Assembly (NCBI GenBank): GCA_019429465.1
Contig: JAHYIV010000003.1
Location: forward strand, 1-64,000
Reading direction: 5' to 3'
Length of the DNA: 64,000 bases
Origin: Desulfoarculaceae bacterium
GTDB taxonomy: Bacteria; Desulfobacterota; Desulfobulbia; Desulfobulbales; Desulfocapsaceae
Below are positions 1-64,000 of the stretch, piece by piece. The notes beneath the pieces were generated by a model that saw only the letters and a list, made by a program, of their open reading frames with translations, had not been told where the DNA came from and did no database searches. The translations under genes and the position numbers were made by a program. Within the stretch, counting starts at the first letter, position 1; each line of letters opens with the position of its first letter.

Positions 1-52
1 AAGGCATTTGCTTTGTACCGGAGATTAGTCAGGGAGTCAAGGGGTTTTCTGT

Positions 53-345
53 GGGTGAGGGGTGAAATGCGGGAGCAAGGTGGCGGCATCCTCTGGATTG
101 CTTCGCTGGCGCTCGCAAAGACGGACGAGCCACCGGCGTCGCTCCTACAGTTAACGTGGGTGCGGGGTGAAATGCGGGAGCAAGGTGGCGGCATCCTCTG
201 GATTGCTTCGCTGGCGCTCGCAAAGACGGACGAGCCACCGGCGTCGCCCCTACGGTTAACGTGGGTGAGGGGCGAGATGCGGGAGCAAGGTGGCGGCATC
301 CTCTGGATTGCTTCGCTGGCGCTCGCAAAGACGGACGGGGTTTGG
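53..345. repeat. Tandem repeat, about 105-bp unit, about 3 copies
   Basis: Unit starts at 53, 158 and 263 (GGGTGNGGGG...GATTGCTTCGCTGGCGCTCGCAAAGACG); near-identical copies. Confidence 0.95.
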
Positions 346-550
346 TTGCTAAGACCTGCGGGGTTACTTCTGGTTCCCGTGCGGCGCATGGGAAACGAGA
401 AGAACAGCTCAACCACCCCTGACCCCTCCTTATCAAGGAGGGGGAAAAAGTTACATCTGGTTCCTCTTTCCGGGCGGGTTCAGGTTGTTGCCGATGGGGG
501 TGTTCTCGCCATCCAACTGTTCGTGCTATTTCCATTTCCATATCTGACCC

Positions 551-1168
551 TCAACGCCCCATACGTCGGACATGTTCCACCAATTGCGATTGCCCTGCTT
601 GAGTGAGACGATATTTCTGCAGGCGACTATTGGGTTTATCTGGGATGGTGGGCTCGATCATCGCTTCAAACATGAGATTGCGCATTGTTTTATTCAATTG
701 ACCAGATACTTTTTTTTGTCCCAATTTTGCTGAAATATCTTTTTTTGCCATTTCTCCATCAGCCAATGCTATAAGCACCCGTTCTCGTAACGACTCTGGC
801 TGCGACTCTGGCTGTGACTCTGGCTGTGACTGGGCAAGCAGACTTTTTACTCCTTTACGTTGTGCAAACGTCACCATCACACCACCAGCAAATTCCTTAA
901 TTTCAAATTCAATTTCTGGATAGTCACGCAATGCTTTACGAATACGGATGAAGCCGCTGCCATATTTTTCGATGCTACCGGTGAGATAAAAACCTTCGGC
1001 AACCAACTTGTTGCGCAGACTGGAGCGATAGTTATCGGCCTGAATATCGGCCACGCTAATGCCACCATAAAAAAGTCCTGGACTGAATATTGAAATTTTA
1101 TCGTCAAATTTCGTAACTATCCAGCACAATTGGGCAGGTCGGGCTTTAGCCCGAAAACAGGGGCTCAT
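551..1168 (-). pseudogene. C-terminal fragment of AlbA-2/RecG-like ATP-binding transcriptional regulator
   Basis: FDDKISIFSPGLFYGGI...RNKLVAEGFYLTGSIEKYGSGFIRIRKAL is typical of the C-terminal ATP-binding half; the N-terminal domain is absent; contains (SQPE)n. Confidence 0.65.
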
Positions 1169-1264
1169 AGCAAGTCCTGCGTCGGGTTGAAACCCGACCT
1201 ACATGTTGTATAGCATCCTATTGTGTTTGTTTTTTTATCAGAGCATGAAATTATGGTGGATAGT
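1106..1264. repeat. Palindrome-ended element with ends GTAACTATCCASCA; contains GTCGGG-TTNAA-CCCGAC hairpins
   Basis: GTAACTATCCAGCAC at about 1106 and its inverse TGGTGGATAGTTAC at about 1264. Confidence 0.5.
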
Positions 1265-1319
1265 TACTCACAATCTAACCTTGTTCGTAATGCTCCGTGT
1301 CTTTCCCTGCGGCTTTTTG

Positions 1320-3191
1320 TTACTCCAGGGCCCGCAATTCTTTGTCAATCTTCTGTTTTTCCTGAAGCAGGCGCACCACTGTTTCATGCTCATCCCGTGG
1401 CACGTTTTCTATCTCCGCTGTCAATATACGTTCCATCTCCTTCAACTCTTCCCTCTTGAGCCAGAGCAGCAACTCGGCCAGCTCTTCTTCCGTCCCTGAG
1501 CAATGTGTGCTCCCGGAATCAGTGGATGATGCGGCCAGCAGGATTTCCGCAACCAGGGCCCGTTCCTCTCCTTCGGGCAAGGCGGCAAGCAACTCCTCCG
1601 GCTCCAGCTCCCTACCCTTGGCGTGCAGGGCCTGGAGCTGGAGAAACAGGACTTCTCCCACACCGCAGGCCAGCCGTTGTCTCAGGCCAACCTGTTCCAG
1701 CCGCAAAAAATGGGATGGATAGAGCACCATATGGGCCACAAGGCGCTTCTGGGCAACATTGAGATTGATCCCGCCCCGCCCTGACCGGCCAAATTGGTGC
1801 TCCTCTCTTGTTTGAGCGCCAGCCGGGTATGGCCGTCCGGCAGGAATCCCCCTGGGGGCCGGATGAGTGACCGCCGGGGGAGTCACCGGGGAGTGATCCG
1901 CAAGCAGATCACTCAACTGCCGGGCCGGGACACCCAGCTTCTCACTGAAATGGGCGATCACTACCGAACGCTGCAACGGCGATGCCGCCGCCTGCGCCAG
2001 CGGACGCAGTTCTTCCACAATCCTGTTTTTCCCGTCCAGGCTGAGACCATGCTCTTCAATCAGTTTTGTCAGGGCAAACTCGGCCAGCGGCACCGCTGAG
2101 TCCAGCAGCCGCTCCATCTCTTCCTGCCCCTTTTCGCGGATAAAGGTATCAGGGTCATGCCCTGAAGGCAGCAATGCTATTTTCGCGCTCATCTGCTCGG
2201 CCAGGAACAGGGGGACAGACCGGACCGCAGCCTTGACCCCTGCCGCATCCCCGTCAAAAAGAAGGATGACGTTGTCGGCGTAATGGCGCAGCAGCTTTAA
2301 CTGCGGCCGGGTCAAGGCAGTCCCTAAAGGCGCGACCACATTGGGACAGCCGTGAACCACCAGTGAGATCAGGTCAAAGTTCCCCTCCACCAGCACTGCC
2401 CGCTGCCGGGAACGGATTTCCGGAGCCTGCTGAAAAAGGCCAAGCAGACTGCGGCTCTTATCAAAGACCAGACTTTCAGGAGAATTCATATACTTGGGTT
2501 GACCGTCACCGACAATACGGCCGCCAAAACCAGTGATCCTCCCCTTGGGATCAAAGATGGGAAAGAGGATCCGGTCACGGAACCGATCATAGGTCCCGCC
2601 CTTGTCATTTCTTACCAGCAGCCCAACTGCCTCGGCTGCTGCGCTCTCCTCTCCCTGCAGACTGGAACCAAGAAAATTCCAGCCAACGCTTTCCACGGCA
2701 GGCGCGTATCCAAGCTGGAACTTCTCCTGGATATCCGGCGGAATACCGCGCCGCTCAAGATAGGCGCGCGCCTGTGCCGCACCCTTGGCCTGGAGCAGAT
2801 ATTCTCTGAACAGGCGGGCGGCCTTTTCATTGACGGCATACATAGCCTTACGCAGATTCTCTTTTTCCTGTTCTGCCGGCGAATAGTGCTTTTCCGGCAG
2901 CTCAATCTGGTAACGGCGGGCCAGCTCCTGCAGGGCGGTGGGAAAATCGAGATTATGATATTTCATCATAAAGGAGAAGACATCACCCGACTCGCCACAG
3001 CCAAAACAGTAATAAAACTGCTGCCCCGGATGAACGGAGAATGAGGGTGTCTTCTCCCCATGAAACGGACAACGCCCAAGAAAGCGCGCCCCCGCTCTTT
3101 TCAGATCTACACTCTCTCCTATGATCTGAACGATATCAGCCTGCTCTTTGACCTGGGCTGTTACTGAATCACGTGTTTCCGAATATCCCAT
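1320..3191 (-). CDS. dnaG: DNA primase DnaG
   Basis: Zinc finger CPFHGEKTPSFSVHPGQQFYYCFGCGESGDVFSF, Toprim domain VEGNFDLISL / LLFDGDAAG; start chosen at MGYSETRDSV. Confidence 0.97.
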   Translation of the reverse strand: MGYSETRDSVTAQVKEQADIVQIIGESVDLKRAGARFLGRCPFHGEKTPSFSVHPGQQFYYCFGCGESGDVFSFMMKYHNLDFPTALQELARRYQIELPEKHYSPAEQEKENLRKAMYAVNEKAARLFREYLLQAKGAAQARAYLERRGIPPDIQEKFQLGYAPAVESVGWNFLGSSLQGEESAAAEAVGLLVRNDKGGTYDRFRDRILFPIFDPKGRITGFGGRIVGDGQPKYMNSPESLVFDKSRSLLGLFQQAPEIRSRQRAVLVEGNFDLISLVVHGCPNVVAPLGTALTRPQLKLLRHYADNVILLFDGDAAGVKAAVRSVPLFLAEQMSAKIALLPSGHDPDTFIREKGQEEMERLLDSAVPLAEFALTKLIEEHGLSLDGKNRIVEELRPLAQAAASPLQRSVVIAHFSEKLGVPARQLSDLLADHSPVTPPAVTHPAPRGIPAGRPYPAGAQTREEHQFGRSGRGGINLNVAQKRLVAHMVLYPSHFLRLEQVGLRQRLACGVGEVLFLQLQALHAKGRELEPEELLAALPEGEERALVAEILLAASSTDSGSTHCSGTEEELAELLLWLKREELKEMERILTAEIENVPRDEHETVVRLLQEKQKIDKELRALE

Positions 3192-3283
3192 ACTGACCGA
3201 TCTGTTAATACTAACTCTAATTTCAGGGGCAACACCATAAGGTGTACCTTGAAAAATCTCCCTCGACCCATCTGCCGTCAGCG

Positions 3284-3964
3284 TCATCCGGATTTAATTC
3301 GGGCCTGCCGTGCCTTCTCCGGTTGCCCCAAGTCCAAATAGGCCCTTTCCATCAGCCGCCAGTTCTGCTGGATCAAGCCATAATCCTTCCCGGCCAGACT
3401 GTTGGACTTGATACAGAACTGGACCACCTGGCCATACTCCTGCTGCCCATATTTCACCTGGGCCATCTCATGCCAAAGCCTGGCGTTACGAGGTTCCAGG
3501 CGAAGGGCCCGTTCAAGCGTCATCTCGGCCTGACTGAACTGGCCTGAGCGCACACTTTGGCGGGCACTGGCCAGCAAGGTCCCGGCCGCCTTCCCTTCTT
3601 CCGGCACCGGCACAAAGTCACGGCTGGAGCGGACAGCGGGGTCAGGCAGCGGAACTGGAACAGGGGCGGGAAGAGGAGCAGAATCCGGGCGGAGGACAGG
3701 GGCCGGAAGCGGAGCCGGAACAGGTCTGGTTGGCTGACCAACAGGATATTTCACCGTACATCCATGCAGAAACAGAGTCAGCACGACAAGCAACCCGACA
3801 TTCCAGACGCTCTTTCCTAGCCCCGATGAACGGGATAAGTGCCTGGCGCAGGTTATTTTCTTGCAAAAAAAACCAGAAAACAACCTGTAAGACACTAAAC
3901 GGTCATGTCCCCCTTGATTCATCACTTTCCTTCCTTCTTTTATGGTGAGACGTTGCCTTATCAT
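3284..3964 (-). CDS. TPR-containing lipoprotein, possible LpoP-like PBP1B activator
   Basis: Lipobox LFLHGC, Pro-rich linker, TPR-like C-terminus; lies directly after PBP1B on the same strand. Start uncertain because the 5' part overlaps a dispersed repeat. Confidence 0.7.
   Translation of the reverse strand: MIRQRLTIKEGRKVMNQGGHDRLVSYRLFSGFFCKKITCARHLSRSSGLGKSVWNVGLLVVLTLFLHGCTVKYPVGQPTRPVPAPLPAPVLRPDSAPLPAPVPVPLPDPAVRSSRDFVPVPEEGKAAGTLLASARQSVRSGQFSQAEMTLERALRLEPRNARLWHEMAQVKYGQQEYGQVVQFCIKSNSLAGKDYGLIQQNWRLMERAYLDLGQPEKARQARIKSG
3821..3898. repeat. Dispersed palindromic element B (CCCCGATGAACGGGATAAGTGCCT...GTAAGRCACT), copy 1
   Basis: Same core at 21956-22046, 47848-47905 and 57756-57830. 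Confidence 0.85.
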
Positions 3965-6396
3965 TGAAACCAGTCACGTATGGTGTTCAAAACGCCTGGG
4001 ACATTCCACTCCTGAGTGTCACCAGCCGCGGGAGCGGATGAGGATGACGCACGCTCGGCCCCTGCAGGCACCGTTCCGGCCACAAAGGGCAAGACCACAT
4101 TGTCACGGAAAGCGCCCAGGGAGCGGCCATAGATTCCCGCATCCACCCTGGCCCATTCAAGCCCCTCCGGCTCCACCAGCTCCAGCGGCTGGGGATGGAG
4201 AGCCTGCATGATCTTGCCCCACACCACCAGGGCGCCACTGGAACCGGTGAGCCCGGTCGGTTTGTTATCGTCGCGGCCGATCCAGACGACAGCCAGCCGG
4301 TCCCCGGTAAAGCCGGCAAACCAGCTGTCCCGCAGTTCATCAGTGGTCCCTGTTTTACCGGCAGCCTGGACCGTCTCCGGGATATAGTTTAAAAGCGACC
4401 GCGCTGTTCCATTGTTCACCACCCGCTGCAGGGCCGTATTAAGCAGGAAGACATCCTCAGGCGGAAAACGCTGTTCCACGGTCAGACCAAAGCGCTGGAC
4501 CACCTTATTTTCCAGGGTCAACACACTGCCAATCACCCGCTGCGGCTGATAAAAACCACCGGTGGCAAAGAGCTGATAGAGCTGGGCCACCTCAAGTGGC
4601 GGCAACTCAGCCGTTCCCAGCAGAAAGGAAGGATAGGGCTCGAAGTCTCTGTTTATCCCCGCCCGCTTGACATTTTCCACCACCTTTTCCACCCCGACAT
4701 CCATGCCGATTCTGATGGTGGCCAGGTTATAGGAATGAGCCAGCGCCTCATGAAACGGCACCAGGCCATGTTCTTTTTTATCATAATTGGCCGGCCGCCA
4801 GTCCTTGGTCCCGGCGGCGATGACGGTCAGGGACACATCCGCCACCGGGCTGGCCAGGGTATAGCCGTTGGCAAGAGCCGTCAAGTAGACTACCGGTTTA
4901 ATGAGCGAGCCAATGGGACGCTGGGCGTCGAGTGCCCGGTTGAAGCCAGGCTGCAAGGCGTTGCGACCACCAGCCACGGCCAGGATCTCTCCGCCCTCCC
5001 GGCTGCTGACGATCACCGCCCCTTCAAGCTCACTGGTGCCGGTCCGTTTTTCCAGGGCTGACAGCGTTTCCCCCAGGTGCTTCTCCACCTGCATCTGGAC
5101 CTGGGGATCAAGCGTGGTCAGGATCTTCAGGCCATCAGAGGTGAGATCCTCCTCGCGATAGTCCTGCCCCAGCTGACGGCGCACCAGATCGAGAAAGGCG
5201 GGATAACGGTTAAAGGCACTCTGCACCGCACCGGACATCTCCAGTTTGTCAGCTTTCGCCAGGGCAAAGACCTCGGCCGTGATCACCCCTTCGGACCGCA
5301 TCACCTCAAGGACCACCTGCCGGCGCAGCAGACACCGCTCCGCATAACGGCGCGGGTCATAATAGGATGGCCCCTTGATCATCCCCACCAGCATGGCAAA
5401 CTGGGCGGCGGAAAGATCCTTCAATTCACGCCGGAAATAAAACTGACTGGCCATGCCAAAACCATGGACCGCCCGCCCCCGGTCCTGCCCGAGAAAAATC
5501 TCATTGACATAGGCAGTCAGAATCTCGTCCTTGCTGTAATGCACCTCCAGCAGCAGCGACATGATCACCTCATTGAACTTGCGCTGCAGGGTGCGCTCGT
5601 TATTGAGGAAAAAATTCTTTACCAGCTGCTGGGTCAGGGTGCTGCCGCCCTGCACGGTCTTGCCGGCCCGGATATTGGCAAACATGGCCCGCAGGATTCC
5701 CAGAGGATCAACCCCGAAATGGGAATAGAACTGTCGATCCTCCACCGCCAGAAGGGTCTTGATCAGCAGATCGGGAAGTTCTTCCCTGCTGTAAACAATC
5801 CGGTCCTCATTTTCCAGAGGATGGAAGCTGCCGATCCGGGCCGGATCAAGACGCGCCAGGGCAAGTTCTTCACCGCTATCAGTACGGGATATCTTCCTGA
5901 CCACAGAACCGGAAAATTCCACTGTTATCCTGGCCGATTTTTCCAGACCATCGGGAAAGGCAAACTCCCTGGTCACCAGACGTATGACATTGCCTCTCAG
6001 ATCGTAACCGCCCGGATCTTCCGCCGTCTTATCCCGACGATAGCCGCCAAGCTGCAGTTCCTCCGCCAGCATTCCGGCCGTAAACGGCAGATCGGCATAC
6101 AGTTCCAGGGGACGGGCGTAGACCACGGCCGGCAAGGCCCAGCGTTTGCCGGCAAACTTCTGGCGGATCACCTGGTCGAGAGAGGTGACATACAGCCCCA
6201 GAGCAACGAAGACAAGAAGCACCAGCGGACCCGCAACCTTGAGCAAGGTCCACCGCCGCGCCCTGCTTTTCAGACGCCTCGTCTTTTTCGGGATTATCTT
6301 TTTTTTCTTAAGCAAGATTTCACACACCACGGGCTCAAAATTGAAGTACCACTTTGATGGCGTCGTAAAAAGTCGCCAACTGCTTCGTTGCTGCAA
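3961..6396 (-). CDS. mrcB: Penicillin-binding protein 1B (bifunctional transglycosylase/transpeptidase)
   Basis: GT51 motif EDRQFYSHFGVDPLGI..GGSTLTQQLVKN; transpeptidase motifs RPIGSLIKP and AGKTGTTDELRDSWFAG. N-terminal start may be internal to the ORF because the upstream end enters a palindrome. Confidence 0.93.
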   Translation of the reverse strand: MQQRSSWRLFTTPSKWYFNFEPVVCEILLKKKKIIPKKTRRLKSRARRWTLLKVAGPLVLLVFVALGLYVTSLDQVIRQKFAGKRWALPAVVYARPLELYADLPFTAGMLAEELQLGGYRRDKTAEDPGGYDLRGNVIRLVTREFAFPDGLEKSARITVEFSGSVVRKISRTDSGEELALARLDPARIGSFHPLENEDRIVYSREELPDLLIKTLLAVEDRQFYSHFGVDPLGILRAMFANIRAGKTVQGGSTLTQQLVKNFFLNNERTLQRKFNEVIMSLLLEVHYSKDEILTAYVNEIFLGQDRGRAVHGFGMASQFYFRRELKDLSAAQFAMLVGMIKGPSYYDPRRYAERCLLRRQVVLEVMRSEGVITAEVFALAKADKLEMSGAVQSAFNRYPAFLDLVRRQLGQDYREEDLTSDGLKILTTLDPQVQMQVEKHLGETLSALEKRTGTSELEGAVIVSSREGGEILAVAGGRNALQPGFNRALDAQRPIGSLIKPVVYLTALANGYTLASPVADVSLTVIAAGTKDWRPANYDKKEHGLVPFHEALAHSYNLATIRIGMDVGVEKVVENVKRAGINRDFEPYPSFLLGTAELPPLEVAQLYQLFATGGFYQPQRVIGSVLTLENKVVQRFGLTVEQRFPPEDVFLLNTALQRVVNNGTARSLLNYIPETVQAAGKTGTTDELRDSWFAGFTGDRLAVVWIGRDDNKPTGLTGSSGALVVWGKIMQALHPQPLELVEPEGLEWARVDAGIYGRSLGAFRDNVVLPFVAGTVPAGAERASSSSAPAAGDTQEWNVPGVLNTIRDWFQ

Positions 6397-6484
6397 ATTA
6401 TCTCGTCACTGCGGCGTACTCAAGTACGCCTCATTCCTCGAAATTTGCGCGCCTCGCATTTGACGCTTTTTACTTAGCCATCCC
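6358..6484. repeat. Large imperfect palindrome, element E (GATGGCGTCGTAAAAAG...CTTTTTACTTAGCCATCC)
   Basis: Ends inversely related; centre GGCGTACTCAAGTACGCC; related element at 45257-45391. Confidence 0.8.
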
Positions 6485-6533
6485 AGAAATTGAGTTTTTA
6501 CGAAACCATCAACTTTACAGGTTTTCAAGAAGT

Positions 6534-6559
6534 GAACCGGGGTAATACCCGGTTTTTTT
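6534..6559 (+). terminator. Putative rho-independent terminator
   Basis: CCGGGGTAATACCCGG followed by TTTTTTT. Confidence 0.5.
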
Positions 6560-6584
6560 CAACGACCAGGTAAAAGGAGCATGA

Positions 6585-6863
6585 TTGAGACATTCCACCC
6601 AGATCACCACTGAACAAAGATACCAGATTTCAGCGTTAATGAAAGCAGGTTTTAATCAGTCGAAGATTGCAACAGACTTGGGCAGAAACAAAACAACGAA
6701 TTATCGAGAGCTTAAAGGAAACAAAGAGCAAAGGATCGAGGTCTTGATCATCACGGGAAATGGCCTTGGCGTGACCAGGAGCGCAGAGCAAAATATTCCG
6801 CATTTCCGAGGGAAATACTTTCGGGCGGAAGCGAGCCCTGATGCCAAGTCTTTGCGGGGTTAA
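6585..6863 (+). pseudogene. IS30-family transposase N-terminal fragment
   Basis: QITTEQRYQISALMKAGFNQSKIATDLGRNKTTNYRELKGN matches the IS30 HTH; catalytic domain missing. Confidence 0.7.
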
Positions 6864-7064
6864 CTGACTGGGCCACAGCCTTTGTGGATAAGATTGAACA
6901 GAAGCTGGAATGCTGGATTGAGCGAAGATCCTCGGTACAGCTGAGGAAAGAGAAGGATCTGTCTTCTTTTTTCAAGGGTATATTTTTTGACTTTTCATAT
7001 TTCATCACATAGCATTGAATTACAAATTTCTATAAATCCGACAACCTGCCAGGAGTGAACAAAC

Positions 7065-7904
7065 ATGACCATCAAGCCGATCGCCTTTCTGCTGCTCCTG
7101 TTTCTGCTGCTTACCCCAGCTCCCTGCTCAGCCGACGACAAGGCCCTCACCCTCTGGATCCATCCCTATCTGCCCGCCACCGAGTTGACCAGACGCTTTT
7201 CCCCTCTGGCCGCCTATCTGGCCATAGCCATCGGTCGACCGGTGGATATCCGGGTGCAGAAAAGCTACCAGGCCCATCTCGACTTCATCGGCCGTGACCT
7301 TGCCGATATCGCCTATGTCGGCCCGGCAAGCTATGTCTATATCACCAACCGATACGGTCCCAAACCGCTGCTGGCCAAGCTTGAAGTTGAGGGGAAGCCT
7401 TTTTTTCACGGCGTGATCATCGCCCGGCAGGATTCCCCCCTTCTGACCCTGGCCGATCTGGCCGGAAAGAGTTTTGCCTTCGGTGACCCTAATTCCACCA
7501 TGAGCTATGTTGTGCCCAGCGCCATGATGACCGCGGCAGGGGTCGGCCTGGACCGTTTGGCCCACCATGACTACCTGGGCTCCCACCATGACGTCGCCCT
7601 CGCGGTGCTGGGCGGATACTTCGACGCCGGAGCTGTCAAGGAAGAGGTTTTCCACACCTACCAGAACCGGGGACTCAAAGCCCTGGCCATAACTCCGCCC
7701 ATTCCGCCCCATCTCTTCCTGACCAGGGCCGATCTTCCTCCTGCCCTGATCCGCCAGCTTCGCGCCGCCCTTCTTGCCATAAACACCATGCGGCCCAACA
7801 AAGAAAATATCCTGACTGCCATGGAAGACTCCGCCACCTCCCTGCTCCCGGTTACAGACCATGATTACCATGAGCTCCGCAGTCTCATGAAAGGAGTCAA
7901 ATGA
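7065..7904 (+). CDS. PhnD-like phosphate/phosphonate ABC-type periplasmic substrate-binding protein
   Basis: Signal peptide; DLADIAYVGPASYVYI..., FAFGDPNSTMSYVVPSAMM, typical PhnD-family segments. Confidence 0.85.
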   Translation: MTIKPIAFLLLLFLLLTPAPCSADDKALTLWIHPYLPATELTRRFSPLAAYLAIAIGRPVDIRVQKSYQAHLDFIGRDLADIAYVGPASYVYITNRYGPKPLLAKLEVEGKPFFHGVIIARQDSPLLTLADLAGKSFAFGDPNSTMSYVVPSAMMTAAGVGLDRLAHHDYLGSHHDVALAVLGGYFDAGAVKEEVFHTYQNRGLKALAITPPIPPHLFLTRADLPPALIRQLRAALLAINTMRPNKENILTAMEDSATSLLPVTDHDYHELRSLMKGVK

Positions 7905-9616
7905 ATATTCTGTCACCTTCTATCAGGGGGTTCACCTACAACCGGGTTATCATCGCCCTGGTTGCGGTGATGCTTGTCACTCTGGCGGTTATCGACTCCG
8001 CTATCATCAGGCAGCAGCGGGACAGCATCATGCGGGAAGTGCGGGAACGGGCAGCCATGGAAATGGAGCAGGCAGCCACCTCCATGACCGAACCCCTGCT
8101 CAAATACCAGTTTGCCAACATCGAACAGTTCATCCAGCGATGGGCCATGGGCAATCACGAAGTCGTCAATTTTACAGCGATAACCCCGTCAGGGCACATC
8201 CTCACCAGATTCCAGCGCCCGATTACGAGCCCCCATCGTTTCACTGTGGAAAAGAATATTGCCTTGCAAGAGCGGCATCTGCTTACCCTGGTTCTTGAAA
8301 AAGATTATTCCCATGCGGAAGCCCTTCTGTCCCAGCTGAAAACCAGACTGTTCCTCGCTTCGATCTTCATCTCCGCCGCTCTGGGGACCACCCTGTGGTT
8401 TGTCTTCCGGTTCCTGGCCATCCGTCCGCTGGAGCAGGAAGTCTCCCGCCGCCGTCAAGCAGAGCTTGCGCTTGAGGAAGTCAACCAGCAGCTTGAAGAG
8501 CGGGTGCAAGCACGGACCAGGGAGATCAGCGCCCTGCTGAACCAGGAGATCCGCCACCGTGAGGCACTGACCAGACTCACCGCCGAACGCACCGCCAACT
8601 ACGAGGAGACGATTTTCACTTTCGTTGACATGATCGAACAGCGAGACACTTACACCGCAGGCCATACCGGACGGGTGGCGGAGTACTGCCGGCTGATCGC
8701 CCAAGCAATGGGCATTAGCGAATCGGAGACCACCAGACTGTACCAGGCCGCCATCCTCCATGATATCGGCAAGATCGCCACCCCGGATGCCGTGCTGCTT
8801 AAACCAGGCAAACTCGCCCCCCTGGATCGTGAACTTATTAAACTGCATGCCTCCGCTGGGTATCATATGCTTTCCGGTATCGCCATGTACAAAGACCTGA
8901 CTGAAATCATCCACCACCACCACGAGCGGTATGACGGCGAGGGTTATCCCGACCGATTGCAGGGAGAAGACATCCCCCTTCTTTCCCGGATATTAACCGT
9001 CGCCGATGCCTTTGACGCAATGACCACCAACCGTATCTACAAGCCGCGCAAGGATCTTACTGCCACCCTGACGGAACTCCGCTTGCTCGGCGGCAAACAG
9101 TTTGATCCGAAAGTGGTCGCCGCGGCAATCCCGGTCCTTGAAGGGGTGCAGCTGCCGGAAAGTATCAGCCAAACACCCATAACCGACATGGAAAAAAAGA
9201 GATTCTCCTATTTCTTCAACGACCGCATCACTGGTCTGTACAACGAAGATTACCTGAAGATTGTTCTGCAGGACAACCAGGAGCATTACCAGTACAAATG
9301 TCTCAATATCCTTCACCTGCAGAATGTACAGGAATATAATAAACGACAGGGATGGGCAAAGGGGAATCTTATTTTCACCCAGTTTGCCGGGGAACTCCAG
9401 AAACTGTTTCCCGATGCTAAGCTCTTTCGCGCCTACGGCAATGATTTTGCCGTTATTTCCAGAGAAACCTGTTCCCTTGAAAGCAGGAATCCTGACTCCT
9501 TCGCTTCCCTGTCCGGCACCGGCATCACCATTGCGGTGCAGCACATTGATCTGGCCACGGAAACCCAATACACCATTGACAAATTGGAGAAAATCGAATT
9601 GATCTCTGAGAGATAA
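7901..9616 (+). CDS. Membrane sensor with HD-GYP phosphodiesterase domain and degenerate C-terminal GGDEF-like domain
   Basis: ATGA overlap with the upstream gene; two TM segments; HDIGKIATPDAVLLKPGKL...HHHERYDGEGYPDRLQGEDI; C-terminal RITGLYNEDYLKIVL. Confidence 0.88.
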   Translation: MNILSPSIRGFTYNRVIIALVAVMLVTLAVIDSAIIRQQRDSIMREVRERAAMEMEQAATSMTEPLLKYQFANIEQFIQRWAMGNHEVVNFTAITPSGHILTRFQRPITSPHRFTVEKNIALQERHLLTLVLEKDYSHAEALLSQLKTRLFLASIFISAALGTTLWFVFRFLAIRPLEQEVSRRRQAELALEEVNQQLEERVQARTREISALLNQEIRHREALTRLTAERTANYEETIFTFVDMIEQRDTYTAGHTGRVAEYCRLIAQAMGISESETTRLYQAAILHDIGKIATPDAVLLKPGKLAPLDRELIKLHASAGYHMLSGIAMYKDLTEIIHHHHERYDGEGYPDRLQGEDIPLLSRILTVADAFDAMTTNRIYKPRKDLTATLTELRLLGGKQFDPKVVAAAIPVLEGVQLPESISQTPITDMEKKRFSYFFNDRITGLYNEDYLKIVLQDNQEHYQYKCLNILHLQNVQEYNKRQGWAKGNLIFTQFAGELQKLFPDAKLFRAYGNDFAVISRETCSLESRNPDSFASLSGTGITIAVQHIDLATETQYTIDKLEKIELISER

Positions 9617-10059
9617 TACCTTTGCGGTTTACGGAGGTCGGGGCACATGGCAGTACATAAATAGACAAGGGCAGCGTCCGAAGCTGATGAACTGATCATC
9701 GGCCAGGACCTTTGCTTGACGCCTCGCCGCACATGGCTACTGCCTGTCTACCGGGCTGTTTGCTCATCATCGTCCCTCCATGACGAAGGGCGTCCCCTTT
9801 TTTCCTTTCAATCCCACCCTGCCAATCTTCTTGAGGCCGGGAGGGATGGGGGGATTTTCGATTTACTTTTCCTTTGATCTTTCATATTCTCTCATCCACT
9901 CTCATACTCTGTGACAACCAACCCGAGAAAGGGCAATAAGCTATCTTGAAAGCGGGTTCAGTTTCCCTCTTTCAAGATCAATCAATACAGGAAAGCCGTT
10001 GTTTGATTGCCGCCACAAGGCTTGACGCCTGAATTCTACGAAAAAGGAGCAGATACGAC

Positions 10060-11153
10060 ATGGCCAAGGCAAGGGTTAACACTTTTGATTCTCGGAATTA
10101 CTCCGACTTATCGTCGGCAGCTCAGTCGGGATGGCGATTGTGCTCGTCTGCCCTGCTGTCTGGTTTTTTGGTCGGTATAACCGCGACCTGTTTTGGGCTT
10201 GCACAGAGTGCATCAGCGGCAGAGCTGGTCCAGCCTTTTTACAGCCGCAACCTGAACCCGTTTGTCCAAATTTACGGCCTGCCGGCTGGAGAAGGCCCCA
10301 CCCTCACCGGGAAAGGAGCGCTGGAAGCCCGGCTGGTTCTCGATATCGCCAACAATTATACGGCCAGCGCCGACCAGGGGGAAACCATCATCATCCGAGG
10401 TGAGACCTAAGCTCGGTAGTTGCCCTGCGCTACGGCCTGAGAGAAAACATGGAGGTCGGCATTGATCTGCCCTATCTCTCTCACGGCCGCGGCCATCTTA
10501 ACGACTTTATTATCGACTGGCACGACACTTTCGGCATGAGTCAGGGCGGTCGGGATAAAGCCACGGATGACCACCTGGCTTACTTTTATGCCAATGGCGG
10601 CAATGACCAGATTGACGTGACCGGATCAGCCTCGGGGCTGGGCGATGTGCTGCTCTCCGCCGCCATGCCGCTCCGGGAAGATGGTGGGGAAAATCCGCGG
10701 CTCCTGACCTTGCGGGCAACACTCAAGGTGCCCACCGGCTCGACCTCGGATCTCTTGGGCAGCGGCAGCACGGATTTATCCCTGCGCCTGAGCGGAGAAG
10801 ACCGGCAGACGCTTGCCGCCGCAAATATCACCTGCTTCGGCACCTTGGGCACACTTCTGATGACCGCAGGGGATGTCATCCCCGATCGGCAGCGGCACGC
10901 CGTGGGATTCGGCACGATAGGATTCGGCTGGCAGCCGCTTACCTGGCTGACGCTGAAGCTTCAACTGGACGGCCACACCGCCTTTTTCGACAGCGAGCTC
11001 TCCCAATTGGGTAATTTTTCCTCACAACTGATCATGGGCGGCACCGTCGGACTACCCGGTGATTTCCAGTTTGATCTTGCCGTTTCCGAAGACATCATCG
11101 TTGATACCGCGCCGGATGTGCTCTTTCATTTTGCCCTGCGCCGGATGTTCTGA
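10060..11153 (+). pseudogene. DUF3187-like outer membrane protein, frameshifted into two ORFs (10060-10410, 10449-11153)
   Basis: ETIIIRGET / LSSVVALRYGLRENMEVGIDLPYLSHGRGHLNDFIIDWHDTFGM continue in another frame around 10400-10412. Confidence 0.7.
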
Positions 11154-11511
11154 GAGAAGAAATATGAGTTCTATTGCTTTGATAGTATGATCGAGGTGTA
11201 GATCAAGAACTGCACGGGCAGTACATTCAGGAGTCTGGTATTTATCAAGCTCCTTGAGCAATGCTATAAAGCCATTTTGACAAAAGGTTTTTTTTCCGTA
11301 TAATAAAAAATAAGGTCCAAACTTATTCAGGGCACCATCGTCACCATCACCGATCCTGCCTGATTCTTTCGACAAGACACGTTTGTGTTGCCATGAACAG
11401 CAACATTTTCCGTCTCCCATAAAGACAAAAAAAAGGAGGTGACATCACCGTCGTGTTGAGGGAGCAATACTGTTTATCCAGAGGAAAAAATCAAACAAGG
11501 AGGTGTTCGAC

Positions 11512-12801
11512 ATGAAAATGCTGCGATTCGGACTGGCAGCGGCAATCGCCCTGCTGCCCCCTGCGGCCTTTGCCGCTGAAAAAAAAGCGAACTCCATCGA
11601 TGAACTGGCAAAGATGTATGATGTAACCTCGTGCAAGGGTTGCCACGCCGAGATCTTTGCGGAATGGGAGAAATCCTTCCATGCCACGTCCCTGATCGGT
11701 TCTCCCCGAACCATGGCCACCATCGCCAGTACGATCAAGGACGGATTGTTAAAGGAGTACACTCATTCCGGGGCCAAGGAGGTCAATGATCTCACGGTGG
11801 AACACATGATGATCTGTGCCAAGTGCCACCTGCCCCAGCTAAAGAACGCCACCGATGCTGTGGCCCGGGAGATAGCCCAGGCAGCCATCGATGGCGCCGC
11901 GGGTGACGAAAACGCCAGAAGCCAACTGGCCAAGGTCGGCATCAACTGCCTGATCTGCCACAACCAGAAGGCCCTGATCCACAGATGGACCGACGGTGAA
12001 ATCGATCCGACCGCGGTTTACGGCAGCAAGGATGGCGACCATCCGGATGGTACATTCACCAAGATAAAAAAAAGCGAGACTCTGCCGGAGTCGATCATGT
12101 GCGGCCAGTGCCACGGACTTGGCCCGAATTTTGATCTGGCCGAGCCGACCCAGTGCGCCACCCTCTATGGCAGCTATCTCCATGCCTATGTGCCCTCGGG
12201 CGGCAGTGAGACCTGTCAGGACTGCCATATGAAAAAGGACGGCCACGGCCACTTCATGCCCGGATATCGTGATCCGTCAGTGGCCAAGAGCGCCGTGACG
12301 GTAGAGGTCGATGCCCGCGGCTATTATTTCCTGCCCAAAGCTGGCGACTCGGTGCCAACAGCGGTGGTAACGGTAAAAATGACCAGTAATGCCGGCCACC
12401 GCATCCCGGATGGCTGACCGTCTCCAAACCGGCTGGTCCTGGATGTGACCGCGAAAACCAAAGACGGCAAGGAAGTGTTCAATCAACAGAAAATCTACAC
12501 GCCCCAAAGCGCGGCCAAAGGCCGGGGTGACAAGATGGTCTACGGACCGCACCGCAAATCCGGCATGCTGCGGGATACTACGCTGCAGCCTGGACAGACC
12601 AAGGCAGAAACCTTTGAGATCAATTTCCCCTATGAGGACAGTGACAAAGACGACAAGAAGATCCGTAATGTCACGGCCAAGCAATTGGAGGTGGTGGTGA
12701 GACTCTGGCATCTGCCGGCCGGCGGCGAACTGGCCAAGCTGGAAGTGGACAAGGGCAAGTTCCTCTTCCATGAAAGCACCAGAAGCGTCACGGTGGAATA
12801 G
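11512..12801 (+). CDS. Pentaheme c-type cytochrome with in-frame UGA, candidate selenoprotein (ExtKL-like)
   Basis: CKGCH, CAKCH, CLICH, CGQCH, CQDCH; signal peptide; RBS AAGGAGG; frame continues GHRIPDG-UGA-PSPNRLVLDVTAKTKDGKEVF without a shift; hairpin just after the UGA. Confidence 0.75.
12424..12442 (+). promoter_or_regulatory. Candidate bacterial SECIS hairpin
   Basis: CCAAACC-GGCT-GGTCCTGG, apical loop starting about 14 nt after the UGA at 12415-12417, with G in the loop. Confidence 0.5.
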
Positions 12802-12825
12802 CAGCCGGAGACGCCAGACAACCCT

Positions 12826-12863
12826 CCCGCGCTGCCAGTAGCTGGCGGCGCGGGATTTTTTTT
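12826..12863 (+). terminator. Rho-independent terminator after the cytochrome gene
   Basis: CCCGCGCTGCCAG-TAG-CTGGCGGCGCGGG then T8. Confidence 0.85.
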
Positions 12864-13108
12864 GGGGCGGCCAATGCTGTGACAGACTGACAACAACCCT
12901 CGGCATGGCTAAGGCCGAGAAAGGGGATTCTCTCTTTTTCCGGCAGTTGCCGAAGATGTTCTTTTTGCTATGATTGATGCCATCATGGAAGCAGCAGTTG
13001 AGTTCGTTCACATAAACAGGCGATCAACGATACATTACGCCATGTATTCAGCAAGTTACGCTAACATGGAAAGTTGAGTTCAACTATCAAAAACATCCCC
13101 TTTCATTG

Positions 13109-15634
13109 ATGCCAACCCTTCCCATCCATGAGGTTCTCGCGGATCTGCGAGCGCAGCTGGCCTGTCATCAGGCGGTGATCCTCAGTGCCCCGCCCGGTTC
13201 AGGCAAGACCACGGTTGTGCCCCTGGCCCTGCTCGCCGAGCCCTGGCTGACTGGCCAGACTATCCTGATGCTGGAGCCGCGCCGGCTGGCAACCCGGCTG
13301 GCCTCCGTCTTCATGGCCAGCCAGCTCGGCGAAACAGTCGGCCAGACCGTGGGCTACCGGGTGCGCTTTGACTCGAAGGTCTCCCCGGCAACCCGGGTGG
13401 AGGTGGTGACCGAGGGAATACTCACCCGCCGCCTGCAGGACGATCCCGAGCTGGCCGGGGTGGGGCTGGTGATCTTTGACGAATTTCACGAGCGCGGCCT
13501 GCAGGGTGATCTGGCCCTGGCCCTCTGTCTTGATGTGATGGACAGTCTGCGCGAGGATCTCAAGCTCCTGATCATGTCCGCCACCCTCGACACCGGGGCC
13601 GTCAGCCGACTGCTTGATAACGCCCCGGTGGTCATGGGCACGGGCCGGACCTATCCCGTGGGGGTGGAATACTGCCGGACCGGACAGCCTGCCGGCCCCC
13701 AGCCCCGTAAGATCGCCCGACAGATGGCAGCGGCCATCCACCAGGCCCTGACCGAGCAGCCTGGCGATATTCTGGCCTTTCTCCCCGGCACCGCGGAGAT
13801 CCGGCAGACCCAGAGGCTGTTGACTGCGGCCCTGCCTCCATCTGAAGTCATCATCCATCCCCTCTACGGCAATCTGAGCCTTGCTGCCCAGACCGCTGCC
13901 GTGCAACCGAACCGGGAAGGGAAGCGGCGCATCATCCTGGCCACGCCCATTGCCGAAACCAGCGTCACCATTGAGGGCATCCATACCGTGGTGGACAGCG
14001 GCTGGAAGCGAAGCCCGCAGTTTGACCCCAACAGCGGCCTCAGCCGCCTGACCACCCGACGCATCTCGCACGCCTCGGCTACCCAGCGCGCCGGCCGGGC
14101 CGGACGCCTTGGCCCGGGCCACTGCTACCGCCTGTGGAATCATGGTGAAGACCACGGCCTCAAGCCCTTTGACCCGCCGGAAATCCTGGCCGCCGACCTG
14201 AGCCAGCTGGTCCTCGACCTGGCCCGTTGGGGAGTGCATGGGTCAGAGGCCCTGCGCTGGCTTGATCCGCCGCCGGCCGGTAATTTCGCCCAGGCACAAG
14301 CCGTCCTGCTGGCTCTCGGGGCCCTGGACCGGCAAGGGCATATCACCTCCCTTGGCCGGCAAATGGCCGCGCTCCCCGCCCACCCGCGCCTTGGCCTCAT
14401 GCTGCTTACAGCTACCAGAAATGGCACCACCGGTCTGGCCTGTGACCTTGCCGCCCTGCTCTCGGAACGAGACATCCTTAGGGGAAGAGACCGGACAACA
14501 GACATCGAAGACCGACTCCACGCCCTGGCAGTATTCCGCCGGCAGGGCGCGGCGGCGGCAACATCTCTGGAAGCGGATATCGATGCCTGCCGCCGGGTCG
14601 AGCAGACCAGCAGGAAACTGCGGGATCACCTGCCGAAAGCCGGCAGGAGCAAGGGTGGAGAGATGACGGCGGGCGAACTCCTGGCCTTGGCATTTCCGGA
14701 TCGGATCGCCCAGCGCCGTACTGTCGGCCAGGGGCAATACAAGCTGACATCCGGCCGCGGGGCTCTGCTTCCCGGCCATGACCGTCTTCTGGCCCACGAA
14801 TATCTGGCAGTCGCCGAGCTCGATGCGGGCCGGATCGAGGGCCGTGTTTTTCTCGCCGCCCCCCTGGCCAAAGAAGCCCTGGCTCCCCTGTTTTCCGCCC
14901 GATTGCAACGAGAGGAAAAGGTGTTCTGGGACGAGCAGAGTGGCACAGTCAAGGCCCACCGTCTCCTGCGACTCGACGAGCTGACCCTCGACACAAGACC
15001 GCTGCCAAATCCTGCGCCGGAGGCGGTGCTGGCCGCCCTGCTCTCAGGAATTCGCCATCTTGGCCTTTCAGCCCTGCCCTGGAGCGACCAGGCCAGGGAG
15101 TTGCAGGCGCGGCTGGAAAGCATGCGACTCTGGCAACCGGAGACGGGCTGGCCGGACACATCCGAGACCCACCTGCTGCGGAGCCTTGAGGTGTGGCTCG
15201 CACCCTATCTCAACGGCATGCGGAGCACGGAACATCTCAAAAAGCTCAATCTCTTCTCCATCCTTGCGGCCAGACTCGACTGGCGGCAGCAGAACCAGCT
15301 CGAGTTGGAGGCCCCCAGCCACCTCATGGCGCCCAGCGGTTCACGGATCAAACTTCGCTATACCCCGGGCGCGGCACCAGTGATGGCCGTGCGCCTCCAG
15401 GAGATGTTCGGACTGGCCGATACGCCAATGATCTGCCACAACACGGTACCGGTGCTGCTCCATCTCCTCTCCCCGGCCCAGAGGCCGATGCAGATCACTC
15501 AGGACTTGCGGGGCTTCTGGGAGGGCGCCTACCATGAGGTGAAAAAGGAGCTTCGCGGCAGATATCCCAAACACCACTGGCCGGACGACCCCTGGCAGTC
15601 ACAGCCGACCAGCCGGATCAAACAACGCAAGTAA
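13109..15634 (+). CDS. hrpB: ATP-dependent helicase HrpB
   Basis: APPGSGKTTVVPLALL, DEFHERGLQGDLAL, HrpB C-terminal GRYPKHHWPDDP. Confidence 0.96.
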   Translation: MPTLPIHEVLADLRAQLACHQAVILSAPPGSGKTTVVPLALLAEPWLTGQTILMLEPRRLATRLASVFMASQLGETVGQTVGYRVRFDSKVSPATRVEVVTEGILTRRLQDDPELAGVGLVIFDEFHERGLQGDLALALCLDVMDSLREDLKLLIMSATLDTGAVSRLLDNAPVVMGTGRTYPVGVEYCRTGQPAGPQPRKIARQMAAAIHQALTEQPGDILAFLPGTAEIRQTQRLLTAALPPSEVIIHPLYGNLSLAAQTAAVQPNREGKRRIILATPIAETSVTIEGIHTVVDSGWKRSPQFDPNSGLSRLTTRRISHASATQRAGRAGRLGPGHCYRLWNHGEDHGLKPFDPPEILAADLSQLVLDLARWGVHGSEALRWLDPPPAGNFAQAQAVLLALGALDRQGHITSLGRQMAALPAHPRLGLMLLTATRNGTTGLACDLAALLSERDILRGRDRTTDIEDRLHALAVFRRQGAAAATSLEADIDACRRVEQTSRKLRDHLPKAGRSKGGEMTAGELLALAFPDRIAQRRTVGQGQYKLTSGRGALLPGHDRLLAHEYLAVAELDAGRIEGRVFLAAPLAKEALAPLFSARLQREEKVFWDEQSGTVKAHRLLRLDELTLDTRPLPNPAPEAVLAALLSGIRHLGLSALPWSDQARELQARLESMRLWQPETGWPDTSETHLLRSLEVWLAPYLNGMRSTEHLKKLNLFSILAARLDWRQQNQLELEAPSHLMAPSGSRIKLRYTPGAAPVMAVRLQEMFGLADTPMICHNTVPVLLHLLSPAQRPMQITQDLRGFWEGAYHEVKKELRGRYPKHHWPDDPWQSQPTSRIKQRK

Positions 15635-15935
15635 TTGAATGGGGTTTAAACTGCACCACAATCACGCCAGCCATCCGTCAACCTCAGGAACGTCTCTGGT
15701 TACTCCTCCATGGCAAAATATATTTCGCTGGCTTGACAACGGTTGTTCGTTGAGTACAATTATATTTGAAGGTAGCCAGCAACGAGGGCAGTCGGCATGC
15801 TGCGAAACATTCGCCGCGAAGCCTCCCCCATGTGTACCGCCAACGCCCGACGGTTCCCCTCTTGTACGTCCTGCTTGAATCAAGCCGGGGATGAATTGTC
15901 ATGCCCGGAATCCTTTTTCGAAAAGGAGATTCACT

Positions 15936-16163
15936 ATGAATTACAGAGCTGTTGGCCTGGAAAACTCGACCGCTATCAAGCTATGCCCTCAAGATCCGGG
16001 TAACGAACAGCCGGTAATCTTTTCCCATGACCGGACGCTGAAGCTGACGACGTCCGCCAATACCGTCGGCCTGCCAATCGTGTTGGCGCCGGGCTCCATA
16101 TCAATAGCCTCGCCGATCACCCGCAGTTCTCATTCCCAGGCTGCTCAAAAGTTCCGCTGTTAA
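15936..16163 (+). CDS. Small hypothetical protein ending at an element-insertion junction
   Basis: ATG after AAAAGGAGATTCACT RBS; stop codon TAA lies inside the 6-bp target duplication of the 141-bp element. Confidence 0.3.
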   Translation: MNYRAVGLENSTAIKLCPQDPGNEQPVIFSHDRTLKLTTSANTVGLPIVLAPGSISIASPITRSSHSQAAQKFRC

Positions 16164-16166
16164 CTT

Positions 16167-16307
16167 GTGTCTGTCCATAAATGAGGATTTTTGTTCGAGA
16201 TCAAGGACTGCGAAAAAAATAAGCGCAGGCATATGTATGATATTCAGAGCATTATTTTTTGAACATGACGCAGAGATCGGGCAAAAAGACCATTTATGGA
16301 CAGGCAC
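16167..16307. mobile_element. MITE-like element A (141 bp), copy 1, TSD TAACTT
   Basis: Ends GTGTCTGTCCATAAATG / CATTTATGGACAGGCAC; TAACTT at 16161-16166 and 16308-16313. Confidence 0.93.
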
Positions 16308-16355
16308 TAACTTAGAGTTCCAGCTATCAGATCACAATCCTAAAGGAGGAAGACC

Positions 16356-16535
16356 ATGAAATCCAGCACCAAGGACCAGGCGGAAGGCACGTTTCACCAG
16401 GTAAAGGGTAAAGTCAAGGAGGTCGCCGGAAAACTAAGCGATAATCCAAAGCTGGAAGCTGAAGGGACCGCTGAAAAGATAGCCGGTAAAGTTCAGGGGA
16501 AAATCGGCAAGGTCAAGAAGGTTTTAGAGAAGTAA
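16356..16535 (+). CDS. CsbD family stress protein (59 aa)
   Basis: Hand-translated: MKSSTKDQAEGTFHQVKGKVKEVAGKLSDNPKLEAEGTAEKIAGKVQGKIGKVKKVLEK; RBS AAAGGAGG; absent from the supplied ORF track. Confidence 0.9.
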   Translation: MKSSTKDQAEGTFHQVKGKVKEVAGKLSDNPKLEAEGTAEKIAGKVQGKIGKVKKVLEK

Positions 16536-16649
16536 TGACAGCGGCGTATCCTGCCCCGGCAGCGATTGCCGTAACAAAATAACGGAACGGGGACACAAGA
16601 GAACAAACTAAACCCGATGTACGGGATAAGTACCTTACAAGGAGGTTCT

Positions 16650-16841
16650 ATGCCATTGATTCAATTAGTGCTCGTTTTGGTTGTCGTTGGGGTGATCCTA
16701 TGGGTAATTAACAGCTATATACCAATGCAGTCTACCATCAAGAGAATCTTGAATGTGGTCGTGGTTATTGTGGTGATTATATGGCTCTTGAATGTCTTCG
16801 GACTCATCGGAGACCTCTCAACGATTCGTATAGGGAAGTGA
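16650..16841 (+). CDS. Thivi_2564-like small membrane protein
   Basis: MPLIQLVLVLVVVGVILWVINSYIPMQSTIKRILNVVVVIVVIIWLLNVFGLIG; RBS AAGGAGG. Confidence 0.85.
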   Translation: MPLIQLVLVLVVVGVILWVINSYIPMQSTIKRILNVVVVIVVIIWLLNVFGLIGDLSTIRIGK

Positions 16842-16869
16842 AGGGCCTGAAAACACGCACTCAATGGAA

Positions 16870-16959
16870 TTAAGCCGCTGTAAAAAAATAACATGGCCAT
16901 CTAAAGGAGCCGTAACAAAATAGATATAAATGGCCATGTTATTTCGTAACGGCTCCTAA
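16870..16959. repeat. Palindromic element C (TTAAGCCGCTGTAAAAAAATAACATGGCCAT...), copy 1
   Basis: Inverted ends; related copies at 19297-19330 (partial) and 22047-22207. Confidence 0.85.
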
Positions 16960-17055
16960 GACGGAGCAGGAGACAAGATCAAACAGAGAGGGCGAACAAG
17001 ACTATCCGGTTGAGCCGCTGCGCTCAGAGGTAAAAGAGACCAGGCTCAGGGAATC

Positions 17056-18267
17056 ATGATGAAAAATCCTTGTATGATTCTGTTGGCACTGGCACTGGTA
17101 AGCTTTGCCTGTGCTAAAGCTGTCACCAGCAAAGATGCTGTCCGTTTCGACTCCGACATGGAAGCAGAACAAGGTGACTTGCTTAAGGCCAGGGGTGAGC
17201 CTGGCCAAAACGATCAATCCGGGGAGCGGGATAACATGGACTTTGCTGAGGGGAAATCGGGTGGCATAACCAGATTTGAAAAGGTCCCTGCTGATGAAGA
17301 ACGGCTGATCAAAGACATGGCGCTTATATTACAGGAAAAAATGGCCGCGGATTATCCCGCCGGCCAAATCAGACGCGGAGCCCACGCGAAAACGCTGGCC
17401 TGCCTGCAGGCAGAGTTCATTGTGGAGCCGAACATCCCGGCGGAGCTGAAGAGGGGAATATTTGAGTTTCCCCGAAGCTATCCCGCCTGGATTCGCATTT
17501 CCAGTGCCAGCGGTACAATCCAGTCGGACAAAGCCAAAGACGTCCGTGGTTTTGCCATAAAAATCATGGGGGTCACAGGGGAGCGGTTTCAGCCGCGAGA
17601 CGAGGAGAAAGAAACACAGGACTTTATATTAATGAGCTATCCGATCATGCCCTTAGGCACGGTCAAACTGTTCCATGACGCGGTGTACTACACCACTAAA
17701 TGGTCGCCCCTGGTCTTTCTTTCCCGTCTGGTTATGTCGGGTAATTTTCATATCATCAATGAACTCCGCAAGGCCCAGCAAAACCAGATCTCGCCGTTGG
17801 ACATCCGCTACTGGAGTACGACTCCTTATCTCTGCGGACCAGATCACAGTGTAAAATACTCCCTCATTCCCGCTTCGCCCCTGAAAAGCTCCCTGCCGCC
17901 ACTACTCACCGATCATTATCTTGCTGAAAACATGGAAAAACACCTGGCCGCGGCTGAGGCCAGCTTTGATTTCATGATACAAGTACAAAGAGACCCTGTC
18001 CGGATGCCGATTGAGGACGCCGGCGTGGAATGGAGCGAGGAAGAATCTCCCTTTATCAAGGTGGCCACCCTTCGCATTCCTCCCCAGGCCTTCCGTACCA
18101 GGGAACGTAAGGAGTTAGCTGAGGAGCTGTCCTTCTCCCCGGCACATTCCTTGAGTGAACATCGACCGATCGGCGGCCTCAACCGGGCGAGGGTTGAAAT
18201 TTACCGGTCCTTATCCAGATTCCGTCATCAACAAAACAACAAAGACCTGATCGAACCCCGCAAGTAG
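17056..18267 (+). CDS. Catalase-family (heme-dependent peroxidase-like) protein with signal peptide
   Basis: RRGAHAKTLACLQAEFIVEP...AWIRISSASGTIQSDKAKDVRGFAIKIMGV is typical of the catalase-like superfamily. Confidence 0.75.
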   Translation: MMKNPCMILLALALVSFACAKAVTSKDAVRFDSDMEAEQGDLLKARGEPGQNDQSGERDNMDFAEGKSGGITRFEKVPADEERLIKDMALILQEKMAADYPAGQIRRGAHAKTLACLQAEFIVEPNIPAELKRGIFEFPRSYPAWIRISSASGTIQSDKAKDVRGFAIKIMGVTGERFQPRDEEKETQDFILMSYPIMPLGTVKLFHDAVYYTTKWSPLVFLSRLVMSGNFHIINELRKAQQNQISPLDIRYWSTTPYLCGPDHSVKYSLIPASPLKSSLPPLLTDHYLAENMEKHLAAAEASFDFMIQVQRDPVRMPIEDAGVEWSEEESPFIKVATLRIPPQAFRTRERKELAEELSFSPAHSLSEHRPIGGLNRARVEIYRSLSRFRHQQNNKDLIEPRK

Positions 18268-18271
18268 CGGG

Positions 18272-18643
18272 ATGGCGGGTGCCCCGGCGGTGACCGTAAA
18301 ACGGTATCATTCGGCCCGCAGCGATCGTAACGTCATCCTGACGGAGGTGTTCAAGTCCAAAATGATTCTGGTCGGGTCGCCGACCATCAATCGCGGCATC
18401 CTTTCTTCCGTGGCCGCGATCCTTGAGGAGATAAAGGGGCTGGGGTTCAAGGGGAAAAAGGCGGCGGCCTTCGGCTCTTATGGCTGGAGCGGCGAGGCCA
18501 TAAAAACCATCGACAGTCGACTGCGGGAGGCAGGTTTCGAGGTCGTAAACGAGGGGATCAGAACCCTCTGGAATCCGGATAACCAGTCTCTTGACAGCTG
18601 TTTTGAGTTTGGCGCTTCAATTGCGAAGCAATGTCCCTTTTAA
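18272..18643 (+). pseudogene. C-terminal flavodoxin-domain fragment of FprA-type flavodiiron protein
   Basis: LVGSPTINRGILSSVAAILEEIKGLGFKGKKAAAFGSYGWSGEAIKTI; N-terminal metallo-beta-lactamase domain absent. Confidence 0.8.
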
Positions 18644-18646
18644 CAA

Positions 18647-18787
18647 GTGTCTGTCCATAAATGAGGATTTTTGTTCGAGATCAAGGACTGCGAAAAAAAT
18701 AAGCGCAGGCATATGTATGATATTCCGAGCATTATTTTTTGAGCATGACGCAGAGATCGGGTAAAAAGACCATTTATGGACAGGCAC
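18647..18787. mobile_element. MITE-like element A (141 bp), copy 2, TSD TAACAA
   Basis: TAACAA at 18641-18646 and 18788-18793. Confidence 0.93.
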
Positions 18788-18805
18788 TAACAAGGAGAGT
18801 GCATT

Positions 18806-19300
18806 ATGGATATTTATGAATATGCCATGCAGATGGAGCAAGATGGCGAGAAATTTTACCGTGAACTTGCCGGCAACAGCAGGGTCGAAGGCCTGAAGAC
18901 TATTTTTACCATGCTGGCGGACGAAGAGGTGAAGCATTACCAGGTCATTGCCCAGCTGCGTAAACATGCCGGCAATGCCTCGCTGGCCAAAACCACGGTC
19001 CTGGAGAATGTCAAAAATATCTTTGTCCGCATGCAGGAAGAAAAAGCCGTGGCCAGCTTTGAAGCCTCTGATCTTGAGGCATACCGAAAGGCCTTCGACA
19101 TTGAGAAGATGAGCCGGGAGTTTTATCAGGACAAGGCCGCCGATGCCGGTGAGGAAGAGGTGAAGCAGCTGTTGCTGCGCCTTGCCGGTGAAGAAGAAAG
19201 ACACTGCCGGATAATGGAAAATATCGTCGCCTTTGTCGCCCGGCCGCAACCGGGAAATTGGCTGGAAAACGCCGAATGGCACCATCTGGATGAATATTAG
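18806..19300 (+). CDS. Rubrerythrin/ferritin-like family protein
   Basis: EQDGEKFYRELA...LADEEVKHYQ...AGEEERHCRIME di-iron motifs. Confidence 0.85.
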   Translation: MDIYEYAMQMEQDGEKFYRELAGNSRVEGLKTIFTMLADEEVKHYQVIAQLRKHAGNASLAKTTVLENVKNIFVRMQEEKAVASFEASDLEAYRKAFDIEKMSREFYQDKAADAGEEEVKQLLLRLAGEEERHCRIMENIVAFVARPQPGNWLENAEWHHLDEY

Positions 19301-19330
19301 GAGCCGTTACGAAATAACATGGCCATTTAC
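19297..19330. repeat. Palindromic element C, partial copy
   Basis: TTAGGAGCCGTTACGAAATAACATGGCCATTTA then divergence. Confidence 0.75.
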
Positions 19331-19364
19331 CCCCCCCCTGAATTAGGGAGGGAATTCCGGAAAC

Positions 19365-19379
19365 TTTATGGACAGACAC
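19365..19379. repeat. Partial end of 141-bp element A
   Basis: TTTATGGACAGACAC matches the element terminus. Confidence 0.5.
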
Positions 19380-19432
19380 TCACTAACATCTGAAAGACCA
19401 GCAGGAGACGTATCATGCATGCATAAGAAGAA

Positions 19433-19669
19433 TTGCTGAAGAAAATAACCGACATTTATCCGGATATCCGTCAACAGGGCATGGATATCAGCGTTGAGTT
19501 TGACCCAGTAAAGAATGTATGGCTGGTTGACCTGAAGAAAGGCGATCATGAGCTCAAGCATCATCTGGAAATAGCTGACGCCGATGGCTGCATGGAGGGG
19601 AGGGAGTGCGTCTCCCTCGGCCTCGAAATCGCCCAGCTCAAAAAAAACATCGAAGGGCAGCAGTATTAA
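19433..19669 (+). CDS. Hypothetical protein (78 aa)
   Basis: Open frame with plausible composition; no family recognised. Confidence 0.4.
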   Translation: MLKKITDIYPDIRQQGMDISVEFDPVKNVWLVDLKKGDHELKHHLEIADADGCMEGRECVSLGLEIAQLKKNIEGQQY

Positions 19670-19803
19670 CGGTCAACTCAGGTACCACATTTTATCATCA
19701 GCAGAGATTCGGAAAATGTGCTGCACCTCCATCGTCTCCCTTTAAAAATGGGAGGCGCGATTGCCGGTCACGATTTTCCGAGTCCCGAACCAAGAAGGGA
19801 CGT

Positions 19804-20481
19804 ATGGATTACTCCATCAAAATCGGAGGTGAAGCGGGACAGGGCATCCAGACCATTGGTAATGCCCTGGGACGCGTTTTCGCCCGCTCCGGCTATCACG
19901 TCTTTTCCCACCAGGATTATGAGTCGCGCGTCCGCGGCGGCCATAACTTCTATCAGATACGACTTTCCAACCAGCCCCTGGGCGTACCGGGCGACGCCGC
20001 CCATCTGGTGGTTGTTGACAGTGATGAACATGACGAGGAGGGCCATATTGTCGAGGACGGTGCCACCAGAAAACGGATGGTCGACAAGCGATTCAGGAAA
20101 CTGCCGCTCATCACGAATGAAATCGCCCCGCCCGAGCTCTACGGAGACCACGAGGCGCGCATCGTGGTGGTGGGATGGGGCTCAACCTATGGCGTCATGA
20201 AAGAAGCCGTTGACGCGCTGGCACAGTCAGAGAAGATCGCCATGCTCCATTTCAGTGAAATCTTCCCCCTGCCCGACCGGGCTCATTTTGATTATCCGGC
20301 CTTCCTCCACCAGGCGCAGCTTGCCTTGTGCATCGAACACAACGCCACCGGCCAGTTCAGCCGGCTGCTGCGTGCTGAAACCGGCTTTGAGTTCAAGGCC
20401 ACCATCCACAAGTATGATGGCAGGCCCTTTACGGTTGAAGAACTGACAGGAGAAATTCATGGTCACATTGGAGACATTTAA
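19804..20481 (+). pseudogene. 2-oxoacid:acceptor oxidoreductase alpha subunit with in-frame internal deletion
   Basis: N-terminal gamma-like part (GGEAGQGIQTIG...YESRVRGGHNFYQIRLS) joined directly to the C-terminal part (VVVDSDEHDEEGHIVEDGATRKRMVDKR...); the central domain is missing. Confidence 0.75.
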
Positions 20482-21310
20482 CGGTCAAACGCCGGCCTGG
20501 TGTCCGGGGTGCGGTAATTTTGCCATCTTGAAAACGTTCAAGGAGATGCTGGTCGAGCTTCAGCTTGAACCCCATCAGTTCACCGTGGTCTCGGGAATCG
20601 GCCAGGCGGCAAAACTGCCGCACTATACCAGGGGCAACACCTTCAATGGTCTGCACGGCAGGGCCTTGCCGGTGGCAACGGGCATCAGGCTCGCCAACCA
20701 TGCCATGCCGGTGATCGTCACCACTGGTGACGGCGACTGTTACGGTGAGGGCGGCAACCATCTCCTGGCCGCCATGCGCCGAAACATCAATGTGAAGCTC
20801 CTGGTCCATGACAACCAGATCTACGGCCTGACCAAGGGCCAGCCCTCGCCCACCAGCGGCGAGGGGACAAGGGCCAGGAACGTCCCTGCCGGGGTGATCT
20901 CCAATCAGTTCAATCCCATGGCCCTGGCCGTGGCGCTCGACTGTGGTTTTGCGGCCCGGGCCTTTGCCGGCGACACAACGCATCTCAAGGACCTGATGCA
21001 AAAGGCCATGAACCACCAGGGCTTTGCCCTCATCGACATCCTCCAGCCCTGTGTCACCTTCAACAAGGTGAATACCTACCAGTGGTACCGCGAGCGCGTC
21101 TATCACCTCGAGCCGGACTATAACCCCGAAGACCGCAACGCCGCCTTTTCCAGGGCGCTCGAATGGGGCGACCGCATCCCGATCGGCGTCATCTACCGGA
21201 ATAACCGCCCCCCCTTCGAGGCACGGGTCCCCATGCTGGCAGCCGGCCCCCTCGTCCATCAGACCTTCGACCCCTCAAAGGTCGAGGGGACGCTTCAGGA
21301 TTTTTATTGA
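20459..21310 (+). CDS. 2-oxoacid:acceptor oxidoreductase beta subunit (TPP-binding)
   Basis: WCPGCGNFAILKTFKEML, TTGDGDCYGEGGNHLLAAMRRNINVKLLVHDNQIYGLTKGQPSPTS. Confidence 0.93.
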   Translation: MVTLETFNGQTPAWCPGCGNFAILKTFKEMLVELQLEPHQFTVVSGIGQAAKLPHYTRGNTFNGLHGRALPVATGIRLANHAMPVIVTTGDGDCYGEGGNHLLAAMRRNINVKLLVHDNQIYGLTKGQPSPTSGEGTRARNVPAGVISNQFNPMALAVALDCGFAARAFAGDTTHLKDLMQKAMNHQGFALIDILQPCVTFNKVNTYQWYRERVYHLEPDYNPEDRNAAFSRALEWGDRIPIGVIYRNNRPPFEARVPMLAAGPLVHQTFDPSKVEGTLQDFY

Positions 21311-21452
21311 CAATAGGGGGCGACTCCTGATGTTGAAAGTGGCAGAAGAGACGCATGGTGGAGAGCGGAGAAGAAAAAGCGGTCAAGATCCAGATTAACT
21401 GGAGGAGATCACAGATCGAGAAGCAACATCCACATTCTTTTACGGAGGAAAT

Positions 21453-21956
21453 ATGAAGGCCTTAATTTTAAGTGCGGACCATTTTGAGGACTCTGAGCTG
21501 CTGGTTCCCTACTACCGGCTGCAGGAGGCGGGCGTTGAAGTGGTCGTAGCCTCCCTGCGCCGCGGGGCCATCACCGGCAAGCACGGCTATGAAGTGGCCG
21601 TTGACATGACCCTTGACGAGGTCAATCCTGACGACTATGCCATCCTCATCCTGCCGGGTGGCGCGGCGCCGGCGGTGGTGAGAGAAGAGCCGATGGCGCT
21701 GGAGATCGCCCGGCGTTTTTTTGCGGAGAAAAAACCGGTCGCCGCCATCTGCCACGGGCCGCAGATCTTGATCAGCGCCGATCTTTTGCTGGGGCGACGC
21801 GCCACCTGCTACAGATCAGTGGCTGATGAGCTGAAAGAAGGTGGCGCCCTCTATGAGGACCTGGAAGTGGTGGTTGACGACAACCTGATCACGTCCCGGC
21901 AACCGGCCGATCTGCCCGCGTTCATGCGCGAGATCATGAAACAGCTCGGACTTTAG
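21453..21956 (+). CDS. DJ-1/PfpI family protein
   Basis: MKALILSADHFEDSELLVPYYRL...AAICHGPQILISADLLLGRRATCY nucleophile elbow. Confidence 0.92.
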   Translation: MKALILSADHFEDSELLVPYYRLQEAGVEVVVASLRRGAITGKHGYEVAVDMTLDEVNPDDYAILILPGGAAPAVVREEPMALEIARRFFAEKKPVAAICHGPQILISADLLLGRRATCYRSVADELKEGGALYEDLEVVVDDNLITSRQPADLPAFMREIMKQLGL

Positions 21957-22046
21957 TGCCTTACAGATTATTTTCTCGGAGTCTGCGCTTACCTGTTTTT
22001 TTGCCAGAAAACAATCTGCGAAAGGCACTTATCCCGTTCATCGGGG
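21956..22046. repeat. Dispersed palindromic element B, copy 2 (inverse orientation)
   Basis: AGTGCCTTACAGATTATTTTC...GAAAACAATCTGCGAAAGGCACTTATCCCGTTCATCGGGG. Confidence 0.85.
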
Positions 22047-22207
22047 TTAGGAGCCGTTACGAAATAACATGGCCATTTATATCTATTTCGTTACGCAGGC
22101 CAGGGATGGCCCGGTGTCGCGAGCGCCATGGACGGCATAAGGAGCGACCGGCTCCTTATGCCGCTCCGGGCACTTAGATGACCATGTTATTTTTTTACAG
22201 CGGCTTA
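22047..22207. repeat. Palindromic element C, copy 2 with longer GC-rich interior
   Basis: TTAGGAGCCGTTACGAAATAACATGGCCAT...ATGACCATGTTATTTTTTTACAGCGGCTTA. Confidence 0.85.
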
Positions 22208-22406
22208 GCCTGCTGTTCCCGGTGGGAAAAGAAGGAGAGCAGTGTCAGCAATGCGCGAAAACCTGCCATAAATGGGCAGGAGAATGCCGAAAAATGGCAC
22301 AGAAACAATTCTAGAACAGTCCGCATAGTTTCTTGCTGCGTTCTCCCGTCAGGTAAATTCTTTACCCATGGCTGGACGGTCATCTGGAGCATGTAAAGGG
22401 AAAAAA

Positions 22407-25400
22407 ATGGGTATTGGCACTCTCATTGCCTACTTCGCAAAACAGGATGAAGCCCGAAGAGCTCTCCGGGAACTGACACGGCAAGGCTTCAGCCGCACCG
22501 CCCTGGTGTATAAGGATGCGAACGGAGATATTCACAGTGCAGGTCCTATCCTCTGGCGCCGTGCCCTCAGGGTAACCCTGGCTGCCTGTCTGTTTGGGGG
22601 GATTACCACTCTGCTCCTGCATTGGCCCCAACTGCTTCCGGACTGGAGACCTTCCACGCTTCTGGCGTTTATCTTTGCAGGTGTCATCTTCGTAGCCCTG
22701 GCAGCGCTTCTATGGCAGCGACTCTTCAGGTATGGTGTTGAGTCTGAACTTATTCGTAATCACGCCCGCTGGCTCGTGTCCGGGGAATCAGTCCTGATTC
22801 TCCAGACACCCTGCGAATCGTTACCGCGGCCAGTGGCTCTGCTGCGGGAAAGCGGCGATATCCCTCCGCGGCTGTTCATCATGCATCCCAAGCGCGAACG
22901 ACGGGTCACGGCGCGGGGCCCCGAGGTAAAGCTTTCCCCGGCCCAGGTTCTGGAGCATGCCCAGCGCCATGCCAGGGAGCAGCAGGTGGATCTGCAGCCG
23001 CAGCGCAATACCGAGCTGCTCAAGCGCTTCAAACACTCGCGCCAATGGCTCCGTCAGGTCTACGCGGACCTTGCCGCGGCGAACCGCCTTGAGCAGAAGT
23101 CCACACCGACTGCCGATTGGATCCTGGATAATGAGTATATTCTGGAAGGCAACGCCCGCGCGATCCTGCTGAACCTTCCCCGGCGCTTTTACCAGCAGCT
23201 GCCCATACTGGCCTCTGATCCCTATCGGGGGCTGCCCTGTATCTACGGTCTGGCCAAGGATCTCGTTTCCCATACGGAGATGCGCCTGGACCGGGAGAAT
23301 ATCCTGGCCTTTATCGAGGCCTACCAATCCGTGCGCACGCTGACCATCGGCGAACTCTGGGCCATTCCCCAGATGCTGCGCTTCGCGCTTATTGAAGGCA
23401 TCCAGAGCCTGGCCGTTACCGCCCTCGCTGACCTGCGCGAACATCAGTTGGCCGACTTCTGGGCGAACAGGTTGATCGCTGCCAATCGCCGCGATTCCAA
23501 CCAGCTCTTCGCCATCCTGGCGGAACTGGCGAAAGCGGAGGTGCACCCCAGCCCTTATTTCGGGGCGCAGTTGGTAGGTCTGCTCTACGACGAGGCGGCC
23601 GTACTGGCACCGGTCAAGAACTGGCTTGAACGCACCCTCAAAATCCTCCTGCCCGACCTCCATCGGCATGAGATGAACCGGCAGACCAGAGAGCAGCTCG
23701 CCAGCGGCAACGCCTTCACCAGCCTGCGTCAACTTGCCCTGCTGGACTGGCGGGAGATCTTCGAAAAACTCAGCCGGGTGGAGCAGATACTGCGCCATGA
23801 TCCCTCCGGGGTCTACGCCAAAATGGATTTCGCCACCCGTGACCGCTGTCGTCGGGCGATTGAAGAACTCGCCCGCGCTGCCGCCCAGCCCGAGGAACAG
23901 GTCGCGGGGCGCGTCATCAAGCTGGCCCAGCGTCAAGCAACCGTCGATAAAGAGCGCGGCCACGTCTCCACCTGGCTCATCGGCAAGGGACGGGCGGAGC
24001 TGGCCCGGCTGCTCGCCTGCCGTGAAACGTTGCGTTATCGTACCCTGGCCTGGATCCATGACCACCACACCGCCATTTACACCTTCAGTATCGGCGGTGT
24101 TACCGCACTCTTCATCTTCCTGCTCGTCGCCTGGGGACTGAGCCCCGGCTTCGACCAGCCGGGAGGGTCACCCGCTCTCCTCCTGGGACTCGTCTTGCTT
24201 CTCTTGATTCCGGTGAGCCAGCTGGCGATCGAGCTGGTCAATTATCTGATCACGCGACTTCTGCCGCCCCGGTCCCTGCCCAAGATGGATTTCGAGGAGT
24301 CGGGGATTCCCGATGAATTCCGCACCCTGGTGGTGGTGCCAATGATGCTGGTGAACGCCGAGACGATCCGCGCCGAGGCGGAGAAGCTGGAGATCCGCTA
24401 CCTGGCCAACAAGGAAGAGAATCTGTTCTTCAGCCTGTTCACGGACTACACCGATTCAGCCACTGCTTCCCGGGAAGAAGACAGCGGGCTGCTCCAGACC
24501 GCGAGGCTATGCCTGACAGAGCTCAATGGGCGTCATGGAGGCGAGCGTTTTTTCCTCTTTCATCGGGAGCGCACCTGGAGTGAATCCGAGCAGAAGTTCA
24601 TCGGCTGGGAGCGGAAACGGGGCAAGCTGGAAGAACTGAACCGCTTGATCGACGGTACGCGGCCCGAGACCGCTGCCCCCCTGGTCTACGTGGGCGACCC
24701 GGACCGGTTGGCGGACATCCGCTTCATCATCACTCTCGACAGCGACACCCAGTTACCGCACGCCTCGGCCCGCAGGCTGGTCGAGACCCTGGCGCACCCC
24801 CTCAACCAGCCCCGCTTTGATGCGGATGGCTGTATCATGGCCGGCTACACCATCATTCAGCCACGGGTAAGCCCTACCCTGCCGAGCACGAGCGGCTCAA
24901 TCTTCAGCAGGCTCTTCAGCGATGCAGTGGGGATCGACCCCTACACCCAGGCGGTCTCCGACGTCTATCAGGACTTGAGCGGGGAAGGGTCTTACCACGG
25001 CAAGGGGATCTACGATGTCCGCGCCTTCAGCCGCCTGCTCTCCGGACGGTTCCCTGAAGAGTGGGTGCTGAGCCACGACCTGCTCGAAGGGGCCCATGTC
25101 CGGGTGGGGCTGGCCAGCGATATAGAGATCTACGATGAATTCCCTCAAGGATACCGGAGTTACAGCAGCCGGGCCCACCGCTGGATTCGCGGCGACTGGC
25201 AGATCGCCGGGTGGATTTTCCCGCGCGTCCCCCAGGCTGCAGGCGGACGGGGCGCCAACCCGCTTTCCCTCTTCAACCGCTGGAAGATTCTTGACAACCT
25301 GCGCCGCAGCCTGTTGCCTGCCACCAGCCTGGCCCTGTTGACTGCTTCCTGGTTCATCTCCCCGAGAGCCGGCGGAATCGCAGCCCTGGTAGTTGGCCTG

Positions 25401-28400
25401 CAGCTGCTTTTTCACCCCCTGGCGCAGTCCTTGACCATGGCTACCACCCGCATGGGTTTGAGGTACTTCTCCCCGGCGAAGCTGTGGCACGACTTGCTGC
25501 GGGCCGGCGCCGATGCGGCCCTGTTGCCGCACCAGGCCGCGATAGCCCTGAACGCCATTGTCAGGGCCTGCTACCGCCTCATGTTCTCCCGGCACCACCT
25601 GCTGGAGTGGACGGCCCAGGCAACCGATTGGCGCGCCTGCCGCCACCAACCACTCTTCGTTGCCAGTCTGGCCCTGGGGAGCATCTTCAGCGCCATCGCG
25701 GGCTGGGCGATCTGGCGGATTATGCCGGACAATCTGTTGCCGGCCTCCCCCTGGCTCGCCTTGTGGTTTCTCTCCCCGCTGCTCGTTTGGTTCTTGAACC
25801 TGCAACCCGGTGAGCAGCAGCGGGCACAAACACTGCCGGAAACGGACCGCCGCTTCCTCAGGCTGGTCGCCCGGCGGACCTGGCGCTATTTCTCGTCCTT
25901 TATCAGTGCCGACACCTCCTGGCTGCCGCCCGACAACTATCAGGTCGCCCATCAGAACAGCCTGGCCATGCGCACAAGTCCGACCAACATCGGCCTGTGG
26001 ATGACCAGCGCCCTCGGGGCCCATGACTGCGGCTACCTGACCATTAATCAGGTCGTCGAAAGACTGACCCGTACCATGGAGACCATCGACCGTCTGGAGC
26101 GCTACCAGGGGCATCTCCTGAACTGGTACGATATCCAGACCCTGGCCCCCCTTGAACCCCGCTACGTCTCCGCCGTTGACAGCGGCAATCTGCTCGGAGC
26201 CCTGTGGGCGCTGGAGCAGGGAATCGACGAGCTGGTGCATGGGCCCCTCCTGGACGGCAAGGCCTTTTCCGGCCTGGCTGACACCGGGGAAATCCTGAAA
26301 CACGGCGCCATCCTTGAAGGAACTGCCGGCCTTGATCGCCAGACACTCGACCGACTCCTGGCTGAGTGGAATGCGCCGCCCACCTCCATCGTCGATCTGC
26401 TGCGCCTGCAACGACAGACAGAGGTTAATGTCAGGTCTGTTGTCGCAAGCGCCGGAGCGGCGCCATGGGTCGCGGAGCTGGAGGAGCAGGTGGCCGCCTG
26501 GAGAATGATCTCGGATCGCTATCTCAGCTGGGTCGAAATCCTGGCCGAGAAGACCCTGGAGGAGCTCGCCCCACTCGGCCAGGAAGCCCTGCTCGCTATC
26601 CGGCACGATCTTTCCCGACCACCGTCGCTGCACGATCTTGCCCATGGCCTGATCGGCTCGATCACGATTCTTGGCGCCATCCGTGAGGAGTCCCGCCAGG
26701 CCGGCACACCACTGGACCCTTGGCTCGACCGGGTTATAGCGGCACTCGCCACATCACAATGGCTGGCCGGGGAAACCATGGGGATGGCAGAACGGTTGAT
26801 CATCAAGATCCGCGAGCTGTCGGCCGGACTGGACATGGGATTTCTCTATGCCCCCAAGCGCAAGCTGTTCGCCATCGGCTTCAATGTCTCCACCAACCTT
26901 CTGGACGATTCCAGTTATGATCTCCTGGCCAGCGAGGCACGCTTCGGCAGTTTCGCAGCCATTGCCCGGGGCGATGTCCCCATGGAACACTGGTTCTCCA
27001 TGGGCCGCCCCTACGGTGCTATCGGCCGGCAGCGGGTGCTGCTCAGCTGGGCCGGGACCATGTTCGAATACCTGATGCCGCTCTTGTTTCAGTACTCCTA
27101 CGACAACTCACTCCTGGACAAGGCGGCCCGGGAAGCGGTGGCGGCCCAGATCGCTTACGGCCGCGGGCGGCATGTGCCCTGGGGCATTTCCGAGTCCGCC
27201 TTTGGCAATATGGACCTCAACAAGACCTATCAGTACCAGGCCTTCGGCGTGCCGACGCTCGGCTTGAAACGCGGCTTGGAGGAACAGCTGGTCATCGCGC
27301 CCTATGCCACCCTGCTGGCCCTGAACGTGGCGCCGCGCGAGACCGTGCACAATCTGAAACAGCTGAACGGGCTGGGAATGCTCGGTGATTACGGCTATTA
27401 CGAGGCCATGGATTTCAGCCGGCAGCCGCAGCGGGAGGGCAGGCGCGGGGTGATAATCAAGGCGTATATGGCCCATCACCAGGGCATGGCCTTTCTGGCC
27501 TTGATCAACTTCCTCCATGGCAACCCGTTCCCGCGCCGCTTTCATAGCGATGCACGGGTGCGTGCCTTTGAACTCCTCCTGCAGGAACGCATCCCGGTCC
27601 TGCCTGCACTGCACCTAACCTCAACGCGGCAGACGGAGCCCGTGCTGCCGGGCGGAGAGCTGGTCGCGCCGACAGGAAGCACCTTTACCACTCCCCATAC
27701 CACCATACCGAAGACCCAGCTGCTCAGCAACGGTCGCTATGGCTTGATGGTCACCAACAGCGGGGGCGGCTACAGTCGGTGGGGCGGCCAGGAGCTCACC
27801 CGCTGGCGCTCGGACCCGACCTGTGACAGTCAGGGAACCTTCTGCTACCTCCATGAGCCCGATGCGGATCATCTCTGGTCCACCACCTATCACCCGGTCG
27901 GCGGCAAGGTTGCAGGCTATTCCGTAGACTTTACTCTCGACCGGGCTGTCTTCCGGCGTGACGACTACGGTATCCATACAGAAACAGAGGTGATCGTTTC
28001 ACCGGAAGACGATGTGGAGGTGCGGCGGATTACCCTGGTCAATCGTTCCGACCGTGCCCGAAGCCTTCATCTTACCAGCTACGTTGAACTCTCCATGGCA
28101 CCCCACAACGCCGACCGCCAGCATCCGGCCTTCAACAAGCTGTTCATCCAAACCGAGGCGCTTCCCGAGCAGCAAACGCTCCTTGCCTTCCGTCGAGCGC
28201 GCAGCGAAAACGAACCGCCGCTCTATGTGGCCCACCGCCTGACCTTTGAGCACCCCGGAGAGGAGTGCCCGCCTGCAGAGGGCTGGCAATTTGAAACCGA
28301 CCGGAGCCGTTTCATCGGCCGCGGCCGAACCCTGGCAAGTCCCATGGGGACAGTGCAGGAGCTCGGCAACAGCCAGGGCTTTGTCCTGGATCCGAGCTTA

Positions 28401-31400
28401 AGCCTGCGGCACAGTCTCACCCTGGAACCGGGCCAACGCATCCAGCTTTCCCTGGTGCTCGCCGCCGGTCCAACCCGCGAGCATGTCCTGCTGCTGATGG
28501 ATAAATACTGCGAGCCCCAGGCGATCAATCGGGCCATGGATTTTGCCTGGGGCTCGGCCCAGCAGGAGCTGCAGATGCGGCACATCCAGCCTGACGAAGC
28601 ACGCCGATTTCAGAAACTGGCAAGTCACCTGCTCTTTCCCAACGCCCTCCTGCGTGCTCCCGGTGAGCGGTTGGCTGAGAATCGCAAGGGCCAGGCCGGA
28701 TTGTGGGCCTACGGCATCTCGGGTGACCTGCCGATAGCCTTGGTTACTATTGGTAAAACGTGGGATATCAGCCTGGCCCGCCAGATGCTCCAGGCCCACA
28801 GCTATTGGCGGATGCACGGATTGTCCACCGACCTGGTGATCCTCAACGAAGAAGCCGGGGGGTATGAGCGGCCCCTTCAGGAGCGACTGGAACGGCTGCT
28901 CCAGGCAAATTCCCTCTTTAACAGGAGCGACCAACAGGGCGGGGTCTTCCTGCGCAACGCGGCGCTCATTCCCGAAGAAGATCTGCAGCTCCTCAAATTT
29001 GCAGCCAGCGTCGTGCTGGTGGCGGCACGCGGCACGCTGCCCCAGCAGCTGGGGATGCCGATGGAACCTCCCGAGCTCATGGCAAGGCTGATCCGGAAAC
29101 CTGTCCCCCGGGAGCCCTCGGCCCCGCTCCCCTTCATGGAGCTGCACTACTTCAACAGTCTCGGCGGCTTTACCCCGGACGGACATGAATACGCGATCTA
29201 TCTCGGCCCCGACACCAACACCCCCGCCCCCTGGGTGAACGTCATCGCCAACCCGACCTTCGGCACCATGGTCAGCGAATCCGGGTCCGGCTTCACCTGG
29301 TATGGCAACAGCCAGCGCAATCGTCTGACCGGCTGGTCCAACGACCCGGTGGTGGACCCGGCCTCGGAGGTGCTCTACCTCCGCGACGAGGAGAGCGGCG
29401 TCTTCTGGTCGCCGACCGCCATGCCTATCCGTGAAGAGAGCGCCTATCGAGCCCGGCACGGGGCGGGCTATACCATCTTCGAGCATAACAGCAACGGCAT
29501 CGAACAGGAGCTGACCGTTTTCGTCCCCGTGGATGAGAACGGCGGCCAACCGATCAAACTGCAGCGGCTGCGGCTCACCAATGGTTCCTCCCGGAGGCGC
29601 AGGCTCTCAGTCACCTATTATGTGGAATTGACACTCGGCGAGAACCGCGAAACCTCCCAGATGCACATCATAACCAACTGGGATGACGAGGCCCAGGCCC
29701 TGCTGGCGCGCAACCGCTACCACCCCGAGTACCCGGAGCGGGTCGCCTTTGTGGCCATAACCCCCCAGGCCGAGTCATACGACGGCGACCGCACCGCCTT
29801 CATCGGCCGCAACCGCTCGCTGGCCAACCCGGCAGCCATGGAGCTGACCCGGCTGTCACGGCGGACCGGGGCAGGACGCGACCCCTGCGCGGCACTCCGG
29901 GTTACGGTGGAATTCTCTCCAGGCGAGCAGAGGGAGATCACCTGCATGCTGGGCCAGGCCGGGTCGGTAACCCAGGCCCGGGAGCTGGCACTCCGGTTTC
30001 AGGAGGATCAGGCCCTGGAGGAGGCGCTTGCGCAGACCAGGGCCTGGTGGGATGCTCTGCTCTCCACCATTGAGGTGCACACCCCCGACCTGGCCGCCGA
30101 TCTGCTGCTCAACCGCTGGCTGCAGTACCAGTCCTTAAGCTGCCGGATCTGGGGGCGCTCCGCTTTTTACCAGTCAGGCGGCGCCTTTGGCTTTCGCGAT
30201 CAACTGCAGGATGTCCTGGCCTTTCTCTACTCCAGGCCGGAACTGGCGCGGGACCAGATCCTGCTGGCCGCCAGCCGGCAGTTCAGAGAGGGGGATGTCC
30301 AGCACTGGTGGCATGAACCTGCCGGCACCGGCATCCGCTCGCGTATCACCGACGATCTGCTCTGGCTCCCCTATGTGGTGGCGTACTACGTCCGCACCAC
30401 AGGCGATGTGGAGATCCTCAAGGTGGAGATGCCCTTCCTCGACGCCCCCGTGCTGGCAGAGGATCAGCACGAGGTATTCTCCACCCCCGAGGTCACCCCG
30501 GAACGGGCCACCCTCTTTGAACACTGCAGGCGTGCGGTCAGCCGCGGCCTGACCATCGGGCCCCATGGTCTACCCCTGATAGGAACGGGGGATTGGAACG
30601 ACGGCATGAACCTGGTGGGTGCCGGCGGCAAGGGGGAGAGCGTCTGGCTGGGCTGGTTCCTCTGCGAGGTGCTGCAGGGGATGGCTGAGCTGTCGAGCCT
30701 CCTGCACCAGCCGGAGCTGAGCCGGACCTATCACGAGGAGAGGTCTGGCCTGATTCAGCGGGTCGAGCAGGCCGGCTGGGACGGGGAGTGGTATCTGCGG
30801 GGGACCTTCGATGACGGCACCCTGCTGGGGTCCGCGACAAACACGGAGGCGAGGATCGATTCCCTGCCCCAATCATGGGCATGGCTTTCCGGCGCCGCCG
30901 ATCCGGCACGGGCGGATCAGGGACTGGAGTCGGCCTGGCGCCATCTTGTCCGCCAGGATGAAGGTCTGGTGCTGCTCTTCACGCCCCCCTTCGACAAAAC
31001 GGAACCCTCGCCCGGCTACATCAAGGGGTATCCCCCAGGGGTGCGGGAAAACGGCGGCCAGTACACCCACGCCGCCCTGTGGATGGCCATGGCCATGGCC
31101 CGCAAAGGGGACGGGGAGCGGACGGTGCAGCTGCTGCGCCTGATCAATCCCATCGAGCATGCCCGCGATGCGGAGGCAGTCTGGCTCTACGGGGTTGAGC
31201 CCTATGTGATTGCGGCCGACGTCTACCGGTTGCCCGAACGGATCGGCCAGGGAGGCTGGACCTGGTATACCGGTGCAGCGGCCTGGATGTACCGGGCCTG
31301 GGTGGAAGAGGTCCTGGGCTTACAGGTGCAAAGCGGGCAGATGCAGGTGAATCCGGTCATCCCCGCGGCCTGGGAAGGCTTCAGTCTCCGCTATCGGCAC

Positions 31401-31610
31401 GGGGAGACGGTCTATGCGATCCAGGTGGAGAATCCGCACCACTGCCAGTGCGGTGTCGCCTGGGTGGAGATGGATGGCCAGCGCCTGGCCGGCGGCGTCA
31501 TTCCTCTGGAACGGGGACTGGTGAAACATCGGGTGGTCGTCAGGATGGGAGATTCACCAAAGCCAGGTGTGGAGGAAAAGGCGCCTCCAAATGGCGAAGA
31601 ACAAGGCTGA
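22407..31610 (+). CDS. Cyclic beta-1,2-glucan synthase-like protein (GT84 plus glucoamylase-like and GH94 domains)
   Basis: About 3067 codons; GT motifs IITLDSDTQLP and RAHRWIRGDW; GH94-like NGRYGLMVTNSGGGYSRW, GTGDWNDGMNLVGAGGKGESVWLGWFL. Confidence 0.92.
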   Translation: MGIGTLIAYFAKQDEARRALRELTRQGFSRTALVYKDANGDIHSAGPILWRRALRVTLAACLFGGITTLLLHWPQLLPDWRPSTLLAFIFAGVIFVALAALLWQRLFRYGVESELIRNHARWLVSGESVLILQTPCESLPRPVALLRESGDIPPRLFIMHPKRERRVTARGPEVKLSPAQVLEHAQRHAREQQVDLQPQRNTELLKRFKHSRQWLRQVYADLAAANRLEQKSTPTADWILDNEYILEGNARAILLNLPRRFYQQLPILASDPYRGLPCIYGLAKDLVSHTEMRLDRENILAFIEAYQSVRTLTIGELWAIPQMLRFALIEGIQSLAVTALADLREHQLADFWANRLIAANRRDSNQLFAILAELAKAEVHPSPYFGAQLVGLLYDEAAVLAPVKNWLERTLKILLPDLHRHEMNRQTREQLASGNAFTSLRQLALLDWREIFEKLSRVEQILRHDPSGVYAKMDFATRDRCRRAIEELARAAAQPEEQVAGRVIKLAQRQATVDKERGHVSTWLIGKGRAELARLLACRETLRYRTLAWIHDHHTAIYTFSIGGVTALFIFLLVAWGLSPGFDQPGGSPALLLGLVLLLLIPVSQLAIELVNYLITRLLPPRSLPKMDFEESGIPDEFRTLVVVPMMLVNAETIRAEAEKLEIRYLANKEENLFFSLFTDYTDSATASREEDSGLLQTARLCLTELNGRHGGERFFLFHRERTWSESEQKFIGWERKRGKLEELNRLIDGTRPETAAPLVYVGDPDRLADIRFIITLDSDTQLPHASARRLVETLAHPLNQPRFDADGCIMAGYTIIQPRVSPTLPSTSGSIFSRLFSDAVGIDPYTQAVSDVYQDLSGEGSYHGKGIYDVRAFSRLLSGRFPEEWVLSHDLLEGAHVRVGLASDIEIYDEFPQGYRSYSSRAHRWIRGDWQIAGWIFPRVPQAAGGRGANPLSLFNRWKILDNLRRSLLPATSLALLTASWFISPRAGGIAALVVGLQLLFHPLAQSLTMATTRMGLRYFSPAKLWHDLLRAGADAALLPHQAAIALNAIVRACYRLMFSRHHLLEWTAQATDWRACRHQPLFVASLALGSIFSAIAGWAIWRIMPDNLLPASPWLALWFLSPLLVWFLNLQPGEQQRAQTLPETDRRFLRLVARRTWRYFSSFISADTSWLPPDNYQVAHQNSLAMRTSPTNIGLWMTSALGAHDCGYLTINQVVERLTRTMETIDRLERYQGHLLNWYDIQTLAPLEPRYVSAVDSGNLLGALWALEQGIDELVHGPLLDGKAFSGLADTGEILKHGAILEGTAGLDRQTLDRLLAEWNAPPTSIVDLLRLQRQTEVNVRSVVASAGAAPWVAELEEQVAAWRMISDRYLSWVEILAEKTLEELAPLGQEALLAIRHDLSRPPSLHDLAHGLIGSITILGAIREESRQAGTPLDPWLDRVIAALATSQWLAGETMGMAERLIIKIRELSAGLDMGFLYAPKRKLFAIGFNVSTNLLDDSSYDLLASEARFGSFAAIARGDVPMEHWFSMGRPYGAIGRQRVLLSWAGTMFEYLMPLLFQYSYDNSLLDKAAREAVAAQIAYGRGRHVPWGISESAFGNMDLNKTYQYQAFGVPTLGLKRGLEEQLVIAPYATLLALNVAPRETVHNLKQLNGLGMLGDYGYYEAMDFSRQPQREGRRGVIIKAYMAHHQGMAFLALINFLHGNPFPRRFHSDARVRAFELLLQERIPVLPALHLTSTRQTEPVLPGGELVAPTGSTFTTPHTTIPKTQLLSNGRYGLMVTNSGGGYSRWGGQELTRWRSDPTCDSQGTFCYLHEPDADHLWSTTYHPVGGKVAGYSVDFTLDRAVFRRDDYGIHTETEVIVSPEDDVEVRRITLVNRSDRARSLHLTSYVELSMAPHNADRQHPAFNKLFIQTEALPEQQTLLAFRRARSENEPPLYVAHRLTFEHPGEECPPAEGWQFETDRSRFIGRGRTLASPMGTVQELGNSQGFVLDPSLSLRHSLTLEPGQRIQLSLVLAAGPTREHVLLLMDKYCEPQAINRAMDFAWGSAQQELQMRHIQPDEARRFQKLASHLLFPNALLRAPGERLAENRKGQAGLWAYGISGDLPIALVTIGKTWDISLARQMLQAHSYWRMHGLSTDLVILNEEAGGYERPLQERLERLLQANSLFNRSDQQGGVFLRNAALIPEEDLQLLKFAASVVLVAARGTLPQQLGMPMEPPELMARLIRKPVPREPSAPLPFMELHYFNSLGGFTPDGHEYAIYLGPDTNTPAPWVNVIANPTFGTMVSESGSGFTWYGNSQRNRLTGWSNDPVVDPASEVLYLRDEESGVFWSPTAMPIREESAYRARHGAGYTIFEHNSNGIEQELTVFVPVDENGGQPIKLQRLRLTNGSSRRRRLSVTYYVELTLGENRETSQMHIITNWDDEAQALLARNRYHPEYPERVAFVAITPQAESYDGDRTAFIGRNRSLANPAAMELTRLSRRTGAGRDPCAALRVTVEFSPGEQREITCMLGQAGSVTQARELALRFQEDQALEEALAQTRAWWDALLSTIEVHTPDLAADLLLNRWLQYQSLSCRIWGRSAFYQSGGAFGFRDQLQDVLAFLYSRPELARDQILLAASRQFREGDVQHWWHEPAGTGIRSRITDDLLWLPYVVAYYVRTTGDVEILKVEMPFLDAPVLAEDQHEVFSTPEVTPERATLFEHCRRAVSRGLTIGPHGLPLIGTGDWNDGMNLVGAGGKGESVWLGWFLCEVLQGMAELSSLLHQPELSRTYHEERSGLIQRVEQAGWDGEWYLRGTFDDGTLLGSATNTEARIDSLPQSWAWLSGAADPARADQGLESAWRHLVRQDEGLVLLFTPPFDKTEPSPGYIKGYPPGVRENGGQYTHAALWMAMAMARKGDGERTVQLLRLINPIEHARDAEAVWLYGVEPYVIAADVYRLPERIGQGGWTWYTGAAAWMYRAWVEEVLGLQVQSGQMQVNPVIPAAWEGFSLRYRHGETVYAIQVENPHHCQCGVAWVEMDGQRLAGGVIPLERGLVKHRVVVRMGDSPKPGVEEKAPPNGEEQG

Positions 31611-31765
31611 CAGCTGAGCAGGATGTAAATATTGCAGGTACTTCCCGTCAGTTACCAACCCGCTGATCTAAGAGCAAGGAAGAAGGACAGCCGACCAAGT
31701 CATAATATAACTTTCATCAATGGCGAAAACCCGTTTCCTGTGTTATATTTTGCTCCAATTAGATA

Positions 31766-31906
31766 GTGCCTGTCCATAAATGGTCTTTTTGCCCGATCTC
31801 TGCGTCATGCTCAAAAAATAATGCTCGGAATATCATACATATGCCTGCGCTTATTTTTTTCGCAGTCCTTGATCTCGAGCTAAAATCCTCATTTATGGAC
31901 AGACAC
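31766..31906. mobile_element. MITE-like element A (141 bp), copy 3 (inverse), TSD TAGATA
   Basis: TAGATA at 31760-31765 and 31907-31912. Confidence 0.93.
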
Positions 31907-32072
31907 TAGATAGAAAGAAAAATACTTTATCCTTCCATTCGTCTACAAAGGGCCTGCGGCAGGCTCACGGTGAACGGCAACAGGCTGATCCATCCTCAAC
32001 TCTGCGCCTTCGCCCTGAACAACCTTGGCAGGATTTTTCAACTCCCTCAATCAACACATTTTATCTCTTCCC

Positions 32073-32585
32073 ATGGCCATACGTACAATTTTAGAATTTC
32101 CGCACCCTGTCCTCCGTCAGAAGGCAAGCCCGATCTCCGTCTTTAACGAGGAACTCAAGGACATGGTCGCTGACATGACCGAGACCATGTATGACGCGCC
32201 CGGCATCGGTCTGGCCGCGCCCCAGATTGGCGAGTCCATCCAGTTGATTGTGGTCGATGTGGCCAAGCTCGAAGCAGAGCAACAGGTCCTGGTCATGATC
32301 AATCCCCGGATTATCAGCCAGGAAGGAAGCCAGGTCGACGAAGAGGGCTGCCTCAGCGTCATTGACCTGACCGCCAATGTTAAACGGTTCCAGAAAATCA
32401 CCGTGACCTATCAGGATCTTGACGGCAATCTGCTGGAAATAAGCACGGAAGACCGCTTTGCCGTGGTCCTCCAGCACGAGATTGATCACCTGCACGGAGT
32501 TCTCTTTATCGACCACCTGAGCGCCCTGAAACGAACCCTGTACAAGAAAAAGGTCCAGAAAATGCTGACCGAAAAAAAGGCATAA
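32073..32585 (+). CDS. def: Peptide deformylase
   Basis: GIGLAAPQIG, EEGCLSV, LQHEIDHLHGVLFIDHL. Confidence 0.97.
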   Translation: MAIRTILEFPHPVLRQKASPISVFNEELKDMVADMTETMYDAPGIGLAAPQIGESIQLIVVDVAKLEAEQQVLVMINPRIISQEGSQVDEEGCLSVIDLTANVKRFQKITVTYQDLDGNLLEISTEDRFAVVLQHEIDHLHGVLFIDHLSALKRTLYKKKVQKMLTEKKA

Positions 32586-32599
32586 AAAAGGCGTAACAG

Positions 32600-33550
32600 A
32601 TGACAGACACAAGCCTCCGCATCATCTTCATGGGCACCCCGGACTTTGCCGTCCCCGCCCTGCACAAACTGCTGGCCGGACCAGATGAGATAGTGGCCGT
32701 AATCACCCAGCCTGACCGTCCCAAGGGCCGCGGCAAAAAACTGAGCCCCCCGCCGGTCAAGGTTGCAGCGGAGCTGGCCGGTATTCCGGTGCTGCAACCC
32801 ACCAGGCTTCGTACCGCAGAATTCACGGATACCCTGAAGAGTTACCGGCCGGATCTGATCATCGTCGCCGCCTATGGCCGCATGCTGCCGGACTCCATCC
32901 TCGAACTCCCCCGACTGGGCTGCATCAACATCCATGGCTCACTGTTGCCCCGACACCGCGGGGCCGCTCCCATCCAGTGGGCAGTCATCAAGGGCGACCA
33001 GCAGGCCGGCATCACCATTATGCAGATGGACGCAGGCATGGATACCGGAGACATCCTGCTACAGGCGGCAATCCCGGTGAGCACAGACGAGACTGCGGGC
33101 AGCCTTTTTACAAAACTCGCGGAACTGGGGGGCAGCACCCTGATGCAGGCACTCGACCTGCCGCGCTTGGACAAACTCAGCCGGACCCGCCAGGATCACA
33201 GCCTGGCCACCGCCGCCCCGCCGCTGACCAAGGAAGACGGCTGCCTTGACTGGAACCAGCCGGCAGCAAAACTGCACTGCCTGATCCGCGGCCTTGACCC
33301 CTGGCCCGGGGCCTACAGTTTTGTCAACGGCCACCGTTTCCGCTTTTTTGCCCCGGAGATCGTCCACAAAGAGAGCAGACAAGCTGCCGGAACCCTGCTC
33401 CTGGCCGACACCCAGGGTCTGCTCATTACCACCGCCCGGGACTGCCTGCTGATCAAAGAGATCCAGCCGGAGGGAAAAAAACGGATGACGGTTGAGGCCT
33501 ACCTCTGCGGCCACCCGCTGGCACCTGGCATGCAGTTCACCCGAGAATAA
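32600..33550 (+). CDS. fmt: Methionyl-tRNA formyltransferase
   Basis: IIFMGTPDFAVPAL, INIHGSLLPRHRGAAPIQWAVIKGD. Confidence 0.97.
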   Translation: MTDTSLRIIFMGTPDFAVPALHKLLAGPDEIVAVITQPDRPKGRGKKLSPPPVKVAAELAGIPVLQPTRLRTAEFTDTLKSYRPDLIIVAAYGRMLPDSILELPRLGCINIHGSLLPRHRGAAPIQWAVIKGDQQAGITIMQMDAGMDTGDILLQAAIPVSTDETAGSLFTKLAELGGSTLMQALDLPRLDKLSRTRQDHSLATAAPPLTKEDGCLDWNQPAAKLHCLIRGLDPWPGAYSFVNGHRFRFFAPEIVHKESRQAAGTLLLADTQGLLITTARDCLLIKEIQPEGKKRMTVEAYLCGHPLAPGMQFTRE

Positions 33551-33593
33551 TCTCCCCCCCCTCTGCCTCCTTCAGGACACCCTTCAATCCGCC

Positions 33594-34790
33594 ATGTCCA
33601 CATCCACACAAGCCCAAAAAATTGGCTACACCGACTGTTTCTCCGGCATCAGCGGCGATATGTTTCTGGCCGCCCTGCTCGCTGCCGGCCTTGACGAAAA
33701 TCTTCTGCGGCTGGAACTCGATAGACTGGATATTGGACCATTCGATCTGACCGTCACCAGCACCAGACCCTCGGGGATCAAGGCGACGAAGGTCGAGATC
33801 AGCGCCAGGGGGAATCAGCAGTTTCGCAATCTGGCCGCCATCCTTGACATCCTTCGAGCCAGCGATCTTGCGCCAGACATTATCGCCAGGGCCGGCGAGG
33901 TCTTCACGGCCCTGGCCAGTGCCGAGGCCAAGGTCCATGGCCTGCCGATGGACCAGATCCATTTTCATGAGGTGGGAGCCATCGACACCATCATTGACGT
34001 GGTGGGTGTCATTGTCGGCCTGCACCATCTGGGGATAGAGCAGCTGGTCAGCTCACCCCTGCCCTGGGGCCATGGTTTTGTCGACTGCGCCCATGGCCGC
34101 CTGCCGCTGCCGGCGCCGGCCGTCTGTGAACTGCTGACAGGGGTCCCGGTGCATGCCGTCGACATCACCCAGGAGCTGGTAACCCCCACTGGGGCCGCTT
34201 TGCTCACCACCTTGAGTCAGGGGTTTGGACCGCTTCCGGACATGACCATCACCGCCACAGGATATGGGAGCGGCAATCATATTCTCCCCAACCGGCAACC
34301 CAACCTGCTGCGCCTGATTATCGGCCACAAGGCACAGGAAGCCCAGACCGTCGAGGTCATCGAGACCCACCTCGACGACTGGAACAGCGAGGGTTTCCCC
34401 TATCTCTGCGAGCTCCTGCTCAGGCAGGGGGCGCTCGATGTCAGCCTGACCCCGATGCTGATGAAAAAGGGACGACCGGGACAACTGCTGCGCGTCATCT
34501 GCCACCCATCCCATGGACTGCCGCTGAAACAGACCATCCTCTCGGAGACCACGGCCATTGGCCTGCGTTTCCGCACGGAATTGAGGATGACCCTGGAACG
34601 TGAACAGGTGCTGGTTGAGACCCGATGGGGAAAGATCGCGGCCAAGAAGGTGCAGACCCCGGCCGGGGCGGTGATCTATCCGGAATATGAGGCCTGCAGA
34701 GAGATTGCTAAAATCGCGCAGGTTCCCCTGCAGCAGGTGTACCGGGAAGTGTCCGTGGGCAGAGAAACAAAAAAAGAAGGGAAGGAATAA
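33594..34790 (+). CDS. larC: Nickel pincer cofactor biosynthesis protein LarC
   Basis: IGYTDCFSGISGDMFLAALLAAG, HFHEVGAIDTIIDVVG, ETHLDDWNSEGFPYL. Confidence 0.93.
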   Translation: MSTSTQAQKIGYTDCFSGISGDMFLAALLAAGLDENLLRLELDRLDIGPFDLTVTSTRPSGIKATKVEISARGNQQFRNLAAILDILRASDLAPDIIARAGEVFTALASAEAKVHGLPMDQIHFHEVGAIDTIIDVVGVIVGLHHLGIEQLVSSPLPWGHGFVDCAHGRLPLPAPAVCELLTGVPVHAVDITQELVTPTGAALLTTLSQGFGPLPDMTITATGYGSGNHILPNRQPNLLRLIIGHKAQEAQTVEVIETHLDDWNSEGFPYLCELLLRQGALDVSLTPMLMKKGRPGQLLRVICHPSHGLPLKQTILSETTAIGLRFRTELRMTLEREQVLVETRWGKIAAKKVQTPAGAVIYPEYEACREIAKIAQVPLQQVYREVSVGRETKKEGKE

Positions 34791-34792
34791 AT

Positions 34793-35257
34793 ATGAATCG
34801 TCTGATTATGGCCCTGGCAACAGGATTCTATTCCGGCAGACTGCCGCTGTGCCCGGGAACCTGGGGTTCGCTTGCCGCCATCCTCCCCTGGTTTTTTCTG
34901 CGCGAGCTGCCCTGGCCGGCCTACCTGCTCATGCTGGTCCTGGTCTTTATCCTCGGTTTTTTTGTCTCCGGCTCGGCCGAAAAACTGCTGGATCAGCCCG
35001 ATGCCGGCCCCATCGTCATCGACGAGTTCCTGGGCATGTTCATCACCCTGGCCTTCGCCCCCGATCATCCTGCGGCCTGGGTCCTGGGTTTTCTGCTGTT
35101 CCGCTTTTTTGACATCAAAAAGCCCTTTCCCTGCTCCTGGTTTGATGAGCGCATCCATGGCGGCATCGGCATCATGATGGATGATGTGATCGCCGGGATC
35201 TATGCCCTGGCCAGCCTGCAGCTCATCTGGTTTATCGGGGATATGATCTGGAGCTGA
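34793..35257 (+). CDS. pgpA: Phosphatidylglycerophosphatase A
   Basis: LPLCPGTWGSLAAI, DEFLGMFITL, RFFDIKKPFPCSWFDERIHGGIGIMMDDVIAGIYA. Confidence 0.95.
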   Translation: MNRLIMALATGFYSGRLPLCPGTWGSLAAILPWFFLRELPWPAYLLMLVLVFILGFFVSGSAEKLLDQPDAGPIVIDEFLGMFITLAFAPDHPAAWVLGFLLFRFFDIKKPFPCSWFDERIHGGIGIMMDDVIAGIYALASLQLIWFIGDMIWS

Positions 35258-35275
35258 GACGCTGATCTGCTCCTG

Positions 35276-37666
35276 TCATTGGAGGCGGAAGGTCACGACC
35301 AGAGGCAGATGATCAGAGGCCACCTGGGCCAGCTCATTGGCCGGCACATCAACATCGATCACCTCTATACCGGGACTGATATACACGTGATCAATCCTGG
35401 CCAGCGGGAATCGACTGCAGAAGGTGTTCATCGGCCGCCTGTCGATTCTCTGCAACTGAGCATCGGCAAGACCCGCCTGCATCCGCCTGCAGACAGGAGA
35501 TCCGGGTGTGGCATTAAAATCACCACACAAAAGGGCAGGAAACCGGCAGTCAGGATGGGCCAGCCACTCACTGCCCATCAAGGCCTCGACCTGAACCAGC
35601 CGCTCTTTAGGGAAAAGGCCCAGATGGGTATTCAGGCATTGAATCTCTTTATTCCCTACCGTAATCCCAACCCACAAGGCGCCGCGCGGCTCCAGATACG
35701 GACTTCCCGGTAGACCGGGCAGGGGCCCGGCCTTGACCAGCCGCAAGGGCAAATGGGTCAAAATGGCATCGCCATAGAGTTCATCCGCCACCCGCACCGT
35801 AGGATAAAAATGATGCGCCATCTCCAGATACTCGGCAATGACCCGGGCCTGATCAACACCCCCTGTCCTGCCTTTGCCCACATCCACCTCCTGCAGGGCC
35901 ACGATATCAGGATGATGCCGGCCAATGACCCGGGCAATGCGTTCCGGCGCCAGCACCCCATCCATACCGAGACAACTGTGGATATTATAGGACATGATCC
36001 GCAGGGTCTGTTGCTCTGCAGACCTCACGGGGCGTGGCATACTTCTTCTCTCGGGATGGTCCAGAATACGACAGGCGGCGTAACGCAGATCATGAGGACG
36101 CAGATAGCCGAACCCTCGCTTCGGCAGAATGACATCACCAGGCAGCAGGGTAAAGGCACCTGTCTCTTCCGGTCCGGCCCCGCAATGCGAGCCGTTTTCC
36201 ATGGCAAAGGTGATTGACGGGGCGCCAACACGCCAGCCGGACAGGACAAAATCGCCGGCATCCTGATGCTGACACAGGGTTATCATGTCGGCACAGACCT
36301 CAGCCAGAAAGGGGTGTCGCGGACCGAAGATCTTTTCCTGCTCGTCGGGAAGGAGATAACTGCCTTCACTGGTCCAGGCCTTGACACGACCTGGCCGCTC
36401 ACTCACCAGTACCAGGGGAACATGGCCCCTGGCGACCAGATCCACGGCCATCATATCGCGCCGGTCCGCATCCAGCTCAGAGGGCAGATAGACAAAGGCC
36501 AGCGGCCCCATGGCGGTCACCACCACACCCTGGATGTCTGTCTCCATGTCATCCGCATTGAAGACCTTGAATATTTTTTGAAGACGCTTGCCGCCGAGCA
36601 ATCTGACCCGATGCGACTGGATCCCCCGATGATTTCCCTTACCCTGGACCAGCCCTTTATCCTCATGCCGGGCAAAAAGAGAAGATACCACCTCCTCGAT
36701 GGTCCTCCCATACTCCTTGATATAAGAGAGGGACTTCTCCTGACCATGGTCAGAATAGATCCAGAGCTCATAACTGCGGCGGCTGGATCGTTTGGCCGCC
36801 CGCCAGATACGGGCAATGGAGTCATCTATTCCCTTCAGGCCCCAATGGGCAAAGAGGGACGAGGGGCCGCGGCGATGGGCCTGTTCATCATAACCGATAA
36901 AGTTGAGGTGGATGACCGGCAGACCTCGGGCCACATCAATCTTGGCGCCGATAGTGATCAACTCCCTGAGCAGAACACAGATTCCCACCCTGGTCGGGAC
37001 AAAAATAAGTTCCTTACCCAGATTATGGCCGTCAATAAGGCCGGAGACGCAATCAGCCAGGGCCAGAAAGAATTCAACAATCAAGAGGACCAAGACCCTG
37101 ATAAAGCTGTAGATATTGGAAATCAAGAGGGACAGCAGAGCAAAAGGCCTGGTGGCGCGAAGCAAGTCCCCCCAGCCCATTGTTGATGAACAGAAATGTG
37201 ATTCCTCGGCACCACCGGTAAAAATATCAGAGTAGGCGCTGCCGCCAATGAGAAGAGGAATGCCCTTTGTTTCCAGCTGCCGTTCGATCTCTGCCGCCGA
37301 ATCAGGATCAAGCATCCGCACAATCCGTCCTGATTTTCTATCCATAAAACTGAAGGCGGGTACCGCTCCTTTTACCCCATAAAAAAGTTCCGCCTGCACC
37401 GCCGGGGTACTGGATGGCAGGCCGGAATAGTGATGATGGAGCTGATAATGCTCTTTCTTCAGCAGGCGGCGGACAAAGGGCATCTTTTTCTTCTTCAGCG
37501 CCTGCTTGAGCTGATTATAGGAAAGGCCGTCCACCTGGATCATGACAATGCCGGGCGACTGGCTCTCTTCCCCTGACTGTGGCAGAGACAGAAGACGGAT
37601 GGCCCGTTCACTGCGGCTGATCAAGCGACGAATCCTTCTGAAAAATTGTTCCACTCGCAGGATCAT
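35276..37666 (-). CDS. Fusion: alkaline phosphatase superfamily (nucleotide pyrophosphatase-like) plus endonuclease/exonuclease/phosphatase (EEP) domain
   Basis: N-terminal VMIQVDGLSYNQLKQAL...IYSDHGQEKS; C-terminal LRIMSYNIHSCLGMDG...DIVALQEVD...LCGDFNATPGSP...DHLPLVVTF. Confidence 0.85.
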   Translation of the reverse strand: MILRVEQFFRRIRRLISRSERAIRLLSLPQSGEESQSPGIVMIQVDGLSYNQLKQALKKKKMPFVRRLLKKEHYQLHHHYSGLPSSTPAVQAELFYGVKGAVPAFSFMDRKSGRIVRMLDPDSAAEIERQLETKGIPLLIGGSAYSDIFTGGAEESHFCSSTMGWGDLLRATRPFALLSLLISNIYSFIRVLVLLIVEFFLALADCVSGLIDGHNLGKELIFVPTRVGICVLLRELITIGAKIDVARGLPVIHLNFIGYDEQAHRRGPSSLFAHWGLKGIDDSIARIWRAAKRSSRRSYELWIYSDHGQEKSLSYIKEYGRTIEEVVSSLFARHEDKGLVQGKGNHRGIQSHRVRLLGGKRLQKIFKVFNADDMETDIQGVVVTAMGPLAFVYLPSELDADRRDMMAVDLVARGHVPLVLVSERPGRVKAWTSEGSYLLPDEQEKIFGPRHPFLAEVCADMITLCQHQDAGDFVLSGWRVGAPSITFAMENGSHCGAGPEETGAFTLLPGDVILPKRGFGYLRPHDLRYAACRILDHPERRSMPRPVRSAEQQTLRIMSYNIHSCLGMDGVLAPERIARVIGRHHPDIVALQEVDVGKGRTGGVDQARVIAEYLEMAHHFYPTVRVADELYGDAILTHLPLRLVKAGPLPGLPGSPYLEPRGALWVGITVGNKEIQCLNTHLGLFPKERLVQVEALMGSEWLAHPDCRFPALLCGDFNATPGSPVCRRMQAGLADAQLQRIDRRPMNTFCSRFPLARIDHVYISPGIEVIDVDVPANELAQVASDHLPLVVTFRLQ

Positions 37667-38970
37667 GGCTGCTTTTTATCCTCTGACTCTCCGCCATGGA
37701 AAGCGGCATCGGCGGCATCAAGAACATTTTTGAAGATATCCCACTCCACCCTGATCCTGCGCACCATTTCCTCCCAGGTGCCATACTCCTCATGAGAGCT
37801 GACAGTTTGACGGTTGCCTTTCTCTTTTCTCTGCCTGACGCCTTCATACAGGGCCAGGGCCCTGGAGGCGGTCGATTCATGAGAAAAATTCCAGGCCGTG
37901 CTCCGGGCGCCCTCCTGCAGCAGGGTCATGCGGCCAGACGAAAGGTTGGCCAGCGATTGCAGGGCGGCGACAAAGGCATCATGGGATTCGTCCTGGAGCA
38001 GTCTGCCGTTGACGCCATCGACCACCACCTCACGCACTCCGGGGGCATCGAGGGCCACCACCGGCACCCCGGCGGCCATGGCCTCGGTCAGCACCATGCC
38101 CTGGGTTTCACTCCTGGAGGCAAAGGCAAAGAGATCCATGGCCTGATAGCTGCTGGCCAGCAGGGGCTGCTCCAGCAGGCCCACATGGTGCAGACGAAGA
38201 GCCAGATTAGCCCTGGCAAAGATCTGCTTGATGGTCTTTTCAGAAGGGCCGCTGCCGATCAGCAGAAAATGGGCCCGGCTGTCCGTCTGCAGATAGGCGG
38301 CCACGGCCGTGGCCAGAAACTCCAGATTCTTCTCCGGGGCCAGACGGCCCAGATGGCCGATGATAAAGGCATCGGCAGGGAGACACATGGCCGCCCGGAA
38401 CCCGGGGCCTGAGCCCCGGGCAAAGTCCTTGACATCCACACCGGTGGGCACAACCTCAATGGGGGTGCGCACCCCCCGTCCCTGGAGCACCTCGGCAACA
38501 CTCTGACTGGGGGCAAAGACCAGATCACAGAAGTTGGCATAACTGGTTGACAGTTGAATGACAAACTGTTTCATGGCCTGGGAATCACCCGGCACATAAT
38601 GGGTGTACTGCTCATACATGGTATGATGGGTAAAGATCAGCGGCAGGTCATAGCGACGGGCCATGCGCAGGGCCGTACCGCCAAGGAGAAAGGGATGATG
38701 GGCGTGAATAATATCAGGATGAAAGTCCTCAACCGCCGAGGCAAGAGGACCATGGACCGGCAGAACCACCGAAAAATCACTGCCGTTGAAATGCTGAATG
38801 GCCGGGATGCGGACAACATCCATCTCGTTTTCCGGCATCTTTTCAAATTTTGGGGCCACCACCAGAACCCTGTGCCCCTGCCGTCGATACTCGGCGGTAA
38901 ATCTTTCCACGGAGCGGGCCACGCCACCGATATGGGGAGTGAAGGTATTGGTCATCATCATAATATTCAT
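37663..38970 (-). CDS. Glycosyltransferase family 4 (GT-B)
   Basis: NTFTPHIGGVARSVERFTAEYRRQGHRVLVVAP, HAHHPFLLG, EAMAAGVPVVALDAPGVREVV. Confidence 0.9.
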   Translation of the reverse strand: MNIMMMTNTFTPHIGGVARSVERFTAEYRRQGHRVLVVAPKFEKMPENEMDVVRIPAIQHFNGSDFSVVLPVHGPLASAVEDFHPDIIHAHHPFLLGGTALRMARRYDLPLIFTHHTMYEQYTHYVPGDSQAMKQFVIQLSTSYANFCDLVFAPSQSVAEVLQGRGVRTPIEVVPTGVDVKDFARGSGPGFRAAMCLPADAFIIGHLGRLAPEKNLEFLATAVAAYLQTDSRAHFLLIGSGPSEKTIKQIFARANLALRLHHVGLLEQPLLASSYQAMDLFAFASRSETQGMVLTEAMAAGVPVVALDAPGVREVVVDGVNGRLLQDESHDAFVAALQSLANLSSGRMTLLQEGARSTAWNFSHESTASRALALYEGVRQRKEKGNRQTVSSHEEYGTWEEMVRRIRVEWDIFKNVLDAADAAFHGGESEDKKQP

Positions 38971-41228
38971 GAAGATTGCTCCTTTTCAATTTCAAGGGAC
39001 TGCTGTCCCGCTCCGGCCGACCGGGGGACAAAACCAGGCAGACGCACCTCAATGGGCGGGGGCTCCGCGTGCCATTGGGCCTGCCATGTCACCAGAACCT
39101 TGTTCCCTGGCCCCTCGTCCCTCCTCTCCAGGCGAACCGAAACCGCGCCAAACGAGGTGGGAGCCGGGCCAAATGAAATCGAATCCGCATCAGCAAGCCA
39201 CTGTGGCGCCACTCCTGCCCCCAGGATAAGACCAGCCCCCTCTTCACGCACGAAACAATTTCTCATCATGACAATCCATTCGGCCGCAGCCCAGCTGTGC
39301 TGGCCATCACCCATGCAGCCGCCGAGGGTGCGGGGATGGATGGCCTCCGGCCACTGACCAGTCGGCGAGGCCAGCCCTGCCGCCACCTCCATCAACTTCA
39401 GATAGCGGGGATCACCGGCCCGCAGCAGCACCTGGGCCAGATGCAAGGTCAGGTAGGCATTGATCCCGGAGTGGATCATGTCCTGAAAAAATCCACCCTG
39501 AACCATGCAGTTGTCCAGGAGAAACTCAACGGTATTGAGCAGACCGGGATCCCGAGGATTGCAGAGTTGCAGGGGATAACCGGTAACGAGGGAACCGATG
39601 GCTCCGGCATCAAGGCGCCGGTAGGGCGAGGCCGGCAGCACCTGTTGGTGCAGACGGAGAGTTACCTGCCCCAGACTGCGCTCAATTGCCTGCATGAAGG
39701 CGTCTGCCTCCTCGCCAAATTCTGCCGCCGCCTTGTGGTCTCCGGCCATGGACATGAGTCGGCCGGCAGCGGCAAGGCCGGCGACCCCCCAGAAATCATC
39801 CCAGTAATAATAGTCATTGGGCCCCAGATGTTCAGCGCTGAAGCCGGCCGGTAACAGACCTGCGTGCGGCGAATCCTGCTTCTCCTCCGTCCGTTTGCGG
39901 ACAATCCAGCGGCCGCCGCGGCGGATCGGCTCGAGCCAGTCGGGATGCGGCGGCCTGCCGCTCATCTCACAAAAGCGGCAATAGATCCACAGGGCCTCGC
40001 CATTGGAATCCCACTCCCCTTCCTGGGAACGAAAGTAGCCACCACGCGTCTGACGCCTGGAAAAGAGATGGAGGGCCCGCTCTGCCCGGTCAAACATGTT
40101 GCCGCAGAGCAGTCCGTGAATAATAAAGGCGGCATCACGGAACCAGAATCGCTTGTAGGTATAAGGTCCGGGGTAGACCTCATCCGGGGAGTGCAGGATC
40201 AGGGTCCGCAGCGCCGCTTCATACAAAAACTGCAGGCGCTGGTCGGCAATCCGCAGCGCGCAGTGGCCTTGCAGGCTCTCCTGCCACGACACAGCGGGGA
40301 TGGGACGCATCCCCCGGACATGATCCAGGGCCACGCTGACCGCAACCATCCTCGGCACTCCCGGCTCAATCCTGAAGAGGGCGGCACCGGTCAGCATCCC
40401 CACATCACACTCCCCCTTCTCTTCCTCCTGCCGGTCATGGAGATGGAGCAGAACGTCTCCGGCACCATAGGTGGAGATCTGATGGCGCTCGGCCGGATCA
40501 CTGAAGATGACCTCCTGCTCCCCGTTGACGGTCCAGCCCCTGTGATCTTTCGCCAGGACCAGATCATGGACAAAGCTGATCCCTTCCGGGTTATAGGGCC
40601 GCAGGGCCAGCACCAGCCAGGCGGCCGTCCCGGCCTCAGCCCGTATCTCCAGCAGACACTGCGGCATGCCTGATTGCATCTGCACCTGGGCCCGCGACCG
40701 GAGGATCAGATCGTCCCGGGCCATATCGGTCTGCACCGCCAGCCCCTGATCATAGTCAAGATGCTGGCTGACCGCCTTCAGACGGGAGGGCAGGAGCTGA
40801 CGGTGATCGTCGGTGACGATCCAGCAGTCCAGGGACCAGCCATCCCAGAAAGGGGTGAGCAGCCCTCGGGGATCAACAATGGGAAGTTCCTCACAGTCGG
40901 GCACGCCAACAGCGGTCCAGTTTCTGTGGGTGAGATTGATATGGGTAATGGAGAAGGCCCGGGGGATGAAGGCATCGTCATGCGGGTCAAACTGTCGTTC
41001 CACCCAGTACGGCCACAACCAGTCCAGATTATGCTGGATGATCCTGCTGTTAATGAGACCACGGGCATGGAGGACCACCCCGGCCCGCAGCAGTTCAATG
41101 GGTTCGCCGACCTCGGAGGGCTGGGCAAAACGATGGAGGCTGGCCAGCAGGGCGATAGGATCAATGAAGCCATGACGCCGGGCGGCATGACGGACGATAT
41201 ATCTCCAGGGAAACCATTTCATCCACAT
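38967..41228 (-). CDS. Six-hairpin glycosidase-like protein (glycogen-debranching/GH15-like)
   Basis: FWFRDAAFIIHGLL, NDYYYWDDFWGVAGL, GQWPEAIHPRTLGGCMGDGQHSWAAAEWIV. Confidence 0.65.
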   Translation of the reverse strand: MWMKWFPWRYIVRHAARRHGFIDPIALLASLHRFAQPSEVGEPIELLRAGVVLHARGLINSRIIQHNLDWLWPYWVERQFDPHDDAFIPRAFSITHINLTHRNWTAVGVPDCEELPIVDPRGLLTPFWDGWSLDCWIVTDDHRQLLPSRLKAVSQHLDYDQGLAVQTDMARDDLILRSRAQVQMQSGMPQCLLEIRAEAGTAAWLVLALRPYNPEGISFVHDLVLAKDHRGWTVNGEQEVIFSDPAERHQISTYGAGDVLLHLHDRQEEEKGECDVGMLTGAALFRIEPGVPRMVAVSVALDHVRGMRPIPAVSWQESLQGHCALRIADQRLQFLYEAALRTLILHSPDEVYPGPYTYKRFWFRDAAFIIHGLLCGNMFDRAERALHLFSRRQTRGGYFRSQEGEWDSNGEALWIYCRFCEMSGRPPHPDWLEPIRRGGRWIVRKRTEEKQDSPHAGLLPAGFSAEHLGPNDYYYWDDFWGVAGLAAAGRLMSMAGDHKAAAEFGEEADAFMQAIERSLGQVTLRLHQQVLPASPYRRLDAGAIGSLVTGYPLQLCNPRDPGLLNTVEFLLDNCMVQGGFFQDMIHSGINAYLTLHLAQVLLRAGDPRYLKLMEVAAGLASPTGQWPEAIHPRTLGGCMGDGQHSWAAAEWIVMMRNCFVREEGAGLILGAGVAPQWLADADSISFGPAPTSFGAVSVRLERRDEGPGNKVLVTWQAQWHAEPPPIEVRLPGFVPRSAGAGQQSLEIEKEQSS

Positions 41229-42085
41229 CACTTTTTCCCTCCTGACAGGTAGGACTCCATCAGCCGGCGCGCCAGACGGGTGCCATAGATGAGCAGAACG
41301 AGGACCAGCAGAAATCCGAGGCCATACAAAAACCACTGGAGCGGTGTCCTTTCCAGCCGCTGCGCCCGCAGCAGGGTCAGGTCGGCGGCCAGGGAACCCA
41401 GATAGACATTAAAAAAGGTGATGGGTATGATCCCCAGAAAAGTACCCACACAGAAATCGCGCAGAGAAAAGCCGGCAAGGCCGAAAAAATAGTTGGAAAG
41501 CTTGAAGGGAAAAAAGGGGATGAGACGGGTCAGAAGGATAACACCCCAGCCCCGCCGCTGCGATAGATTGGTTATGAGCAGAAAACGGGGATGGGAGAGG
41601 CAGTATCTGGCAAGCTTTGTGGTGGCCAGAAAGCGGCGGGCAATCACAAAGGCAAGGGTGCCCCCCATGGTGGTGGCAATAACCACATAGGCCCCACCAT
41701 AACCAATACCAAACATGAAGCCGGCGCCCAGGGTGAGGAGGACTCCCGGCAGGACCAGGACAACGACCAGGGCGTCAACCAGGATAAAGATCAGCGGCGC
41801 CCACGCCCCCTGCGACTCAAGCCATTCGAGGAAGGGCACGACCTGCTCATCCAGATCAAAATGAAAGAGCAGCGCAATCCCGGCCATGACCAGCACGACC
41901 GTGATCAGCAACTGTGCCTCCTGATAGACGAAATGAACAATCTTCTTTATCACGGCGATGCGACCCCTCACAATGAGCGATTTGAGGACACGACAATCCT
42001 TCCCTGACCACCTATCAAACCCGCACCCGTTCAATATAAGAGCGCAAGCGCAATCCATCCCTGGATCATAATCAGTATACAGCAT
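41228..42085 (-). CDS. TVP38/TMEM64 (VTT/SNARE-associated) family membrane protein
   Basis: PGVLLTLGAGFMFGIGYGGAYVVIATTMGGTLAFVIARRF, LLTRLIPFFPFKLSNYFFGL; start uncertain. Confidence 0.88.
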   Translation of the reverse strand: MLYTDYDPGMDCACALILNGCGFDRWSGKDCRVLKSLIVRGRIAVIKKIVHFVYQEAQLLITVVLVMAGIALLFHFDLDEQVVPFLEWLESQGAWAPLIFILVDALVVVLVLPGVLLTLGAGFMFGIGYGGAYVVIATTMGGTLAFVIARRFLATTKLARYCLSHPRFLLITNLSQRRGWGVILLTRLIPFFPFKLSNYFFGLAGFSLRDFCVGTFLGIIPITFFNVYLGSLAADLTLLRAQRLERTPLQWFLYGLGFLLVLVLLIYGTRLARRLMESYLSGGKK

Positions 42086-42271
42086 AATTTGCAGATATCA
42101 AAAAAAGGCGGCAAGGAGAGCATCCAGCATCGGCCACACGACTCTCTTTTTTTGTCAGGCCCTTGGCTCAGGATCGAAAATAAGATATAATGAACAGAGA
42201 ATGCAAATATCTTTCGGGAGGAACGTCTTTTCCCGAATCCCTTATCAACCATCACCACAGGAGATCACCAG

Positions 42272-42847
42272 ATGGCCACTCTGAAAGGAACCCAGACCGA
42301 AAAAAACATCCTGACCGCCTTTTGCGGCGAGTCCCAGGCCCGTAACCGTTACACCTATTTTTCCGCCCAGGCCAAAAAAGATGGCTTCGTCCAGATCTCC
42401 CAGATCTTTGAGGAGACGGCCAATCAGGAAAAAGAGCATGCCAAGCGTCTGTTTAAGTTGCTGGAGGGCGGTGAGGTCGAGATCAAGGCCAGCTTTCCTG
42501 CCGGAGTCATCGGCACCACCGTCGACAATCTCATGGAGGCGGCTGGCGGCGAAAACTACGAGCACACCGTCATGTATCCAGGTTTTGCCAAGGTGGCCAG
42601 AGAGGAAGGGTTTCAGGATATTGCTGCCATCTTTAAGGCCATTGCCGTGGCCGAAAAGCAGCATGAAAAGCGGTACCTGGATTTAAAGGCCAATATTGAG
42701 GCCGGCCGGGTCTTTGAGCGAAAAGAGAAGGTCACCTGGCGCTGCCAGAATTGTGGTTATCTCCATGAAGGCAACAAGGCCCCGGACAAATGCCCGGCCT
42801 GCGACCATGCCCAGGCCCATTTCGAGCTGCTGGCCGAGAATTGGTAA
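42272..42847 (+). CDS. Rubrerythrin
   Basis: [13 protein letters not shown], rubredoxin-like C-terminus [30 protein letters not shown]. Confidence 0.97.
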
Positions 42848-42921
42848 TACAAAAACAAGAAACGAATTCCTAAGGTTCTGATCATAAATATGTTGTGGCC
42901 CCCACTCTACTGTATCCATAG

Positions 42922-45138
<2,217 letters not shown>

Positions 45139-45256
45139 ACGGAGTAAAAGCTTTTTTGAGGACTTCTGAGACGTATTCTGAACTGCAAAACAGATGAGAG
45201 GAAGAACGATTGCATGGATGCAGTACAACGAAGTATCCAACCCTTTAACCAGCGGC

Positions 45257-45391
45257 GATGGCTAAGCGCAAAGGGCCAAAGACGAGGCGTACCAATCCTG
45301 AGGAATGAGGCGTCCTGTTGGTACGCCGCAATGACGAAGGATGCAGTACAACGAAGTATTTGGCCCTTTGCGCGACGCCATCAGGCCTTGA
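45257..45391. repeat. Element E related palindrome (GATGGCTAAG...GCGACGCCATC)
   Basis: Shares termini and the GAGGAATGAGGCGT/GGTACGCC core with 6358-6484; ATGCAGTACAACGAAGTAT occurs twice (about 45217, 45338). Confidence 0.7.
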
Positions 45392-47624
45392 CGCAATCCA
45401 TGGCATAGACCACCTTGCCGTTTTTCACTTCTTTCACCAGGCCGTGGATATCGGTCTCAAACCCGGGGAATTTTTCATTGAAACTGCGGGCGAATTTCAG
45501 ATACTCGAGAATATTCCTGTTGACCCGCTCTCCTGGAATCAGCAGGGGAATCCCGGGAGGATACGGGGTGAGGAGGATACTGGTGATCCGCCCTTCGAGA
45601 TCATCGATCTCAACCCGCTCAATATCATTATGGACCATCATCGCATAGGCGTCCGCCGGCTTCATCGCCGGTTCCATGTGCGAGACATACATCTCGGTGG
45701 TCAAGCGCGCCACATCATTCTTTTTATACATGTCATGAATCGAATCACACAGATCTCTTAAGCCGATGCGCTCATAGCAGGGGAATTTTCTGAGAAAGGT
45801 TGGCAGCGCCCGCCACAGGGGCGCATTGCGGTCATAGTCATCCTTGAATTGCTGCAACGCTGCCACCAGGGTATTCCAGCGCCCTTTGGTGATACCGATG
45901 GTGAACATGATGAAGAACGAATAGAGGCCGGTCTTTTCAACGATAACACCATGTTCCGACAGGTACCTGGTCACGATCGCCGCCGGGATGCCGGTGGCGG
46001 CGAAATCACCGTTGACGGCCAGCCCCGGCGTAATGATGGTGGCCTTGATCGGGTCCAGCATGTTGAAACCATCCGCCAGATCGCCAAAACCATGCCAGGA
46101 TTCACCCGCGCGCAGGATCCAGTCTTCACGCTCTCCCATGCCCTCTTCCGCCAGCTCTTCCGGGCCCCAGACCTTGAACCACCAGGAATCCCCGAACTCC
46201 GCATCCACCTTGCGCATGGCCCGGCGGAAATCCATGGCCTCAAGGATGGATTCCTCAACCAGCGAGGTTCCACCCGGCGGCTCCATCATGGCCGCGGCCA
46301 CATCGCAGCTGGCAATAATGGCATACTGCGGGCTGGTGGAGACATGCATCAGATAGGCCTCGTTAAAGCGGTCCCGATCCAGGTGACAGTTCGGCGATTC
46401 CTGCACCAGGATCTGACTGGCCTGACTCAAACCCGCCAGCAGCTTATGGGTCGATTGACAGGCGTAGACCATCGGCCCTTCGGAGCGACGGGTATCACGG
46501 CCGATGGCGTGCATGCCTTTATAAAATTCATGAAAGGTGGCGTGCGGCAGCCAGGCCTCATCAAAATGGAGATTGCCCACGCTGTCGCCCAGGATCTGCT
46601 TGATGGTATCGACATTATAGAGAATCCCGTCATAGGTGGACTGGGTGATGGTCAGCATCCGCGGCTTGGGGCACAGATCCTTGGCAAAAGGGTGGGCGGC
46701 AATCTTGGCTCCAATGGTTTCCGGCAGGAATTCGGATTTCGGGATCGGCCCGATAATCCCGTAATGATTACGCGTCGGCATCAAAAAGACCGGCACCGCA
46801 CCCGTCATGATGATGGCGTGCAGGACCGACTTATGACAGTTGCGGTCGACCACCACGACATCGTTGTCAGCAACATTGGCGTGCCAGACGATCTTGTTGG
46901 AGGTGGAGGTGCCGTTGGTGACGAAAAAGAGATGATCGGCGCCGAAGATGCGGGCCGCGTTCTGCTCCGAGGCCGCCACCGCCCCGGTGTGGTCAAGCAG
47001 TTGTCCCAGCTCATCGACGGCATTGCAGACATCGGCGCGCAGCATGTTTTCGCCGAAGAACTGATGGAACATCTGCCCCACCGGGCTTTTCAGGAAAGCG
47101 ACCCCGCCGGAATGGCCGGGACAATGCCAGGAATAGGAGCCATCGGCCGCGTATCCGGTCAGGGCGCGGAAAAAGGGCGGCGCCAGGGAATCGAGATAAA
47201 TACGGGCCTCACGGATAATGTGGCGGGCCACAAACTCCGGGGTATCTTCAAACATATGGATAAAACCGTGCAGCTCCTTGAGCACATCATTGGGGATGTG
47301 GCGCGAGGTCCGGGTCTCACCATAGAGGAATATGGGGATATCCTCGTTGCGCCGCCGGATCTCCCCCACAAACAGACGCAGCTTGTCGATGGCCTCATCC
47401 TTCTGGTTTTCATCGGTAAACTCATCGTCATCAATGGAGAGGATAAAGCAGGAAGCCCGGTTCTGCTGCTGGGCAATCATGGCGGTATCGCCAAAACTGG
47501 TGATACCGATGGTCTCCATGCCCTCACTCTCAATGGCCTCGGCCATGGCCCGAACCCCGAATCCTGATGCGTTTTCAGAGCGAAAATCTTCGTCAATAAT
47601 GACGACCGGAAAGCGAAATTTCAT
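45381..47624 (-). CDS. Orn/Lys/Arg decarboxylase (AdiA/LdcC-like, with N-terminal wing domain)
   Basis: DGSYSWHCPGHSGGVAFLKSPVG, FFVTNGTSTSNKIVWHA, YACQSTHKLLAGLSQASQI (PLP lysine). Confidence 0.93.
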   Translation of the reverse strand: MKFRFPVVIIDEDFRSENASGFGVRAMAEAIESEGMETIGITSFGDTAMIAQQQNRASCFILSIDDDEFTDENQKDEAIDKLRLFVGEIRRRNEDIPIFLYGETRTSRHIPNDVLKELHGFIHMFEDTPEFVARHIIREARIYLDSLAPPFFRALTGYAADGSYSWHCPGHSGGVAFLKSPVGQMFHQFFGENMLRADVCNAVDELGQLLDHTGAVAASEQNAARIFGADHLFFVTNGTSTSNKIVWHANVADNDVVVVDRNCHKSVLHAIIMTGAVPVFLMPTRNHYGIIGPIPKSEFLPETIGAKIAAHPFAKDLCPKPRMLTITQSTYDGILYNVDTIKQILGDSVGNLHFDEAWLPHATFHEFYKGMHAIGRDTRRSEGPMVYACQSTHKLLAGLSQASQILVQESPNCHLDRDRFNEAYLMHVSTSPQYAIIASCDVAAAMMEPPGGTSLVEESILEAMDFRRAMRKVDAEFGDSWWFKVWGPEELAEEGMGEREDWILRAGESWHGFGDLADGFNMLDPIKATIITPGLAVNGDFAATGIPAAIVTRYLSEHGVIVEKTGLYSFFIMFTIGITKGRWNTLVAALQQFKDDYDRNAPLWRALPTFLRKFPCYERIGLRDLCDSIHDMYKKNDVARLTTEMYVSHMEPAMKPADAYAMMVHNDIERVEIDDLEGRITSILLTPYPPGIPLLIPGERVNRNILEYLKFARSFNEKFPGFETDIHGLVKEVKNGKVVYAMDCVKA

Positions 47625-47742
47625 CTATCCAACCTCAAGGGTAAATCGTAAAAAAAAATCATACCTGCTCAACACTGGCACAGCCAATTCTGCTTCAGGG
47701 ATTTGAAAATTGCAAAATTACCAGAGAGTCACAACAAGAGTA

Positions 47743-47815
47743 GGTCGGACTTCAGTCCGACAACGGTGGTGGCGACAAAGCCGGCTGTCGGGTTGACACC
47801 CGACCTACATATTCA
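47743..47815. repeat. Tandem short palindromes GTCGGACTTCAGTCCGAC / GTCGGGTTGACACCCGAC
   Basis: Self-complementary; similar motifs at 1130-1200 and 62275-62295. Confidence 0.75.
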
Positions 47816-47847
47816 AAAACGGTAATCTGGTAATTTCTATGTCCCTA

Positions 47848-47905
47848 AGTGCCTTTCGCAGATAATTTTCTTGCAAAAAAACAAGAAAATTATCTGTAAG
47901 GCATT
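47848..47905. repeat. Dispersed palindromic element B, copy 3
   Basis: AGTGCCTTTCGCAGATAATTTTC...GAAAATTATCTGTAAGGCATT. Confidence 0.88.
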
Positions 47906-48303
47906 AAGGCCAGTTTCCTGACGGAAAATGACGATTTTCTATACCATGAGAGCGATGATGGTACAAGTTGCAATTGATTCCCCGTCATAATGGCTCACGC
48001 CCGCCCGTGACCAGAATCCGAATGTTATCTGATCCGGTCACGGAATCCGGACGCCGCCGCTTCTGTTATGAGCCATTACGAGGCCTTACCCCCTCAGCGA
48101 GTGGCAGCTCGACAGAGACTTTTATTGCACATTTCCGGTGAAATTACTATAAACTTGATTTTTTACATGTAGAGTGATCCGGTGCAATTTATTCCGTCCG
48201 TTTTTTATCCAAGGCCCTTGCGTTTATTTTGCTGAAACAGACAAGAGGCATACTGGTGTTTTCCCCCGGCAAGGGGGCCTGTTTTTTTTCAAAAGAGGTA
48301 TCC

Positions 48304-49656
48304 ATGCGTATCATAATCGTCGGCGCGGGGATGGTCGGCTACCACCTGAGCGAAAAGCTGTCGGAGGAGGGACAGGAAGTTGTCCTCATCGACCAGGATG
48401 AGTCCAAACTCCGCCGACTGGAACGGATTCTCAACATCCAGACCATCCGCGGCAGCGGCGCCTCAGCCCGCGTCCTTGAAGAGGCAGGCATCGCCAAGAC
48501 AGACCTCTTCATTGCCGTGACCGACAGCGACGAGGTCAACCTCATCGCCTGCATCATTTCCAAAAATTATAATGTCACCACCCGGATAGCCCGGGTGCGT
48601 AACGACGACTTTTACACCCAGGGCACCTCTCAGGCCGAAAAGGCGCTCGGCATCGACCTGCTGATCAGCCCCGACCTGGCAATGGCCGACGAGATCATGC
48701 AGCTCATCAATGTCTCCGCCGCCTTTGAGGTGGCGGAATTTGCCCACGGCCAGGTCGAGCTGCTCGGCTATGTCGCCATGGAAGATCACCCCTGTGTCGG
48801 CTCCACCCTGCTCTACCTCCGCGATATGCAGGGGATCTACGACTTTGTCATCGTCGCCATTACCCGGGGAGATCAGACCATCATCCCCCACGGCCAGGAC
48901 ACGATCGAGGCCGGAGACAAGGTTTATCTGGTCACCCGTAAAACAGATGTGCCGGTAGTAGAGCGATTGCTCTTCAATGCTGAAAGCCAGGCGCCGGAGA
49001 ATGTTTTCATCGTCGGCGGCGGCACCATCGGCTACCTGGTCGCCCGCCGGCTAGAGCAGAAAAAGATAAATGTCCGGATTGTAGAGCAGGATGCAGGCCG
49101 TTGTGAATTCCTCTCCGAACAGCTTGAACATGCCATGGTCCTCAACTCCGACGGACTGGAGGCGCAGGATCTGCTCGACGAGGGCATCGACCAGGCGGAT
49201 CTGGTCATCGCCGTCACCAACAGCGACACCACCAATATCCTCTCCAGTCTGCTGGCCAAGCACCATGGCACCAAAAAGTGCATCACCCACATCAACAGCC
49301 CCGGCTTCATCCCCATGCTCGGCAAACTGGGGATCGATGTAGCCTTGAGCCCCAGGCAGGTTGCGGCCAATATGATCCTCCGCTTTGTCCGCGGCGGCGG
49401 CAAGATCGTCAACGTCGCCACCCTGGTCGGCAGCGATGCCGAGGTCATTGAGATCAAGGTTCCCCTGCAGGAACATTTTATCGACCTCCCCCTCAAAGAC
49501 CTTGATTTCCCCAAAGGCTCCATTGTCGGCGCCATTATCCGCAAGGACCAGGTGATCATCCCTTCCGGCAACACCAAGCTCCAGCCGGGCGACAACCTGG
49601 TGGTCTTCTTTACCCATAAAGCGCTTTCCTCTCTCGAAAGCCTCTTTCACGAGTAG
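48304..49656 (+). CDS. trkA: Trk potassium uptake protein TrkA
   Basis: MRIIIVGAGMVGYHLSEKL; duplicated RCK_N (VFIVGGGTIGYLVARRL) and TrkA_C domains. Confidence 0.97.
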   Translation: MRIIIVGAGMVGYHLSEKLSEEGQEVVLIDQDESKLRRLERILNIQTIRGSGASARVLEEAGIAKTDLFIAVTDSDEVNLIACIISKNYNVTTRIARVRNDDFYTQGTSQAEKALGIDLLISPDLAMADEIMQLINVSAAFEVAEFAHGQVELLGYVAMEDHPCVGSTLLYLRDMQGIYDFVIVAITRGDQTIIPHGQDTIEAGDKVYLVTRKTDVPVVERLLFNAESQAPENVFIVGGGTIGYLVARRLEQKKINVRIVEQDAGRCEFLSEQLEHAMVLNSDGLEAQDLLDEGIDQADLVIAVTNSDTTNILSSLLAKHHGTKKCITHINSPGFIPMLGKLGIDVALSPRQVAANMILRFVRGGGKIVNVATLVGSDAEVIEIKVPLQEHFIDLPLKDLDFPKGSIVGAIIRKDQVIIPSGNTKLQPGDNLVVFFTHKALSSLESLFHE

Positions 49657-49671
49657 GAGCAGAGAAAAACG

Positions 49672-51174
49672 ATGCGCACCGGCGGCGTTCTCAATATCTT
49701 CGGCAAACTACTGATCCTGATTTCACTGTGCCTGCTGACCCCGATTCCCTTCAGCCTCTATTTCCAGGATGGCATGACGCCGACCTTTTTCCTCTCCGCC
49801 GGTATCGGCGCGCTCCTTGGCCTTCTGTTTGTGGCGCTCTTTGCCCCGGAAAAGGATCTCGGCTACCGGGACGGCTTTGCCGTGGTGGTCTTCAGCTGGC
49901 TGGGATTGGCCTTTCTCGGCGCACTGCCCTACTATCTCGGCGGCCAGATGCCCCTGTTCGTCGATTGTTTTTTCGAGTCGATGTCAGGCTTTACCACCAC
50001 CGGCTCCACTGTCCTCTCCCAAGTGGAGATTCTGCCGAAGAGCCTCCTCTTCTGGCGCTCCATGACCCACTGGGTGGGCGGCATGGGCATCATCGTCCTC
50101 TCGCTGGCCATTCTCCCGCTCCTGGGCGTGGGCGGCATGCAGCTCTTTCAGGCCGAGATGCCGGGACCGACCAAAGACCGGCTCGCCCCCCGCATCCAGG
50201 ACACCGCCCGCATCCTCTGGGGTGTTTACTTTTTCTTGACTGCCATTCTCACCGTACTTCTCCTTGTGGGAGGCATGAGCTTCTTCGATGCCATCTGTCA
50301 CTCCTTCGCCACCCTGGCCACCGGTGGATTTTCCACCCACTCCGCAAGCGTCGCGTACTTTGATTCCGTTTATATCGAGACCGTGATCATCATCTTCATG
50401 TTTCTGGCCGGGATCAACTTCACCCTGCATCACTCCGGGCTTAAAGGCAATCCTGCCGCCTACTGGCGCAATGAAGAGTTCCGCTTCTATCTCAGCCTCT
50501 GCACCGGCGCCATCCTGTTCATCGTGGCGGTAAACTCCTACCACCAGGTCTATGCCACCTTTGGCCAGACCCTGCGCACAGCCGCCTTCCAGGTTGTCGC
50601 CATCATTACCACCACCGGCTTTGGCACCGCCGACTTCGAGCAATGGCCGCCGGCCCTGAAGATCCTGCTGGTCTCCCTGATGTTTGTCGGCGGCTGTGCC
50701 GGCTCCACCAGCGGCGGCATCAAGATGGTCCGCATCCTGCTTTTCTTCAAGTTTGCCCGCCTGCAGCTCAAGACCCTGGTCCATCCCCGCTCGGTCGGCA
50801 CCCTCAAGTTCGGCAAGGTCAAGGTGCCGCCGGAGGTCATGGTCGCGATCCTGGGCTTTCTCGCCCTCCATATCGGCTTTTTTCTGCTGGCCAGCCTGGC
50901 GATAACCGCACTCGGCGTCGACATCATCACCGGCACCACGGCGGTCATCACCACCTTAAACAACGTCGGCCCGGGCCTGAACATGGTCGGACCAGCCCAG
51001 AATTTCGGCGCTCTGCCGCCCCTTGCCAAGGCAATCTTAAGCTTCTGCATGCTTGCCGGCCGCCTTGAACTCTACACGGTGGCGGTGCTTCTCACCCCGG
51101 ATTTCTGGCAGATGGCAAGAAAGCCGGTATGGCGCTGGCAGACGGCCAGAACCTCCGCCCCCTACCGCTTCTGA
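49672..51174 (+). CDS. trkH: TrkH family potassium uptake protein
   Basis: SMSGFTTTGSTVL, FATLATGGFSTHS, GGCAGSTSGGIKMVR selectivity loops. Confidence 0.97.
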   Translation: MRTGGVLNIFGKLLILISLCLLTPIPFSLYFQDGMTPTFFLSAGIGALLGLLFVALFAPEKDLGYRDGFAVVVFSWLGLAFLGALPYYLGGQMPLFVDCFFESMSGFTTTGSTVLSQVEILPKSLLFWRSMTHWVGGMGIIVLSLAILPLLGVGGMQLFQAEMPGPTKDRLAPRIQDTARILWGVYFFLTAILTVLLLVGGMSFFDAICHSFATLATGGFSTHSASVAYFDSVYIETVIIIFMFLAGINFTLHHSGLKGNPAAYWRNEEFRFYLSLCTGAILFIVAVNSYHQVYATFGQTLRTAAFQVVAIITTTGFGTADFEQWPPALKILLVSLMFVGGCAGSTSGGIKMVRILLFFKFARLQLKTLVHPRSVGTLKFGKVKVPPEVMVAILGFLALHIGFFLLASLAITALGVDIITGTTAVITTLNNVGPGLNMVGPAQNFGALPPLAKAILSFCMLAGRLELYTVAVLLTPDFWQMARKPVWRWQTARTSAPYRF

Positions 51175-51330
51175 TGGGCGTTTGAATCCCTCCGGAGATA
51201 ATCATTGTTAATAGAGGCTGACCTGAACGCTCCCGCCTTAATCTGTACACAAGGTGAATAGTTCTTCTTTGTCACATTGTTTCACCGTCGTATCCGGCGA
51301 CTCTTTAACCCCCCTTAATCCCCCCTGAAT

Positions 51331-53701
51331 CAGCTGTTCTTTACCCATATTTTCGCTGGACACCGGAGTTATGGGACGTTAGAGGTGGATGTTCGAGGAT
51401 GGCACTCATGACCTTCCACATTTCGGTGATGTCGTCTCATCGTTGCAGTCCAAGCCAAAGCGTTTGGGTTCCTGGTTCTCCGTCACTCTTTCTGCCCAGA
51501 AAGCCACCGAGAACGGCAACAATACGGATGGCTTCCCGCAAGGTTGGAGGCTTTGAAGCAGGAGTTGGATTTTTGGTGACAAAGGTTACCAGGGCTTTCC
51601 ACACCGCCTCCTCAAAATAGACGGAACAGGGGACATCGGGGGTTTCACGGCCAAGCTTGGTGAGATGATGAATACGCCAAGCCACGACCAAGTCAATGGC
51701 CAGACATGCTTCAAGGCGGTTCGCGCTGCCCAGCTGCCTGTTTTCTATCAGGCAGCCGCTTTTCAAGGTGCGGAAGAATATCTCAATGGTCCATCGTTTG
51801 GCGTACCACGCAAGGCGCTCACAGGCGTCTGCGAAATTCTCGGTGGGGGCCGTAGTCAGCAAGACCCACTTGAGCGGTTCAACACCCTCGGGAGCATCTT
51901 CTTCTGAGGCGATAATCGCCCGGATGGACAGTGGTTTTGCATCCGCATTCCGTTTGGGGACGGCCAGCATGACCTTGCTGTGGCGAACCGAAAGCCTTGC
52001 CGTGCGAGCTGGGCGATTCCCTCTTCTGGGAATGACAAGCTCCTGGATACCGGCCTCAGGGCATTGCCTCAGATGTTCGAGCAGATGCCCTTGTTCCGCC
52101 GCCAGCTCGCGATCATGTCGAGCGCGTACCAGCAGCAAAGGGGCGTTCGGTGTTCTGTCGGCCAGGGAAAAAAGCTCATAGATGTCCGCTTCCCGGTCGC
52201 CAACACTGACAACCGTTGTTTCCGGGCATGATTTCGCGATGCTTGCGGCCGCGCTGAAGCTTTTCAGCCATTTATTGCTCTCCTTCTCTGTAATGGGAAG
52301 GGAATGTCGTTTTGCCTTTTTACCATACTCTTCAGGCTTTCTTGCCCAGCATTGGGCATCGATCAGGCCTAAAGGGGTGCCTGCCGGATTGACTGCCAGT
52401 GTGGCGTGCAGCATAAGGCCGACAATACCTTCGGGACTGCTGCCGATTGGCCCGAGATTCTCGGTTGCCGGATGGGTGCTGTAATTCAGGCTGCTGCTGT
52501 CCTGAAAGGCCAGAACGATTTTCTCTTCGGCAATTCGCCTGGTCGTTGATTCGATATGAGGTGTGAGTATATTTTGCAAGGTGGCCTTTTTATGATCAAA
52601 AAAACGATACGCGGCTTTAGTTTTTGCCCTGCTGCCGCAGGTTTGCGGAATACTTGCCTGCGGCTGGGTGTAACGATCCCGTCCCAGGGTGACAAGCCGC
52701 TCTACCAGTCTGGCGTCACCAAGGGGCGCACGGCCCCATTCCTGCTCTGCCCAGTCACCGGTGGGGGCAACGCTTGTTGTGGTGGAACCCCCAAGCTGTT
52801 CACGCCACTTTCGATGGAGAGGGTAAAGATAGATCTCCTTGGGTGTTCCAACCCGATCATGGTTCCGATCCTGGCGACCCCGGCCGGTCGTGGAACCGGC
52901 ACGAATCCAGTTTGCCGCACGATAGCTCGTGCCGGGGAAACGACTGGTGTCCACAAAGGTTTCCACAAGAAGCGGCTTCGCGCCAAATTTGTTCCGCCAG
53001 TCCTGCCGAAGCAAACGGACGGCCTTGCCAAGAATATGGGAGGCAAGGTGGGGGACGTGGACTCCCGGGTGGATAAAAAAACGACTGTTGCCGATAACCT
53101 GATGCAGATTGTTCCGGCGAGACTGGTCATCCCACCCGACAAAACTGTCCCTGGCAGCTATCCGGAAAGCAGCGCTGGCAAAGGAAAGGGCGCCGATATA
53201 GCCATGCACGGAACTCTGCACGAGATATCGTAATCCGGAATAAAAGGTGCTGCCACCCAGATAATGACCAGCCATAAGCGATTTCCAGATGGCGGCTTGT
53301 TCACTACGCGGGTTGTCGATCAGTACCAGATTGACACTGCCAAGCTCCTTCAGCGTACAGGCAACTGCAGGGCGAACATAAGGCTCACAAGAAACGGTTG
53401 GTGCCATAAATCCAGGAACTGGCGATGCTTCAGGCAAGCAAACAAGGCCGAGACTGTGTAATGTAGAAATTGCCTTGCAACAAGCGATCTCCTTTAAGCG
53501 ACCGGTAGCACTGCGCCAGTCAAAGGACTCGCACAACTGTTTTGACAACGAACGACGGCTGATCGCAGGATTCACATCAACGGTACGTTGGATGTCTCCA
53601 ATGGTCTCTTTCGCAAATGTCAGGCCGCATAGTTTCATGCAGCAATTTATATACAAAAACTCTCCCGGTGTTCAGCATTATTTGTGGGACATGGACAGCT
53701 G
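51331..53701 (-). mobile_element. IS element of IS4/IS50-like group with imperfect TIRs
   Basis: CAGCTGTTCTTTACCCATATTTTCGCTGGACACCGG (left) vs CAGCTGTCCATGTCCCACAAATAATGCTGAACACCGG (right, reverse complement); no clear TSD. Confidence 0.8.
51437..53656 (-). CDS. DruA (DUF4338)-like domain fused to IS4/IS50-type DDE transposase (739 aa)
   Basis: N-terminal DruA-like HYLGGSTFYSGLRYLVQSSVHGYIGALSFASAAFRIAARDSFVGWDDQSRRNNLHQVIGNSRFFIHPGV; C-terminal DDE motifs FQDSSSLNY, VSVGDREADIYE and YAKRWTIEIFFRTLK (YREK). Confidence 0.85.
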   Translation of the reverse strand: MYINCCMKLCGLTFAKETIGDIQRTVDVNPAISRRSLSKQLCESFDWRSATGRLKEIACCKAISTLHSLGLVCLPEASPVPGFMAPTVSCEPYVRPAVACTLKELGSVNLVLIDNPRSEQAAIWKSLMAGHYLGGSTFYSGLRYLVQSSVHGYIGALSFASAAFRIAARDSFVGWDDQSRRNNLHQVIGNSRFFIHPGVHVPHLASHILGKAVRLLRQDWRNKFGAKPLLVETFVDTSRFPGTSYRAANWIRAGSTTGRGRQDRNHDRVGTPKEIYLYPLHRKWREQLGGSTTTSVAPTGDWAEQEWGRAPLGDARLVERLVTLGRDRYTQPQASIPQTCGSRAKTKAAYRFFDHKKATLQNILTPHIESTTRRIAEEKIVLAFQDSSSLNYSTHPATENLGPIGSSPEGIVGLMLHATLAVNPAGTPLGLIDAQCWARKPEEYGKKAKRHSLPITEKESNKWLKSFSAAASIAKSCPETTVVSVGDREADIYELFSLADRTPNAPLLLVRARHDRELAAEQGHLLEHLRQCPEAGIQELVIPRRGNRPARTARLSVRHSKVMLAVPKRNADAKPLSIRAIIASEEDAPEGVEPLKWVLLTTAPTENFADACERLAWYAKRWTIEIFFRTLKSGCLIENRQLGSANRLEACLAIDLVVAWRIHHLTKLGRETPDVPCSVYFEEAVWKALVTFVTKNPTPASKPPTLREAIRIVAVLGGFLGRKSDGEPGTQTLWLGLQR

Positions 53702-53946
53702 AAAATAAGGAGGGGGATAAAGTTACATCTGGTTCCTCTTTCCGGGCGGGTTCACATTGTTGCCGATGGCGCGGTCGTCGGCAAGACGGGCGAGCCATGG
53801 TCCATGGCAATACCCCATGATCACGAAGACAGCGGCGTCACCAGAGTTATCGCTTGCTCCCCGTGCTGTTCACGGCTATACCGCGAATCAAAATTTATAA
53901 AAATATGGCCTTTGATGCTAGTTTTCACAACAAAGGAAGGTTTTTC

Positions 53947-55483
53947 ATGGAGACATCGCCGAAGACACAGTTTTCAGGGCCCAGTACCATATCGGGACAA
54001 TCGTCTGCCAGTCCAAGCCACTGCCGCCGGATACAGTGCCTTAATCGATGCGTATGGACTGGCGGTGCCCTTGCCCCGGACACTTTACGCCACCGGCGAG
54101 CGCCATCGGATCGTGGAGCAGGACGGTTGGCGTATTCTGACCCCGCGCCACGCGCCCGAACCGAGTCTTGCCGGCCATCTCGGCTTTGCCTTGAAGTACG
54201 AGGGTGGATCTCGCCGTCCTCAAACGGCTGTTCCTGGCCACCGGCCCCGATCCGATCCGGGCCCTGGTCCGGGCCGCTCCGACCGGCATCTACAGCCGCC
54301 GCACCTGGTTTCTTTACGAATGGCTGACCGGCCTTACCCTGGATCTGGAGGACGCCACGGGCGGACGCTATGTTCCTGTTGTCGATCCCAAACAGCAATA
54401 CACGATGGCCGGCGAAAATTCCCGGCGGCATCGCGTGAAAAACAATCTTCCCGGCACCCCCGGATTTTGCCCGCTGGTGTTTCGCACGGAAGCTCTCGAC
54501 CAGTTTATGACACTGTCCCTGCGGCAACGCGCCCGCGCCTTCATAGCCGACGTGCCGCGTGATCTCCTGGCCAGAATGACCGCCTTCCTGTTGCTCAAGG
54601 ACTCCAAATCCAGTTATGCCATTGAAGGTGAACGCCCGCCTCAGGACCGTATTCAGCGTTGGGCAGGGCGATCGGTGAAGCCGGCCGCCGCCCCCTTGAC
54701 CTGGCGGAGATGCTCAGGCTGCAGCGGCTGGTTATCGGTGATGCCAGGTTTGTCAGTCTGGGAATCCGCCTGGAGGGCGCTTTTATCGGTGAACATGACC
54801 GGCAGACCCACCAGCCGCTGCCGGATCATATCTGCGCCCGGCCGGAAGATCTGAGCTTGCTGATTGACGGCATGATCGCCTTTGATCAGGGGGCGGCCAA
54901 ACAGCTCGACCCGGTCATTGCCGCCGCGATCTTGGCGTTTGGTTTCGTCTATATCCATCCCTTCGAGGACGGCAACGGCAGAATTCATCGTTACCTGATC
55001 CACCACGTTCTGGCCCAGCGCGGTTTTAATCCGCCGGGAGTGGTGTTTCCGGTATCCTCGGCAATCCTGGAACGACTGGATGATTACCGCCAGGTTTTGG
55101 AAGACTATGCGGGGCGCCTGCTGCCTCTGATCGAATGGGCGCCGACCCCACGCTCCAATGTGCAGGTCTTAAATGATACCGGCGACTTCTACCGCTTCTT
55201 CGATGCCACCCCGCAGGCGGAATTTCTTTACGCTTGTGTCCGGAAGACTATCGAGGAAGACCTGCCGCAGGAGACTGAATTCTTGCGCCGACATGATCAG
55301 TTCCGGGGAGCAGTCCAGGCCCTGATTGACATGCCGGACCGCACCGCTGAATTGCTCCTGCGCTTTCTGCGGCAAGGCTGCGGCCGGTTGTCCGGACGAG
55401 CCCGGCAACGGGAGTTCGCGGCCCTGACCGACAAGGAAGCCGACTATTTCGAAAAAATATACGCCGATATTTTCCAGGAATAA
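53947..55483 (+). pseudogene. Fic family protein, broken by multiple frameshifts
   Basis: Consecutive ORFs in different frames; final part keeps HPFEDGNGRIHR; shifts near 54000, 54200 and 54655. Confidence 0.8.
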
Positions 55484-55514
55484 AAAGTGGCACCAAAGAC
55501 AATCCCCACCCCCG

Positions 55515-56165
55515 TCACTGCGAGGCGCGCCAGCAAGGTGGCAGTCCAGAGAGGTGTGGGGCCATGGTCGCCAGGACCTCCTGCGTTACATCACTGCTTT
55601 CGTACAAACGGGCCGGATTCTCTGGATTGCTTCGCTGCCGCTCGCAAAGACGATGTCCCTGGCACCTTCGCAGCCATCCGTCACTGCGAGGCGCGCAGCA
55701 ACGTGGCAGTCCAGAGGTGTGGGACCCCGGTCACTCTGACCTCCTGCGTTACTTCACCCCCTTCGCACAAACGGGCGGCATCCTCTGGATTGCTTCGCTG
55801 CCGCTCGCAAAGACGATGGCCTTGGCACCCTTCACCGCCCTTCACCCGTCACTGCGAGGCGCGCAGCAACGTGGCAGTCCAGGGGTGTGGGACCCCGGTC
55901 ACTCTGACCTCCGGCGTTACTTCACCCCCTTCGCACAAACGGGCCGGGTACTCTGGATTGCTTCGCTGCCGCTCGCAAAGACGATGTCCCTGGCCCCTTC
56001 ACCGCCCTTCACCCGTCACTGCGAGGCGCGCAGCAACGTGGCAGTCCAGAGGTGTGGGACCCCGGTCACTCTGACCTCCGGCGTTACTTCACCCCCTTTG
56101 CACAAACGGGCGGCATCCTCTGGATTGCTTCGCTGCCGCTCGCAAAGACGATGTCCCTGGCCCCT
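55515..56165. repeat. Tandem array, about 167-bp units (4 copies), each unit a large imperfect inverted repeat
   Basis: TCACTGCGAGGCGCGCAGCAACGTGGCAGTCCAG... starts near 55515, 55681, 55849, 56016; ends CTCTGGATTGCTTCGCTGCCGCTCGCAAAGACG. Confidence 0.92.
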
Positions 56166-56335
56166 TCCCCGGAAGTTGTGTAATACCTGGGGGGCTGGAG
56201 GGGGTGGAGGGGTATTCGGGGCGGGGGTTGGTTTGATGTTATTCCGGGCCCGGATTGCGCTGGCGCTTCATTCGGGCTACTGGTTGTATCAGGGGCTGCT
56301 GGCTACTTGCTCCCGTGGCTGTGTGGCGGGGCGGG

Positions 56336-56945
56336 CTAGAGTGGTTCCTGGTCCTTGAGCGTCTTGATGATCGTGGCTGCTCCCATGACGATGAGACAAT
56401 CGCCTGCCAATACGCGGTCGGCCGAGATTATGGTCGGCGAGGATTCGCAGATTGCCGGACAGTCGCTGGCCGATATCCTGAATAATAAGAAAGCCGATCG
56501 CAATCTGGCCATGCAGAGAATCGATCTCTTTCTTGTCGGACAGCAGCTTGACAATGATGATGGTACTTGAAAAGGTCAGCGCCACGGCGACATAGGCCGC
56601 GGTGAGGTAGTCCATATTCAGGGCGACGGCGATGACGAAGCCGATTGCCGAGGTAAAGATGATCTGCCCGAGGCCGGTGGCCAGAGCGACCGGGCCGGTG
56701 GTGCGGATCAGATGCAGATCAAGTTTGAGGCCGACAATAAAGAGCAGCAGGGCAATGCCGATCTCGGCCAGCAATTCGACCTGATCATAGCTTTGGATAA
56801 TACCCAGGCAGGAAGGGCCGGCCAGAATGCCGGTGGCCAGAAACATGATGATCAGGGGCTGGCGCAATTTCTGGCCGACGATGCCGACAAGCGTCGCCAG
56901 GCCTAAAATGGCGGCAATTTCTACAAAGGCGCTTCCTTCTGTCAT
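56336..56945 (-). pseudogene. CPA2-type monovalent cation:proton antiporter, internally deleted and frameshifted
   Basis: N-terminus [38 protein letters not shown] joined to a TrkA_C-like tail SADRVLAGDCLIVMGAATIIKTLKDQEPL in another frame. Confidence 0.75.
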
Positions 56946-56997
56946 TTCCTGCAGTTCCTGTGAGATCGGATAAGGGGAGGTCGTTGGAGTTCAGCTG

Positions 56998-57138
56998 GTG
57001 CCTGTCCATAAATGGTCTTTTTGCCCGATCTCTGCGTCATGCTCAAGAAATAATGCTCGGAATATCAAACATATGCCTGCGCTTATTTTTTTCGCAGTCC
57101 TTGATCTCGAACAAAAATCCTCATTTATGGACAGACAC
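56998..57138. mobile_element. MITE-like element A (141 bp), copy 4 (inverse), no TSD found
   Basis: GTGCCTGTCCATAAATGG...CATTTATGGACAGACAC; flanks CAGCTG / TCGCCG. Confidence 0.9.
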
Positions 57139-57313
57139 TCGCCGGGCGGGCGGCAACATACTTTCCCGCTTGCTTGTTCACCTTTTATTATCACTGGACA
57201 ATCGGCCCTGCTGGTACTATTATTTTGCTACCCGTGACGGACAACATGCGGGGCCGAGCGCCACCAGAAGCTACCCTCTCTTTATAATCAAGAGACCAAC
57301 AAAGGACAACACC

Positions 57314-57541
57314 ATGATCATCACAGACTGGGTTCACACCATCGCCGGATTTCTCATCATGCTCTCTCTGGCCCTGGGGGTTGAGGCAAGCCCCCTGTTT
57401 CACCATCCTTACTGGCTCTTTTTCACCGCCTTTGTCGGGGCCAACCTCTTCCAGTACGGTTTCAGCAAATTCTGTCCGCTGGCCATGATCCTGAAGGCGT
57501 TAGGGGTGGCGGAGACCCGGGGCTGCTGTTCGGCGAAATAG
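57314..57541 (+). CDS. DUF2892 (YgaP-like) small membrane protein
   Basis: [64 protein letters not shown]. Confidence 0.85.
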
Positions 57542-57755
57542 CCGGTCTCGCCAAAAGAACCGCATTTTTTTCCCACCCGTCACTGCGAAGCGCGCAGCAA
57601 GGTGGCAGTCCAGAGAGGTTTTACATTACTCCCCACATTAATTTAAAGCAGTTGACATGGAACCCTTATTTAATTAATGTAAATCGCCATGCAGAGCGGA
57701 TAATACGGTTTCCTGCATCCAGATGGTGATCTCCATTCAAGGTAAAATACCCTAT

Positions 57756-57830
57756 CCCCGATGAACGGGACAAGTGCCTTTCGCAGATTATTTTCTTGCA
57801 AAAAGACATGAAGATAATCTGTAAGGCATT
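57756..57830. repeat. Dispersed palindromic element B, copy 4
   Basis: CCCCGATGAACGGGACAAGTGCCTTTCGCAGATTATTTTC...GATAATCTGTAAGGCATT. Confidence 0.88.
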
Positions 57831-57860
57831 AAAAATCATTTATAAAAAATTGCTATCGTC

Positions 57861-58580
57861 ATGAGTAAAAATATCCCATTAAACGAGAGAATAATCTTCG
57901 CTCTTGATGTGTCGTCACATGAAGAAGCGATGGCTCTGGTGGAAAAGTTAGACGGTGAAATTAAATTTTTCAAGGTAGGCCTGCAACTCTTTCTGGCTGG
58001 CTGGTTCCAGACCATTGACGCTATCATTGCAAGAGGAAACAAGGTCATGGTTGACCTTAAATTCTTCGACATCCCCGAAACCGTCAAGCTCGCTGTCGAT
58101 CAGCTGAAAAATAGAGGTGTCACCTTTGCAACTGTCCACGGGAATGACCCCATCCTCAGGGCGGCGATTCAGGATAAAAATGGTCTCAAGATTCTTGCCG
58201 TGACCGTTCTGACCAGTTTCAGTGAGGATGATATGCGCGAAATGGGAATGACGGGAAGCATTAGAGACCTCGTTCTTCTTCGCTCAAGAAAGGCATTGGA
58301 ACTTGGCTGTGATGGCGTCGTTTCTTCGCCACTGGAAGCGCAGCCCCTCCGTGATGAGCTTGGAGAAAACTTTCTCATTGTCACCCCGGGAATAAGACCT
58401 GGTGCAAATATAGAGAATGAAGACGACGATCAGGTGCGCATTGCCACCGCAAAAGAAGCAATTATCAATGGTGCGGATCATGTCGTCATAGGCCGCCCGA
58501 TACGAGATAGCAGTGACCCGATAGCTCTCATAAAAGAGTTGCAAAGAGATATTGCAGCCGGGCTTGCCACAAAGGGGTAG
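57861..58580 (+). CDS. pyrF: Orotidine 5'-phosphate decarboxylase
   Basis: VMVDLKFFDIPETV, VTPGIRPG, VIGRPIRDSSDP. Confidence 0.96.
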   Translation: MSKNIPLNERIIFALDVSSHEEAMALVEKLDGEIKFFKVGLQLFLAGWFQTIDAIIARGNKVMVDLKFFDIPETVKLAVDQLKNRGVTFATVHGNDPILRAAIQDKNGLKILAVTVLTSFSEDDMREMGMTGSIRDLVLLRSRKALELGCDGVVSSPLEAQPLRDELGENFLIVTPGIRPGANIENEDDDQVRIATAKEAIINGADHVVIGRPIRDSSDPIALIKELQRDIAAGLATKG

Positions 58581-58731
58581 CACCGTCACCAGCTCCGCAA
58601 ATCCATAACCGCTACACTGAAGGCCGGTCAAGAAACACCACTTTCCGGACCGACCCGTTCCCAAAAACTTATAATCTGCAGAACATCCCCCACGTCCACC
58701 CGCGTCCCAAAGCTGGTCGATAAGTGCATTG

Positions 58732-58885
58732 TTCCCACGCTCCGGCGTGGGAACACAGTCCGATATGCTCCGGCGTGGGAACACAGTCCGATATGCTCCG
58801 GCGTGGGAACACAGTCCGATATGCTCCGGCGTGGGAACACAGTCCGATATGCTCCGGCGTGGGAACACAGCCCGAGACGCTCCGG
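58732..58885. repeat. REP-like tandem repeats, 28-bp period (GTTCCCACGCTCCGGCGTGGGAAC core)
   Basis: TCCGGCGTGGGAACACAGTCCGATATGC repeated about 5 times. Confidence 0.95.
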
Positions 58886-58892
58886 CGTCGAA

Positions 58893-59423
58893 TCACCAAG
58901 CATCTATCTCAATTAACCCAGGCAGACCCATATAATAACCCGCACTGGAATAACGCCAATGTTCAGGCAGATTGATATAACCGCGCTTTACCGGATTAGC
59001 ATGGATATAGTCCAACTTCTCGCGCATCATCGCCTCACTCAATATCATCTCGGCGTGAACACCCTCTTGCCAGAATTGATACTCCCGGTCTGCTTTATGC
59101 GCCCGCTTGGCAAAACGAAGCCGGTCTAATAACCGATCAGCATGGTGAGCCTGCAAATAATTGATCAGTTGCCGGGCAGTGAACGACTTAAAACTGCTGA
59201 TGCATTTATTTAAATCCTGCGCCTGGGCGATTAAATGCAAATGATTTTCCAAGATCACGTAGCCATAAAGACGCAAGCCAGCCTGTTCTCTTTGATAGCG
59301 CCAGCAAGCCAGCAGGATTTCTACTGTCTCCGGGCGAGCAAAAACCGGCAGCCATTCCACCACCGTACACGTCATAAAATGCGGTTTATCTGCTTCGGTG
59401 ATGGTGTAACGACTTCTGCCCAT
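58893..59423 (-). CDS. REP-associated tyrosine transposase (RAYT, Y1_Tnp)
   Basis: GYVILENHLHLIAQAQDLNKCISSFKSFTARQLINYL, YIHANPVKRGYINLPEHWRYSSAGYY. Confidence 0.93.
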   Translation of the reverse strand: MGRSRYTITEADKPHFMTCTVVEWLPVFARPETVEILLACWRYQREQAGLRLYGYVILENHLHLIAQAQDLNKCISSFKSFTARQLINYLQAHHADRLLDRLRFAKRAHKADREYQFWQEGVHAEMILSEAMMREKLDYIHANPVKRGYINLPEHWRYSSAGYYMGLPGLIEIDAW

Positions 59424-59477
59424 AATAATCTATGCGGGTGTGGTTTTAGTGCAGGCGACGCTGGAGCGTCTGGGGCT

Positions 59478-59535
59478 GCGTTCCCACGCCGGAGCGTGGG
59501 AACGATGACGAGCGCCGGTGCGTGGGAACGATGAC
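59478..59535. repeat. REP palindromes on the other side of the RAYT
   Basis: CGTTCCCACGCCGGAGCGTGGGAACGATGACGAGCGCCGGTGCGTGGGAACGATGACA. Confidence 0.85.
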
Positions 59536-59554
59536 ACCGTCAGCGGACGGCCAG

Positions 59555-60472
59555 CTATGCCTCTTCAGGCACACTCCTCGCCTTGGCCGATGCGACAAAG
59601 TTCATGAAAAAGGCCAGGAAGATACCGCCCATCAGGCCGATGACCAGACCCAGGGCGACCACAAGCGGCCGTTTTGGCTTGATGCGTCTTTCTGGCGGGA
59701 AGGCGGCTTGATCCAGCCGTGCTGTGATCACAGTCCGTGGATCATTTTGAATTGATTCCAGATACGCCAGCTCATTCTCCTTATCTCGAAGAGGCTCGAT
59801 AAAGGGGTCGTCATTCTTTCGACTTTTGAGCTGTTCAACTTTCCGATTATGTTCAAGGATTGCCAGCTGTTCCTCCAGATCACGCAGCTCAGGAATAAAG
59901 GGATCGTCAGACGTACGCGCTGACAGACTTTGAATTTCAGCCTCAAGCGCCTCAAAACCCAGGGTATAGAGCTGGGGGGCAGGCGTTGTTAGATCCGTCA
60001 TAATTTGTGTTGTACCTGGAGACGCACCACTGATCTTGTCCAGTTTATAGAGGATCGGGTCCTTGATCCCCAAGGAATGGGCAATCCCGGCTGCTTCACG
60101 AAGAGTTGCAATTCTGTCCAAACGCTTCTTTTTAGCAGACACTCGCAGCGCTGCAATCTTATCGGTAATCGTTTTTCTTTTTAAGACATCGGCCGTTTCC
60201 AGGCGTTCAACCTCATCCAGACGATGTTTTATCGTTTTCTCACGGAGAAGCTGGATTTCCTGATTTAGATCTTTTATTCTCGCGTTTACCTTAGCCTGCA
60301 GGTTTAAAAGAACCTTTGCTGCCGTTACCCGCCGTGCCTCTTCTCCGAGACGATTGGCTATCTCGGCAACAAGTACAGGGTCCTCACCTTCCATTGACAG
60401 AGTGCTGGTTAAAAACACATCTCCATCTTTGGTCGGTTTTGGGAAGGTAACGGTGGCTCCTCGCTGTTTCAA
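59555..60472 (-). pseudogene. Wzz/chain-length determinant family protein, N-terminally truncated at an ISL3-like element junction
   Basis: C-terminal FPPERRIKPKRPLVVALGLVIGLMGGIFLAFFMNF (Wzz TM2); long coiled coil; ORF begins at the junction near 60470. Confidence 0.75.
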
Positions 60473-61862
60473 GTGGGTAAACCAAATTTAAGATTTCCGC
60501 CGATGAGGTAAGTCATGGCGATTAAATTCCTGGTAGTTCTGTAACCTCGAGCTCTTGCTTTGGCTGCTTGAATCAAGCTGTTGATCCCCTCGAGAACACC
60601 ATTGGTTATTCGCGATTTAAACCATTGGAGGACACCATTCCAGTGGCGTTTAATTGTATGGGCTGCATCTACGATCGGTTGCAAACGGCTGTGAGTTGCC
60701 CAGAAGTACCATTTTTTCAACAAACACTCCGCCCCTTCATCTGTCTGGTTGAATATCTCCTGAAAGTTCAGTTTGATATGATAGGCACGACTGGTTTTCA
60801 GGTTGAGTTTCTTCAGGGTAAGGCTATCAAGTTTTTCAGCCTGCTTTTTTGTCAAGTTTTCGTAACTATCCACCTCGAGGCCGGAAAACACAATAAACCC
60901 GGAACCGTAACTGTTCAGCAGCGCCGCAGACGCTAGGAAGCGGCCTGCGATGTGTGCTTTTCGCACATAAGCAGGCTGCTGACAACGCAGATGTGGTGCT
61001 GCTGAACAGTTACAAGTTTTCAGAATTTTTGAGCCATACAAAACGGGATTTGGCCAGATCAGAATACTGCTTTTGCTCCTCTCTGCGAACCTGATCAACT
61101 GCCTCATTCACGATCTTCATGATGTGGAATTTATCAAAGGTTAACTCAGCGTCAGGGAAATTCTCTGTAACTCCTTTGATAAAAGCCGGGGACATATCAC
61201 AGCACATCTGCTTGATATTCTTCTCGGCGCCACCATGGGCTATCAAGTCTTCTTTGAACTTCGTGACAGTGGAAGCATCCTTACCTTCTGTAGCAAAGAG
61301 GATGTCAGGGCCTGCCAGATCAACAAAAAGGCTGACGTGGTTGTGACCTCGCTTGCTGGAAGTCTCATCGAATCCGACGTCTTCAACCTCGCAGTGGTCA
61401 GAGTCAGCACGTCCCTGATCAACGTAGTGATGGATTACACGCCACAGACGGGTGTCATGCTCCCCAACATATTCCGCCAAGGTCTTGACCGGCATCGCCT
61501 TGGCCGGCATCATAACCAACGCCTCAAACAGCAAGGTGAATCCGCTGCCTGGTCTGGCCCAGGGAACATCTACAAGGCGGACACCGCAATGGTCACAATG
61601 TACGCGTGGCACCTTGGCCGTCAAGTACGCTTCGTGTTGAAAAAAAGTTTAAGTGCCGCCATGTCTTTTCGATGGTATCATGCGCCTGCAAAGACATCTG
61701 CCCACAATCAGGGCAGGTAAAGGTGCTACCCCTGGCAAAAAATAAAGTGATATCAAGTCGCTTTTGATCAAGATCAAAGCGTGACGACTCTACCTCCCAC
61801 GGGGAGGATAGACCAAGGGCCAATTGGAATAAGTCTGTATCTCTCATAATGACCGAGAGCAT
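60469..61862 (-). mobile_element. ISL3-family transposase, disrupted into three frames
   Basis: N-terminal zinc finger FTCPDCGQ; VHCDHCGVRLVDVPWARPGSGFTLLFE; DETSSKRGHNHVSLFVDL; C-terminal FKSRITNGVLEGINSLIQAAKARARGYRTTRNLIAMTYL. Confidence 0.88.
60907..61014. repeat. Palindromic element with 16-bp perfect TIR inserted in the ISL3 transposase
   Basis: GTAACTGTTCAGCAGC ... GCTGCTGAACAGTTAC. Confidence 0.88.
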
Positions 61863-62069
61863 ACCAGAAATACGCTACACCAGAAACCCTTACCCACTCA
61901 AAATAGCGAGGAGCCAGAAGTTCTCGACGAATTGGATGTTATTGAATGCTTTGAAGTGCCTGGACGACGACTTCAGGTTGGCGAGGCCACCAAGCATCAG
62001 ATGGAACTCTACACCAAATTGGGGGTCAAACCTCCCGCCTCGTTACAATAACACGGGAATTTAGGTTGC

Positions 62070-62227
62070 AAGTCCCCTTTTTCACCATCCGTACTGGCTC
62101 TTGTTCACCGCCTTTGTCGGAGCCAATCTCTTCCAGTTCGGTTTTTTTCAGCAAATTCTGTCCGCTGGCCATGATCCTGAAGGCGTTGGGGGTGGCGGAG
62201 ACACGAGGCTGGTTTTCGTTGAAATAG
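62070..62227 (+). pseudogene. Degraded partial second copy of the DUF2892 gene
   Basis: TTCACCATCCGTACTGGCTC...CAAATTCTGTCCGCTGGCCATGATCCTGAAGGCGTTGGGGGTGGCGGAGAC matches 57386-57541. Confidence 0.88.
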
Positions 62228-62316
62228 TCCCTTCAAGAGTTTCAGCCTGACGACAGGGGGGCATTGCCAGACCTTCGTCGGGTTAAAACCCGATCTACTG
62301 AAAGAGCCCAATATCT

Positions 62317-63597
62317 TTAATGCACCGAGCAGGAGATGCAGGGGTCATAGGCCCGTACCAGCATCTCGGCCAGCAGCTCGATCTCTTTATCCGTCTTGCC
62401 CTGATCGACACAGAACAGGGCCAGCGCCTCGATATCATGAAGGATATTGGCGTGATTCTGGCTGGTGGGGATGACGCAATCGGCCTTGACGATCCGGCCG
62501 GCACCGTCCAGATGCAGGCAATGATAGAGAATGCCCCTGGGCACCTCCACGGCCGCCACGCCGATGCCTTTCCGGGGTTCAACCGTCTGTCGCACCTCCT
62601 GCCAGGGCTCGGCCAGCAGCTCATCGATCAACTGCATTGATTCCAGCACCACCTGCACACACTCCACCAGCTGGGCCACCACATTCATGAAGGGATTATG
62701 GACCACCACCGGCCCGAGGCCAAAGCCCTCGGCAATAGCCTTGGCCTGAGGCAGCAGTCCGGCGAAGTTGTTATTGATCCGGGCCAGGGCGCCGACGGCC
62801 ATGGATTTGCGCGACAGGCGGCTCAGCTTGGAGGTGGAGAAGTCCGCCATATACTCATTGGTCATGGCCGCGTATTCCCGCTCCTCTTTCACCACCCCGT
62901 CGCTTGATATAAGATTGCCGCCGATAAAGGGATAGTCGCCCTCACCCTTCAGGGAAACGAACTCGGTCTGCCGCTGAAAATCAGGGATGGTAAAAGTGGC
63001 AAACAGCTCGACACTGGCGTCCAGATCGGCAAGGGATGCCTGCAGTCGCTGCCGGAACTGGCCCAGACGGTAGCGGTCCGGCAGCATGGTGAAGCCGCCG
63101 ACCACGGTGCGGGTGGGGTGCAGCCTGCGGCCGCCCACCTCGTCACAGATATCGTTGGCCAGGAGTTTGAGGCGGAGGGCCTGCTGCACCACCGCCGGAT
63201 GGCTCTGGGTCAGCGGCAGGACGCTGCCGACCCCCAGATAATCAGGGGCCGCCAGAAAATAGATATGGAGAATATGGCTCTGCAGGGTCTCCATGTGTTT
63301 GAGCAGGAGGCGCAAGCGCCTGGTCTGCTCCGTGGGGATGATCCCGAAGGTGTTTTCCACGGCCCGGATCGAGGCCAGGGTATGGCCGATGGAGCAGATG
63401 CCGCAGATCCGGCCGCAGATGTAGGGGGCGTTCTCAAAATGCTTCCCCACCAGGATGGCCTCGAAAAATCTCGGAGTCTCCACCACCTCCCAGCGGGCCT
63501 CCCGCACCCTGCCGTCTGCAATGACAATGCGGATGTTGCCGTGCCCTTCGACCCTGGTCAGATGCTTGATATCGATATCACAGGAGATCTTCATCAT
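62317..63597 (-). CDS. [NiFe] hydrogenase large subunit (Mvh/Hox-like group 3)
   Basis: RICGICSIGHTLASIRAVE (L1) and C-terminal DPCISCSVH (L2). Confidence 0.93.
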   Translation of the reverse strand: MMKISCDIDIKHLTRVEGHGNIRIVIADGRVREARWEVVETPRFFEAILVGKHFENAPYICGRICGICSIGHTLASIRAVENTFGIIPTEQTRRLRLLLKHMETLQSHILHIYFLAAPDYLGVGSVLPLTQSHPAVVQQALRLKLLANDICDEVGGRRLHPTRTVVGGFTMLPDRYRLGQFRQRLQASLADLDASVELFATFTIPDFQRQTEFVSLKGEGDYPFIGGNLISSDGVVKEEREYAAMTNEYMADFSTSKLSRLSRKSMAVGALARINNNFAGLLPQAKAIAEGFGLGPVVVHNPFMNVVAQLVECVQVVLESMQLIDELLAEPWQEVRQTVEPRKGIGVAAVEVPRGILYHCLHLDGAGRIVKADCVIPTSQNHANILHDIEALALFCVDQGKTDKEIELLAEMLVRAYDPCISCSVH

Positions 63598-64000
63598 CGT
63601 TCCTCCTTTTTCCCTTTGACCTCGGCGACAAAGCCGGCAAAGCCGCCAAAACATTCCAGCCGGTCGATCATCCGCTGCCGGGAGATACCCCGTTCGGCCA
63701 TGATGATCTCCAAGCGGGCAAGATTGGCCTCCGGCGCCGGCCCCCGGCAGCCCCAGCAGCCCATGCGGTTGGCAGGACACCAGGCATCGCAGCCGGCCCG
63801 GGTCACCGGCCCCAGACAGGGCTCACCCAGCTCAAAGAGGCAGATATTCTCGCGGGCCTTGCACTCCATGCACACCGGATATTGCGGATGACGGACCTCC
63901 TGGCCGAGCACCAGGGCGGTGACAATACGCTCCACCTCCTCCTTCTTGATCGGACAGCCGAAGATCTCCAGATCCACCTCAATGACCGCGGAGAGGGGTT
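63594..64000 (-). CDS. [NiFe] hydrogenase small subunit, partial (runs off the window edge)
   Basis: CMECKARENICLFELGEPCLGPVTRAGCDAWCPANRMGCWGCRGP cysteine clusters; open past 63977. Confidence 0.88.
   Translation of the reverse strand, partial: PLSAVIEVDLEIFGCPIKKEEVERIVTALVLGQEVRHPQYPVCMECKARENICLFELGEPCLGPVTRAGCDAWCPANRMGCWGCRGPAPEANLARLEIIMAERGISRQRMIDRLECFGGFAGFVAEVKGKKEER

Follow-up and report, generated by a model that had tools for sequence, protein, structure and literature searches.

A 2365-bp insertion sequence (IS) lies in the window, as we call the whole 64,000-nucleotide stretch of DNA that was analysed. Sequence comparison and structure prediction identify it as an IS4-family, IS50-subgroup element whose transposase carries a probable N-terminal Mom-like acyltransferase domain. 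The element extends from one terminal inverted repeat (TIR) to the other (51334..53698), with the transposase on the minus strand, and its layout matches that of its relatives. The same module of about 300 amino acids, known as "DruA", was found fused to three transposase families, IS4/IS50, IS701 and ISAs1, and as an adjoining gene beside IS66, ISKra4, ISL3, IS1634 and IS4/IS50 transposases. Representatives of all these partners (IS4, IS701, ISAs1, IS66, ISKra4, ISL3 and IS1634) scored above the NCBIfam cut-offs.

The 739-aa open reading frame (ORF) at 51437-53656 (minus strand) is a single frame, open throughout, that encodes both the DruA-type domain and the transposase, as the initial annotation had stated. 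Translation likely starts at the in-frame ATG at 53638, because the relatives begin with the pattern 'M..CG..F'; the fusion protein (51437..53638) would then have 733 amino acids. Along this protein, Pfam detected DruA (PF14236, residues 114-263, E = 1.2e-31, 110.5 bits against a cut-off of 27), Tnp_DNA_bind (PF14706, residues 300-356, E = 9.7e-18) and Dimer_Tnp_Tn5 (PF02281, residues 656-737, E = 1.3e-20), in this order. The NCBIfam IS4_3 model gave 406 bits, with a cut-off of 160. In the AlphaFold model of the full-length fusion (pLDDT 84.9), the C-terminal part matched Tn5 transposase (4dm0) in Foldseek with E = 9e-29. The assignment to the IS4/IS50 type and the significant PF14236 match of the N-terminal part, both expected from the initial annotation, were thus confirmed. 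So was the complete DDE triad with Y-(2)-R-(3)-E-(6)-K: D385, D486 and E624, together with Y617-R620-E624-K631, were invariant in an alignment of 20 fusions.

We divided the protein into three parts. The transposase part comprises residues 300-738 (51440..52756, minus strand), as supported by Pfam, NCBIfam, the alignment and Foldseek. The core with a predicted GNAT fold comprises residues 106-288 (52790..53338, minus strand). An N-terminal helical domain, residues 6-75 (53429..53638, minus strand), with AlphaFold helices at 15-27, 33-43 and 55-67, is possibly a DNA-binding winged helix. This domain was missing in the alignment from the IS701 and ISAs1 fusions. An assembly join of two separate genes was ruled out by the position of the window within a 139-kb contig and by the presence of the fusion in unrelated genomes.

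The transposase itself is an ordinary IS50 relative. It shares with IS50/Tn5 the domain order, the DDE triad, the YREK signature, the Tn5 fold and, in the relatives of the window element, a 9-bp target duplication. It differs from IS50/Tn5 in the additional N-terminal Mom/DruA-type domain of about 290 amino acids and in the TIR sequence.

The Mom-like nature of the additional domain was suggested by several comparisons. Modelled on its own (65 sequences, pLDDT 90.6), the domain was predicted to have a GNAT fold, and its best match among 350,542 PDB chains in Foldseek was the phage Mu methylcarbamoylase Mom (8bv8, E = 2.4e-6). The fold match was partial (TM 0.58 by target length) and the sequence identity was low, about 20%. 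With hhalign, a profile of the IS-type domains matched a Mom alignment at 95.3% (E = 2e-8). Matches to the PHROG family phrog_1384 ('Mom-like DNA modification protein') were found in 28 of the 40 IS-type domains, including that of the window protein (E = 1.6e-5). The Pfam Mom model PF25680 was above its cut-off in only one protein, the ISAs1 fusion L061, and was not among the listed Pfam matches of the window protein. At E <= 1, no PDB sequence matched the DruA profile, and a search for the DruA domain in phages gave no match. The initial annotation had considered a strand-processing role for the domain; the predicted fold is that of an acyltransferase and not of a nuclease, so this idea was not supported.

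The residues characteristic of Mom were present in the GNAT core of the window protein. In the numbering of the 231-aa Mom record, Mom H48, Y49, R101 and D139 aligned with H130, Y131, R191 and D235; G146, Y149, A151 and N153 aligned with G241, Y244, A246 and N248; these eight are invariant in Mom. In addition, Mom S114 and G158 aligned with S205 and G253. Mom S114 is the serine replaced by alanine in the inactive mutant that was crystallised (NSES to NSEA; S124A in the entry name), and the position of S205 was occupied by S or T in 16 of 16 IS-type domains compared. H130 was kept in every IS-type domain, and Y131, present in the window protein, was replaced by P in one fusion clade (L110 and L163); the locus L217 lay outside this residue comparison. 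Among the fusions, the GNAT core was conserved (0.630) to the same extent as the transposase part (0.631). The likeness to phage Mu Mom therefore covers the predicted GNAT fold, the H-Y, R, S, D, G-x2-Y-x-A-x-N and G positions, and the company of a DDE transposase, which Mom has in Mu. Apart from the low identity, the IS-type protein differs from Mom in its additional N-terminal helical domain and in its association, by fusion or pairing, with IS transposases.

The fusion was not unique to the window: we found about 25 relatives across many bacterial phyla. Among 395 genomes of the same phylum, there were about seven further fusion loci. An earlier scan of genome contigs with a single protein as query gave no match. 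When GTDB genomes were scanned with a DruA alignment, at least 583 relatives were obtained, of which 80 loci were kept for analysis. Matches of antisense DruA ORFs to one reference (L065x), itself an antisense ORF, were discounted as an artefact. A fusion with a Tn5-type transposase was found in 22 of these 80. The hosts of the fusions belonged to Pseudomonadota, Acidobacteriota, Bacillota, Chloroflexota, Bacteroidota, Planctomycetota, Elusimicrobiota, Atribacterota and others. Fusions of DUF4338 (PF14236) with a DDE transposase are thus recurrent in unrelated genomes of several phyla.

At two loci, L127 (Alicyclobacillus mengziensis) and L163, DruA and the Tn5-type transposase were encoded by overlapping neighbours. 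In a tree of DruA domains, all Tn5-fused domains formed one clade (SH-aLRT 99), which also contained the domain of L163. The DruA of L127 clustered outside this clade, with the IS66-type DruA; the pairing with an IS50 transposase therefore arose at least twice. Members of the same IS50 transposase group without DruA were also found, which shows that the group as a whole can do without the domain.

For the other transposase families, the association took different forms. IS701 fusions were found at L051-L057 and ISAs1 fusions at two loci (L060 and L061). In both ISAs1 fusions, the second half of the transposase lay in the -1 frame, and the same A7 stretch, ACACCCAAAAAAAGT, occurred where the two ORFs overlap (L060:5435-5534; L061:5264-5300), which suggests programmed frameshifting. 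In 36 of the 80 loci, a separate DruA gene of about 300 codons adjoined an IS66 transposase gene. In a further 13 loci, the partner transposase was not assigned, and these are outside the family counts.

The IS66-type arrangement was found in complete elements. The Accumulibacter genome ACC003 had at least 14 copies of an element composed of IS66 and DruA with the TIR GTAAGTATTCGG, and in 14 of 14 copies, a perfect 8-bp target site duplication (TSD) was present outside the TIR and the DruA gene lay within. A second element of this kind was present in 4 copies in a genome consisting of a single contig (G488). The presence of DruA within multi-copy IS66 elements implies that the module belongs to mobile elements and is not a chance neighbour. 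Its recurrence in at least seven IS families also supports the earlier proposal that the domain works in transposition. Two loci had other arrangements. In Thiodictyon pTs485 (L063:5830-10743), a DruA gene, an integrase gene and IS91 and IS4 transposase genes lay between two pieces of a DUF2235 gene, as if they had been inserted together. At L037:1477-3524, two DruA-type genes were adjacent in opposite orientation, at least one of them with an ISKra4 transposase.

Our proposal is that the domain probably works alongside the transposase as an acyltransferase of the Mom type that modifies DNA bases. A CoA donor would supply an acyl-type group, which in Mom is methylcarbamoyl, and the domain would attach it to a base in DNA, probably adenine. 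Being tethered to the transposase or produced together with it, the domain would come close to the IS ends that the transposase binds and could mark the element or nearby DNA. Mom protects the DNA of phage Mu, itself a DDE transposon, from restriction, and Dam methylation controls transposition of IS10 and IS50. As in the case of Mom, the mark might shield DNA carrying the element from restriction on entry into a new cell. As with Dam methylation, the presence or absence of the mark at the ends might control transposition. One point against the proposal is that the benefit of DNA modification for a single-copy IS is not obvious.

A different explanation, which we consider unlikely, is that the domain has no catalytic role and recognises DNA, helping the transposase to find its ends or its targets, for example palindromes. 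The predicted helical N-terminal part could bind DNA, and the DruA-IS50 elements were often at the centres of palindromes (L089, L090, L092, L094, L101, L107 and L127; permutation p < 1e-4 for 17 elements), with 9-bp target duplications that were identical at 9 of 9 positions in L090, L092, L094, L107 and L127. However, DruA-less relatives, L058 and L210, were likewise within palindromes (hairpin-like sites), and the Accumulibacter copies of IS66 with DruA were not. The choice of palindromes therefore belongs to the transposase group without need of DruA. These two observations ruled out target choice as a general role of DruA; the initial suggestion of a DNA-recognition role was not supported as far as targets are concerned. 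In addition, the Mom-type active-site residues are kept, which DNA binding alone would not require.

Somewhat more doubtful still is the explanation that the domain is a GNAT acyltransferase acting on a protein or a small molecule and not on DNA, for example by adding acetyl groups to the transposase or to a host factor. The remaining PDB matches of the domain model in Foldseek were GNAT acetyltransferases, mostly of proteins or polyamines, which favours this explanation. Against it, the best fold match was the DNA-modifying Mom, the conserved residues were those of Mom, and no named phage family other than a Mom-like one was matched.

The initial annotation had likened the N-terminal part to DruA of the Druantia anti-phage systems. 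The family assignment (PF14236/DUF4338) stood, and the identification with Druantia did not. With the PADLOC DruA model, the domain of the window protein scored 18.5 bits over 48 residues, compared with 397 bits for a true DruA. No Druantia partner such as the large DruE helicase was found at 48-58 kb of the window, where the largest ORF was the 739-aa fusion itself. For comparison, we used five DUF4338 proteins encoded on plasmids and in genomes; in two cases, a DEAD/DEAH helicase gene lay downstream. The four long ones among the five had the RDxxIGW stretch in common with the IS type, but they had no equivalents of H130, R191, S205, D235, G241, A246 and N248, all of which the window protein keeps. 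The low PADLOC score, the missing partners in these 10 kb and the differing active-site residues ruled out a Druantia locus. DruA of Druantia type I thus shares with the IS-type domain its Pfam family and the RDxxIGW stretch, but it is longer, is accompanied by a helicase gene and lacks most of the Mom residues.

None of the five Druantia-type proteins matched phrog_1384. In hhalign, the IS-type profile matched Druantia-type DruA at 96.8%, while the Druantia-type profile had no direct match to Mom (0.5%). Matching both families by its profile, the IS-type domain forms the link between them. A possible recruitment of DruA into defence from mobile elements, as suggested in the initial annotation, fits these profile comparisons. 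It is improbable that the domain is present on the IS by chance, as a passenger with a function in anti-phage defence of the host or the element, like Druantia DruA: the common Pfam family and the 96.8% match would agree with this, but the Druantia partners are missing, the Druantia residues differ, and in-frame fusions with three transposase families favour a role in transposition.

Returning to a Mom-like base modifier acting with the transposase, we extend the proposal tentatively, with slightly less than even confidence: at least seven unrelated families of DDE ISs may carry such a DNA-base modifier, with marking coupled to transposition, and Druantia DruA may be a derived form that lost the active site and was taken for defence. 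The distribution suggests that many simple mobile elements bring their own DNA-marking tool. If true, DNA modification would belong to the standard equipment of the simplest mobile elements, the DruA family would gain a testable function, and ready-made fusion enzymes, with a base modifier tethered to a Tn5-type transposase, would be available. We know of no function described for DruA; base modification of the Mom type has been known mostly from phages.

What may be new here is the association of the Mom-type domain with many IS families. We found no description of it in passages from the open-access literature, and domain databases or other papers may already list such architectures. Burroughs and colleagues called the DUF4338 domain in DndF a GNAT(-like) domain (PMC10853773); it is the same Pfam domain, and its context there is Dnd defence and not ISs. 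Mom-like GNAT domains fused to endonucleases have been described in jumbo phages (PMC7824862). These fusions likewise join a Mom-type domain to a DNA-processing enzyme, but the partner is a phage nuclease and not an IS transposase.

The copy in the window looks like an old insertion. Its TIRs, on the C-terminal side of the ORF (51334..51366, CTGTTCTTTACCCATATTTTCGCTGGACACCGG) and on the N-terminal side (53665..53698, CTGTCCATGTCCCACAAATAATGCTGAACACCGG in minus-strand reading), pair as CTGTTCTTTACCCATA...GCTGGACACCGG with CTGTCCATGTCCCACA...GCTGAACACCGG. The initial annotation had noted imperfect TIRs bracketing the ORF, and this TIR type proved to be shared with the relatives. The flank CCCCCCTGAATCAG (51320..51333; CTGATTCAGGGGGG on the minus strand) is half of a palindromic target, and the opposite half has decayed. 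The two 9-bp flanks matched at 5 of 9 positions, so the target duplication is not intact. An in-frame TGA is followed by 31 further codons (51344..51439, minus strand, DDITEMWKVMSAILEHPP...) that resemble the C-terminal tail of the family. The frame downstream of the TGA stays open and family-like over these codons, and the window copy is therefore shortened by a premature stop. The copy itself may be inactive owing to this TGA. The fusion was present in 1 copy in the source genome. A separate DruA-type ORF of 300 aa was found on another contig of this genome (G000:C42:4051-4950, L002).

The element sits just downstream of an ORF that, read by eye, we take to be trkH. Apparent pieces of a Fic-family gene, possibly broken, were found in three frames at 53684-55483, with an HPFEDGNGR motif in 54659-55483. 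Two overlapping ORFs at 55487-56358 were built of repeats (TARRA.NVAVQ..GTPVTLTS.VTSPP..KRA) and are apparently repeated intergenic DNA and not genes.
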